DNA from: Yamagishiella unicocca
Lineage: Eukaryota > Chlorophyta > Chlorophyceae > Chlamydomonadales > Volvocaceae
Length of the DNA: 64,000 nt
Direction: 5' to 3'
Assembly (NCBI GenBank): GCA_003116995.1
Contig: BDSL01000001.1
Span: 2,356,001-2,420,000, forward strand
This document shows, one piece after another, positions 1 through 64,000 of the stretch. The notes under the pieces were generated by a model. That model worked only from the letters and a program-made list of their open reading frames with translations, did not search any database and was not told where the DNA came from. Position 1 is the stretch's first letter. Each line of letters opens with the position of its first letter. The translations under genes were made by a program, and so were the position numbers.

Positions 1-73
1 ACTTTCAACCAAGCGTACAAGCAGCCAGAGGGTTTGCCGCACACCTCTCCTGCCAATCCTGTCTGTTCCGCAG

Positions 74-3051
74 TTGACACCGGGCGACATGCATTGGACC
101 GTGGACGTGCACTCTCTCGCCCGCAACATGGTGCTGCTCATGCAGCACGGCTGGCCCGCCACCTTCATGCTCATGTTTGACGAGGTGGGCGGACAAACAT
201 GCGCGCGATGTTCCCACTTAGCACGGGGCTGTGCCCTCGAAAATGGATTCGCAAGACCACCTTGCTGTGTCCCTCATAACTCGAGAACCGTGATGGCTGT
301 CCCATCTTAGGGAGTCGTACGAGAGGGTGTCAAGGCGGGAGGCCGGGTCAAGGCGTCAGGCAAAGGGGAAGCATCCGCCATTGCGGCACCTCGCCAGAGA
401 CCGAAGAAGGGGTCCCCTGTTCCTCCCGCGCTCGTCCACTTCCTCGCCATCGCCACCATCGCCACCCTCCTGCCCTCCTTGCCCCTCACAGTCCCCCTCC
501 CCTCCCTCCGCTCCTCCTCCGCCAGGTGTGGGCTCTCATCCACAGAGCTAGCGCGCTGATGGCGGCCACCACCGGCAACGCCTGCAACATGGACGTGCTG
601 TGTTGGTGTGTGCGGGCAGTGGGCGCCCTTGAGACGCGCGCAGGGCTGTGCTGGTACACGGGCTGGGGCTGTGCCAGTCGCGTTTCCAGCCCCCGCCGCC
701 CCCATCGGGCGCCGTGACCTACATCCCAGGCTGCACCCCCCTCTCCCGGGGCCCACATGACGCTCCCTCTTGACGCTCCCTCTTGACGAGCCCCTTCTCT
801 CCCCCCCTCCCGCGCCCACGCCTCCAGGTACGTGGATCCCAACCAGGGCGCCGCTGGCTTCTCCCCGCACCGCGACCGCCAGCCCGAAGACTCCCCCGCC
901 ACCTTCCGCCCCGCGGACGGCTCCCCCATGTACGGCACCTGCTGGGTGCCCCTCACGGACGCCTGCCCGGAGAACAGCTGCCTGTACATGGTGCCGCGGT
1001 GAGGGAGGCCTGCGGCGGGAGCGGGGGGCAAGGGCACGATGTTTGGTTTTCCGTGGTTTTACGCCGAGGCGCATTAACGGGGTGGGGTGGCGGTTTCGGG
1101 GCGAGGCGGCCGAGGGGGAAAGGAGGAGGGGCTGCCGTCGTGGTGGTTGCCGTGTCCAGTGGTCGTGACACCCCGGCACCCGTGTTTTAGTGCATCCGCC
1201 TCCTTTCCCCCGGCGACCCCGCCGCTCCTGCCAGCTGGGCTGACCCTGGCTACTTCAAGGGGGATGATGATGATGGACCCGACCCGCTGCTTGTGGCTCT
1301 GGCCGCCAAGGAGAACTTCCAGGCAATCCGCGCCCTGCCCGCGGAGGCGGGTTCCGCCATCATCTTCACACACCGGTGAGGCGGCCGCGCAGGGCGGGCG
1401 GGCACGGATAAGTTATGGATAAGTTATGGATAAGCCAGGACAGAGAACGGAAGCGCCCACTTCTCCTGGATAACCTACCGAACAAGAGGCCAGGCTCCTG
1501 GACCGGTGCCGTACTACATCCGCGCTCACGCCACCATCGGTTAACACCTGCCGTACGGGGGCGCGCGGGAAGGGGCAGCTGAACGCCCTCTCATGCCTGC
1601 CAGCTACCTGCATGACGAACTCGTCTCCTACCGGTATTTTGCCCTTCTTTCCTATGTCGTGTCCACGGTTTCTCGCTCCGCCTCCACACCTAACCCCCCG
1701 GGGGCTTCCCCCGCGCCGCCCTGCCCCACCCGAGTCCCGCAGGATCATCCACTGGGGCAGCCGGGGCCGCAAGGGCTTCCACACGCCGCGACTGGCGGTC
1801 TCCTGGGGCTGTGCCGATGACGCGTACGAGCCGCCGTACTTTAGCCGCGCGCACCTGCCGTACCCGCCCATGGCGCTGCGCGCTGCGCTGGCTTGCGGCC
1901 AGATGCTGGTGTACCACGAGCGCTTCGCAATGACGAAGCGCCAGCTGTCGCTGTATTACAAGTTCTTCACTGCCCATGCCTCCGAGTTCCACGTGTCGTA
2001 CCGGGACAAGGTCGCCTCGGAGTTCGTGGCCGCGACGAAGGAGCTGGTGGGTGCGGCTGTGGCGCCGGCGGCGGCGCCAGCACCGGCGCCGGCGGCGGAG
2101 GTTGGCAAGGAGGGCGAAGAAGCGAAGCTGGAGCTGACCGGGGCAGGGGACAACAGCAAGGGCACAGACGGGGCCGCGGGCGGCAAAGCAGATAATGTCA
2201 ACGGTGGCAAGGAGGGGGCCAAGGACGCGAGCGAAGGCAAGAAGAAGACGCGTTGCGCGGAGGATGGCGTCGTCGCCGGAGCAAACGGCGCCGGTGCGCC
2301 GTCAGGTGGCAAGTCGGCGGCCGCCACCGCCAAGGGCTCCAGCGGCGGCGGCGACGCGGGAGTCGGCGGCGGTGACGGGGGCCTTGCTCGCGACGGGGAG
2401 GAGGGCAGCAGGGCCGCCAAGAAGGCCAAGCGAGCAGCCGCTGACGCTGCTGGCGGCGGCAACGTGGCGGCAGGCAAGGGTGACGCCGTTGCCACCGCCA
2501 ACGCGGTCAACGGGTTGAGAGCAGCGCCCAAGCAGGCGGCTGAGGCAGAGGGGTCGAAAATAGACGAGGAGAAGGACACAAAAAAGAAAACGAAGGCAGC
2601 GGGGGGAGCGGAGGAACCTCGAGCAGCTGACGGCGGAAAAGGAAAGGCGCCCGACGGTGCGGGCTCCAAGGGAGCCGCCAAGGGGCAGAAGGCCAAGGGG
2701 CGCGGGGCAGCTGGTACGGCGGACGGCAACCACCCAGAGAGCGAGCTCCTGGAGGACGCGCTTGAGGAGGAGATGCTGGTCGCGGCAGTGTCGGGCAACG
2801 ACCTGGGCCACGATGACCTTGACGAAGCGGATGAGGGCGGCTTGGGGTTGGCGGGAGCCTCTGCGGGTGACGCCAACGATGACGACGAGGATGAGGACGA
2901 GGAGGGCCCGGGTTGGGAGGGGCTGCTGGGGCCCGGCAGCGGAGGGGACTCCGAGGACGATGTGATGGAGGATGCATTGGACGCGATGCTGGACGCTGAG
3001 CTGGCGGGGCGGGGCGACGCGCTGCAGGACGACTACGATGATGACGTGTAG
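74..3051 (+). CDS. Phytanoyl-CoA dioxygenase (PhyH)-like 2OG/Fe(II) oxygenase, 5' end outside window
   Basis: Exons inferred at 74-184, 526-605, 828-998, 1235-1375 and 1743-3051; all phases agree and 603 residues are visible. Bases 1-73 look like the tail of an upstream intron, so the start lies outside. The oxygenase core shows an iron-binding HxD in SPHRDRQPED (visible residues 78 and 80), the distal His in RIIHWGSRG (171) and a downstream Arg in HTPRLAVSW (184) placed to bind 2-oxoglutarate. This His-x-Asp...His...Arg pattern is that of the PhyH family; the substrate cannot be inferred. After about residue 250 the protein becomes a low-complexity Ala/Gly/Lys/Glu tail with strongly acidic Asp/Glu runs, ending DDYDDDV. 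That tail makes up more than half of the visible protein and is unlike the usual compact enzyme. Family assignment is fairly secure, function is not. Confidence 0.8.
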
Positions 3052-3766
3052 AGGGCAAATGTGATGTAGTGGGGGACGTTAAGGGGGAATGGCCGGCACG
3101 CGTCGTGCACGAGCCGTGCGTGTCACGGCGCGCAGGCGCTGAGAGGCAGGAGGCGGCGAGTGTAGGGCGTTGGAAAGGCGCCGCAGATGGCTGCATGTGG
3201 CAGCACGTGGACCGCGCGAACCCAAGCGTTGCATTGGACTGTTCAAGGGCCGTCAGAGGCCCTGGAGGGCAGCGCGTCACGGTGGCTGTGACCTGACTTT
3301 TTGCCGTAGCCCCTATCGGAAGGAGGAGCCGGCATTGGAACATACGTCAGGAAGCTTCGGGCAGCTTCGGGGGGGGGGTCACTTCTGGCGAGGCGATCGC
3401 AAATTTGGTTGCTGCGGGCGTATCAGTACGACAGTCTGTTCCTATAGGAGTCGAGAGTATGTAGAAGATGAGGCATTGTCGCGTATGACTGCGGAATGTA
3501 TGAGGCGGCACACCCTCGTGCCAGTCCAGTGGCTGGTACGTCAGCGTGTACGGCCGTACAGCGCTGCACCGTGCTGTGCACGGCTTGTTCGCGCAAATTC
3601 ACTCGTTCTGCAGACAGCAAACCCGCGCACCAATCCCTAAAGTAGGAGGTCCCGTCGTTTGCGAACGGGAAGCAGTGGCATCAGCTGGAAGGCTAGTGTG
3701 ACGACCAGCGCAGCTACCTGGACACTACATTTGAGGGCGCGTCGTAGTAAATATAAATAATATCGG
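3052..3766 (+). other. 3' UTR of the PhyH-like gene and promoter of the bS16m gene
   Basis: No coding signal was seen. I found no TGTAA poly(A) signal here. The last 30 bases before 3767 are AT-rich (around 3746-3763), which suits a short promoter for the downstream ribosomal protein gene. A stretch of nine G residues lies near 3369-3378. Confidence 0.4.
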
Positions 3767-4335
3767 ATGGTAGGCGGCCTGCGGATAAAGCTTGCACGAT
3801 GGGGCTTCAACGTGAGTTTGTGCGCCGCTGCGACGCTTTCACTGTCCCGCTATCCAGTAAACGAAACGTCATACCTCAACCTGCAGAAGCGGCCTTTTTA
3901 TGTACTTTCCGTGATGGAAAAGCGGCAGGCGCGCAACTCTGGCGTGCGGAAAGAGGACATCGGCTGGTGGGACCCAAACCCAGGTATATTGATTAACGCT
4001 GCATGTTTATATGCATGTATAAATGATATTCTCCCTCATGCAATGCTCACACATTCCGGTGTTAACTGTGCAGCTGCGGACGGTAATATGCACCTTGGCC
4101 TGAAGTTTGAAAGGATAAAGTAAGTGGGAGGGCACGCGATACCTACACGTGTGACATATTACTGACTGTGGGGTGGTGCAGGTATTGGCTGTCCGTAGGC
4201 GCAAAGCCCACGGACAAAGTGGCGGAGCTGCTAGGGTATGCGGGTGTGCTGCCACCCGTGCCCAAGCCGCCATCCTACAATCCCCGCGATCCAAAGGACG
4301 ATACGAAATGGCGGCCGGAGGCGGCGTCAAAATGA
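3767..4335 (+). CDS. Small ribosomal subunit protein bS16, probably mitochondrial
   Basis: Four small exons at 3767-3811, 3887-3983, 4074-4119 and 4182-4335, phases 0/1/2 consistent, encode 113 residues. The start RIKLARWGFN, then RPFYVLSV, and later LGLKFERIKYWLSVGAKPTD followed by a leucine/glycine-rich helix, match bS16 from end to end. bS16 binds 16S-type rRNA during assembly of bacterial-type small ribosomal subunits. The ATG at 3767 is chosen because family homology begins at once (VGGLRIKLARWG). There is no N-terminal extension resembling a transit peptide, which is common for bS16m; chloroplast bS16 is often plastid-encoded, so mitochondrial location is my inference. The C-terminal tail after LLGYAG is short, Pro- and charge-rich. 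Confidence 0.9.
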
Positions 4336-6142
4336 GTCCTCGCCGCCTTTGGCGGGACTGGAACGTCTCGACGTGGTTGATGGAACCTTGGACTGGGAAC
4401 CTTGGGATGCACACGTAGTACGCTGTTACTGCCAGCCATCTGCCTAGGTAGGATGGTGGTACCTGCGCAAGGGTGCTTGTATCATGACCGTTTGGCTGCT
4501 TAAGGAATTTCAACGGTCGGAGGAGGAGCGGCCATGCTGTTGGCTGCGGGCATGCCAGGCTATCCGCAGAGCATTGGCCCATGGCAGTCTAAGAGCGGGC
4601 ATATGATATTTTTTACAGTTTGGACCCCGCAATGGGGGAATGGAAGCTGTAGCGCTGGTAAGGGACTTCCCGAGTGGACCTGCTACGTGGGGCTGCCGGT
4701 AAATACCGGCGTCCGAGGCTTGCATGCCGCGTTGGTCGGGCACGCATGCTGCTGACTTTCTGACTCCTGAAAGCGGGCAACCATGTCAAGAACTCTGTTA
4801 TGCGGGCCGCCCGAAGCGATGACTTGGAGGTGAGCGCGGCAAAGCATCCGACACCTGCTGACGTGGTGTACGAACGGCAGCGAATTGCGTGCAGTCTGCT
4901 GTATAGGACTGTACTGACGCGCAGCCGTGTGTTGGGCGATGGTCGCAACTGGATTATTAGCGCCTGGCCAAGGTTGGTTGGGTTCGCTGCAGCACCAAAC
5001 GCACTCCAGTTTTGAGCTGATGAGGAGGCGAAGTCGTACCGCCATCATTTGAGCTGCCGGTCTGCAGTTAAGGCTGCCACGAGCGAGCGTCTTGTAATGG
5101 TGTCAATGCTTCTTGCGCTCGAGCCCCCATAACGTAAGGCCTCTGCAGGTGGGAAGGATGGGCTGCAAGCAACAAGCATCTGCACTAGCCAAGCGCGAAG
5201 AAGGGGTGCCAGCCCGCCTGCTTCTGCTCACGTGGCGCACGCCCGTGACCTCTGGTGGTGCCAGATGTTTTGCGTCGTTACGTAACGAGTCCGTGTTGGG
5301 GATTTCCACACCTTCAAATTTTCGCTGAGGTGGAGGTCGTGGACGACAGAGGACAGGTGACAGCCCCCAAATGCGGGCAAAACTCGCCCGCTGTGGGGGG
5401 AAGGGGTGGTCCCGCCCTGTCCGTATACATCAAGGGCCCTCGTCTCTCGTAGCCCAGGCAGGCATACGTTCACTCGACACGCACTAACGCAGGCCCGCGC
5501 AGTGATGCCGCAAGGTGCAGGCGTGTGCCTCCGTGTGCAGGTTGGTTATGTGCTGCGCCAGTTCCCTCACTAGCCTGCATCTCATCCCCGATCGTCAATG
5601 ACACGTTTACATAAAGCGAAGACCTCAATGTCCATGCGGGCCAGATCAGCAGGCACTAAATGCGCAATGCGCCTGTTCATCTTCAGACCTGTAGAACCCA
5701 GAAACACAGCATCCGCCATGATTATACAAGATGGGCAGCTGGTTAGTCCCGAACGCGCCTTGCCAGCCTGACAATATCGTGCTCAATAAGGGTTCCCGTC
5801 GTGGGTTCCAGTGCATTGTTCAGAACGGCCTACAGAAAACTAGGTTTTGAAGCCAGTTACATGGAATAGCAAACACGAAAAGCAGTGGTATAAAGCACCT
5901 GCAGGTTTGCAGCATGTAAAGCATCTTGCTGGGGCAAGTTGTACGGCATACTGCTCGAAGCATTCTTGCAGGGGCCTGCAACCCATTGTAGTGGAGTTCT
6001 ATGTACATGAACAGATAATAAAAACGACCAGTCGACTGCATTACACTCCATTTTCTCGGTTAGGCTCCCTTTCCTCTTCCCAATGCGCGACTGCTCCTAA
6101 GAGGGCGCAGCCCATAGGAGACTCTCAGGGTAGCAAGGAGCC
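4336..6142. other. 3' UTR / intergenic region between bS16m and the DHHC gene
   Basis: Short open frames occur on both strands but none has a recognisable motif or a matching splice partner. The stretch 5640-6060 is less GC-rich than its surroundings and probably includes the promoter and 5' UTR of the DHHC gene. No RNA gene was seen. Confidence 0.4.
5093..5097 (+). terminator. TGTAA poly(A) signal, probable for bS16m
   Basis: TGTAA is the usual polyadenylation signal of volvocine algae. This copy lies about 760 bases after the bS16m stop, a normal 3' UTR length in this group. Assignment is by position only. Confidence 0.4.
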
Positions 6143-7945
6143 ATGCGACGACATGGACTCCAGATGCCGCTGGACCCGCACCAGGTTGGGCAAAGGGCCT
6201 TGTCACGCGGGCGGTCGTTCCTCTGTTCCGGCCCTCTTACAGCCGTCACGGTGTATCGCAGTTGGCATCGTGGGTAATCTTTTTCGCCCTGGTCAGTGGA
6301 GTCTATGCATTCTACGTACCTTTCGTGGAGGACGCGGGGGTTCGCTGGTTTCTGGTGGCGTTGTATTCTGTCCTTGTTGTGGCCATCGTCGCACTTGACC
6401 TACATACAAGGTACGTAATATACTGTGAAATCCTGCATTGGCGCAATGGGTGTTGGCGCGGTATGGGCGTCATCCTGTTGACAATGGTAATGGCCACGTC
6501 CTCCGCAGCCATCTGGACCCGTCAGACCCAGGGTTAAAGGGTGCGACCGATGGAGAATTCTTCTGTGGCTTGTGCCAGGTGCGTGCGCCTAGGCTGCCTG
6601 CAGTGCAGCTGTCACGCGACTTATCCCGGCCATCTACTTGCAGGCGAGCGTCGCCCGAAGCAGCAAACATTGCCGCGCATGTGACCGCTGTGTGGAAGGC
6701 TTTGATCATCATTGCAAATGGCTGAACAACTGCGTCGGAGCACGCAACTACTGGTATTTTTTCGGGTTAATCAGCAGCACGGTTAGCCTGCTCGTGCTGC
6801 AACTCGCATGGGGTTTATGGCTTTTCATCCGCAGCTTTACGGAAAAAGATGAAATGCGGGCCTCGGTATCGGACAAGTATGGGAAAAGCGTCGTGTACGG
6901 AGGTTGGCAGGCAGCCCTGGCTATCTATATGGTGCTCTTACTGACTTCAGTGATCATGCTTGGCGAGCTATTCATCTTCCACGTGGTCCTCATCAGCAAG
7001 GGGTTGACGACATACGACTACATCGTGGCGCAGCGGGACGCAAAGCTGGCGGCCCCCCCCGTGCGCAGCGCCAACAACCTCAAGGCCTGTCGGTCAGGCC
7101 GGGTTGCAGACACTTCGACCGCCAGGCGGAAAGTCAAAGTCGGGCTGAATCCCTGCGCCGCCATGAGGACGAGTAAGCCAAAGCGCAGCCCGGCCTCATG
7201 GGACAATGCCACAGGGAAGGACCCTCCCGGAGGCCCCCAATCTTCCCTGTCCACCTCCTCCGCACCCACCATCGGCAAGCCAGGACTGGAGGGCGTTGGC
7301 AGCAGCTCGCTGGGCTCCAAGGACGGCCTGATCGTGTCGGACAAGGGCGCGGCAGCGGGCAGCATGGAGCTCGCGCGTGCAGTTGCTGAGCAGACGGTGC
7401 CTTACCACGCGGGCTTGCGTGAAACCGCGTTGCTGAGAACCATGCCTGGGGGCGGGCCGTTCGGGGCTCAGGGTTGCGTCCCCGAGTGCCGTACGACAGC
7501 TTCTGGCGGCGGTGCAGCCCCCGGAGGGACGAGCTCTGCTCCGGACTTCTCATCGCTGACGCACTCGAAAGGCCAGCCGGTCGTTGGGCCTTCCACGCCC
7601 GCAGCTCTGAGGGGCTCGACCCCTGGGCCAGCTGGGCAGGACTACAGCGTTGGGAGTCAAGGCGCCTGGGGGCCAGGGCCGGGAAGCGGGGGTTTTGATG
7701 CAGCCATGCCAGCGGGGAGACACCTTGGAGGGCATCCAGCGTCCCCCGCCAGCAGCACGGGCACACTGCCCCTCACGCCGGGGGCCCTCTCTCGACCAAA
7801 TTCCTTACCGCCGCTGCGCAACTCGCCAACATTGCCAAGCAACTTGGGGCCAGCCTTAGCGCCACGTAGCCTGGTGTACCCAGCCAAGTCGCCGGTTGCA
7901 GCTGAGGCAGGGGCGCGGAGGGAGCTGGCGACGACTCCCGAGTGA
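6143..7945 (+). CDS. DHHC-type protein S-acyltransferase (palmitoyltransferase)
   Basis: Exons 6143-6184, 6262-6410, 6509-6578 and 6644-7945 join in phase to give 520 residues. DHHC enzymes attach palmitate to cysteines of membrane-associated proteins. The cysteine-rich domain FFCGLCQ...[19 protein letters not shown] is intact with DHHC at residues 108-111 (catalytic Cys 111). Four membrane segments are predicted near 15-37, 45-61, 124-150 and 176-204. DPSDPG follows TM2 and TTYDYI (209-214), a variant of the TTxE motif, follows TM4. The N-terminus RRHGLQMP resembles the plant PAT start. The C-terminal 300 residues are Ser/Pro/Gly-rich and probably disordered. The first exon codes for only 14 residues; its donor GTTGGG is not a strong consensus, but the join restores the conserved TM1. 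Confidence 0.9.
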
Positions 7946-8400
7946 AAAGCGAGGGGGCTGTACGATTAGGGTACCGGCGAAGGGGGACGCGCGTGTTTGC
8001 ACTGAGAGCTATGCAGGGGCTATAGGCGAGCAGGTGGCGGCGATCTTTGCACATGCATTCATAGTAGAGTGGGGTCGGCATATGGGGAGGGCCTGGCTGG
8101 ATTGGTTACTCGTGCGTCGTGATACTCGGGGCGATTGCCCTTGACCGTTTTCGCACTAGTACGACATTCGGCTTCGTACCCTAATGTGTCTTAGGTGTTG
8201 TACTTCGCGTGGGCAACTGGGCATTGTGATATATGTCCGAATTATCGATGTGACTTTTTTCGTTTGATGACAGCTTAGGGGCAGGCGGTGGACCCGTTGC
8301 TTCTACCTTGTTGGTAGCCAAGCTTGCGGCTAGTAGACCCAGGCCGCTTCTACTAGGCGTACATAAATAGTTCCCTCCTATAAACTGAGGGTGGATTGCA
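7946..8400. other. Intergenic region between the DHHC and TatD-like genes
   Basis: About 450 bases, AT-richer near 8200-8270, with no gene seen. It should hold the 3' UTR of the DHHC gene and the promoter of the next gene. No TGTAA was noticed. Confidence 0.35.
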
Positions 8401-11400
8401 ATGGGTGGCTTTGGGGCGCCGGACAGAGGAGGCAGTCGGGAGGGCAAGAAGTCGCTCCGTGGTAACAAGCAGGCACTACAGAAATTGATGAAAGATGAAC
8501 AGAAAGGTCATGTTCGAACAGGACCGCGCCCATCCATTTCGGAGCAGCCTCCACCTGCCTTGCCGCTCTTGCCCGATGGTCTCGCACTCGTCGATTGTGC
8601 CGCACAGCTTGGAAGCCGGCAATTCGACCGCGACCAGTTAAAGGTAACTGGCAAAGGTAATTGTGCCAATATGTTGCTGCTACCTGAACGCAAGCCTGCT
8701 CGCAGCAGCTGGCGGTATGAAAGAGCAGCGGTGCGGATGCGCGGGCCGGTCCTTCGGCTTGCACTCTCCACCCCAACGACTTTGCATAATCTACCCCACA
8801 GCATGGCCATCGTACGTTTGCAATCTTGATGCCATGCGTACACCCGGCATCACTCCCATTCGCCCGGGATCCCGACCACGACCGGGTTCCCCGTGTTAGC
8901 CCTTGCTAGCATCCCGCGTCCGTGTCCCTCGGAACGCATGGTGCGGGATTCGACACAACAAACTTCGAAAATACGTGCACGTGGGCATGACTGGCCGCTA
9001 AAAAGCTTGAGTCCACACGCACGTACGGTACCCTCTGCTGCCCCACAAACACATCCCCGCCAAAGAAAGGCCCCATGCCCCACATGCCCGCCCGATGACC
9101 ACCTCTAACAAGAAAACATGCGCCTTTTCTCACCGCCTCTCAGCAACGCCCCCCTCTCCAAAGCCCAACAGCCAGTGCCATGATGCCCAGTGCCATGATG
9201 CAACACACCTTCACCACCTCCTCACACAAGCACCCCGGCGCCCTTGCCCTGCGCACATCCTTCCCCCCCCATCCCCCCCTCTACCCCCTTCTCTTGCCCT
9301 TCACTCGAAGGTCCTCCAGCGCGCCGCCAGCTGTGGTGTTTGCCCCATCGTGACCTATACCACCGACGACTCTAAGCTGGACTCGCTGGTGCGCACCGCC
9401 AAGGAGAACGCGGGCCAGGTGTACTGCATGGTGGGGGTGCACTCCGACAACATCAAGCGGGCGAACGACAGGTGCGGCCGCAGCGGCGTCACGAGGGGTG
9501 CGGTGGCGGCAGTGGCCCGTGGGAGGAGGGTCGGGCAGCTGGGGTCGTGGGCATACATCATGTACACAAAGTTGCGCCCAACGACCCTCAACTGTCGGCC
9601 CCAAACGGTCCGCCCAGGCTATCCCCCGCCCGGTTGGAGCAGCTCAAGGACCTGGCTCTGGAGGCGGGCTGCGTGGCGGTGCTGGCGGGCCTGGCATTCC
9701 GGGACGTGGGCATCCGATACGCACAGGAGCGGGCGCTGAGCGAGCAGATGGAGCTGGCGGCGGCGGTGGGGCTGCCGCTGATGCTGTACGAGGTGAGATG
9801 CGCGTGTGGGTGGGACGGGTCGGAGGGGGTATTGGGGTTAGCAGGGGCAAGGGGCGGGGCGAGTGGAGGGGAGTCAAGGGATGAACGTGCTGTACTGAGG
9901 TCGGGGTTACGAGCCGGAGATTAACGAACCGCTTGACCGGCTACTCGCCCTCATCCTGATCCTCATCCTGATCCTCGCCTTAATCATCGTCACCCCCTCT
10001 TCCTTTGAGTCACTGGGTCGTGTAATCGGGTCTGCTCGTACCCCTCCTTCGCCCTCCGCGATGGCTCCCAGGTCCGGGCCGCCGAGGCCCTGGTGGAGCG
10101 CATCACCGAGTTCCGATCCAGCGGCGCAGGCGAGGGGCGGGCCGCCACCACCCCCATCGCCATCTTCAACTTCGCGGGTAGCGACGAGGAGCTGAGCGCC
10201 TACCTGGACCTGGGCTGCTACATAGTGCTCACGGGTGAGGGCGGAACGGGGGCGCAGCGTTGGAGCCAGAAAGGGAGGGACCGCGGAGGCGCGGGGGCGG
10301 CGGCTGCGGTGGTCATGGTGGTCGTTGTGGTGGGTGCTGTGCAGTGATGGTGGTGACGAAGCCAGCCTCGTCTCGTGGTGCTCCCTCTTCGCCCTGCCTT
10401 CCCATCCACACCCACCCCGCACCTCCCTTCGTACCCGGGTTTCCTTTGCAACACCGCACCTGCCCACCTCCGCCTTAGGCCGCGTCTGCGACTCCACGGA
10501 GCGGGGCGAGCAGCTGCGCGAGCTGGCCGCCACCATCCCACACGATCGCCTGATGCTGGCGTCAGACTCGCCCTTCGCCACGCCGCAAAACATCCAGGAC
10601 GTGTTCGTGCGGGAGGGCCGTAACGAGCCGTCCAATCTGCCGCACGTCCTGGAGGCGCTGGCGCCAGCGCTGGGGCTGGCGCCGGCGGAGCTGGCGGCGG
10701 TGACGCGGCGCAACACGCTGTCCTTCCTCGGCATACGCGAGGCGGCGGAGGCGGCCGCGGCGGACGCGGCCGATGGTGCATCTGGGGCGGCGGAGGCGGA
10801 CACGGATGCAGCAGAGGCGGCGGCGGCGGCGGCAGCGGCGGCGGCGGTGGCGGCGGGCGCGTCACCGGCGAGTGGCAAAGGCTGCAGGGCCACCGCACAG
10901 AAGCAGCAGCCGATAGGCGGGGCTGGGGGGGAGGGTGGGGCGGTGGGGAACGCAGGCAAGGAAGAGGGGCGGAGAAACGCGCGCGGCGCGGAGGGCGAAG
11001 AGGAGGGAGAAGAGGACGAGAGCGGGGAGGACGAGGAGGAGGAGGGGCCCAGCCGGGCCGGTGGGGGGTCCAGCAGCAAGAGGGCTGGGCGGGCGGCAAA
11101 TTTGTTCGCCGAGTTGCAGCTGCGGGAGGGCGACGGAGAGGAGGACGGGGACGACGACGAAGGACAAGAAGGAGCGGACGGCGGCCGGAAGGCCGGCGGC
11201 GCCGCCGCCGCCGTCGCACGTGCCGCCGGCAGCGTGGGCGCGTCCACGTCAGACAGCGGCGCAGCCGCAGGCGGCGATGGCGCGGCGCGGCGCGGGGCTC
11301 GCGGCGGAAAGCCGCCTCCTAGGAATTTCGTCGCCGAGTACGAGGCGGCCGCAGCGGCCAAGGGCCCTGCGTCCGGCCCGCGGGTCAGCTATTCTTGCCG

Positions 11401-12954
11401 CGGGTGCCGCTCCGTGCTGTTCACAGAGGTGGACACGGAGGCGCACCAGGGCGAGGAGCGGGTGCTGTTCGCGGGCACAAAGTGGGTTCCGGGTAACAGC
11501 AGGGATGGGGGCGGGGTGAGCGCTGCTGGGGTGTCAGGGGCGGGGGGGCAAGGTGGATGGCAGCACGTACAAACACACAGTGCTAACGTGTGCGGAGGGG
11601 TAGGGTGCGTCTGAGCCGAGGTCCAAGGCGGGGGACTGGGGGGCTGGGCCAGCTCCCTCCTTGTCTGGGGCGCCGTGCCCTCCGTGACGCCACCGCATAA
11701 GGCCTCTGCGGCCGCTATGGCATCTGACGCGACGCCGCCTCCGCCCGGAAATGCTGGTCTGCACCCAACCTGCACCCTCGTCTACAGGCCGCGTCGGAAG
11801 GGTCGCGGCAAGCAGGCCAACGACTCGGAGGGGGCGCTGTGCAGCATGCACTTCCTGCGCAAGCCGCTGGCATGGATGGAGGTGAGGACGGGGCAGTGTT
11901 GGTGTATGTGGATGTATGTGTGTTTGTGCGTGTGTGTGTGTGTGTGTGTGTATGTGTGTATATATATATAGAGAGAGAGAACTCTTGACACCTGCATTTT
12001 ATTTTAATTTTATTAACGCCGCAACCGCCCCTGCCGACGCCTTTGCTCCATATCCGCCCCCTCTGTCGCCTTCCCCCTTCCCCCACCCGCTCCGAGCAGA
12101 CATGCCTACAGTCCGACGGCCCCGCGCTGGGTGAAGGCAGGCTGGTGTGTCCAACCTGCGCCTCCAAACTGGGCAAGTGGGCGGCAGGGGGGGGGGCGGA
12201 CGGCGTGCAGTGCTCCTGCGGCGTGCTGGTGCCGGCGCCCACCTACGCGCTGCTCAAGGCCCGGCTGGATATACAAGACTCGCAGGTGCGGTCCAGGGGA
12301 GGTGGCGAGAAGACCCGGTCCAGGGGGGGCAGGGTTACGGGGCATTGCAATGGACGCGATGGATGGACGCTGGGAGTTCACTCTTAGTCGGGGTTGCGGG
12401 GATGGGCTGCCACCGTCTTACATCAGTCTCGAGCCGTCCCAGGGGTCATTTTGAGGCGTAAATCGCCATTTTATCCATGCATTGCCCTCTGAGCCGCCTA
12501 ATCTCCCCCGAATGGTTGAGTCGCCCGCACCCCTGCTGCTAACGGTATGTGACCGCTGCCCCAGCACCCTCGGCCGTCGCCTCTATTCCATCTTCCCCGA
12601 CCTGCGGCGTCCCCCCTTCTCCCTCCGTCCCTCCCGCCACCCATACACAAACGCGTGCGGCCCCCGCAGCTGGACATTGCGTCGGCGGTCCAGAGCTCGC
12701 TCAAAGCGTACGAGGAGGAGGAGGGTAAGGAGAGCGGCAGCAGCAGTGGCGACGGGCCTGGCACGCGCAAGAAGCGGCAGAAGCAGAAGCGCAACAAGAC
12801 CGCCAACTTCAGCTCCTTCCGGAACAAGAACTTTGGGGTCAGTGTCAAGCAGCAGCGGCAGCTGGCGGAGACCGCGACGGCGGCGGCGGATGGCGACGGC
12901 GGCAGCGGCGGGGGCACAGGGGGCTTGGGGGCGGTGCGGGAGGATTCCAGTTGA
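8401..12954 (+). CDS. TatD/TATDN1-like domain fused to a YVH1/DUSP12-type zinc-binding domain
   Basis: Eight exons (8401-8643, 9311-9471, 9618-9792, 10072-10234, 10479-11481, 11788-11881, 12100-12285, 12670-12954), phase-consistent, give 769 residues. Residues about 60-360 follow TATDN1 from end to end: LVDCAAQL, MVGVHSDNIK, AIFNFAGSDEEL, VLTGRVCD, RLMLASDSPF and RNEPSNLPH. The catalytic Glu and two metal-binding His of active TatD enzymes appear replaced; only the Asp of SDSP remains. A low-complexity Ala/Glu linker leads to a zinc module: YSCRGCRSVLF, then HFLRKPLAWME, then LVCPTCASKLG and VQCSCG. This Cys pattern is the C-terminal domain of the YVH1/DUSP12 phosphatases, but no phosphatase domain is present. 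Exon 5 codes for both the TatD end and the first zinc-domain half, so the fusion does not depend on splicing. The tail is Lys/Arg-rich. Confidence 0.85.
11921..11982. repeat. (GT)n-(TA)n-(GA)n compound microsatellite
   Basis: A run of TG/GT dinucleotides passes into TATATATA and then GAGAGAGA. It lies inside the intron after exon 6 of the TatD-like gene (11882-12099), so it does not touch coding sequence. Confidence 0.9.
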
Positions 12955-13546
12955 GAGATCCTGGGATATGGCGTCACCGATACGGAGACAGGACGTATTG
13001 TGAATTCATGTCGGTATGTAATTTTTCTCGTAGCAAATCCGGATTTTGACGAACAGTAGGCATCTGGGAGTCAACACTGGGTTATAGCCGGCGCATCTCT
13101 GCAGGTCCCGAAGGTCCCGACTCGAGGAAATCCTGTGGCGGGGTCACATCATCCGCGGAGATGTGCTGGGAGCCAGTACAACCTGGGTTTCCTCATCTGG
13201 TTGCGTGTCCTTTGGCCGCATTAGAGCTGACATTGCATAGTGATGCACAACACTGGCGGCATCGTATGGCGTCGCACAGCGGGTTGGAGGCGCAGTAGGG
13301 ACTGGGCGGCGTAGCAGGGGGAATTTCTGTGCATATCCTTCCTAAAGCTCATGTGTCTTGTGCAAGGCGCCTGATACCCGGTCCGCAGCGTGCATAGCAG
13401 CATCGGTCTGTGCAGTGCGTCCTTGCTCGTCCCACGGTGGCTTACCAGTACGGTCATATTTTGGCGCGAAAGGGCGCCTAAGTTGCCTAAGCCGCAGTTT
13501 TCATAATTGCAGCGTTTTTCGATACGTACCAAACATTCCAGCAGCC
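12955..13546. other. Intergenic region between the TatD-like and CDIN1-like genes
   Basis: It contains the short 3' UTR with TGTAA at 13017 and presumably the promoter and 5' UTR of the CDIN1-like gene. Open frames in both directions lack any recognisable feature. Confidence 0.4.
13017..13021 (+). terminator. TGTAA poly(A) signal of the TatD-YVH1-like gene
   Basis: TGTAA lies only 63 bases after the stop codon at 12954, an unusually short 3' UTR for a volvocine alga but well placed. Confidence 0.5.
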
Positions 13547-16207
13547 ATGACACCTGAGGATTATGAGCGAATGCAAGCGATTGTGAGCCTCCCCTTCGGC
13601 GCTTGCCCATCGGCGACGGCAATAAGGCAGTCCTTTCCAATGTATGGATTTGTCTCCATAAAATGGGACAGTTTGGGTTGAACCGAAAGGCGTGCTGGAC
13701 GCCGTTACGCGGGCGATGTTGCTTCGTTTCCTGACTCGCAGGGTGAAGACGGAAACTTGGCTGGCCATATATGGTCAGGAGCAGCAGTACAAGGTTATCA
13801 GGAGCCACCACTTGCACAAGGCCAGCGTGGTCCACTATTTGGCGAGGTCAGCCTGGGGACAGTGGGGGTCATGGGGCTGGGACGAGCACGGCGCCGGCTC
13901 ACGGCGAGAAGCCACGAAAGACATTGGCGCAGCTCCGCGCGGCTTTCTTGCACCTTAGTGCCTGACGCCCGGTGCAGCTTATTCGCAGTAACTGCAACCT
14001 TGGACCTGCACCGGCTCCACCACCTACGTGACTCCCGAGCCTGAACGCCGACCTCACCCCGTCTCGCCCCAGCCATATTACTTTCCAAACTAAACCATGC
14101 GATGGCTGTTTCCTTCTCAATTGCTTTAACCTCTCAGGTATGCCAGCGGTGAGGACATTCTGCAGCTAAGCGCCGACGTGGACTTTCCCCCCTGTATGCT
14201 GCTGCGGCGGATGCTGGAGAGGATTATAGACGCGCAAAAGCAGGTGGGGCCAGCGTCAGTCCCTCGCGGTGTCAGCGACCCTCGACCGTTCCCCTTTCAC
14301 GGCTTTTGAACGCCGGCCTACGGGTTTCCTCTCATACCCACCTCTCCCGACCGCCCACTAAGGCACGTGGTCGCTCCTCCAGTCCGACCACCGCATTCTG
14401 TCCTTTCCTCATCCTTCATCTCCTTCCGCCACCTAATATCTCAGACTTCACCATGGAATCCCCTCCTCTCATCCTCCGCCTCCCTTCTCCCCCTCCTCCT
14501 CCTCTTCCTCCTCCGCCCCCCCCTCCTTCAACGGTTTTTATACACCCTCCTTCTCCCCTGCCCGGCCCCAGGTGGTGAGCGAGGTCCTCCGCCACCCCGA
14601 CCGCCTGGACCGCTCGCTGTGCCCCGGGGTGCCGCCCGACCTGCTCGCCCGCCTGCGGGCCGATGTGGTCCGCTGCGTGCACGCGGACTGCTGCTACTCG
14701 CCGCTCAGCGACGTGGCGAAACAGGTGCGTTCGGCGTCACAACTGATGGAGGCGGTCATCGAAGGGCCGCGCGTGCGCGTACATGCATATGTTACGAACC
14801 CAGATCCGGATCAGGCGCTGAGTACCGTATACTGCGGATCCTCACCACTTACGTTGCCCCGCTGTGTCGCCCCTTGTTGTGTCGCAGGTGACCGGCCTGG
14901 AGTACGAGCTGCACCTGCAGCAGCGGCTGGTGGAGGCGGGGCTGGCCTTCTGGAGCGAGAGCGAGCTGCGGCAGCTGGGCTTCCACAAGACGCCAGACTG
15001 CAAGCTCAAGGTGCGCTCATCGGGGCGTGACGGCCTGGCACCGGGGAGGAATCACGTCATGGCTTGGTGCCGAGGAGCGGCAGCGGAGGGTAGAGGCTAC
15101 GATTCCGGCCAACCCCTGACATGAGCAGCCTCCGCCCTCCATACCCACCACTGCCCTTCCCTCCGCGTCCCGTTTGATAAGTTCCCGTCTTTGTCTTCGC
15201 CCCTTCCCGCTCGGCCGCCAGGTCCCGGTTGCGGTCCGCACTCGCTCCGGCAGCGAACACCTGGTGTGCTGGGTGGACAGCAAGGCCACCTTCGGCGACC
15301 ACCGGACCCACATGAAGCAGGTCGAGGAACAGTACTGCACCTACGTCAACAGGCGAGCTGGACGGTTTGCAGAGGGGGGGAAAGAGGTATCGGTCAGGGT
15401 GGATCAGGTCGCGGTTCACGGAATGAAATGCGATGCGAGTCAGCCAGTAGTCTTCGTTCCGGACCGACTGAGCACACGTTGTCCGTGCCTGTTTGTATTG
15501 GCAGACCCTAGTACTTGCGCCTCGGGACTGGATCCCCTGATTTGATGACGATCGCATCAATCAGTGTCGGCTCGCTTCGCAGGTACGGCCCGGGCATGGT
15601 GATTTACTGGTTCGGCTTCGTGGAGGATCTCAACACGGACCCGCAGGTGCTGCTGTGCGACGACTTCCCGGACGCCACCAGCATCATCAGGATCACGGAC
15701 TCGGACCCGCAGCAGCAGGAGCAGCAGCAGCAGCCCGTGCAAGGTGGCAGTCGCGGCGGCGGTAGCGCTGCCACCGGAATGACCGCTGGCGCAGCCGTCG
15801 TAGCGGCTGCTGCCGCCACCGGTGGGACAGGCGGGGCGGGGGCGCTTTCCGATGGCGGCGGGGACAGAACTTCCTTGCAGCCGGAAGCGGTGGAGGCAGC
15901 GCTGCAGCCGGCAGCGGTGGAGGCAGCGCTGCAGCCGGCAGCGGTGGAGGCAGCGCTGCAGCCGGCAGCGGTGGAGGCAGCGCTGCAGCCGGCAGCGGTG
16001 GAGGCAGCGCTGCAGCCGGCAGCGGTGGAGGCAGCGCTGCAGCCGGCAGCGGTGGAGGCAGCGCTGCAGCCGGCAGCGGTGGAGGCAGCGCTGCAGCCGG
16101 CAGCGGTGGAGGCAGCGCTGCAGCCGGAAGCGGTGGGGGCAGCGCTGCAGCCGGCGGAGGCCGGAGCCAAGCCGGCCATTGTGGGCACGACGGTCGCTGG
16201 CTGGTAG
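13547..16207 (+). CDS. CDIN1 (C15orf41)-like TPD-domain putative nuclease
   Basis: Exons 13547-13641, 13742-13846, 14138-14243, 14572-14724, 14888-15010, 15222-15352 and 15583-16207 give 445 residues. The family (human CDIN1, binding partner of codanin-1) has a helical N-terminal part and a PD-(D/E)xK-like nuclease fold with a TPD signature. Visible matches: IVSLPFG...AIRQSFP at the start, HADCCYSPL, KTPDCKLK (TPD at 188-190), CWVDSKATFGDH (DSK at 213-215) and RYGPGMVIYWFGF (from 238). The first intron uses donor GTATGG and restores ungapped family spacing. Intron 6 has a GC donor (GCGAGC at 15353), the only join giving VNRYGPG. After residue about 275 the protein gains a Gln run and a nine-residue tandem repeat absent from animal members as I know them. 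Confidence 0.9.
15875..16144 (+). repeat. 27-bp coding minisatellite (LQPAAVEAA repeat)
   Basis: Ten 27-bp units in frame near the C-terminus of the CDIN1-like protein. The eight central units (15902-16117) read as identical; the outer two carry Glu for Ala or Gly for Glu. The near-perfect identity points to recent expansion. Confidence 0.95.
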
Positions 16208-17272
16208 GCTGGGCGCTGTATATCCGATGCGATGCTAGACGAGGTCGTGCGCGCCTTTTCGATCACCTCGCACAGCACAACAGCTCCCGGTGCAACATGC
16301 GGCACTCATTGCGCATCCAGGCGTGTTTCATTCTCGGCATGTGCCTGTGGCGCCGCACCTAACCGTGCCTCCCCAAATCAACCTCCACGCTCCCCTGCCA
16401 CCCCTCGACCCAGAGCTGTGATAGCGGTAGTCGGCCCACACCGTGTAGTGCGGTGGCGACCCCTGACCACCAGCACGCCGCTCCATGAATTGCTGGGGCT
16501 CCACGCTCTACGGCGCCAGCTGGCCATCAACCTCTGCCAGCTTGGTCTCTGCCATTCCGCCTCCTGTGCACGCTGTCCCGCCACCGCCGCATCATCCGCC
16601 ATGCTGGTCCCTCGGCCGGAGGTACCTGGCTGCCTGCCTGTCTGCCCCCATCACCATATCGAACCGGGCCACGGTAAATTGGGTGATTGCAGTGGCCCCC
16701 TCCAAGCCACGAAGGGAGAGGGCGCGCGGCGCAGACCGCACCTCCTAGAGCAGCGCAGCACCCAAGAGGGCGCCTCGAGCCTCGGGATCGAGCCCGCTGG
16801 AGCATCCCGTTGTCGCAGCTGCCCGCACGCCCAGTACCCGGCAGCTCCAGCCCTCCGAGGGTTCGGGATGCATGGGACGTGTGGCTGCCCGGCCCCGTCG
16901 TACGTCATCCAAATCGACACTGCCGTAGGGTGATGGCAGTATGCACTGTCGACAAAATTCCCAAGCAGGGTCACCAGCTCCACAGACTCGGTCTCAAGCC
17001 AGCAGCACAGAGATGAGGACACAGCGCTGCCGGACGCGTACATGGGCGATGTGGGTTTGAAGCCGAGCGCAAGGCGGCTGGCACGGCGCGTGCACATTAC
17101 TGCACGCGTCGTTGGCCACATTGGAATGAGCAGCGGAGGCTGAGGATTTGGGGACACTTGCGGCCGCGAGCTCGAAGGATTTCGGTGTAACATACACTTT
17201 AACACAGCAGTTTGGCTGCCTCCGGTGACTGTCCTTGACGCCGACATTGCAATACGCAGTCAAACAACTCCT
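16208..17272. other. Convergent 3' regions of the CDIN1-like and chlorophyllase genes
   Basis: About 1 kb between two stop codons facing each other. Open frames exist on both strands but lack motifs and partners. No other TGTAA was seen here for the plus gene, and no TTACA for the minus gene. Confidence 0.45.
17186..17190 (+). terminator. TGTAA, possible poly(A) signal for the CDIN1-like gene
   Basis: The first TGTAA seen on the plus strand after 16207, about 980 bases downstream and just before the 3' end of the converging chlorophyllase gene. If used, the two transcripts nearly meet. Confidence 0.3.
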
Positions 17273-19556
17273 CTACGCAGCTTCCCCTTTTCCCCCAGAA
17301 ACCTGCACCTCATACCGTAGCCCTACGCCACCAAGCCCCTCCTGGCACAACCGACGTAGGTCGCCCGCACCAACGACCACTGTTTTGGCGCTGCCAGTGC
17401 CGCCATTCGGTCCCCCCTCCGCGCCGGCCCCAACCTCCCCGCCGGCCCCGCCCTCGCCCGTGGACCCCGCTACCCCGCGCACAAACGCCGCCGCCAGTGC
17501 GCCGCTGGCTCTCGCCACCTCCTCGTTGCTCACTCCGCGGCCCACAGCGCAGATGGACTGCTGCAGGTTGTCGGACCGGTCCAGGAACTGCAGGTGGCCC
17601 ACGTCCTTCAGCGTGACCTGCGCACACGTGGGGGCAGTGGGGCCGGCGGCCGGCATTGTGCTGTGCCTTGCCAGGGAGCGAGGACATCAACTCATCACGT
17701 GACACAAGTGAACCGCTGCAAGGGGTTTGGTAAGTGATACGTGTCAAACCGCCACGCACTCAGCCTGCGGATTTGGACAGCCCAAGGTACCAAAGTACCT
17801 CCACGGTTGCTACGGACAGGCCGCACGAGGTGCGGCCGCGTCTCCAGGCCCGCACCTGGGCCCACTGGCCCCTGCGCGCGTCCAGCGACCCCGTCCAAGC
17901 CCCGACGCCCTCCTCCTCTTCCTCCCTGCACTGTGGCCGACAGCAGCTCATAAATCCCCTATAACCCAGCTCACCAGCGCGCACGGCCCCCTGCACGCGT
18001 CGAAGAACGCCGGGTAGTTCTTCCCCCGAGGGACGCAGTCGCCGCCGCGGCCTGCCCCGACCAGCAGCACCGGCACGCCGGCCAGCACCGGTTGCTCCCG
18101 CAGGACCGCCAGGGCCGAGGGGTATCGGCCGGGGTCCTGCGGCTCAAAGGAGCCATCCGCCGGGTCCAGCAGAACCAACCCGGACAGCGGCGGCCCCCCT
18201 GGGCGCTCCGGGGCCCCAGGTGCAGCCGCTGAGATGCCCGCTGTGTTGGACTGCGACCCCATGGCGGCGGCGAGGAGGCTTAGCTGCAGGCGCCAAGGCA
18301 GCATCAGCAGCACGCGTGGTGTGGATCGCGTGTAGGGGTGGGAGCGGGGAGCATCAGGCAATCGGCCGGGTGGAGGAAGTGCATGGTCGTGCGCACCGTA
18401 ACGCGGGCGCCTTGCATCGACTGGAAAGCTGCAGCATCCCTTCCATCGCACCCTGCGCTGCTCATACCTTGGCTCCCCTAGAGTGCCCTGCCAGGAAGCA
18501 GGGCCCGGCCGCCTCTGAACCCAGCCGCGCCAGAGCCTCTAGCTGCACGCGCCGCAGCAGTGCCACACTCTCCACATCGTCCACCAGGGCGGACAATGTC
18601 TCGAATGACGTGTCATACGTTACCACAGTGAAGCCTGTCATGCAGCCGCGCCAGGTTGGGCGGGAGAAGGCAGGCGGAGGCCACAGGACGCTTCGGCAGG
18701 CCGGGCAGAGTGCACCACATTGGCACGAAGCTGCAACCCCCATGGGGGGTCACTCGTGAGGTGCCTTTCGCTGGAGAGTAATCTCGTGCTCTTGGGCGTG
18801 GTGTCGCATTGCAGCTGAAGACTGCAGCTGCAGGCTGCAGGAATGTGTCGCAGCATGTACCACTCAGCCTGCAGCTACGGGCCGCGCCCTACCTACCAGC
18901 GGCCAGCAGCTCCGACACAAATGCGCTGTACGACGACGCAGCCTGCAAGAAGCCGCTGGTGAAGACGACGACGGGGCGTCCTGCCGAAGGTGCGGAGACG
19001 CACGAAGGGTCTTGTTGGAGTGCATCCCAGGGGGGAGTGACAAATGGGAGGGTGTGCGGGCGGGTTTTGAAGGGTGTGGCACGACATGATAACTGGGGTT
19101 CTTTGTGGGTGGGCTTTGGCTCATCCTACTCAGTGCTGCCATACCTGCTGTTGTGCCGAGCTGAGTGGGACTGCGAAGCTGTACAGGTACAGAAACCTGG
19201 GGTTGGGCAAATTGTTGCAAGGGCGCGGCAGTAGCCTAAGACCACGGCCGAAATGCCACTGATACTGACACAAAGCAAACACCAGCAAACAAAATATTAC
19301 CCACCGTACGTGTTGTATTGCTTCTATCCCCGGCTCCTTGCACTGGTTCGTATGCGAACTTGAGCGTGAAGGACAGGCTAACGAGAGTTCCAGCCGGCCG
19401 CGGCTCCGGTGCAGCGACGGCCGGTTGTCGGCAAACGAGTATGGTCAATGGAGCGAACGCTGTTCCAACAGTGAGCGCCCGCCGGCTCAAGGCGTGTGAA
19501 GACTGCTCCAAGCGCGTGCACCGAAGTGCTGACGGTGCGCCGAAGCCGGACCTCAT
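17273..19556 (-). CDS. Chlorophyllase-like alpha/beta hydrolase
   Basis: Exons in transcript order are 19556-19305, 19196-19145, 18980-18897, 18634-18468, 18283-17975 and 17617-17273; all phases agree and the product is 402 residues. Chlorophyllase hydrolyses the phytyl ester of chlorophyll to chlorophyllide and phytol. Visible are RPVVVFTSGF (oxyanion-region strand), GHSRGAK with nucleophile Ser 181, LVLLDPADG with Asp 225, and LKDVGHLQFLD with His 296, the order and spacing of the chlorophyllase triad. The N-terminal 60 residues are Arg/Ser/Ala-rich and include SRRALTVG followed by a hydrophobic stretch and AVAAPEP. This resembles a chloroplast transit peptide followed by a lumen-type signal, so plastid location is likely. 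The C-terminal 80 residues are Gly/Ala-rich. It converges on the CDIN1-like gene. Confidence 0.85.
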
Positions 19557-19862
19557 TTAATCGCTGGAAATAATTGTTATTGGAAGGAGTTTGGACGAAC
19601 TGGTATCAGATACCGACATCAGAAAGTAGTTGTAGTAGTTGCAGTCATGACTACACAGCCTGCGCCCAGCCAAGGAGCTGCAAGGAGAGGTAGGGAGAGG
19701 TCCCCTCCTGTGACCCCGCCCTATCCGGCCTCTTGGGCTGGGGCAGGGTGCCTCTGCTGTCAGCAGCTATCCAACCGGCACGTATGAGATCCCTGCGGAC
19801 ACAATATATCCGGCAGGATCCAGCACATCCCGGCAAGAAATCAATAACGACGCGGAGGATAC

Positions 19863-19872
19863 AAAAATAAAA
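19863..19872 (-). terminator. RNA polymerase III T-run terminator of the permuted tRNA gene
   Basis: On the minus strand TTTT (19872-19869) and TTTTT (19867-19863) lie 14 nt past the end of the 5' half, just after the complementary flank. This is the expected position for Pol III termination. Confidence 0.75.
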
Positions 19873-19886
19873 TTGTCTCTCTGCAA

Positions 19887-19995
19887 TTCTAGTCAGTCCC
19901 CTTAACCACTCGGGCACGACTGCTGTATGAGTCCCCAAATCCGGGGTAGTACGCAGTCGGCAGGATTCGAACCTGCGCAGGAAATCCTAACTGAT
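19887..19995 (-). tRNA. Circularly permuted tRNA-Ser(AGA) gene
   Basis: On the minus strand the 3' half (19995-19952) precedes the 5' half (19923-19887), separated by a 28-nt spacer (19951-19924) with a CCCC/GGGG hairpin. The 5' half has acceptor GCAGTCG, TG at 8-9, D-arm CCC-GAGTGGTTAA-GGG, anticodon stem ACTGA and loop CTAGAA with anticodon AGA. The 3' half supplies A38, TCAGT (pairs exactly with ACTGA), a long variable arm (AGG/CCT stem) typical of Ser, T-arm GCAGG-TTCGAAT-CCTGC, acceptor CGACTGC (7/7 pairs) and discriminator G. The joined molecule is 81 nt before CCA. The B box (GGTTCGAATCC) comes before the A box. Flanks GTCTCT (20013-20008) and AGAGAC (19880-19875) are complementary. 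Read linearly, neither half finds a partner for its anticodon stem. Confidence 0.9.
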
Positions 19996-20330
19996 GTCGG
20001 TCTTCGAAGAGACATGTATGATATGCACATTGACATAGCTATAGCCTAAGATGTCAATGGATTCGGAGCAAACAGGTTTCGGAGCAAGCAACCAGGTTTC
20101 GGAGCAAGCAAGTACATGCAAGTATTAGTAACGGCTGAAGGCCAAATCCAAAGCGAGCGCTCCGTTTCCATTTTTTCCATGGGATATTTTTACGACGACA
20201 CAGTTATTTCTTTACCCTTGTTTCGCGACCCTTCGCCACGGCCACTTGTTCTAACGCATAACTGGTTCCGTTGCAATAGCCGCGAAACTATTCCGTTTCT
20301 ATTGCGCTATCAAAGTAGGATTTGATAGTT

Positions 20331-20450
20331 ATAAGGAAAATATCAATTGATTGATTGATTGATTACAAGCTCTTGGAGCTCGTAAGGCCCAGACGAGCCA
20401 GGAGGCTCATGGACCGCTAATCAAAGGATATATAATAAGGAAAATATCAA
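20331..20450 (-). mobile_element. Short LINE/SINE-like retroelement fragment with target-site duplication
   Basis: A 16-bp direct repeat, ATAAGGAAAATATCAA, occurs at 20331-20346 and 20435-20450. The 88 bp between them, read on the minus strand, end in a run of ATCA/ATTG units right next to one repeat, like the microsatellite tail of a LINE or SINE. No protein-coding part is present, so it is a SINE or a 5'-truncated LINE. The family cannot be named without a repeat library. Confidence 0.65.
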
Positions 20451-21615
20451 AGCTTCGGTCTAATGAGGAATTGAGGATACGACTTGTACGACAATGGCGA
20501 ACGATGGCAACAGACTCGAAGGGCTGAGACGGCCCGATTGGACAGGCCCCCCCCCCAGGTCTCAGGAAAACCGAACCTTGGCGAGTGGGCAAAATCAAAC
20601 CTCAATGAGTGGGAGGACACGTTCTATGAGAGGCCGGCTCAGGCCCACCGCCTCCAGATCTTCCCATGGGTATCGGACACCGGCTCAGGGCGGGCGTGTC
20701 ACGTGCATATGTTCTCTCCGGAGGTATGCAGCTTTAAGATGTAAAGCTACATCATTATGTACCCGTAAAGGGGACTAGGGGGGGGTCGGCCTGCCACCAT
20801 GATGTCGGCCACTGAGGGCCGCCGGCGAGCGGACTAAGCAGCTGACCGCCGGTCCGTGACGAGGGTGTAGCACTCAGCCGGCTGCATTCGCTTCGGGCAT
20901 TGCTGCCCCCAACACCTGTTCGGCCGGGCGATGCCAGCGTGCGCGCAAGTGGAGCATGTGTCCTGCCTAACATCCACACCGTGCTGCTGCCTAAAAAGTC
21001 CACGGGCGCTGAGGGCGAGGATGGTTTTGCGGCCGTATAATTCAAACCATCTTCTACGCATGGGTCTCCGTACACTCTATACTCTATATTAACACCACCA
21101 CGAATATGTACTGGATTGGGTACGGGAAGAGCATGTGCAGTCGTGCGGGTACGCTTCCCAGCATAAATCCTTAGCTGAGGCCCCAGATGGCTGCACAGAC
21201 TCTTCTCCCAACTGGACCGTAACAACCCCCCCCATTACTCGTTCCATCGATGGCCATTCGGGGCCCGGGGAAGGTTTTGTTACCTGCCTTTCAGGTTTTG
21301 GGCCCTGGACCGCGAATGTTGACGCCCACATGCCTCCAGGGAGCGAGAGCATTGACATCAAATTGTTGTGTACGAATTTTGCCAACACGCGAGCGTCGCA
21401 GCCACATGCGTACGAGGCGATGGGGGCGACGTGGGCCACCGGAAGTACGAAGCGAACACAGCACGGGAAGGAACCATATGCTTCTCCTTTTTACAATTGA
21501 AGGCGATTCCGGGTCTCTATCAAAAATGAGTGTTTACCTTTGGCGACTTGCTTTGTAAAGCCATAATAGCCATAGGTTAGAGATATTTTTTGGAAGCCAA
21601 GAAAGCGTCTGCACA

Positions 21616-23175
21616 ATGTCGTGGTTGGCTCCCAAAAATCTAGAGGATGCATCTCGCGTCATGCGCGGACTAGCGCTGGTCGTGGCCAAGATGGCGTCAG
21701 ACAGGTGCGTGGACCATGTGGGCGTCGCGCTGAGACGCTTTCATAACCGCGAAAGTGAAGCAGCTCCTACGCAATTCCCATTTGCTGGTTAGATCCAGCT
21801 GTGTCTCACGTGCAGCCCATTCCGCCCACTTGTCCCCGCCAACATGCACGGCCAGCAAGCTTGCGCGGCGCGCGGCTGCCTCCGACTACCAGAAGGCCCT
21901 GCAGCATGCCGCCGATCTGCTACAACAATCGGCAGATGCCGCGCAGCAGGCAGCAGCCAGTGCCGGGCAGCAGACAGCGGCGACGGCAGCCGCAGCCGCG
22001 TCACCTGCAGAGGCGCCTGTCGGGGCCGCGAACAGCGCGATGAACACGCCACCGTCGTCCTCTATGACTACCACCGCCGCCGAGCGATCAGGCCCAGCCA
22101 CCGCAGCACAGCACCAACCCCAGCATTCCTCCGCGGCGCCCATAGCGCCCTCATTCGCCATTCAAGGCCTCACGGCGCAGACCGCGGGGGTGCAGCCGCA
22201 GTGGGCCGCTTCCTCCTCCGGCTCCTCGGCTGCCACGGAGACGGGGCAGCAGTGGACGCCAACCGCGGACGCAGCCGCCGAGCCACCGACCGCCACGCTG
22301 GCAGCTGACGTGGCCGGGACATCAACCCGCACGTCTGCGGAATCGGGCGCGTCTGGCGCCGTGTCTGTTGCTGTTGCTGACGCGGCGCCGATGGTGTCGG
22401 GTGCTGGCGTGGCCGAGGACGCCGTGGCCCCAGGCGCGCGGCTGCCGTCCGTGCATGACGACATGGTCGTGGAGGCGATCGCCGGCAGCTCACAGCGGAG
22501 GGGCGGGCTGGGGCAGGAGGCAGTGTCGACAGCGGCGGAGGGACTGGCGGCGGAGGGACTGGCGGCGGAGGGACTGGCGGCGGAGGGGCTGGCGGCGGAG
22601 GGGCGGCCCTCTGGGAGCCCACAGGCAGCGACCGCCGGGCCGTCGCAGCCACAGGCGCAGCCACTGGCGCCTGCTCGGAAGCTGAGGGAGCGCAGGTGCG
22701 CGCGGGTGGGCGGGTGGGGGGTGCCGGCGGTGGGTGCTGGCGGAACCCATTTATCAGGAACGGCCTTGCGGGCGGAGGCGGCAGGATGCGGCCCCTACGC
22801 GGATGAACGCCGCTTCCGTTCCCGCTATCACCACCACCACCACCACCGCCGCCGCCGCCGCGGTACACACCGGCCCTGCCCTCGTACCGTGTATTTGCCT
22901 CTTGGAATCGAAATGCGGAAGGATACCGTGCATGTGGTGCTAGGCAAACTTACCCCGCTCTGCGCGTAAGCTGGCGTGTAGCCAGCTTCGCCACACTTGC
23001 TTCCCACGTCCCGCTACTGTCGCCGCCGCCCTGATCCCTGCCGCTCAGGGTCCCTGAGACGCCTCTTGGGCGCGCGCTGGGCTTCGCGGGCCTGGGCGCC
23101 TCGTTGCTGATGGGCAGCCTCTCAGACAACATCGGGAGGGCGCTGCGGGGGCCGGGGCAGGAGCCCGCAGCCCGC

Positions 23176-23207
<32 letters not shown>

Positions 23208-26181
23208 CCACTTCCTGACGGAGGCCAACGCGGAGCGGCTGGCCAACGCGCTGTGCCGCATGCGCGGGGCGGCGCTCAAGATCGGGCAGATGCTGTCCAT
23301 CCAGGACGAGAGCGTGCTGCCGCCACAGGTACGGCAGTACGGCGTGTTGTTGCACCGCACCCCCGGGCCCTGGGGCATCAACTGCTCGCCTCGCGGGCGG
23401 TGTAGCTAACCCACAACATTTTCGTGCCTACGAACGTCGGAACGGACACAACCTTCGTCGGCGGGCCCCCGCAGGTGCAGGCTGCGCTCGAGCGCGTGCG
23501 CGCCGGGGCCGACGTGATGCCGCGGTCGCAGCTGGAGGGCGTCGTGGTTTCGGAGCTGGGAGCCGACTGGCAGCAGCAGCTGAGCGATTTTGACTGGGAA
23601 CCCCGGGCGGCGGCGTCCATCGGCCAGGTGGGTTGGGCTTGGGAGGACGGGAGGGGGGAGCTGAGGGGCGCCGGGGGGGCCTGCAAGGGGGGCCGGGGGA
23701 CGGGGGGCGGGGGACGGGACTGACTGCGGCAGTGGCTGGAGCCCACCGGACGAAGTAGGAGTCATGTGTAATACGGGGGTTGGTGGTGAAGGAATTGCAG
23801 CAGGGGCTACCGGGCTTGGAACCCGCGGTCCCGGTGATGGAGCACGGCGCTTGGTCGGGGCGTTGCAGCACCGTCGCGCCAGCTGGCGGGATAAGAAGGC
23901 GGCGGGCGGGCGCGGCCTCACAGTCGTGGCCCCCGGGCCTGGCCCCCCGTGCTGGTGTCCGCACCCTCGCCCGCAGGTGCACACCGCAGTGCTGCGGGAC
24001 GGTCGGCGAGTGGCCATGAAGATCCAGTACCCGGGGGTGGCTCGATCCATCGAGAGCGATGTGGACAACCTCATGCGCCTCATCTCGGTGGCCAATGTGC
24101 TGCCCAGGGGGATGTACGTCGAGAACGCGGCCAAGGTGGGGGCGGAGCAGCGGGCGGGGAAAGGGTGGCTGAAGGGTGAGCAAGGGGGGGGGCCAGGGCG
24201 GGGCGGGGCGGGGCGGGGCGGGGCTCAGGAAGGGGTCCTCGGCGCTGTTGTGGAAGTTGTCATGTGCTGCAACCGCTGCGACCCTCGCATGCACCCCAAG
24301 ACACCTGACCCTCCGAAACCAAACTACGAACCCAGGTCGCCAAGCGCGAGCTGGCCCTGGAGTGCGACTACACCTACGAGCTGGCCTGCCAGCAGCGCTA
24401 CCGCCGCCTCATCGCCTCCGACCTCGCCCTGGCCGCACACTTCCACGTGCCTGACGTGGTTCCGGAGCTGTCCTCCGCGCGGATCCTCACCACGGAATGG
24501 GTCCAGGGAGTGCCCATTGACAAGGCGAGTGGCTGGAAGAGCAGGCGGCTGAGCGGGGCCGTGTGTGTGTGTATGTGTGTGTGTGAGAGAGAGGACGGGC
24601 GGGCACGTAAGAGTGCAGACACCAAGAAAACGGACCCCTCACGGGACCGCAAGGAACGGCTCCTCCGTCACCATCTGACGCGCACTGCCCCCCCCCCACC
24701 TTCACTGCCATTGGTTTGTCGGCCGTGGGCTCGCGGATACTCTTATAACCCCTCCCCCCCCCCCCCTGCAAACACCTCCAGGTCTGCGAGCTGTCCCAGC
24801 CCGTGCGCGACGCCGTGGGCAGCCGGCTGCTGGAGCTGACCCTGCGGGAGCTCTTCGAGTGGCACTTCATGCAGACGGACCCCAACTGGGGCAACTTTCT
24901 GTACGACACGGAGAACGACAAGATCAACCTCATCGACTTCGGGGCGTCCAAGGACTACCAGGAGGTGCGCGTGGCGGCCTCCGTGCGCTCGGTTGTACGG
25001 TTAGTGGTTGACAGTTGATGGTTGGGCTTCTTGGCAGTTACCCAGAGGGCTATCCTCACGGGCGTACCCACTGCCCGGGGTGGCGCGGTTCCACCAACAC
25101 GGGGGGGGGGGGGGGGCACGCAATCAGGTTATGAGTAGGGCGTATCATATCCTCAGGATAACCCCCTTGGCTGCTCCAGCAGCATACCGCACAACCGCAC
25201 AACCGCACGCCGCCTTCTCCCCGCGCCAGCCCCGATCTCGACCCCAATCCCAACTCCTTAAGTGTTGTGCCTAACCCCTAATCCCGGGCCCCCCGCAGGC
25301 CTTTGTGATGGACTACCTACGCATGGTGGGGTCCTGTGCGGAGAGGGATCGCCAGGGAGTGATCGACATGTCCATCAAGATGGGCTTCCTCACGGGTAGG
25401 CCGCTAGGGTGCGGGAGGAGGAGGCGGACGCAAGGGCTTCGGGAAGGAGGTGCCCACACAGCCGCCCCCGTACCCCTTACCCCGCGCCCTGCACCCAGCT
25501 TTGCTCAACCCCCCACCCCGCACCCTCCAGGTGACGAGTCCGATGTGATGTTGGAGGCGCACACGCAGGCGGGCTTCGTGGTGGGGGTGCCCTTCGCGGC
25601 GCAGGGGCTGTACGACTTCGGCTCCCACGGCGGCATGACCAGCCGGGTTTCGGAGCTGGGCGCGGTGATGCTCAAGCACCGCCTGACGCCGCCCCCCCAG
25701 GAATCCTACTCGCTGCACCGCAAGCTCAGCGGGGCATTCCTTGCGTGCATGAAGCTCAAAGCCCGGGTGCGTCGCTGGTCGTTTGCCGCCCCACCCCCCC
25801 TCGGGGGATCGCGCGGGCCATAACCCCCTCGGGAGATCGCGGGGGCGAACACGGTCCCCAGGCCACCACCTTCACCCAGCCCAGCCTGCCTTCACGTCCT
25901 CCTACCTCCTGCGCCACCAACCCACCTAGCTAGTAATTGGAACTAACTCCTTTGTCTGCTCGCCCCCCACCACCTCTTACCTCCTCGCCCCCCCCGCCCC
26001 GCTCCATCCACGGGTTTCCCTCGAACCCGCCCCGCTCCGTCCCCCGCTTCTGGCTCCCCCTCCCCGCCAGGTTCCCTGCCGGGACATGTTCCGCCGCACC
26101 TACGAGTCCAGACTGGGGCCCTTCGTGCCACCACGCCTGGCGGCGGACGCCGCGAGCCTCGCAGCGGCCAGCGCCTCGTAA
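21616..26181 (+). CDS. COQ8/ADCK3-like (ABC1/UbiB) atypical kinase
   Basis: Ten exons (21616-21704, 21856-22695, 23049-23328, 23475-23627, 23977-24135, 24336-24524, 24782-24964, 25299-25395, 25531-25766, 26071-26181) encode 778 residues. COQ8 proteins are ATPase/kinase-like factors needed for coenzyme Q synthesis in mitochondria. All hallmark motifs are present: KIGQ (387-390), the Ala-rich loop AAASIGQ (448-454), Lys in VAMKIQ (469), ExD in ALECDY (516/518), DPNWGN (603-608) and DFG (622-624). The start [19 protein letters not shown] resembles the COQ8 N-terminal helix. Exon 2 adds about 280 low-complexity Ala/Thr/Ser/Gln residues between that helix and the KxGQ domain. The exon 6 donor is GC (GCGAGT at 24525), needed to keep family spacing at VPIDK-VCELSQP. 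COQ8 rather than plastid ABC1K is favoured by the N-terminal helix and KIGQ context. Confidence 0.9.
22532..22606 (+). repeat. 15-bp coding tandem repeat (AAEGL)
   Basis: Five units of GCGGCGGAGGGACTG with small changes, in frame in exon 2 of the COQ8-like gene, encode repeated Ala-Ala-Glu-Gly-Leu. Confidence 0.9.
24711..24751 (-). repeat. Intronic repeat, family B, minus orientation
   Basis: Inside the COQ8-like intron 24525-24781. Its reverse complement matches 38446-38490 almost base for base around ATCCGCGA...CCACGGCCGACAAACC. Confidence 0.75.
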
Positions 26182-26568
26182 ACCCTCCCGCCTGGGCGGG
26201 GTGGGCGGAGTGGGGCAGAATGAGGGGCCGGAGGCGAGGTGACATGATATGAAGGGTGTAGATATTAGGACGAGGGGTGCTGCGTTGTAGGACGTGCAGT
26301 GTTTGCGTTTGACTTCATGTTGACGGTTATGAGCGATTTACGTACCGGTACGTTTCGTGTGCTGGTGGAGCTGAGAGACGAGCGAGTCCATCATGCTCGT
26401 GTAAGCTGTGGTCGGACGGCAATCGTTGGTAGAGCTGTGTGGTTATTCATTCATAGCTGTGAGGTGTAACTCTAGCTGAGCGGGTTTGCGGGCAGGGCAG
26501 GAGGTTGAGCGTGAGGGTGAAGGTGAGGTTGATTGATGGTGGGGGTGAGGCGGTGTGAGGGTGAGGGC

Positions 26569-26665
26569 GAGACAGGTGGAACGGAAACCAGGGCGACGGA
26601 GACAGGTGGAACGGAAACCAGGGCGACGGAGTCACGGAGACAGGTGGAACGGAAACCAGGGCGTA
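26569..26665. repeat. 30-bp minisatellite, three copies
   Basis: The unit GACAGGTGGAACGGAAACCA plus GGGCGACGGA is repeated three times, the last with a short insertion before it and a diverged end. Lies in the 3' UTR of the COQ8-like gene. Confidence 0.9.
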
Positions 26666-26820
26666 GGGTCAGACGGGGCGAGGCCGAGAGGCGGCTGAGT
26701 CGGAACGCTAATCTGAGCACGAGGCACGGTGTGGCGCGAGCTGAGTATGCTGCTTTGCAACGAGTGGTCCAGCCATGCCGAACTGCGGCTTAACGGGGGG
26801 TCGCTAGGGAAACCCGTGTA

Positions 26821-26825
26821 TGTAA
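26821..26825 (+). terminator. TGTAA poly(A) signal of the COQ8-like gene
   Basis: First TGTAA seen after the stop, 640 bases downstream. Confidence 0.5.
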
Positions 26826-27896
26826 TGGGGGTGGGCTGCTGCGAACCAACGCCCCGAGTACGGCGGGGGGAGCGGGTGTGACTTGATGCACTGTTGACTG
26901 AGGCGCTTGTGGTGGCGAATGGTTGGAGGTTTGAGGGCCCGTTTCCCTATCCGTGGTTTGCTGGCAAGGCTTCTCGGCACGGCGCCGTGCGACGCGCAGC
27001 GACTGGTGTTAGATGCGGCCATCGGACACGGTCGCGCTTGCCGTCTGTTTCCCGTACTACACAACGACAGATCAGCCGGTGTTTTCGTTCGCAGCTGATG
27101 GGTGACGGAAGGGTCGGGTCCGCTAGCCACGGCTTCATTACCGCCAACTGTTCATCCCTCTCTCTATTCTGCGATGATGAAAGTTGCCTTGAAAGCGAAT
27201 GGTTCATAGCGATCACCAGCGTCGCAACGCCCAAGGTCTCGGGAGGAAGTGGAATTGGGCACCAGATGGGTCCAATAACGTGTGTACGGTACCCGTCATG
27301 ATTTATTTGGACGCTTCCACGCCGATCTCCCTCGGCTGTCCATCTCTAATGGGTTATGGCCTGGACTGAAACTGTGTCGGCATTCTGGATGGGTAGGGAT
27401 AGGCACCCGAACGGGCACGCCCATCCGAAGCATCAGACATCACTGTATGCGATGTAGGCTGTGTAGGATGTAGGATGTGTCTCTGGGACCTTGAAGGTAA
27501 TCGCCGGGGAGGTAGAGACAGGGCAAATAGGTTGTGCAGGGTTTGTGGGAATAGGAGTGCTGTCGAAGATGAGCATCATTCCTTATTGTGAAGCATTACG
27601 CAGCTGAGCCAGCAGGACTATGGGCGCTTGGTTGATCCCCTAACTCGGAAATGGGTAAATGGCCCAAGTCATGGGCGTTCCTGACCAACGATCTTTGGCG
27701 CGTCTCGTACGTGCGATAAGGCCCCCCACTCCCCTTTACTATTTAGTTTGTGATTTCCATACTTTTCACTAGTTGAGCCTTGGTCTGCCTTTGTCGGGGT
27801 TCACTTGCATCGTTCTCTCGCCCTGAATACAATAACGTCAGCTTGTACACTCATTCGCGCACGCGCGCACGCATTGAATCGCAAAGCAGCTTTATA

Positions 27897-29927
27897 ATGG
27901 CACACGGTTGGTCACAATTGCAGCCAGAGTTAACCGACCACATCATCGCGTACCTCTTGCCGAACGAAGTGGCCTGCAATGTGCGCCTGATAAACAAGGC
28001 CGCAACGGCGCAATTTTGCGGACAGCAACACACCACCGTGCGCTTGTCCCAGCCGGTTCCGGAACATGCGTTTAAGTGGCGCTGGGCCGTCCCCGGGGCA
28101 ATGCGGAACTTAACTTTCACGCAGCGTCAGCAGCTGCTGTGCTTGACAGCGTCCAGCGGCAGCACCTCAAACCTGAAAGTGGCGGCAACGGCCACGGGCT
28201 GCTCATTGACGGAAGTTGTGTTCGAAGCCGCGGTCGCTGCGCAGCAGCTGGAGTCATGCAAGTGGCTCATGCGGCGAGGATGCCCCTGCCACACGGCCCT
28301 GAAGGCAGCCGCGGCCGCTGGTCACAGTGGGGCATGCGACTGGCTCCTCGCCAACGGCATTCCCTGGGCACCAGATGTGGCGTTGTGCGCTGCGCGCAAC
28401 GGCCACATTGACCTCGCAGAAGAGCTGATGAAGTTCTCCAGTCGGCATCCGGCCATGTCGGTTCTATTGGGGGTGGTGGAGGGCTGCGACCTGGGGACGC
28501 TGCAGCGGCTGCACCGTGATTTGCTGGGGCCTCAAGCTGGCAGCGGTCGGGCTCCGGCGGAGTGGCTGCCCTCGTCCAACCGGGCTGTGGCCACCGCCGC
28601 AAGCAGCCCAACGGCCGACTGGCAGGCCAAAGTGGTGTGGCTGGAACAGCTTGGCTACCGCCGGGGCGGTGCTGGCAGCGGCGCCGCTTCCCGCCCAGAC
28701 GCTCTGGACCGCCTGCGTTGGCTCAGGCAGCGGGGCTACACACTCGATACGGCAACTGCCGTGACTGCCGCCAAGTACGGCAACTTGGCGGTCCTGTCGT
28801 ACCTTATACAGGAGGGCGTCGCCATGACGGTGGACGTGGCGATGGCAGCCGTTCGGGCCGGTCAACTGGCCGCCCTGATAGCGCTGCACGCTGCTGGCTG
28901 CCCCGTCGCACGCGAAGCAGTGTACTACGCGGCGCACATGGGACACCTGCCGGTGGTCAAGTGGCTGGTGGAGACGCCGGGAGTTGAGGCACCGCTGGGC
29001 GCCTCCCTGTTTGGACATGCCGCCCGGTCGGGCAACTTGGAGCTGCTGACCTGGCTGCACGAACGCGGCTGCCCCTGGGATGCATCCACTTTTTCCCAGG
29101 CTGCAGCGTCGGGCGGCGTGCAGCTGCTGTATTGGCTGCACGAGCACGGCTGCCCCTGGGACGAGAATGCGTTTGCGGGCGCGGCGGAAGGAGGCTGCGA
29201 AGAGGTTCTGGAGTGGCTGGTGGAGAAGCGCTGTCCCATGGGGGTGGGTGGAGGGATGGAGCGGGTGCACGGGTCGGGGGAGGTAGGGGGCAGACAAGGC
29301 GTGGATGGAGGGGGCGGAGGGCGGGCGGGCGGGAAGGCGGCCACAGCTGCAGGAGTCGTTCGGTTGCATGGTCAGTGTTGCAAGGTAGGGTGTGACGCTG
29401 AGAACTAAGGGCACTTCCAAGCGCCGCACATCGCGACGTGTGCTGTGGCGCAGCCGCCACCGCGGTAGCTGCGACCGTCGTCACAACCACGAGCACCGCC
29501 GCCGCCACTACAAACACCGCCGTGTCTTTTTCTAGCGCGTCACCAGGGCCTCTCGTCATCTGTTCCGCGCCTCGTACCCTCGTCTGCATCTCGCGACACA
29601 GCACCCACAGTTACAACCGGCGGTCCCGCCCTCCTCCCCTGGGCCCTGCAGGAGGGCTTGCCCTACGCGAAGGCGGCCCGCAACGGCGACCTGGCCACGA
29701 TGCGCTGCCTGCTCCGGCTGGGGTGCCCCTGGAGTCCCACGACCTTTGAAGACTGCGTGCGCTGCGTACGCATCGGCTGCAGCGAGCCCGTGCTGCGCTG
29801 GCTGCTGGATAAGGGCTGCCCTGTGGACTGGGCGGCGGCGCGGCGAGCCGCCGGATTGCGGGCTTGGGATTATCCCGACTTGTCCTCGCGGCTAATAGAG
29901 CAGGAGCGGCGCCGCGGACAGGGATAG
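27897..29927 (+). CDS. F-box-like / ankyrin-repeat protein
   Basis: Two exons, 27897-29243 and 29652-29927, give 540 residues. The N-terminus WSQLQPELTDHIIAYLLPNE resembles an F-box, the adaptor that binds SKP1 in SCF ubiquitin ligases. From about residue 95 the chain is a series of degenerate ankyrin-type helix pairs of about 26-33 residues, many carrying the signature RGCPWD or HGCPWDENAF near the turn. This CPWD variant is widespread in large algal and protist ankyrin families. The second exon continues the repeat series (GCPWSPTTF, KGCPVDWAA), which supports the join MG-EG. The ATG at 27897 is the first Met that directly precedes the F-box-like segment; longer in-frame sequence upstream has no such feature. 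No targeting signal or membrane segment is visible. The degradation target is unknown. Confidence 0.85.
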
Positions 29928-32900
29928 CGGGGAAAGGGTGGTGCGGTTTGGCGCCGGGAGGAGGGCAACAGGCGCTTCTTGCTGCGGTAGGGTGGGGCTA
30001 CCGGTATGAGGTTCATAGGGATTTTTGGGGCGCATGCACGTCGTACGACTAGGGCTGAGCCTGGATGGGTGGTTCGACCAGATGTGGATTCGGGGTTACG
30101 TGCGGCTGGCCGGCGGACCGTGCGCACCGTGCGTAGGTCACCCACAACGATGCCGGCAACGGTGCAGGTAGACGGGGGGCCGGTTGCGGGCGGCGAGTAA
30201 CAGAACAACCACCAGGCCAAGCGAGGGCTGGGGGCTCGCGGTGACAGCAGCTTGCGGTTGGGGGCGACGGCGACAGAAGGGCACGAATACGGGTGGTGCT
30301 CCGGATCCGGATCCATCCGTACAACCGGCAAACCATCGGACTGTGGCGTGCGAGGAAGCGCATTAGGACCACACGCCGCGCCAAGATGATTGGAATCCCA
30401 ACAGCCTCCCCTGCGTGCAACCCGTCGGGTGAAGGATTTGTGAAAGAGAGAGGCACTAGGGCCGGTGGAAGATCCACTAAAGCCGAGGGGCACGGGGTTG
30501 CTGCCAGCCCTGGGGCTGGCGCGCGGGGGCAGGTGTCCCTGCTGACGCCTGCTTCACCGCTGTACTTCGACTGGTTGTGTAAGGTTGCGACAACAGCTTT
30601 GCTATGTACGGCTACGACAACGCTGCAAAGCTGGTATCGCAGAGGATCCGGCCCGAGAAGACCCGCAGAGCTCAGCCATTGAATAGGCGACACCAGTACT
30701 AACTCCTTATCTGCACATGACAACGCCGCATTATGTTTATCTGCAGCCTGCCAAGATCCCCACAAACATCCATGGAGGAACGCGTAATTTTCGGCGCTAG
30801 ATGAATAAGTGTTTTGTTAGGGGCATTGTCGATCGGTAGCCGCTTTGTCTTCTGAATCGGAAGGAGGCGCGTGCAAGCGGGCGAGATGGGGGGCCATCCT
30901 CAGGCGGGCGACCGAGCTGGCTTCTATGTTTGCACGGGCGAGCCCTCCCTGGAGGTGCGGACCTGCAGCCGGGGCAAGACCGCCGGTAGCGGCCGTGGGT
31001 CTAAGGCGAAAGGGTTGGATATATCGTAATATATTTATTACTGCGTAAGGCCGACAAGGCGTCGATAGCCAGACATGTCGGTTGAGGACTCACGCCGCGG
31101 GCAGGAGGCACGCAAGCCAGTTTTCTTCCCCACCCGCCCTCCCCTTCGTTTGTGGTTCGTCCCGTTCGCTGGGGGTGTTTCTGCCCGGACCGCCAAGTTG
31201 AGGCTTGGGCAGACCTAAAGGCCTTCTGATGCTGATCGGGTTTAAAGCGCGCGCAGTTAGGCGCGGCGAGGCGTACGAGGCAGCGTTCGGTTCACACCAA
31301 CGTCCATGTTGTCATTCCTACCGGTATCGGAGGAAGATGGAGGTACCGTCGGGGGTTGTGAGAAGTTCGAGTCGGCCTCCGCAGACAACTTATCTCAAAA
31401 CGTGGCGTGCTTATCATCTTTCGTCAAAGGAACGGGCAAGCGAAGGAGCAGTGATTGCTGGCTAGCATGCGCACCGTATTCCGGGCCCGGAGACGTCGGC
31501 TCGTGCCCGCTAGCAAGCCAGCACCAACCATCACCAACCTACATCGTTGCAGGCGCTCCGTGAGAGCCCTGGCGAGCACAGAGAGCCTGCCTGCAGCAGC
31601 CATACTTCAAACACGCTGCCTGTGTCAGTCAACCTGCTGGGAAGCTGTGGGCAGCCGTGGCTGCAGTGCCGGGTTGCGCTTTTTTGCGACCCCGCTGATT
31701 TGGAATATTCCCGCAACGTCCTAGGCGTCCTCAGCTCCCAGCTGCCCCTACCAGAGACTGAGAAGCATCCAGAAGGAGACGCTGCAACCTGCAAGGCAGC
31801 GCGCCGTACGGGGCCCATGTACTGTCCGCGCCGTCTGCAAGCATCGCAGGCACCAGGCGGGGCACTCGAGCGCTGGTTTGCCGCACGACGATGCTGTTGT
31901 AACGGTTACAGTGCTGTTTGTGGCTGGGGGCAGTACTCAGATCCAGTCAGATCCTGCAGTTAAGGTGTTAAACATTAAACCCAATACCTACGTCGCACGT
32001 CACGGCGCCGTGTCGTGTTCGACGCGGTTGGGCCGAGACATACATTGCCTCAACGACCCACCAGCCCAACGTCTCCTCGATGCGTGCCTTTTACAGTTAA
32101 CTTTAAACGACAAACATTTGCCCAGCAGCCCGTCGACAATACACACAAGTCCGAGCAACTGCACAACTGCGACACCGTTTGACGACCCGATCGGTGGCGG
32201 CGCCCTTCCAAGTCCAACGCTGCAATAACGGAAACTTCCGCGCTGGGACACGCGCTCAATCCATATGTTGAGTTGCAGTTCACGGCTCAAATCAATGACA
32301 GTTATTCAACCTGAAGATAGGAACAGCGACACTTGGTTGCGGCGCCCCCTGGGTGACCGACGGGACGGACCGACCCCTCGACCGATGTCGGGGCCCGGTT
32401 CAAACCCTTGGCCTGGAAAGTGAGGATGCCCAAACAACCTAGCGCAGCGGCGGGCGCTGCCTGTAAGCTCACAAAAGAAAACGAATCTGGCGCGACCCGT
32501 GAATGACGTTTGTATTATCCCGATCATGGTGGTTGATATAGTTAAGTAATCGGCGCGGGGTGATTGCATTACGCCAAATCCGCGCAACAAGCAAACAAGC
32601 CACAAACAACATGAAAGCGGCACCGGGCTCGCTTGCTTCCAGCGCTCCAAGCGCATGCCCCCCTAGACCAAACGAGAGCCGCTGGAACCTACAGGACACG
32701 TTGGCAGGGGTAAGAGACTTCTTCCGTAGCAGAATGAATTCGCGCCAGACGGGCGGCACCCTTTGGGGCTTCACTCGCACCCACGTGGGGGCTCACAGTG
32801 TCACGTTGCAGTAACCCCGACTACAGCACGTCAACCAACGCGTCGGCGGTTTGCAGGGCCCGTCCGAAGACGTCTGCAACTCGAAATAAGATGGGCGCTA

Positions 32901-34937
32901 ACGCCTGAGGAAGTGCACTTCATCGTCGGGACGCCCGCCCGCCCCGCAGCCGGGGCCGGGCAGAGCGTGCTACTCAAAATTACCGCTTCCATTGGCGCGC
33001 CAAGATGTGCTTGCTAGCCTCGACAACGACAACGTATTTCCCGGTCACAACCATAACATGCGGCAGTAAGTGACCGAAATAGGGTATGGTGCCCCCACGG
33101 ATCATTCCATCCGCCCTTCAACATGTACCTCGCGCCTATGCCGTGGGAACCTCTCGCACGTAACTCTTGGTCACAGCCAGCCGGCCCTGACACGGCAGGT
33201 CCCGCCCCGCTAACCGGCCGGTCACAGCTGCCCCCAGCCGCAGCGAAGCCAGCTGCCCCCAGCCGTCCCTCCGTCGCGCTCGCTCCGCGCACTCGAGGGG
33301 CCGTCTAGGGGGAGGAGAACCCCCCTTCAACTCCACACCCCAACTTATTTTGGTGTGATGTTTGACACCTAAACACTTCCCGCGCCGCTCGCCGCCCGCC
33401 TGTGATACACGGACTCTAGGACAGGCTCGAAGACGCGCAGGCAACTTGGTGCGTGGGCCTCCGTGCCCACCTCTCCCTCCTGCCGACCGCCATGTGCCAA
33501 GGCCGTCCCTGGAGCATCTAGCCCTCGTCCGGGCATCACCCTCTCTTTCTCTCCGCTCTCTCTGGTTCCCTCCCTGGACACCTCCCCGCCCACCATACCG
33601 ATGCGGAATGAGGCTCGCTCAGGTCGCCGCCACAGCCATCCGGAGCGCCTCTGCTCCGAACGTTGTCACATGGCGAAGCTATGCAGTTTCAAGCGCGCAC
33701 TGACGCGCCATCCTGGACCCTTTACACCACCAGTCCACCAGTCCACTGCTGCTGCTCGAACCTAGCCTTGCTTCCCGGTAAGCTGACAGCTAGCTCCGAA
33801 GCCAACGAGGCCTGTGGTCTCCAATACGGTGCCTGTTTGCTGGCGCCGATTGAGCGCAAAACTACTCTGAGCTGACGTGGCAGCCGCTAAAACAAACCGA
33901 ACCCGAGGCTGCTCAGGACCTGGTCGCAGTCTCACCACAGTGCTATCAGAACCCCTCCTGGATTCAAGAACACACCTAAACAGCTGACTGTTCATTTCAG
34001 CACATCCCTCTCTCCTAAGTCTTCTCGCACGTGTCGCCACACGAGCGCGCCGGGCACGACAGTCGCCGACAAATTTGACACATGCACACACGACGCGTTT
34101 CCCGCCCGCGCGGAAGGGAACACGCCCGACGCGGACACACACCCGCTTCCCCTATTTTTTCATGGAAACCACACACACCCGTTACGAACCCAATGCGCGC
34201 ACGCGCATGGTAAAGCTCTGTCAAAAACGCGCTTCTGGCGCACACCCATACGTACGACATGAACGAATAAGCCCCACTGTCCAAACTTCTCGAGATCCAA
34301 GCTCGCCCGCTGAGCTCCCTGCCGGAGCGCGTCACCGCCTTGCTGCGCCCCTGCCGGTCGCGCCTCATCGCGCGGCGCCGCTCAGTCGCCTTTGGCAAAG
34401 GACGGCGACCGGCTCTCAGGCCCCCGGGCTCCGGGCCGGCCCTCACCCTCAACGTCAAATGGCGGTGACAGGGGGGTCACGCGGTTGCGCCCGAGCCGCT
34501 GGTCGCCTGCAAGCCGGGCAACAGGGTGAGACGGCGCGGGTCGGGTTAGGGATGACGAAGGGAGTGCGGGGGGTGGCGATAAGGCCCGGTTATACGACAT
34601 AGGAAACGAGTAGGGGGGAGCACGTCTCGGGGTGAGGGGGCATCGGGGTGAAAGGGCATCGGGGTGAGGGGGCATCGGGGTGAAGCACTCCTGTGCGGGA
34701 GGTCGGAGCGCGCGGCAAAGAGCTTCCCGCGAAATTAGTTGGTGTAGGTGGCGGTTTGCTGGTTGAGGTGGCGGTTTGGGGGGGCTCGTGGTCAGGGTGC
34801 GAGCGCGAGGAGAGCGACCTAGCGACCGCTGTCGGCCGGCCAGCAGCAAACACGACTTTGGAGGTCCGGGAGTGGTGCCGCGCCGTATGGCGGCGGGTTG
34901 CTTCCGCCGCCGTCTGGCCTTAGGAGCTGAGCTGGAG
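29928..34937. other. Five-kilobase region without a confident gene
   Basis: After the ankyrin gene's 3' UTR, several open frames of 60-140 codons exist on both strands (for example near 30845-31048 and 31547-31963), but none shows a known motif, a conserved splice partner or sustained third-position GC. A 20-bp repeat around CATCGGGGTGAGGGGG occurs near 34624-34685. The right part may hold the 3' UTR of the large minus-strand gene; a TTACA (TGTAA on the minus strand) lies at 33722-33726. Confidence 0.4.
30578..30582 (+). terminator. TGTAA poly(A) signal of the F-box/ankyrin gene
   Basis: TGTAA about 650 bases after the stop at 29927, a usual distance. Confidence 0.45.
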
Positions 34938-37900
34938 CTACAGCCACTGGCCCGCCTGGTTGCCAACACGTGGCGGCTGGGCCTGCGGGACCACTGCCCC
35001 TATGCGCTGATGATGATGGTGCTGCGAAACTGTCGCCGCTGTAGACGCTGCTGCTGCTGCTGAGTGTGAGGCGGCGCCCGGCCGTAAAGCAGACGTGTTC
35101 CGCTGCCGCAGCCTTCCCTCCTAGCGTACCGTATTCTGTCATCTCTCTTTCTCCTCTCCCCAAGCGGCGCCGAAACAACCCCGGCCAATCCCACCCAGTC
35201 CTCACCTCTGTTGACTGAAATGGCCTCGCCCTTGATGCTGATCAAGGCCTTGTTCAGGAGGCCCTCCACGTCAACGTCAGCAGGCAGCTGACTCAGCATC
35301 TCTGCGATACGCTCCGTCTCGCGCTGCGGGGCCGGTGCGGCGGGGGGGGGAGGGAGGGGCGGCGGGGACGTGCGGCGGGGGGGGGAGGGAGGGGCATGAA
35401 GACCGGTGACACGAAAACGACGCGGGGAGGGGGGGGAGGGGCGGCGGTAAGGTGCGGGAAGTGCGTGGGGGCGACGAGGGCGCAGGGGGAGAGGAGCAGA
35501 CCGGGGTGGTAGCGGTCGGCTCGGGGATGAATTCACATGGCGGCGATGGCGGCGGGCGACTGGGGCATACGCCATCCCCCCACTCCCGAGCTCCGAGACC
35601 GCTGGGGCCCGTCGAACCAATCGTCGTGGGTGGGGCGGCAACCCGGCGTGGAGGGATGGGGTGCCGACCAGCACGAAGAGGAGGGTGGAGGCCACGTGGC
35701 CCGTACACCGTTGAGTGGGTGGGTGGTGGCGTGGGCAGAGCTCCTGTGCTTAAGGGTTGCAATGAGGCCGACGACTGCCCCCAGCCCTGATCCCGCATCC
35801 CGCCCCGCTCCGGCGGCCCCCCGCGCCCGCCCTCACCTGCGTGTGCCCCATGAAGGGCCGCAGCATTCCGAAGAGGAATAGCCCCGCCAGCAGCCACGAC
35901 AGCACGAACACGACCACATGGAATACCTCGACCCGCATGTACAGCGCCACCACGCTGTCCAGGTGCACCTCCGTCAGGTGGTACATGGCCCAGTGCAGGT
36001 TGCCGGTGCCCTCCATGTACAGGTAGTTCAGGCGGCTGGAGTTGAGGGTCCAGGCGGAGGGCGCATCGCGCAGCATGAGGTCCGCCTCCACGAAGAATCG
36101 CTGCATCATGGCGTTGAGGCCGCGGTACACGACCTGGGAGGGGAGAGGAGGGGAGGGGAGAGGAGGGAAACCCGTGGATGTCCGAAAAAAACGTTTAAAA
36201 CAGAAGTTTTGAGATGCATGCTGGAGAACTGGGTTGGGGAGGGGGAGAGGAGGGGAGGGGAGAGGAGGGGAGGGGAGGGCTTTTTTTAGAAGAGAATCCG
36301 CGAATCCACGGCGGAAGGTGGGGGGAAGGTCAGGAGGCGGGAGGTGAGATGTGACAGCCAGAGCCAGGCGGCGGTTGACAATGAGGACAGGGTGAGGCAG
36401 GGAGGCGTGTGCTGGTGTGGTCGGCAGTTGTGGTGGCTGCTGGTGTGGTGGCTATGGTGGTTGGGGGCGGCTCCTGCACCTGCACCTGCACACGGACGAG
36501 CGCTAGGGGTGCTAAAGCAAGTCCCCCCCCCACCCCCACACACCACTTCCTGTCTCCGGCGAAGCTTCGTATTCCCGGTCGAGCATTCGATAACGCCACT
36601 GGGCTAGGCTGGAATCTAGTCTCCTCTTTCCCTTTTGTCATTGTTACGTATCAGACGCATCGAGAGGTCTTAGCCCCCCAGATTCCCAGCACAACCATCG
36701 CCGCGCAGCCAACTGGCCATGCGTCGACCTAACCAGCGCCTCTTCCACTGTCCCATCCGTCCCATCCAGCCCGCCCCCCTCCTCCCTCCACCAGGTCTTC
36801 TCGCCTCCCCCCTCCACCGCCGCCGCGACCGCCGTACCGCTGCGTAGGGGTGGTCCGGCGAGTAGCAGTCCGCCTTGATCGGCATCCAGCAGCTGACCCC
36901 CGCGGAGAAGAGGGTGTGGGTGGCTGCGCCCAGCTCGAAAGCCACACCGCGGCGAGCCAGCGCGAAGTGCGGCTCGGCCTCCTGGGTGCTGTTGGCGCCG
37001 TACAGCATCACCTCCCACTCAGATTTCAGGTTGGCAACCTCGTCCTGAAGGGTCCAACAAACACGGCGCAGGGTCAGGGGCAGGCAGGGACTTAGCGCCA
37101 TAGCAACGGTTGGAGCTGTCAGCTGTAGGAGCAACGTCATCAGCATGGGGCGGCACTGAGGCACTCAGGCGGCCGGCGAACGTCCGCACGAACCCGCAGC
37201 GCCCATGCGCGGCTACAGGAGCATCCCCCCGGCCTGTGGACAAGGGCTGTCCTCGGGACCGACCCCCCGACCCGCCGACCCGCCCGCTCCGCAGCCCCAG
37301 CTCACCTGCAGCACGGGGAACAGCGCCTGATGCGCTTCCGCTGTGCCCCCCGCCGCCAGCTCCTGAGCAAAGTACACCACTCGGTGCACCCGGGTGAGGA
37401 CGGTGTTGACCACGTTAGTCATGGCCACGGGGCCGCTGGCCTGCGAGGTGAGAAGAGTCGAGGGGTGCGCGGGGTGGGGGTGATGAGTGCCGGCATGTAA
37501 AAACACATCTCGCGGGGAAGGGGGGGGGGTAGCGGGCGTTCGAGTAAGGGGCAGCACCGGGAGGGGTGCGAGGCAACGAAAGGAAAAACGGGAGGGCTGG
37601 CGTCGTGTTTGGGGCTGGGCTCGTTGCGGCGCGGCCGATGCGCCGAGGTCGTTGCGAAGGCTTCCTGCTGGTGCGCCTTTCGCTGGGGATGGATTGTAAC
37701 GGGACAAGTGGGTGCGCCCCACAACACACACATTCGATCCCCTGGTCAGTGCCGACCCATGGGCTTTCCTGACTTCCTCCCGCCTTCACACACACCACGT
37801 CCGCTCCACGTCCACTCCACACCGCCCACACCGCGCCCGCCCCCGCAAACCCTGCTGCCTCGGACCACGATCCCAACTGCCCCCCCCCCATCCGCACGCC

Positions 37901-40900
37901 CCCGGGTCTTCCTCCAGTCCACTCGGCACCTCGCGGGTGTGACTCGCCCACCGTCCCATACGGTGCCGGCCCAGTGCTGACCCACGGGTCTCCCACCCCG
38001 CTCCACCCCACCCCACCCCACCGAGTCCAATTTGCAACCCCACCCCACCCCACCCCACCGTCCCCACCGCCCCGCGCCCACCTGCTCCATGGTGACGTAT
38101 CCCAGCGAATGCATGATCACCACCACCAGCCCCCACACCACGAAGGGCGCCAGCAGCCACAGGCTCTCCTTGCTATTGCGCAGCATGGTGCGCTTGCCGT
38201 GGCGCACGGAGGCGTGGCGCCAGAACGCGATGCGGTCGTACAGGCTGCGCAGGCCGTTGGTGTTGACGCTGCCGCTGTTGCGCCTGCGGACCGAGGTGGG
38301 AGGGAGAGGCGTGGGGAGGGGTCGGGTGAGGGCGCAGCGGGTGGAGGGTGGGGTCGGGTGAGGGCGCAGCGGGTGGAGGGTGGGGTCGGGAACCGGGAGG
38401 GGGGGATCGGGGACTGGGGGCCGCTTGGGGTCGGGAACCGGGAGGGGGGTTTGATAAGAGAATCCGCGAATCCACGGCCGACAAACCCGGGAGGGGGGGG
38501 ATCGGGGACGGAGGTTTCGCGCGTCGGCGACGTACGTGAGCATAACCCACGTTAGCAACTTGGAGGATGCCCCAGCAGGCATAGCAAGTCCTAGGGAGCT
38601 CCTCCGGTTGACAACCCCCGTTCCCAATCACACCCACATATACACACGTACGGCACAGCATGTGATCTCCGCACCTGCCACCGGGCCCACTGGCGTCCAG
38701 GTTGATCCGGATCCCTCCGTGGTCGCCTCCGTGCCCCCCCGACGGTTGCGGCCCCGCGGGTATCCCGCCGTTGATGTCGTCCCCCCCAGCCTCGTCGTGG
38801 TGCTCCTCCTCCCCGTCGCTGTTCTCCTCCTCCACCGCAACCGCCTTGGAGGCCAGGCCGCGGACCAGGCCAACCGGCACGATGAGGAAGACGCCGTACA
38901 TGCCGTACCGCTGGTTGTCGACCTGGGCGTGGGCATCAAAGGGCGGAAGGTGGGAGGCGCGTTGTTGAGTTTGCGGGGTTATACCGAACATGGGTGGTTC
39001 TTAAGGGGACCAGCACGAGTGCTTCCAATGCCCATCCCTCCCTCCTCCGCCGCATCACTGCACGTCCCGCCCCTCGCCCCGCACGCACCTTCTTCAGCAG
39101 CCAGGCCATGTAGGCCACCACCAGCGCGCAAATGCAGCAGCCCTCAATGACCAGCAGCACCAGCTGCAGCTGGTTGATGGTGTTGCTGGTGTCCACCGCC
39201 TGGTACACGAAGGCGTTCAGGGTGAGCTGGTAGCCGCGAAACATCTCAAACAGGCCGTTGGTGTGGAAGTACCTGTACGGCACGGGCAACGGCCGAGCGA
39301 GCGGGGGAGCGGAGGTCAGCGGATCGGGATGAGGACATCGTACACCTTGGCTGGGTGGCCGGAGGCGGTTGGTAGGGGCATATCGTAGGGATCGTAAAGG
39401 CCACTGGATAGTCGTAGGCTCCTTCACTGCAGCCGCACCGCAGTTCGCATATGGCTGAGTGATCCCTAATCCAGCTGAGCGATCTCTTTCACCGTATTTC
39501 GGCCTAGTCCCAATCCACGTGACCCACCCGTCCCGCCGCCGTCTGCCCACCTCCTCCCTCCCCACCTCTCCTGCCCCCTTCCCCCGCCGCTCCTCCCCCC
39601 TCCTCCGCCCCCGCTCAGCCTCACTTGTACTGGTCACTCTCTTCCAGAGTTCCCAGCTGAGCCACGAGCTCCGCGTGCCTGTGGTGCAGCTCGAAGCCCT
39701 GGCGCAGAAAGGAGTTGCCCAGGCGCCATAGGGACGTGGAGCGCTGGTCCGTGGCGTTTGGTCCGTAGAACAGCAGCTCGTCGTAGGTGTAGTCGTTCCA
39801 CAGCGCCGACAGGTTGTAGGAGCTGGGTAGGCGCTCCAGGGTGTGCGTGCCCAGGTACACGTCGTTGTGACTGTACCAGGAAGCCTGAGGAGGCGGTGGG
39901 AGGGGTTTTGCGGCGGTACAGGTGGCGGTACAGGTGGTGGGATCGTATGGGGACGGCAGATGTCAGCCCTACAACTGGATAGGTAGGTGGGATGGTCCAG
40001 GGAGGGCAGACTATGGCGGGTTGTCGCTACAGTGAGCGGAGCGCCTCGTGATGCCCATGTGTGCCCATGTGTGCACAGCAGCCTGCGCGCTAGATCATGC
40101 CCCTCTCTTGGTCAGACCGCCCCGCACCCCCGCGAGTCCTCTCCTCCAGCGCCCTCATTACAGCCCTCCTCCTCCCCCGCACACATGCACGCACTCACGT
40201 CCAGGGCGGCCTTGAGCTCCCCGGCCAGGCGCGGTATGCTTTCCCGTACGTACAGCCCGCTGCCGGCTGGCGAGCGATCTGAGTAGATGTTGTCCATCAC
40301 CTGCGGGAGCGGCGCGGCGCGGAAGGGCATGACGAAGGGCGCGACGAGTGGGGAGGGGTGTGAGATGAAACCCGTGGGTCGAAACTGAATTGAAGTGAAA
40401 CCGACTAGGAAACGAGGGGGGGGAGGACGAAGACGAGCGCACGAGGATGCACCTGGGATACGCGTTTGTGTCGGCCTGGTCCTACCCTACTGGCCCTCTA
40501 CGTGCCTTACTACACAACAGGGTACGCAGCGGGCAAGAGGCCTTTGGACCCGTCTGCGCCCCCCTGCCGCAGCCCCGATGGCTGCGCTGCGTAAGCGCCG
40601 CACCGAACCCCATCCCACTCCACCAACCCCACTCCACTCCACCAACCCCATCCCACTCCACCAACCCCACTCCATTCCACGGACGCCACCCCACTCCACC
40701 AAACTCCACTCCACCCACCTGCAGCGACAGCATCGCGTCATGGCACGACACCAGCGCCTGCCCCACGTCGTTCAGCTCCGTGAGCCCCCGCGTCTGCCGG
40801 ATGAGCAGCACAGTCAGCAGCACGAAGCACGCCAGGTTGGCCAGCAGCTGCACGGCAATGGCCAGCAGCGCCTGCCAGCGGAACGCCAGCGTGGCGCGCT

Positions 40901-43900
40901 GCACCGCCGGGGTCGACAGCATCTTGAGCAGCTTGCGGCAGCGCTTGCCCCGGCGGAAGTCCGCCTGGGCGCTGCTGGAGGCCACCCCTGCGCTTGTGGA
41001 GGCACCCGACGGCTGGCCGGTGGAGTTGGACACGTTGGAGCGGCTGTCGTCGTCGTCGCCCATCTCGCTGCCCTCGTCGCCGCCGGCGTGGCTGCCGCTG
41101 CCCTGGTCGTCGCCGCCGGGGTCGCCGCCGTGGCCGTACTTGTCCCTGGGCGGCCAGCAAGGATTATCCGGCGGGCAGACAGGTAAGTAGGCAGCCGCAG
41201 GCAGGCAGGTAGGAAGGAAGCGGCCAGCCCTGTCCAGACTTGTGACCCTAGCGGATTGGCGATTGATTTACGTCATCGTAGGTTTACGTCATCGCATGTT
41301 TACGTAATCGTAAGTTTATGTCATCATAGGTTCACGTCATTGTAGGTCTACGTCATCGTAGGTGTACGGGGCCACGTCATGCCATGTTGCGAAACTCACT
41401 TGCCGCCTCGCACCAAGTCCCTGGGCCCAGACTCCAGCATCACGTTGCCGTACGGCATGTCGTCATCCAGGTCGCGCATGTCGTTGGCGTCCTCCATCCC
41501 GTCCGCATCGGCCCAGCGGCTGGGCGCCACCTCCAGCTCGTCGTCGCCGTCGCCGCCGTCGTCGTCGCCATTGCCGTTCAGCACGAGCGGGTGACTGGAT
41601 CTAGCACAGCGGGCGGGGTGGGGAAAGCGAGAGGGCGGCGGAGGGGGGGGGCGAAAGGAGGCATTCGCCGCGGCAGCAGCGAGCCAGCCAGGGCCGGTCA
41701 GAGCGTACTATCAAACCGAAGGCTCTCGGGCGTGACTCGGGGCCTTCAGGACGTCTCGACGCTTGCCATGCACATTTTAGACCCCTGACGTGGACAGCTT
41801 GAAAATCTCAAGGCCCAGACCCTGGAAGTACTAGTACGGTGAGTATTGCGCGCATCAAAGCCGAGTCCGCGGCGGTGTACAACGGTCTCCAAACAGCCTC
41901 AGCACTCCCTCCCCAGGCCTGTTCCCTTCACATCCTGGACATCTCGCCATCCCTCCACCTCGCCTCCACCCCCACCCAACCTCCCTCCACCTCCACCCAG
42001 CCTCCCTCCACCTGCACCCACCTGGAGTCCTCCCGGACCAGCAGGTCCGGGCCAAAGGGGTAAACCGTGTCCCCGATGTCCTGCACGTCTTCCAGCCGGA
42101 AGTAGCGCTCACCCTGGGGGTTAGGGCGCGCGGAGCGCCGTTTCGGGAGGAGCAGCAGGCGGCGTTCAGCAGGAGCGGACGATTTGAGACAACAGAACAC
42201 CAGGGGGGTCGGTGGGACAGAGAGTCCGTCACTCGGCTCTCTTCGCCCCTTCGCCCCTTCGCCCCTTCGCGCTTCAAACGGCTCACGACGCGTTCGCTCC
42301 GGCTCGTTGTGTGCTCAAAACTCCAGCAAACAACGGTCGCTAGACAGCCGCTGGATTGCCACCCTCCACCCCGCACACTGCAGCTCCTGGTCGGCCTGGA
42401 CGGCCATCGGCCCCCCGACCAACACACCGCCCGCTCTCACCTCCGTCATGACCCACTCGCGGATGCGCGCCAGCTTGATGTTGCTGCGGATCTTCCCGAC
42501 CGCGCCAAACATCTCCTCGCCGCCGCCGCCACCGCCACCGCCGTATCCATAGCCGTACATATTGCCGTTCTGCTGCTGGTGTTGCGCCGGCGTCGGCGCG
42601 GACGGCTGCGGCAGCCGCACCGGGTGGCCGTCTTCGTCGTAGCCGTCGTCGTCCGGGTCGATCGCCACCACCATTGCGCTGCTGCGTGGCGACAGCGACA
42701 GCTGCGGCACCGAGGGCTGTCGCTCCATCTTGCCGGTCTCGTCGATCATGAGCTGCGAGGGGGCGAAGCTGACCTGCTTTGCGCTCACGTTGCGCCGCAT
42801 GGGCTGGCCTGTGGGGCGTACAGGAGCGGGCAAGACAGACGCCGGGGGCCGGGCCGGGGCGGGGCGGGGAGGGGAAGGAATCGCTCAGGCAGGCCTAGGC
42901 GACAGGCAAGGACCCCTTTCCCTCGCCTTCCTGGGGACTCAGATGCGACGCTCATGAGCCCTGGCGTGCTGGGTGCTTCCCACCCTCCACGCAATCACCG
43001 CCCAAACCCCTCAGCCTTTGTGACACTCGGAGCCGACCAATCCCGCGGCTCCTCTAGGACCACCGATTCCGCAGAGGACCTCGCAGGTCGGCCTCCTGCG
43101 CCTCCTCCCAGGCCGCAGAAGGCAGCGAGGAAAGTCCGCCGAAGAGCCTCGCCTGGTGTGGGCCGCTTGGCCCGCCCTACCTGCGCTGTTGACGGATTCA
43201 CGGCTCATGGAGCGCTGCATCGACAGGACCTTGAGGTCGCCGTTGCCGGTGTTGTTGCGGGGGGGCATAGGCTGCTGCTGATGCGCGAAGCTGTGCTTGC
43301 CGCTGCCAACGTTGCCATGCATGGCCTGCTCCAACGCGCTGGGCAGCATGCCTGTGGAAGAGGTGGGCACGGAGAAGGACACCGGCAGGGGCGGCCGTAT
43401 CCTTGGAGACGACGGCGCCATCGGCTGCTGCATGGTGGGCGACGGCGAGGACCGCTGCCGCTGGGCCGCGGCCGCGGCGGCGGCGGCGGGCGGCGGCGTC
43501 GTCGCGCGTACGACGGCGGCCGTCAAGGCGCTCAGTCCCGCCGCCGCGCCGGGCACCTGCTGCGCGAGCTGCTGCACCGTCTGGGGCGCCCCGGGCAGCA
43601 ACACATCCCCCGCCTCCGCCGCGGCGGTATCCGTGTCGTCCGACGGTGTGTACGACGCCAGGCCGTCCGGCGCGCCTTCGGCGGCCGCCTCCGCCGCGAG
43701 CTTCTCCTTCAGCTGCCTGTTGAAGCTCAGGTTGCTGAGCCCCAGCGGCCGCATGTTGGGTGCCATGCGGCGCACCGACGGCCGCGGCCGGCCACCCTGC
43801 CAGGCGCCAGCCGCGCCCTCGCCCCCGCCCGTCGCCACGGCCTTATCAAACAGGTCCGCCAAGTCGTCCTCGCTCGTCGCCGACCGGCCAACAAGGTAGT

Positions 43901-46900
43901 CCTGCAACGTAAGGCCCGCCACGCCCGCCGGCAACGCGGCACTGTCGTCCATGCCCTCCGTCGGCCCAGTGGCGTTGGGCGCCCCTGGAGCCATGGACCA
44001 GCGGTTGCCGCTGGGGCCGGCAGCCAACGACCCAACAGCACGACCAGCGACCCTAGGCTGATCCATGGAGGGCGTGCAGACGACCCGCTGCGGAGGGGGC
44101 GGCATCGACGGCGGCGGCGTGAGCCCCGCCGGGGACGGGACGAGCGCGGTTGCGGCCGTTACGCTGTCGTCCTTCGGCGGCGTCGAGACGGTGGGCGTGT
44201 CGCCGCTGCTCCCGTCACTGCCGCTGCCCAGGGTGCCCTTCAGCTGGGCGATGTGCGGCACCGGCGGCATCAGCGGCGGCACCGCGTCGGCGCCCGGCAG
44301 CGGCGTGCCCGGCAGCGGCGACGAGCTCAGCGGCGGCGCAGCTGCCATCAGCTGCAGCGTTGGGCTGACTCGCGGGGACTGGGCCGCCGCCGGAGCGGCA
44401 CCAATCGGCTGCGGGGCCGTCGGCATATCCACGCTGCGGCGCCGCCGGGTCTTGCTGCCACCCTCGGGCGCAACCCCCGCGGGAGGCGGCGCTGCCGCCG
44501 TAACCATGCTCGTCGCCACCGGCGGCGCCGCGGCGGCGCCCGCTGGCGCGTCCACCGCCTCCGGCGTCAGCCGCGGCTCCACCGGGCCCCGCTGCAAATG
44601 CATCATGAAGTCCCGCGACCCGCGGGTCGGCTCCTTGAAGTGCAGCACCACATACGACCGGCTGTTGGCGCCCTCCTTGCGCACCACCTGCACCGCCAGC
44701 GGCAGCGCCTCTCCGTCCGTGTGGAAGGCGGTGAGCGTGCGCAGCGGCCCCACCTTCTTGGTGGCGGCGCTGCTGCTCTTGAGCGCGCCCTTCTTCCCCG
44801 CCTTGGACTCGCTGGCGAACAGCGACTCGATGGTGCGGCTGCCCAGGTGGAGGTAGCGCCCCAGCGACTGGCGCAGGATGGACGGCGACGAGACGCCGAA
44901 GAGCAGCCCCGAGGGGTAGAACGGGTGGTCCTGCGACGTCAGCACCACGCCCTCCTTGTCCACCTCCAGCACGCCGCACATGAGGTCGGCGCGCCAGAGG
45001 GAGATGTTGATAGACACGTCGCGGCCCGCCGCCAGGTCCTCCAGGTCAACCTTGACGTCGAGCTCCATCACCGCGGGCCGCGTTTGTTTGGCTAGCAGGG
45101 CGGTGGCGATGCTGCCGAGGGAGCGGATGTTCTCCAGGGGGGGCATCACGCCCACGCGCCACGACGTACCCGGGCGCTCCAGCGCGCGGCCCATGAGCAG
45201 GGTGATGATCTTGCGCAGCTCCGCGGAGGCGGCGGCGTCGGCTGCGCCGCTGCCGCCGTGCGCGGCGGCGGCGCTGGCGGCTCGGGCGGTTTGGTGCAGC
45301 ACGTCGATGCAGTCGGAGAGGCACCGGCCCAACAGCGCGGCGGGCTTGAAGCCGAACAGCGAGGTGGGCGACTTGCCGACCTCGGTGATGGTGCCCAGGG
45401 TATCGATGGTGATGCGAAGGCGCCGCTCGTCCAGGCCGTCAGCAAGCGTGGAGGGAGACACCTGGGGCGGCAGCGGGGGAGGCGGCGAGGGAGGCTCAGC
45501 GGCGCGGGCAGCGCAGGAAGCAGAGCGTGTGCGTCTGTGGCGGGTGCAAATCGGGTGTCAACGAGGTCATTGGCATGTGGTCACGCTGCACTCCAGGGAT
45601 GCCGCAGAGAGCCAGCGGTAGCTGGCTGTTAAACTTCCAGCCATGAAAAGATAAACCCTGACCCCCAGCGGCCCCGCTCCCCCGGCTCTCCTACCTTGAC
45701 CACGTGCTGCTGCTCGCCCGACTCGTCCGTCGACTTGATCGACAGGCGCACGGTCTGCTGCGTCTTAGCCGTGGGCCCCAGCACCATGGTGACGCTTGAC
45801 CGGCAGCTGTGCGGGGAGGGCTTGGACTCGGCGGCTTCCTGCAGCCCAGCAGCAGCAGCAGCAGGCGCGTAAAGTGAGGAGCCCAGCCGTACCAAATCGC
45901 ACCGTGCATCGCATCGCTCTCTTTCCGTTCGTCAACTCTTGACGTATTTGCAGAAAAACGGGACCGATTGCTACGGTGTCTGTAGAAAAACGGGATCGAT
46001 TGCTACGGTGCCTGCAAGCACGCGCACCCTGATCCAAGCCGCGTGCAGGGCGCCGAAGGGCTGCGGCAGCAGCTCCCCGATGTCCACCTTCCGCAGCGAG
46101 CGCGGCGTGTGGCCCAGCGCGCGAGCCTGCGGCGATGTGATGAAGCAGATGCGGCCCTTGCGGTTGGTCAGGATGAGCTCCACCGGCGGCTGGTTTCGGC
46201 GCATCTCCACGCGGTAGATTGTCTCGGTGCCCAGGCCTGGAGCTCGCACAGCACGGCGGGCGTAAGTCAGCAAGGTACACCGTACTACACTACAGTTGAC
46301 TTCGTTTGGGTACACTACATGCTCACCTGGGGTGCGCGAGGGCGGAGGGTACCTAGCGGTCTGCCCAGAGGAAGGGCGCTCTGCGCGCTCCAACGCCCAA
46401 CTGCCACTCCCACGCCTCACCACCATGCTCTGCGTTCAGTGCACACCCTAACAGACGTTACCCTACTTATCCTAGCTGATCCGATACATCGCCGCTTACC
46501 ACCAACACGCGTTCCTGCGCTACTTCGGTCCATCCGCTCCGTCCCCTCCGTCCCCTCCGTCCCCTCCGTCCCGGTGCGCACCCGTGGCCTTGAGCCTGAG
46601 GCTGACGTCCACCGGGTCCGTGTACTTGTGTTTGATGAGCGCGTGCTTGGCGCCCAGGAACACGGGGCACACCGCCTCCTCGTCCGGCTGGTCGTGGCGC
46701 GTCACCTCCTCCACCAGCCGCTTGAAGGGCACCGGGTCTACCGCCAGAGTGTGCACCGGGTGGCCCAGGTAGTCCTCAACCGTATAGCCAAACCAGTCCA
46801 CAAACGCCTGCGGCCATGCACGTGTGGTGTTCAGGTGGCGTGGGGTGGAGAGGACACGTCAGTATGTATGTATGGATGTATGTATGTATGGATGGATGGA

Positions 46901-49900
46901 TGTGGTAGAGGGGCGCGTACCCCGCGGGTATGCTATCTCGTCAACCGCGTTGACGTCCTCGTTCGTTGCGGGGAGCGCGCTGGCATTGTGATTCTATGGT
47001 TCGCGGCCGGTGGTCGGTGGTGGTGAATGATTTTCCCTCGCCCCTTTCCGCACCGCAAACGTACGCACCTGGTCCACTGCGGCCACGGAGCCGCCGGACA
47101 GGATGTAGACGTTGGCGGTTTCAGTTGGCGGTTCAACCGCCATGATGACTCCCATAAACAACGAGCTGCAGGGCGGGGACGAGGGCAACGTGCGGGGCTG
47201 GTGGTGACGGCCAAAGAATTGCGGGACGTAAGCCAAGCGGGATCCTGGGTGGACCCAACAAAATCGCGATCCACAATCACCTTTTACTACGCGTAGGATC
47301 TGCTTGCAGTCCGCTCTGTACTGCCCCAACGCTTTCCATACCTACGGTGTGCCCTATTCCCCACGCCGGCTGCCAGCCCTGGTCCCGGTAACGGCACTTA
47401 CTCATCTCCCGCTCCGGACACTTTGGACACCGCCAGCCTGAAGGGGAAGACGTATCGATCCTTGTGCAGCGCAACCAGGTCAGTCACCCGGTTCATGACG
47501 GTCTCGCGGCCGGTGGTGATGTGGCGCTTGATGTAGCCGTTGTGGCGCTGGCTGAAGGGCAGCGGCATCAGCATGGCCACGTTCTTGCCCTCCAGCTCAC
47601 CTGGTCAGAGCGGGAAGGAGGAGGAAAGGGAGGGAAGGAGGGAGGGAGGGGCCAGGGCAGCGTTGTTGGCAGCAGCAGGGCTGCAACTCACCCGCTACAC
47701 CCTAAAACGCCGCTGGTGCCTTAGGACGCCAGCTGCTAGTCTCCGCCGGAGAGGCGAAAGTGATATTTCGGGGGCACTTGCAAAGCCGGGCCTACGCGCG
47801 CGGAGGAGACATACCGGCCTTGCGAGCCCCAAGATATGAACGCGCATCCTGCCGCTTACTCACCCTTGTTGTAGCCAAACATGGCGTACGACAGCTTGTT
47901 GGCCATCTGGATCTGGCCGCGGCTGTTGATGATGATCACGGCGTTGACACGCTCGTCCACCTGCCGTACCGATGTAGTACACGACAAGGCGTGGAGGGCG
48001 CTGAACAGACGGTCACAGACACAACGGCTTTCCGCGGTGCCCGCAAACTCGATTCCCATCTCAGCCCCAAAATCGCACCGAACGGCCCCCCTCCTACGTC
48101 ACCCCACCTGCATTGCCCAATCCCCTCTCCACCTTATTTAGCAGCCGCGAGTCATCCCCGTCCAGCCCCTCCAGCTCCAGCGCCGCTGCCTCCTCCTCGC
48201 GCTCCGCCTCCAGCTTCTCCGCCTCCGTGTAGAACTTGGAGGCGCGCCAGGGGTCGTTCTTGACGCCCTCCAGGAAGCGGGCGTAGCCCTTGATCATCTT
48301 GGCCGAGTAGGGGTAGCGCTCCAACACGGTGCGGTACACCTTGTCCGCCTGGAGGAGAGGGAGGCCGAGTCAACGAGAGAGAGCGGTTAACTCCTGGACC
48401 GCAAATACCGCCTGCCATGGTGCTAGCGGGTAGTCGCGCCTGCCTACCTTGACGATGGCCGACTCAATGGCCTTCAGCGACTTGGACAGGTGCGTGAAGG
48501 TGATGTGCTGCTGCAGCAGGTACTGCCAGAAGTTGCGGGTGGCCACGAGGGCCTCGCGATGGGCCCGCATGGCCAGCCTGGGGCCCGGAGGGAGGAGGGA
48601 GAAGGGGGGGGCGGAGGAGGGACGCGGAGGGAGGGCTCAGATGCGGGAGGCGAGCTGGGCTGAGGAAGACTGGTTGCCTGCAGGATGATTGCACGTGCGA
48701 GAACATGCGGAATGCCCTTCCCTTTTGCACATAAGAAACGCACCTACTGAATGCGCGGAATGCCCCAAGGGGCGGGAACCCGTGAACTAACGCCCCATGA
48801 ACAACGCGACATTGCCCATCCCTCGCGGACCTGTAGTTCCGCTGGAACTCCACGTACGACACCAGATCCAGCGTGGACTCGCCGTTGCCCTTGGTCTGCG
48901 CCGTACGGGCCAGGTGCTCCTGCTCGCGGCGGTAGATGGCGAATCGCTCCATGTAGTTGGGGTTGGCCTTTTTGGCGGCCTGCAGCTGGCTGTAGCCGGC
49001 CTGGGGGCGGGAGGGAGGGGTTCTCAGCTGTCAGAAGCAGGCGCTGGATGCGGCTAAACCTGTTTAAGTACGAGGCCAGGAGTCACGTACGGCACCCGTT
49101 GCAAAAACCCAACCCAGCAGCGCAGGCAAGGCCTCCAATCAAACCGTGCGCACTCGCATCCATCGGGCCCCCTGCCCAGCCCCCCTCCAATGGTCGGCAT
49201 CACAACAGCGCAGCTTCACAGCACCGGCGCCCACCCCACTCCAGCCAGCCTCATGGCATCGGCCCTCCCGCCGGCCCCTCCCCTTCCCTCGCCTCACCTG
49301 CGGGTTGTCCAGCACGTCCCACAGAAAGTTCGAGTAGAGCATGATCATGAAGGCACGGGTGGGGAACAGCACCAGCCCGGCCTTGATGATGGCCTCCGCC
49401 TCCTTGACGCGGTCCATATCCAGGACCTCGTCGTCAATCCAGTGCCGCGCCACGCGGCTGATGATCTCCACCTCTATAGGGTCCTTGAAGCGGTAGATGT
49501 CCTTCACCTTGGATCCGGAGGGAGCGTCCCTACGAGCCGGGCAAACGCGGTGGTGGTGGTGGCGGTGGCAGTGGTGGTGGCAGTTGTGGTGGCGGTGGTG
49601 GCAGCGGTGGCAGTTGTGGTGGCGGTGGTGGCAGCGGTGGCAGTTGTGGGGGCGGTGGTGGCAGCGGTGGCAGTTGTGGGGGCGGTGGTGGCAGCAGTGG
49701 CAGTGGTGGATGCGGTGGTGGCAGTGGTGGTAGTGGAGCCGGTGGCGATGGCGGCGCCCGTGGTAGTGGTGGGGATGGCGGTGACGACACCGGCCGCAGC
49801 CTGTAGCCCACACCCTTCCCGGCCCCAAACCCCATCTCACTTGAAGCGCTTCCGCACGAATTGTGACCACGTGTTGAGCCTCAGATATGAAGCACCAAAA

Positions 49901-52900
49901 CCGAAGAGCACCATAGGCCCCAGGCCGAAGAGCATCACATTAGTGATGCGCTTCTCGTATGCGATTACCACCTCCTCAGTGTCGTGGGGCTTGAACAAAA
50001 TGGCGATGGCCAACATTGCTGCCCAGGTGACTCCTAGATAGGAACCGACGCGGATGTGATTGATCACGGTGAACATGTATGGCATCTGTGGGTGGAAAGT
50101 ACGACGTGTACGGCACTTTAGCAATGGTATCGTGGGGCGTTTGACGTCGGCCGTGAGGCCGGTGGGGTCAGAAGAGGCACGTCCTTGTGGTGGTCCGGGA
50201 TGTGGGTCGATCACTTCCGGTCTCTGCCCATCTCTGCCCACCTGGGTTTCACACGCCACCCCCTAGCACGGTATCACAGACGCCGTGCTCCCCGCACTTT
50301 GCTCACGTTTTTGAAGAAGATCCACGTCAGCGCCAGGCACAGGAATGCCTGTATGGCTGTCTGCACCTGCAGCCAGCCCACCACGATGTAGACCACCGTC
50401 ATGGTGACCTTGAGCAAGAAGGCGCGGACTTCCACGTGCGAGTGCGCGCAGCACGTGAAGCGGCGGCTGATGGGGTTGACCTCAAATTCGCCAGTGAAGA
50501 AGATCACCGCCGCCATAACGAAGATCACTTGCGTCACAAGGCCCACGATGAAGGGAATCAGGTGCGGCGTCCGGTAGCAAACTGTGGCGGCGGGGGAAGG
50601 CCGGCAGGAGGAAGCGTTTCAGGCGCAAGTGGAGTGCAGGTAATAATGCAATGAAGGCGAGGGTGGGGCAGTGAAGAGAGACTGCGAGTGCGGATGCGTG
50701 TTTAGGGCGCACCTGGGTAGTGGTGGGTGTGGGGGTGCGCGAGGTCCGAGAGGGAGCGGGCGGCCGTGCAACTCACTTTGATCGGGGAACGTGTACATCC
50801 TGCCCCGGTTCGTCTGGCCGCTACCAAGGAACTGGCAGTCGTAAGAGACTTGGATCAGCGTCAAAGTCGCAATATCAAAGAGGCCAAAGTGGATGGTGGC
50901 GTAGATGCGAAGGATGTAAATCGGCCTGCGGGTCAGCAACAGGCGATTGTGAGCAGACAAGGAAGGCCTTGCCGGCAGCCGAACCCAGCGCTCGCGTACC
51001 CTTCCGCGGTCTCAAACAAAGCAACATTACGTGCAACAATACCACAGTCCGCAATTTTTCCGCCTCCAAATCGGTGCCCCGATGGTACCTGTCCCTGAAG
51101 GGCCTGGCGGGCCCGTGCGCGGACATGCATCAACGCCAAAGCCACCAGCCACCAGGCGGCGAACTGGCGACAGCAGGACAGCGCAAGTCCATCGCACATC
51201 TTCCACTCCGACAACTTCCCCTTTACCAGTGAAGCCCCGCAAGCGCGGCCGCAGTAAGGGCAGCGCACGGCAGCAGGGCCGGGGGGCAGGGCAGGACAGA
51301 GCGCGGAACATCCAGCTCGCAGGCAGGCATCACACGCAGCCACACCCCGTACCAGGTGTACGCGAAGCTCCTGTTCTTGTACGAATAGGCGATCCAAACG
51401 CACAGCGCCAGTGCACACAACAGCATCCCCGTCATGGTGTAAAGGATAGCCACATAGGCCTTGTAGCCCTGCAAGGCGAAAACAGCAGCATTAGCAGCAG
51501 CAGCGCGTGGCCAACGTTACTGGCAGTTCTTGTTTACTGCGGCCCCGTCACCGCTCTCCGGACAGCACGTGACAAACCTCAAACAACCCACCCTCCGTGG
51601 ACCGCACTTCCCAGCGCCGCCTCCCAGGATAAGAACATACGCGTCCGCACGTACGCGATCGCAGCCACCCCTGACCAGTGGACGCAGTGCATCGCACAGC
51701 GGCAGTCCTGCGTGTGCCCCGCCAGCTGTCTGCTTGCCGATAACGGTATCCTTTTAAACGATGGCTCCGACCCAGACCCACGAAGTCCCCCAACATCTTC
51801 CCCAGGGCCTCAGACCCCGATACCGAGAGCGGCAACAGCCCCCGGCTGCCACTGGAGCTCGGGCCCCAGGGAAAACAGCCGCATGGGATCCAGGCCGGAT
51901 ACGCGTGCATGGCGGCCGGTGTCCATCTGGTTCGCGCCCGCAGACCCACCAGCATGTTGGTCACAATGTAGTTCCAGCGAGAGAACGTCAGGATCTGCCA
52001 GTAACTGCTCGGGAAGGGGCGGGTGGCCGGAGGGCATGACGGAAAAGCATGTAGGTGGAAGCATTCTTTTGGAAGCAATCATTTGCGAGCCATCGGCGAG
52101 CAGCCATCATTTTGGAGGCATACAGACGGAGGCCTACTCCGGAAGCCAACACTCAGCCCAGGGCCCCGACAGCCTGGCCCAGAAATTTAACTGAGGCCCG
52201 GTACTCATGAGGAACACCTCGACAAAAACAGGCGACCGGCGGGCAGGTGGTCGGGAGGTGGCGGTAGTGTGGAGACGTAATGCGGTAGCCGAGCAGCAGC
52301 GGTGGCTCTTGCACTCAGACGACAGGGCGGCGACCTCACGTGCCCATGGACTGGCACGGTAGATGGGAGTCAACAGGCGGGAACCCGAGCACTGCAAAGA
52401 TAATCCTAACACGCAGCTAAGGGTAATCCTAACACGCAGCTAAGGTCACCCGCATCGCCCGGGTGCCTTCCGACCCAAAAGGATACCCACGAGCTTTCAT
52501 CGGATCGCCAAGTGCGTCCGGCCTGCGTGCATGGTTGCCTGCGTCAAGATCCCGCCTAGATAACATAACCCCTGGCCTGCTTTGCAAGGGGAATCTCTTT
52601 CGGAAGGAGCACTGAAAAGGGTGCGTTACCCTGCTGCCGAGGACCTATGGCCTCGCCCTGGAAGCCTCGTGTCCACCACCGCTACATGTTCCCCGCTGTG
52701 CACTGAACCTCCCCTTGGATGTAACTGCAGCACTCACATGCTGGTGTCGTCCACCTTCCAGCCATGGGCAGGATTGACGACCAAGGCGAAAAGCTGTGGC
52801 GAGTCCAGTTCCGTGAAACGCAGCGCAGAAGGTGGAGTTGGGCGGGGGAGGAACAGTCAGGAGGTTCACGCAAACGCAGTCGGCAGAAGCTCGATATACA

Positions 52901-53755
52901 GAGCGGGGCGGAAACACGTCAGGAACTGTTGAGTTAATTTGGGTTCATACAGGACTTGCATAGTGGACGATCAATAGGGTAGGGCTCTTGCTTTCCCAGC
53001 AATGCCGTGGCTGCGTGCATAGAATTTTTAGTCGTATGTAGGGGTGCCTACAAGCGAAGTCTAGTACGGTAGCCCGTCACGTGGCGCATGGGCGCTGTTA
53101 CAGTGCAGCGGCTGGTTGCAGGTTTGGCCCAGCAAAAACCCGCGGCCCCCCACCCACACTAGTGATAATCGCGAGAGCGGCCGACAGCTAGTGAGCTGAA
53201 TCTTTTTCGCAATGGCAGACCAGTTGCCATCTTTTGGTACTATGTTCAAAAGATGCCGTGATTCACCCGTTACCATGTGTTGTCATCCGCGCTAATGCCC
53301 CACCTTCCAAGACCGGCGCACCCTAACCCACCTGAGTGAAATCGAACATCAGCTTGATGATTGTAAATTTCAGGTTTTCGTTCATCTTCTCCTTGGACAA
53401 GATGTAAAGGACGGAGAAGATGCCCGCCTACAAAGGAGCGCTGCTGTGATGCGCTGCGGTCATATTTAGCTGTCCTAAGGCGCTGAGTTTCCCTTACCTG
53501 AATCTTGTGTGTTTCCTCAAAGTCGTTCCGTTCATCGTCACCGTCTGGTCCCCCGACATTTTTCAGTCGGCTGTGAGCAACCCGTCGCGAAGTCCGAAGT
53601 TTCACGGCAAACAGAGTTAGTGCATTGAATACAAGTGAGAAACGGCAAGCGCACACGGGTGCAAGAGCCGCGCCGCCCAGAACTTGCCTTGGCCCAGTGG
53701 TTCCTTCCTCCGACGCGGAACCTCGGCTACTTGTGCTCGCCGCGCTGGAAAACAT
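34938..53755 (-). CDS. Large tmcB-like (tiny macrocysts family) membrane protein with PAS-like modules
   Basis: About 34 exons; ends in transcript order: 53755-53688, 53570-53498, 53427-53332, 52793-52738, 52004-51950, 51468-51353, 50925-50777, 50581-50307, 50085-49841, 49529-49298, 49000-48831, 48577-48448, 48348-48133, 47960-47864, 47600-47402, 47165-47069, 46807-46582, 46236-46028, 45838-45695, 45461-43181, 42808-42441, 42113-42022, 41600-41400, 41145-40719, 40300-40199, 39884-39625, 39272-39089, 38922-38675, 38283-38082, 37440-37306, 37044-36838, 36133-35837, 35323-35206, 35038-34938. All phases agree, giving about 2691 residues. ILSKEKMNENLKF opens a multi-pass domain (to about 375). A helical part follows, then PAS-like modules (about 628-725, 727-833, 834-905, 955-1060; e.g. 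VNAVIIINSRGQIQMANK), a long Pro/Ala-rich linker and four or more C-terminal membrane segments. A sensory role is inferred. The last exon and the first intron are uncertain. Confidence 0.8.
36169..36240 (+). repeat. Intronic repeat, family A copy 1
   Basis: About 72 bp beginning ACCCGTGGATGTCCG (first base at 36170 in CCCGTGGATG), with an A-run, TTTTGAGATGCATGCTGGAG and ending GGGTTGGGGA. A near copy lies at 62981-63052. Here it is within the tmcB-like intron 36134-36837. Confidence 0.8.
36283..36313 (+). repeat. Intronic repeat, family B copy 1
   Basis: Contains AAGAGAATCCGCGAATCCAC followed by GGCGG. The same core is at 38446-38490 and, inverted, at 24711-24751; a partial copy is near 57909-57927. 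Lies in the same intron as family A copy 1. Confidence 0.7.
38446..38490 (+). repeat. Intronic repeat, family B copy 2
   Basis: TTTGATAAGAGAATCCGCGA followed by ATCCACGGCCGACAAACCC, inside the tmcB-like intron 38284-38674. Confidence 0.8.
40595..40718. repeat. CCACTCCACCAAC-type minisatellite in a tmcB-like intron
   Basis: Imperfect repetition of CACTCCACCAACCCC units within the intron 40301-40718, reaching the splice donor (on the minus strand) of exon 40719-41145. Confidence 0.85.
41255..41375. repeat. 15-bp minisatellite with ACGTCA cores in a tmcB-like intron
   Basis: About eight imperfect copies of TTTACGTCATCGTAGG in the intron 41146-41399. Most copies keep ACGTCA, the core of CRE/bZIP sites. 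Repeat structure is plain; any regulatory role is speculative. Confidence 0.85.
49547..49745. repeat. GGTGGCAGTGGTGGTGGC-rich VNTR in a tmcB-like intron
   Basis: Tandem GGTGGCAGTTGTGG/GGCGGTGGTGGCAGC units fill the middle of the intron 49530-49840. Plus-strand translation gives only Trp/Arg repeats, so it is not coding. Confidence 0.9.
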
Positions 53756-55595
53756 TGTAGCGCCTCGTGTACTGCCCTAGAAGTCACGTTTGGTGTAGCA
53801 CCCCCGTTGGGCGGTGTGGCCCATGCCCTGACGTCGGTGTTACTTGCCAGAGGCGCGCTCCTAACGCCTCCACCAATACTACGTTATACTAAGAAGTAAT
53901 CAGCGAGTGCGGTTGCTAATTTGGCACTCAAGACTAAACAACCGGCCGTAGGTCTCCCTTCTGAACGCTCACCTACCGCAGCCCTTGCGCGCATAGGAAC
54001 TAAGTGTGTATATTATTAATGGTCGGCATTTGAATATGACACAGACTTATGCGTCCGGGACAATGGGTAGGGCAGACAATGCCCCATGGCAAGTACAGAG
54101 CTGGTAGGTCACAAAACGTTGCGTAGCGGTAAATGCAAGGAACATGAGCAAGGCGTAAAGCGTACTTAATAACCTTTTCATGTGAGTGGTGTATGAGACG
54201 GTGCGCGGCTATAGAAAATTGATCCTCTCGGCCTGAGGTCGTTGAAGTGCGAGAGCAATGTAATCGTGACCAACTACAGCCCTCGGGCTTCCATAATATA
54301 TATATGGTTATTGCCATGGAACTGCTTTGCATACAATGGTCCATCTTCTTCTCCTACTTGAAGTCAGTTTAGTACCGCGTCAACTAGTCGCCAACTTATG
54401 CCTCTGCGGGTTTCCATCGCTGGCGCCACGTAGTCAGTTATATAAATATATTGTCAATTAGAAAATCCATTAAACTTCTGGTGCTGCCGATTGCCTTGAA
54501 CCCTTGATGCCCGGATCAGTCAACAAGGAGCCGCCCGCCACAGTTGGCGCACACAGTCGGGGTGTTTTCCTAGGTTTCCCTCCCGTTCGGCTATTTGTAT
54601 GTAGTAATAATACATAAACTGTACCATAACTTCATCCCACCGGGCGGCCGGGCGAAATGCTATGGGAGATATTCTTGCTGGCCTTGGCTGGCCTTTAAGA
54701 GGGCCTTGTGGCCAACCCATGCCAACCCATGCCAGACAAGGCGTTAGTCGTGAATTCCAGTCTTATAATATATTGACCTACACTTTACGGCCCCGCGCAT
54801 GCGGCCCGCATGGCTTAGTTACGACGTTGCTGGACAAGCTTGCATCAGGATGCATGGATCTGCATGGATGCATACAGCAGGAATTATCGCGCATGTACAC
54901 TCAGGTGCTATAGTAATAAATCTTCGTAGTGTCCCAAATCCAGGGCAAGAAGAGGGGCCCGGTCTCTGGGCTCGCCATATGAAAGCCGGGGCTTAACCCA
55001 GCGGACGCCCCCAAGGGCACCGGGAAAACCTCAAAGGCGCACGAGGTACTGAACACCTGGCATACCACAATGGCAAGCGGGAAGAACCAAAACGTGGATT
55101 AGGTACCGCGTGCAGTCGTGGCTATGATGTTCCCTGGTGCCCTCCTCACGTCCTCAGCACTGTTCTGCACTGTTCACGACGGCCTCGGTCAGGTACGGCC
55201 GAATGCACGACGAGGGAAACCGACGGCACGAGCGTCATTAAGCACGGCGTCCCAGCAGGAGCGCAACAACAACAAGGAGCGCAATCCTCAATTACTAAGG
55301 CTTTGGGATTCTGACAACTTTTGCATCCGTGTCCCAAGTGCTCTGGCGGCCAGGAAAAACGGTAAGCTGCGCCGTGATTATTGTTGGGCAGCGCGCTAGC
55401 AGCGCGCTGGCAGTAAGTATTGTTATACGTATTGTTGGGCAGCGCGCTGGCAGCGGCAGTAAGACATTGGCAGACATGCGCCACATTTAGCCCACCCTTG
55501 CTTGCTCGCATTGTTGCACCATATTTGTACACCGCATTTGTACACCGTCTTCCTCAGTGTCAGGCGATGTGCCCGATGGTTCTACCTCTTGGTCT

Positions 55596-55626
55596 GGAAC
55601 CCACTGTAACCGTTACAGTGGGTTCC
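55596..55626. repeat. Perfect inverted repeat, 15-bp arms
   Basis: GGAACCCACTGTAAC and its exact complement are separated by one base. It could form a strong hairpin or cruciform. Related GGTTACAGGGACCCA words follow within 90 bases, suggesting decayed mobile-element ends. Confidence 0.9.
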
Positions 55627-56453
55627 TGCGACCCTGCGGAATGGTTACAGGGACCCAACGTCCATTCGAGAGGTAGGCATGGTTACAGGGACCCACTAGA
55701 AAGCTTGTTTCGCGCTCGGGGAATAGAACCCTATCTCGGCATCCCTGACACGTGCAGGCCACCGGGCGCACCGGGCGCGGCCGGTCACTGACTGGTGGAC
55801 AAGCAACGCGGATAAAAGGAGCGAACACGAGGTGGCAGCGTGTCAAAGCTTAAAGACACAACTTGGTCTGCTCCATCGCACGGCGTCGCGTCTGACCTTT
55901 CGGTTTGTTGGACCGCCATTTGTTACGCCACAGGCAACAACTGCATCTTCTGACCCTCCAAAACCTTTCAAATACACCAGCGGCTATGTTAGTCTGAAGC
56001 CACGCTTAAAACTAACACTGGAGATCTGTTAATAGCAAGATTACCGGTGCAACGAACAGAACCTCTGTGTTAGTTGTGGCTGATGAATGAGACTTTCCCT
56101 AATGATTTGTTCACTTGAAGCCCCAATGGCTCTCCTTGCCTTTATAACTTTGATTTGAATGCATGACGGTCATCCCGTGTCATCCCATCGGGCACCAGTG
56201 GCGTCCTGGCAGGCAACACGCCTCCACCGAACGGTAACCCGCGCGCTCATCGTCGCTCGCATTAAAGCTTTTGTTTGACTTTAGCCCATGCGACATAGTG
56301 TGCATCCCGTGCAATGACATTGCTGCCTTGAGCTGCCTTTGGCTCCCTTCAATAATAAAGCCTGCCACATACCACAGCTTTCTAAAAGCCAATCGATTTC
56401 GAGTGGGAAGTTTTACTCACTCCACCCCTGGGAACGCAAAGTGCGATCGCGGG

Positions 56454-56458
56454 TTACA
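56454..56458 (-). terminator. TGTAA (minus strand), possible poly(A) signal for the gene at 57336-60053
   Basis: TTACA on the plus strand, about 880 bases past the stop of the minus-strand gene. Position is plausible only. Confidence 0.3.
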
Positions 56459-57335
56459 CACCGGTGCAGAACATGGAGCACGACGCGGGCAAAAGCGCAC
56501 GTCGAGCCGGGACACGGACAAGACGGCCCATCTGACAGCAGCCTCGGCATGTAGACAAACGAACTCGGGCAAATTGACACGGCAAAAACGGCGCCAAAAA
56601 CATTTGCGAAGAGGGGCATGGCGCCGTCGGCTCGGTGGGGTGCCGTTGGCTGCTGGCGAGGAATGGGGCAGAAGGGGTGGCGGCTGTCTTGTAGGCTGCG
56701 GGGTAAGGCCCCGGGCCGGTGGATGAGCTGAGGTAGCTGCCAGCCCATGCTGCGGGACCTACATCGTTAACTGGTGGTTGCACGCAGCACAGCGCACCCC
56801 GACCACCGAGCCGATGCTACCCGCACCGACCGCTTGGGTTCCTGCACAGTGCTGCTGCTGGTATCCGAGTATGGAAGCGTACGGTACATGGTGTTCCCGA
56901 TCGTGGCCGCCTCCACGCGCGCATCCATCACATGCAGCCGGCCAGCTGCTACTGCGCCAGACAGGCACGGGGCCGACGACCCCACAACATGCTGCAGCGG
57001 GCTGGGCAACGGGCAAGTGGCCGTCCCGCGCTTCCTTCAGGCAGCCTCCATTGTCACCTGCATAGGGCCCTACTAAGAACCGGATGGTGCCCTCCCGTGC
57101 GTGCTATCTAAAGCCGGCGCATGCTGCGCAACACCTGCCGAAACCTGTATCCGCGGTCCCTACCGTATCACAACAACCTGCGACATACGCCTTGCAGACT
57201 CCGTGAGGAAGCGCTGCAGCCTTGGCCTGCTTGGCACGGGTCCCTACCGAGTCCCGGTGCAGCGCGGCACCTGGCCGCCATTCTGAGCCCCCTAACAGTC
57301 GCGACTGGCAAGACTGGCTGCCGCCCTGACCCTCC

Positions 57336-60053
57336 TCATCGAGGCTGCCACGGCCACTTAATCCTCCCCGCTGGCGAGCTGGAGGCTGGCGGTGTGGCGC
57401 CGTCCGCGTCCAGCGGCTGCGCTGCGGCAACCAGCGACGGCTTCGTGTCCTTGAAGCCATCCAGGTCGCACACCCAGTCCAGCTGCAGCGCGGAATAAGA
57501 GGAAGCGTGGGTGCGGTAGATTATGCGCCTGGTGCCATTGGCCACACGGGCTGCGCCTCCCGGGCGCTCGGATCACGTGAGTAGATCCCGTCCCATCATT
57601 GACCTTGCGTTCGCAAAGATGGCGTTGCGGAGCTTAGGTAACAGGTGGTGCTGCGCTAGCGTAAAAGGTCGCCACCAGGTTTGCGCTTCCCTGGGCACAT
57701 GCCAGCCGATCAGCGAACGGGCTGGGCTGCCTGCGCTGGACGCACCTGTACGATGCTGAAGTCCAAGCTGCCGTACTCGACGTCCACGGGCACCTGCGTG
57801 CTGCCCTCGCCGCCGCCCAGATGCCTGGCTCGAGGCGGCATCGCAACGAGGCGACCCGGGGGCCGGAGGGGAGCAGACTCAGGTGGTTACACAGCACTGG
57901 CGGCGGAGGATTTGGTAAGAGAATCCGGGGGGAGAGAGCGCCCATGTCAGGGGCCACCAGGCACGGCCCGCGCTGTGCCCGCCCAGACAGCAGTCGAGCA
58001 AGGCGCGCAGCGCCGCGGCTTGGGGAGATGGGGGTGAGCGGCATCGTGGGTAAAACACAGCAGGATTGTGTATGGATCCTCTTCCCACGCGCCGGCACCC
58101 GGTCTCACCCCTCCACGTCGGGCAGCTGCATGTCGAGGTTCCACTTGGCACGCATCAGCAGGTTGTTGGTGGGTTGGTACTGCGCGCGGTGGAGTGGTGG
58201 AGTGGAGGGTAGCGGGGGTTGGGAGGAAGGCTTGTGGTGGGACAACACTGTGATGGCGGCGTGTGGTGCTCGTGTCAGATGGGGCCAGGTATGAGTCATC
58301 GCCACACGCGCCCCCAAACCTTACATGCAAACAACCCCCGCCCAGTATTGCGACCAGGCTGTGCGCCAACTACACTACCCATGTCGTGTAACGGGGTCTT
58401 TACGCCGCCGCCCCAGAATCGCCCGCCAGCAGTACCCCGGTCACTCACGTACTCCTTGCGCTTGAAGCGCAGTGCGTCATTCCACTTCGTCGATAACCTG
58501 CAGCCACCAAGGGGGGTGACAGGGTGCCGACTCAGGCCCGTCACAAGGCTTTGCGTGGACGGCCCGGGGCATTGGTCGTCTGTGCTCCGCTTGGCGCCAC
58601 TCGCATCCAACGTCAAGCAAGCTGCCGCAATCGCAGCCGCCTGCACCGGCCTTCCTTCCTCCACAACATGCCTCCGGGAGGCCCTGGTGTGCCCCACCCC
58701 CTTCCACTGCGCTGCTTACACACCAGCCGCCACCCTCTTCCGCTGCGCATCGAAAGCTGTTCACACACCAGCCGCCACGCGCTTTGAGCGGAGCAGGCAA
58801 CAACCGCGCAAGGCTCAATACGTGGGGGTAATCCATGGGTGGGATCGACACACCGGTAGTCTAGGCTGGGCCGGCGGCGGTCCCAGAAATAGCCCGCCAC
58901 AAACTGACAGCGCAGGATGCCCCACGCCAGCTTGCGGCTGTAGAGCGCTGCAAAGTGCTGCTGCGGCAGCACCAGCACCTTTTGCACGAACCGCCCCAGG
59001 CGTACGCCGTCGTCGCAGGGCACCGGTTTGACCTGCGGGGCGGGCGGGCGGCTGCGTGTTGCGCTGTGGGGCCGCGGCTGCGATGAGCCCGGTGCGCGAC
59101 ACGCGGCGCTGAGCGAGGGGCCGGTCGAGCGAGTGCAGCCGTGTCTACTGTATCGTTGGCATGCGCCCAACCGGGGCCCTGAGTACGACGCTGATGTGGA
59201 GGGTGCAAGAGGCGTGAAGGATGAGAAGGCAGGAGAACGCAGTGCGGAAGTGCCGCTTTTCTGCAACCCTTCCTGGGCCCAAGGGACCTCCTAAACTGCT
59301 GCCATCTGGCACGGAGGTGTGGCGACTGGCGTGCCGCACAAGGCGTGCAGCTGCGTTGCGTCATGCGTGGGCTGGCCGTGGAGCCGGGAGCGAGCGCTTG
59401 CGTGGGTCAGGCGGGGAGACATCCCTTTCGGATGCAACAGCCCAAAGCGCACACGGTGGCGGGATAAAACACTTAGGGGCGCGTGCTTCGCTGCGTCGAC
59501 AGACATGGCGGCTCAGGAACCACCAGATGCAGTGCAGCGGTGGCCAGGAGCTCACCGTTAGGCGCAGACGCGGGGGTGCTTGGTGGGGCTTGGAGACGCC
59601 CAATCCGAGCGTGAATCCCGCAAGCCTGCGGAGGGTGTGTGCTGACTTACTGGGTATGTGCGCCCGGGCGGCATGGGAACGACGTGCCCATACAACAGGC
59701 GAGCTGGAGACCCCGCACGCCGGCTGCATACATGTCCCTCCCACCCAAGCAGCGAAGCCCAACCCACTCTTTTTTGAATTTGATGCGGTACTCGGGTTCC
59801 CAGTTGAACCGGTACTGGACAGCGTGAACGGAGCGGAGGCAGGGCGAGGGGGACGGTTAATTTTCTTGAACCTGACATCGTTGCTAAGCCTGTCCAATTT
59901 GCGCCGGCATTAGCCCACAGGGAGCAGCGCATTGGGCCAGCCGTATCAAACGCGGTAGCCTCAAACGCAGTTGGCGCCATCCACCTGGTCGAGGATATCA
60001 TCGATTACGCTGTTCAGGCCCTGTGAGCCCGCATCGTCTTCGTCGCCGCTCAT
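57336..60053 (-). CDS. Conserved-looking beta-strand-rich protein, function unknown
   Basis: Eight exons in transcript order (60053-59985, 59814-59764, 59032-58854, 58497-58449, 58179-58109, 57824-57746, 57632-57577, 57528-57336) join in phase to 248 residues. I do not recognise the family. It starts with an acidic stretch (SGDEDD) and the helix LNSVIDDILDQ, and then alternating polar/aromatic stretches suggest beta strands: YRFNWEPEYRIKFKKEW, RLSTKWNDALRFKRKEYYQ, LLMRAKWNLDMQLPDV, VDVEYGSLDFSIV. The pattern recalls organellar outer-membrane beta-barrel proteins, but that is inference. The segment QQHFAALYSRKLAWG followed by FVAGYFWDRRRPSLDYR is the most distinctive for a search. The C-terminal 40 residues are Ala/Pro-rich. 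The donor after exon 2 (GTTGGG) is weak. The gene is divergent from the next one, 486 bases away. Confidence 0.65.
57909..57927 (+). repeat. Intronic repeat, family B, partial copy
   Basis: TTTGGTAAGAGAATCCGG, the left part of family B, inside the intron 57825-58108 of the minus-strand gene. Confidence 0.5.
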
Positions 60054-60539
60054 GGCTGGCTGCTGGAGGCTGGGAGGCATCCGTCTGCGATAGGATGTGT
60101 CGCAGGTGCGCGCGCCTCCCCGCCAGCCCGCACCCGCGACGGGTGCTCGATCTAGTGCGAGTGATCCTGCTACCGGAGGCAAGTTCAATGAGCAGGTGCT
60201 TCCCAAAGCTGTGCTGCCGTTACACGACTCCTAAATTGCACTGGATTGACAGCCCGTTGAAGTACGCATTGACGTAAGAGTTTATGATGGCCTTCACGCC
60301 CGAGATCAAAGGCCGTTTGATCAGTATGACTCCTTCAAACGCGCCCCTGAGGCTCCGAAACCCGTTGTTTTTGTCTCCTACACTCACAGGTTCCCGGTTC
60401 GGTTACCAACCTCATGAAGCTTAATTCCTACATCGAGACAACCTAGTGGACTTTTTCCTGGGTCGGCCGCGTTTTCAGACTCTTCGTGCGCCCCGGAGGT
60501 GCCGTTCGAGGGATTGTATTGATGCATAGGTAGAACAAT
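60054..60539. promoter_or_regulatory. Shared promoter region of two divergent genes
   Basis: 486 bases separate the inferred start codons of the minus-strand gene (60053) and the plus-strand gene (60540). No specific element was identified. Confidence 0.4.
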
Positions 60540-63500
60540 ATGGCTTGTACGCCTCGCTGGCGCGTATTGGCGTGCATCACTGCCCAGGAAGCCGATGGCG
60601 GAGGCGTGGGCGTCTTCTCGGCCCTCTTGGACCTGGCCGCTCCGGAAACGCAGCCAGCCAATGTGCAGGTACTTTTCGCGTATTTTTGCTATCATTGCAT
60701 CCGGGACGCCACGCAGGGCCGCCAAAGCCCGAGCGACGACCGCGTCGGCCGGACCCACCCACCCACTGCGCAAACTACGTATGGTCTCAGGTATTACTAC
60801 TCCACAACCCGTCTCTGGCTGAGTTTAAAGACGCCGTCACGGTCAATCAGCCGAACTTCGTCTACTGCTGCGGGCCGTCATCACAGCATGATGACAAACA
60901 GGCTGGCGTGGTCGGGTCTTTCCATTTCCGAGGTGAATCATTGATATTCATGGGAAGGGGATGTTTGGTGCGGCGGATTTGATATGGCACGACCAATTTC
61001 AGACGGGCCGCAGGGAAAGAGGGGTATAGGGCTAAACCGGCCGAACACGCAGGTCATGGGGCAAGACAGAAATTGCGCGAGCGTGCCCGTGGACCCACAT
61101 GAACCTCGAACACAATTTCAGCAATGCGCACGGCGGATCTGCTCCTACACGTTCGTGCCCGTGCACTCGTCTCACGGCTCAGTCCCACGTCACACACGAG
61201 CAGCCCCACTGCCTGGCCACCAGGCGACCGAACCCACGCCGCGACACCATGCAGGGTGCTTTACAATGCACTTGCACCCACGCACCCAAGGCAGCCACGC
61301 CCAATGCCCCCGGTGACATTGGGTCTCGGACCAGGGGAGCATACGGACGATGCATCGTCAAGGGGTAACTCCGCAAACCAACACGCCCGGGGGGGCGGGG
61401 TCAGCAGACGGATTGCGGCCCCTTCCGCACCGCTGCATACACCTGCAGTCCGGTTCCTGGCGGCGCACCCCGCCTCCCTCGTTCCCCCACCACCACCGCC
61501 CTGCGCCATTCCCCAAATCGACGCGTACCGGGACCCGCGGCTGCGCGGTCTGCCTTCATCCCGCCCGCCCGCGCGCAGACGAGGCAACGCAGGGGGAGGA
61601 GGTGCTGCTGGCGGCGCTGCAGGAGGCGCACGCGGAGGTGTCCTACGTGGACGCCGTAGTGTCGCCGCACTTCGGTGAGGCGGTGCCGCGGCTGCGGGAG
61701 GGAGGGAGGGGGGCGGTACGGGCCGTAGGGCCCAAAGGGCCACGGAGCCAGTCGGGGGGGGGGGGGCTTGGAAGAGAAGAGGGTGGTAGTTGCGAGGAAA
61801 ACGCGTGTGCGAGGGAGAAAAAACGTTTGAGACGGACGTTAGGAGGTGCATGCTGGAGAACCTGGTTGAGCTTGAGGGTGGTAGTGGGCGGTGGGGAGGA
61901 AGGCCGGAGGCCGGTGTAGGCTCTCCAGAAGCTGGTGTTAGGGCCCCTGTTCCCGTCGCATCACGAAGCCGGGGGGCCAGGTGGTTGCGAGAGAAGGTGG
62001 GGGCGGGTGCCGCGGTGCAGCTTAGCCCTCCTCGTGGGGATCGTGGGAGTGCCATACGTTCCAGGGCATATCATATCGTGAGCGGAGGGAACGATGGTAC
62101 TGGCTTCTGTCCACTTCCCCACTTCCCCCGCCTGCTTGCTCCACAGCCCCTAGCCCCGTCCCTTCCCCCGCGTCTCTACCACCCCTTCAGGGGCTTCCTT
62201 TCTGCCCCCGCGGCCGCTAAGGACTCCCTCGGCCCTCCCCCTCAGGACCCTCTCTCCATCAGCGCGGCACCCCACACGTCGTGGTGTGGCCAGCCGATGC
62301 ATCCATCCCCACCGCCGTGGCCTCCCAATTCAACTCCGCTTTCCTGGCGTTCCTCATCAACTGCGCCGCCTCGCCGCCCGAGGCCTTTGCCACGGCCAGC
62401 CACGGCGCGCAGGCGCACTGTACGGCGCTGCAGGACGGCACATACACCTCCCCGTCCCTCCCCGCCTTCGTGTCGGCTCTGCGGCCCGCCCTACCGGACA
62501 GCTCCACCATTCCGGCGCTGGCGGTGTCGGGGCTGCTCATGGATCAGTCCATGCTGCCGTCGTACCCGGGTGGGTCTCGAACGGGGCGTGGGCGAATCGA
62601 GTTTGGGTGCTGATGCTTGGGATGTGCTGATGCTGGCGTTGCTCTGCGCCGTCACTGCCTGCCCGGTAGCTCCGCTTGTCATCTGCGGAAGGATACTTTT
62701 TCAGCAGCAGGGGGTGTCGAACAGGTCTTCAGCCCTCCTAGGACACCATGGCCTGGGCGTCCACTGGCCGCCCCATCCCGGCGCTTTCTTCTCCCCTCTC
62801 CCCCTACAGGCTGGACCGACGTGCGGCTGCTGGCACCGCGCGCGGAGCTGCGGCTGCTGCTGTGCGGGAGCTCGTCGCTCATCGACTCCACGCGACTCAG
62901 CTTCCTCGGGGAGGCGCTGCGGGGGCTGCTGGTCATGGAGGCCAGGGCGCTCACGGTGGGTCGGAGGGGGTTCGAGGAGGACCCGTGGATGCCCGAAAAA
63001 AACGGTTTAGAACAGACGTTTTGAGATGCATGCTGGAGAACTGGGTTGGGGATACTAAAGCCGGAGGGGGTGGGGCGGCGTGTGCGGATGAGGCAACGGC
63101 GGGAAGGGTGGAAGGGGAGTCACGGGTGGCCACATGGCTGCCCGGCGTCACCGCAGGGGCGTGTAAGCCTGCAGACCTAGGGCGTCTGGAGCAGGAGGCC
63201 GCGATCATGGCTTTGGGACTGGCGTGCGGGAGGGGGTGGAGGAGGCAGGCAGGCGGTGGGAGGTAGGGTCTCTTGAAGTTGGCGCTGTACGAGGGGGCAG
63301 ATGTCGGCTGCTGGACGGAATGAAGGGCTCGCGAGGGCAAGAATTGGATCCAAGGATAGGATCCAAGTTCGGGTGCAGGATCCTCAAGGGCATCCGTTGG
63401 ATAACGGGGTTGTCGTGGGGGCCCGGGGTGCCCGCCTTGCGACTGGCGGGGGCTACCAGAGGGGCGGAACCCAAAGGCTTCGGAGCCAACTGCAACTAAA

Positions 63501-63783
63501 GCCAGGTTGGCATTCTGGCAGGCGGACCCCCCAGCCACGCATGCTTTACAGATCCATGCTCGTGGCTTACTAACGTTTATTTCCGGCTCCGAACCCCGAC
63601 CTCCGGTACCCCATCGCAGCTGGTGGGCCGCACCCCCCTGGACAAGCTGCCCCGCAACCTGCCCTCCGGCTGCCAGGCGGTGCGGTGCGAGTACGCCACC
63701 ACCAGCGGGGCCTCCGGGTCCGTGGTGCTTGGGGCACCCCCCAGCGTGCTGGAGCACGACGGGCTGGTGCAGCACGCCCTCAG
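60540..63783 (+). CDS. Unrecognised conserved-looking protein, 3' end outside window
   Basis: Exons 60540-60668, 60791-60932, 61579-61674, 62246-62569, 62810-62955 and 63620-63783 join in phase; about 333 residues are visible and a donor at 63784 shows the gene goes on. I do not recognise it. The chain looks globular with alternating hydrophobic strands and helices: VLLLHNPSLAEFKDAV, NFVYCCGPSS, GEEVLLAALQEA, VSYVDAVVSPHFG, TPHVVVWPADASIPTAVASQF, FLAFLINCAA, DVRLLAPRAELRLLLCG and LSFLGEALRGLLVMEARAL. The rhythm of strand, 'CCGPSS' turn, helix and later 'VVVWPADASIP' is loosely like CHAT/caspase-type alpha/beta folds, but I see no convincing His-Cys dyad, so no function is proposed. The exon 4 start at 62246 is chosen because only that acceptor agrees in phase. 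Confidence 0.6.
61811..61871 (+). repeat. Intronic repeat, family A copy 2 (diverged)
   Basis: A-run then CGTTTGAGACGGACGTTAGG and TGCATGCTGGAGAACCTGGT, about 80 percent like the other copies by eye. In intron 61675-62245 of the right-end gene. Confidence 0.65.
62981..63052 (+). repeat. Intronic repeat, family A copy 3
   Basis: ACCCGTGGATGCCCG, A-run, CGGTTTAGAACAGACG, TTTTGAGATGCATGCTGGAG and GGGTTGGGGA, nearly identical to 36169-36240. In intron 62956-63619 of the right-end gene, 26 bases after its donor. Confidence 0.8.
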
Positions 63784-63795
63784 GTGCGGACTCAC

Positions 63796-63950
63796 TCACC
63801 ACAGCCATCACCATCACCATCACCACTACAACGATCACTACCACCACCACCACCACCACCATCGCGACCATCACCACTACAACGATCGCTATCACCACCA
63901 CCATCACCACTACACTAAAAACGAAAGCACCACGACCACCACCATGATCC
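63796..63950. repeat. CAC/CAT-rich microsatellite
   Basis: Long imperfect run of ATCACC, CACCAC and CACTACAACGATC units directly after the last visible exon; intronic. It creates meaningless long Thr/Val frames. Confidence 0.9.
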
Positions 63951-64000
63951 CCATCACTGGTGCACCAGTACCCGCGACTCGCCTCATCTTGGGAGCGCAA

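What the first reader, a model, noticed from the sequence alone, without database searches (positions are those of the whole stretch)
19863..20014. Circularly permuted tRNA-Ser(AGA) gene in a volvocine-type nuclear genome
Minus strand: the T-arm half precedes the D-arm half. Joined at positions 37/38 the two give a complete type II tRNA: 7/7 acceptor pairs, 5/5 anticodon-stem pairs (ACTGA/TCAGT), a 5/5 T-stem, Ser-type variable arm, G18G19 D-loop and anticodon AGA. Linear readings of either half fail. The outer flanks (20013-20008 and 19880-19875) pair perfectly over six bases, the helix expected for a splicing substrate, and a Pol III T-run follows. Permuted tRNA genes are known from the red alga Cyanidioschyzon, some nucleomorphs and prasinophyte green algae. 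I cannot say whether any has been described in core chlorophytes; if not, this is new.
Basis: partly seen in the sequence, partly recalled or inferred. Interest (0 to 1): 0.92.

Follow-up and report, generated by a model that had tools for sequence, protein, structure and literature searches.

The report
Rearranged serine tRNA gene in alga
A colonial green alga carries serine-tRNA genes whose two halves lie in reversed order, in five places in its genome, so that the RNA would have to be cut and rejoined through a circle before it could work; such genes were known from a few other algae but not, as far as we could find, from this group.

Summary
On the minus strand, 19995-19952 is the 3' half (A38-G73) and 19923-19887 the 5' half (G1-A37) of a tRNA-Ser(AGA), 28 nt apart. 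ARAGORN finds nothing in place but calls the rejoined halves tRNA-Ser(aga). The window's own volvocine genome (133.4 Mb) holds five permuted Ser(AGA) loci on four large contigs, with near-identical halves and unlike spacers and flanks. All five join at 37/38, have G at leader -3 opposite C32 (A-I pair), TTTT within 30 nt downstream (4.8% of window positions per 40 nt), and every cloverleaf pair, three with double-sided changes. Artefact or relic is unlikely. Against: the bulge-helix-bulge core is weaker than in this genome's ordinary tRNA introns; a notable leader-trailer helix in only two of five; seven linear Ser(AGA) genes coexist; no RNA data. Permuted tRNA genes are a known kind (red alga, prasinophytes, nucleomorphs, the trebouxiophyte Auxenochlorella). 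A review says Chlamydomonas reinhardtii has none; my searches found no report from Chlorophyceae. Five copies of one isoacceptor exceed anything in the 2014 table (at most two).

The parts
   Evidence: sequence; 7-nt perfect helix, reached by 1.6% of 1000 shuffles
19998..19998 (-). leader position -3, G, partner of C32 (A-I pair)
   Evidence: G at -3 in 5 of 5 permuted loci
19952..19995 (-). 3' half of tRNA-Ser(AGA): A38 to discriminator G73 (3' anticodon strand, variable arm, T arm, 3' acceptor strand)
19924..19951 (-). intervening sequence (28 nt) joining the acceptor ends; no TTTT in it
19887..19923 (-). 5' half of tRNA-Ser(AGA): G1 to A37, anticodon AGA at 19890-19888
19874..19880 (-). trailer strand of the leader/trailer helix
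19863..19872 (-). Pol III terminator-like T runs (TTTT, TTTTT)
   Evidence: first TTTT at +15; 4.8% of sampled window positions have TTTT within 40 nt

Best explanation
This is a functional circularly permuted tRNA-Ser(AGA) gene, one of a family of five found in this volvocine nuclear genome. Most likely mechanism: RNA polymerase III transcribes leader - 3' half - spacer - 5' half - trailer and stops at the T run. The transcript folds so that the anticodon stem (27-31 with 39-43), the acceptor stem and the A-I pair C32:G(-3) form. The tRNA splicing endonuclease cuts after A37 and before A38, a ligase joins 37 to 38 to give a circle, RNase P and tRNase Z cut out the spacer at the acceptor stem, and CCA is added. 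Shown here: the gene order, the complete rejoined cloverleaf, conservation in five loci, the A-I pair, the T runs, two endonuclease-domain matches in the genome. Inferred from the published work on red and prasinophyte algae: transcription, circle, trimming, charging.
For: Rejoined halves of 5 of 5 loci are called tRNA-Ser(aga) by ARAGORN and fold alike; in place 0 of 5. Model R1: 65.8-68.6 bits for all five (C1, C10b and C16 are training rows; C10a and C20 are not, but their halves equal those of C1) against at most 40.7 for tandem linear tRNAs in the G000 loci scanned. Halves 86-100% (3') and 95-100% (5') identical between loci, leaders 22-45% and trailers 25-33%; conservation stops at A37 and A38. 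All 23 pairs are standard in all 5 sequences; 3 pairs show changes on both sides, among them 27:43, which lies at the two ends of the permuted gene. G at leader -3 in 5 of 5; six intron-bearing linear tRNA readings also keep this pair, one as G-U (read by eye, a seventh, spurious reading left out). First TTTT at +15, +15, +17, +21 and +30 and none in the spacers. The true leader/trailer assignment ranks 1 of 120 by two measures. tRNA_int_endo (PF01974): two matches above cut-off.
Against: The strict 4-bp central helix of the bulge-helix-bulge motif is absent: beyond C32:G(-3), leader -4 and -5 pair with U33 and A34 in none of five, and -6 with G35 in two, so 1-2 of 4 pairs, whereas the six linear intron readings form 2-4 (by eye). 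Leader/trailer folding beats shuffles clearly only at C10b (1 of 1000; the others 146-669 of 1000), so the 1-of-120 rank leans on that locus. By helix length only C1 and C10b stand out. Covariation counts are modest: 8 of 500 shuffles reach the covariation score, 41 of 500 the number of double-sided pairs, 167 of 500 the number of pair types. Internal promoter boxes are in the wrong order. Seven linear Ser(AGA) genes exist, six of them on near-identical repeat contigs, so the permuted ones need not be essential. One of the two PF01974 matches spans a stop codon in the unspliced reading. No RNA evidence.
Confidence: 0.88

Rival explanations
1. Relics: truncated remains of tandem linear tRNA genes (3' half of one, 5' half of the next), transcribed or not, but not made into tRNA.
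For: A proposed origin is tandem duplication with loss of the outer halves (PMC3978253 section 10). Linear Ser(AGA) genes exist that could supply the tRNA. The central splicing helix is weak.
Against: Five loci keep all 23 pairs, with double-sided changes, while leaders, trailers and spacers are unlike; both halves end exactly at 37/38 in all five; A-I pair and T run in 5 of 5.
Confidence: 0.08
2. A Y RNA-like tRNA mimic (as YrlA), which also presents T arm and D arm in permuted order but is not a tRNA.
For: Elements on virus contigs score up to 67.9 bits with the permuted-tRNA model; in the five loci searched at permissive settings, the top scorer among them, they match Rfam YrlA below its threshold. 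So a high score in this model alone does not prove a tRNA.
Against: No Rfam match of any kind at E<=1 in the algal loci. The algal element has a complete anticodon arm with U33 and AGA and is close in sequence to linear Ser tRNA genes of the same genome.
Confidence: 0.02
3. Assembly artefact that inverted the order of the halves.
For: The assembly is fragmented (1415 contigs); one linear copy (C1322) has two extra bases that may be sequencing errors.
Against: Five loci with different spacers and flanks on four contigs of 1.3-3.5 Mb, each with the same boundaries.
Confidence: 0.01

Closest known systems
Permuted tRNA-Ser(AGA), type II (37/38), of the Micromonas pusilla nucleus and the Bigelowiella natans nucleomorph (2014 table); also reported for the Amorphochlora nucleomorph (junction not seen)
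   Same: same isoacceptor and, for the first two, same junction 37/38; short spacer (64 and 5 bp)
   Different: there one Ser(AGA) gene each in the table; here five loci with spacers of 9-28 nt plus linear copies in one genome; another green algal class. Sequences could not be compared
Permuted tRNA genes of Cyanidioschyzon merolae
   Same: order of halves, T stretch after the 5' half; processing through an RNA circle is reported there
   Different: there junctions at several positions and two TFIIIC subunits not found; here 37/38 in all five, and many ordinary linear tRNA genes
Permuted tRNA genes of Auxenochlorella, Trebouxiophyceae
   Same: core chlorophyte nuclear genome, permuted order
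   Different: another class; isoacceptors and sequences (Supplementary Fig. S1) were not seen by me
YrlA Y RNA (RF02553)
   Same: T arm precedes D arm, tRNA-like fold (as seen in the virus-contig matches)
   Different: a bacterial Ro-binding RNA (recalled), not a decoding tRNA; the algal loci give no Rfam match

Membership tests
Circularly permuted tRNA gene (as in PMC3978253) | 3' half upstream of 5' half on one strand with a short intervening sequence (1-74 bp) | tested here: met
   28, 9, 20, 17 and 17 nt in five loci
Circularly permuted tRNA gene (as in PMC3978253) | rejoined halves give an ordinary eukaryotic tRNA (U8, G18G19, U33, TTC in the T loop) | tested here: met
   ARAGORN 5 of 5, 23 of 23 pairs in 5 of 5
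Circularly permuted tRNA gene (as in PMC3978253) | junction flanks form a BHB/hBH motif for the splicing endonuclease | tested here: inconclusive
   anticodon stem and A-I pair in 5 of 5, but only 1-2 of the 4 central pairs; leader/trailer pairing 1 of 120 as a set, individually notable only in part
Circularly permuted tRNA gene (as in PMC3978253) | Pol III T stretch after the 5' half and none in the intervening sequence | tested here: met
   first TTTT at +15, +15, +17, +21, +30; no TTTT in any of the five spacers
Circularly permuted tRNA gene (as in PMC3978253) | upstream TATA-like or AT-rich region | tested here: inconclusive
   60-nt leader AT 0.50-0.62 (90th to 99th percentile of the window, rounded), a TATA or TTAA string in 3 of 5
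Circularly permuted tRNA gene (as in PMC3978253) | circular intermediate and mature CCA-ended tRNA | not testable with these tools
   no RNA data
YrlA Y RNA (RF02553) | match to the Rfam model | tested here: not met
   nothing at E<=1 in window 19700-20250 or in L002-L005
Ordinary tRNA gene, with or without intron | 5' half before 3' half | tested here: not met
   ARAGORN none at the five loci (introns to 120 nt allowed); (introns to 150 nt) gave one reading there, a tRNA-Gly(tcc) with a 150-nt intron that uses the C20 3' half, which I take as spurious

The most novel reading that the evidence does not exclude
The permuted Ser(AGA) gene is old in green algae, shared by descent with Micromonas and the chlorarachniophyte nucleomorphs, was lost in Chlamydomonas, and in this volvocine was copied in permuted form to at least five loci that went on evolving as permuted genes (27:43 U-A in C16, A-U in the other four).
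Probability: 0.15. Interest if true: 0.8.

Novelty: new member of a known kind. Interest (0 to 1): 0.56.

Why it matters
Permuted tRNA genes are rare and their origin is disputed. A genome in which five permuted and several linear genes for the same serine tRNA coexist lets one test whether the Pol III and splicing machinery of a Chlamydomonas relative handles genes whose internal promoter boxes are in reverse order, and whether the circle serves any purpose. It also shows that a standard tRNA finder misses genes in this well-studied lineage.

Tried and rejected
Instead short ungapped A-box patterns were used. Of 51 Ser-type A-box matches: 5 permuted AGA, 29 linear Ser (7 AGA, 2 TGA, 9 CGA, 11 GCT), 17 not tRNA (16 copies of one repeat and one other). 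The Leu-type pattern gave 256 matches (10 for the reversed control; capped list), of which 2 were fetched, both linear with introns; the Met-type pattern gave 19 (control 3), of which 1 was fetched, linear. The type I A-box pattern gave 118 matches (control 0; capped list), of which a part was fetched. RF00005 listed 66 matches, its first look holding 3122 candidates of which 63 were scored. Permuted genes for other isoacceptors are therefore not excluded.

Permuted tRNA-like elements on virus contigs, found in a control scan, looked like a new class until weak Rfam YrlA matches accounted for the five loci searched at permissive settings; I dropped the claim. A 224-bp block upstream of the C10 and C16 genes is a dispersed repeat, not part of the gene. 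Alignment A1 had the window row shifted by 3 nt and two Gly rows misaligned and was replaced by A2, without Gly rows.

The Yamagishiella unicocca plus assembly (134.2 Mb, 1461 contigs; PMC6123790, passages) is near G000 (133.4 Mb, 1415 contigs) but not equal; a search for '133.4 Mb' with 'volvocine' found no paper.

Full report
WHAT IS THERE. On the minus strand the window reads leader - 3' half (19995-19952) - 28-nt spacer - 5' half (19923-19887) - trailer with T runs. ARAGORN and Rfam (gathering threshold) find no tRNA in the 64 kb. Joining the halves at 37/38 gives an 81-nt class II tRNA that ARAGORN calls tRNA-Ser(aga), with 7/7 acceptor, 5/5 anticodon-stem and 5/5 T-stem pairs.

FIVE LOCI. 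The window lies in contig C1 of a 133.4-Mb genome of 1415 contigs. A 3'-half pattern (20 nt, up to 2 mismatches) has 16 matches there: 5 permuted, 10 linear Ser genes, 1 not a tRNA. A 5'-half pattern (33 nt, up to 3 mismatches) has 22: 5 permuted, 7 linear AGA, 1 TGA, 9 CGA. The permuted loci are C1 (the window), C10 twice, C20 and C16, with spacers of 28, 9, 20, 17 and 17 nt. Halves are 86-100% (3') and 95-100% (5') identical between loci; leaders average 32% and trailers 29% ungapped identity, about what unlike sequence gives (background not computed). The halves of C1, C10a and C20 are identical. BLAST finds little shared sequence outside the halves: a 224-bp dispersed repeat upstream of C10 and C16, short GA-rich matches and, for the C10 pair, the overlap of the two fetched stretches.

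TESTS OF FUNCTION. (a) All 23 pairs of the rejoined fold are standard in all five; three have double-sided changes (27:43, variable arm, 49:65). Of 500 shuffles 8 reach the covariation score, 8 the percentage paired, 41 the number of double-sided pairs and 167 the number of pair types, and the sequences are related, so this is supportive, not proof. (b) Leader -3 is G in 5 of 5, opposite C32, the A-I pair used by the eukaryotic splicing endonuclease (A-I pairs as such in PMC3978253 section 8; the exact positions 32 and -3 are recalled). As a control, six of the seven intron readings listed keep a 32:(-3) pair, one as G-U; the seventh, spurious, was left out (by eye). (c) TTTT begins within 30 nt of A37 in 5 of 5, against 4.8% of sampled window positions per 40 nt, and no spacer contains TTTT. 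(d) The true leader-trailer combinations have the best summed energy of 120 assignments by two measures, but this leans on C10b; individually only C10b beats its shuffles by energy (1 of 1000; others 146-669), and C1 and C10b by helix length (1.6% and 2.1%; the other three 33-96%). (e) Against: the central helix of a strict bulge-helix-bulge is missing; -4 and -5 never pair with 33 and 34, and -6 pairs with 35 in two of five, giving 1-2 of 4 pairs, while the six linear introns form 2-4 (by eye).

CONTROL FOR LOOK-ALIKES. A covariance model in permuted order (R1; 17 sequences, of which 3 are permuted loci and 14 rotated linear tRNAs, four of these with made-up spacers) scores the five loci 65.8-68.6 bits. 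Tandem linear tRNAs also look permuted to such a model, up to 40.7 bits in the 83 sources given to (many overlapping). On virus contigs it scored up to 67.9 bits on elements where ARAGORN or Rfam saw no tRNA in the loci I looked at. In five loci searched with permissive Rfam settings these matched YrlA at 24-40 bits, below its threshold of 69. YrlA is the bacterial Y RNA with a tRNA-like part (recalled; Rfam says 'Y RNA-like'). This is the rival most worth excluding. The algal loci give no Rfam match at E<=1 and have an intact anticodon arm with U33 and AGA; of the virus elements whose letters I read, several lacked a fully paired anticodon stem in this reading.

LINEAR COPIES AND MACHINERY. 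The permuted genes are not the only source of tRNA-Ser(AGA). Seven linear copies were found, all on contigs of 10-14 kb: six on near-identical repeat contigs (one, C1322, with two extra bases) and one on C1059 with a mismatch in the acceptor stem. The linear Ser CGA, TGA and GCT genes found are intronless. The permuted five share A3:U70 where the aligned linear AGA, CGA and TGA genes have G3:C70; C16 keeps the linear genes' U27:A43, while the other four have A27:U43. The simplest history is one permutation, later copying of the permuted gene, and a compensated change in the copies; this is inferred, not shown by a tree. Two tRNA splicing endonuclease domain matches are above cut-off, one of them across a stop codon in the unspliced reading.

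ORGANISM. The 120 listed homologues (of 194) of a window ankyrin protein reach at most 50% identity; 118 are named, all from Tetrabaena, Gonium, Astrephomene, Volvox or Pleodorina. So the genome is very probably volvocine, and not one of the species whose proteins appear there, since none is near-identical. Yamagishiella unicocca is a candidate by assembly size only (PMC6123790, passages).

WHAT IS KNOWN. The 2014 review (PMC3978253; sections 5, 6 and 8 whole, first parts of 4 and 10) lists 34 permuted tRNA genes in six algae and one archaeon, the green algal ones nearly all at 37/38, with Ser(AGA) in Micromonas pusilla and the Bigelowiella nucleomorph, no isoacceptor in more than two genes per genome, and says that Chlamydomonas reinhardtii has none. 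The Amorphochlora nucleomorph also has permuted Ser(AGA) and Ser(CGA) (PMC4494063, passages). Auxenochlorella, a trebouxiophyte, has permuted tRNA genes (PMC12633428 and PMC12636532, passages). My searches (listings, not every listed paper opened) showed no report from Chlorophyceae; the library is open-access only, and Maruyama 2010, the Chlamydomonas tRNA gene paper and PlantRNA 2.0 (recalled identifiers) are not held.

VERDICT. A real permuted tRNA-Ser(AGA) gene, very probably functional, in a green algal class for which I found no earlier report, and part of an unusually large permuted family. Kind known; member new.

Noticed in passing
L107 8744-8820, L108 5699-5773, L111 7804-7881, L131 10360-10438 (-), L158 10484-10559 (-) and others; L229 602-678 and 960-1022 (Streptomyces phage BRock), L230 597-674 (Vibrio phage VB_VaC_TDDLMA), L231 593-680 (Caulobacter phage CcrPW): Virus contigs carry many elements with T arm before D arm. 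In five loci searched at permissive settings they match Rfam YrlA weakly (24-40 bits, threshold 69); L107, L108 and L111 were searched at gathering threshold only. Probably a large, under-annotated group of phage Y RNA-like tRNA mimics with a shared flanking motif. Named phages: no match for the L107 element, 4 records for L158, 19 for L187 (some of these are ordinary tRNAs); no annotated feature under the BRock, TDDLMA and CcrPW matches.
   Followed up: partly
G000 C70, C142, C241, C245, C283, C305, C344, C409, C435; C132; C148; C308: A Leu-type tRNA A box occurs 256 times (capped list), often at spacings of about 2.8-3.7 kb that suggest tandem arrays. Lys(CTT) recurs about every 3.0-3.1 kb on C132; Asn(GTT) with an intron-bearing gene every 655 bp on C148, and A boxes at a similar spacing on C308.
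   Followed up: no
L002, L005, L015, L024, L064, L078, L105 and other tRNA loci of G000: A GA tract ending in CCGC, in several loci followed by GTTACAGTGGCCGC and a dispersed repeat block (224 bp identical between C10 and C16), lies near many tRNA genes: 44 of 107 sources scanned (window and L001-L106, many overlapping or repeated), none in the 64-kb window. Possibly a mobile element that inserts near tRNA genes; no proper background was computed.
   Followed up: partly
G000 C922, C1009, C1059, C1296, C1322, C1342, C1409: Small contigs sharing 2.45-kb repeats carry the linear Ser(AGA) genes; one copy has two extra bases. The true copy number is unknown.
   Followed up: partly
L039 and L100: ARAGORN labels these Ile(aat) and Val(aac) with a 24-nt intron; read by eye they are Ala(AGC) genes with an intron after position 37.
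   Followed up: no
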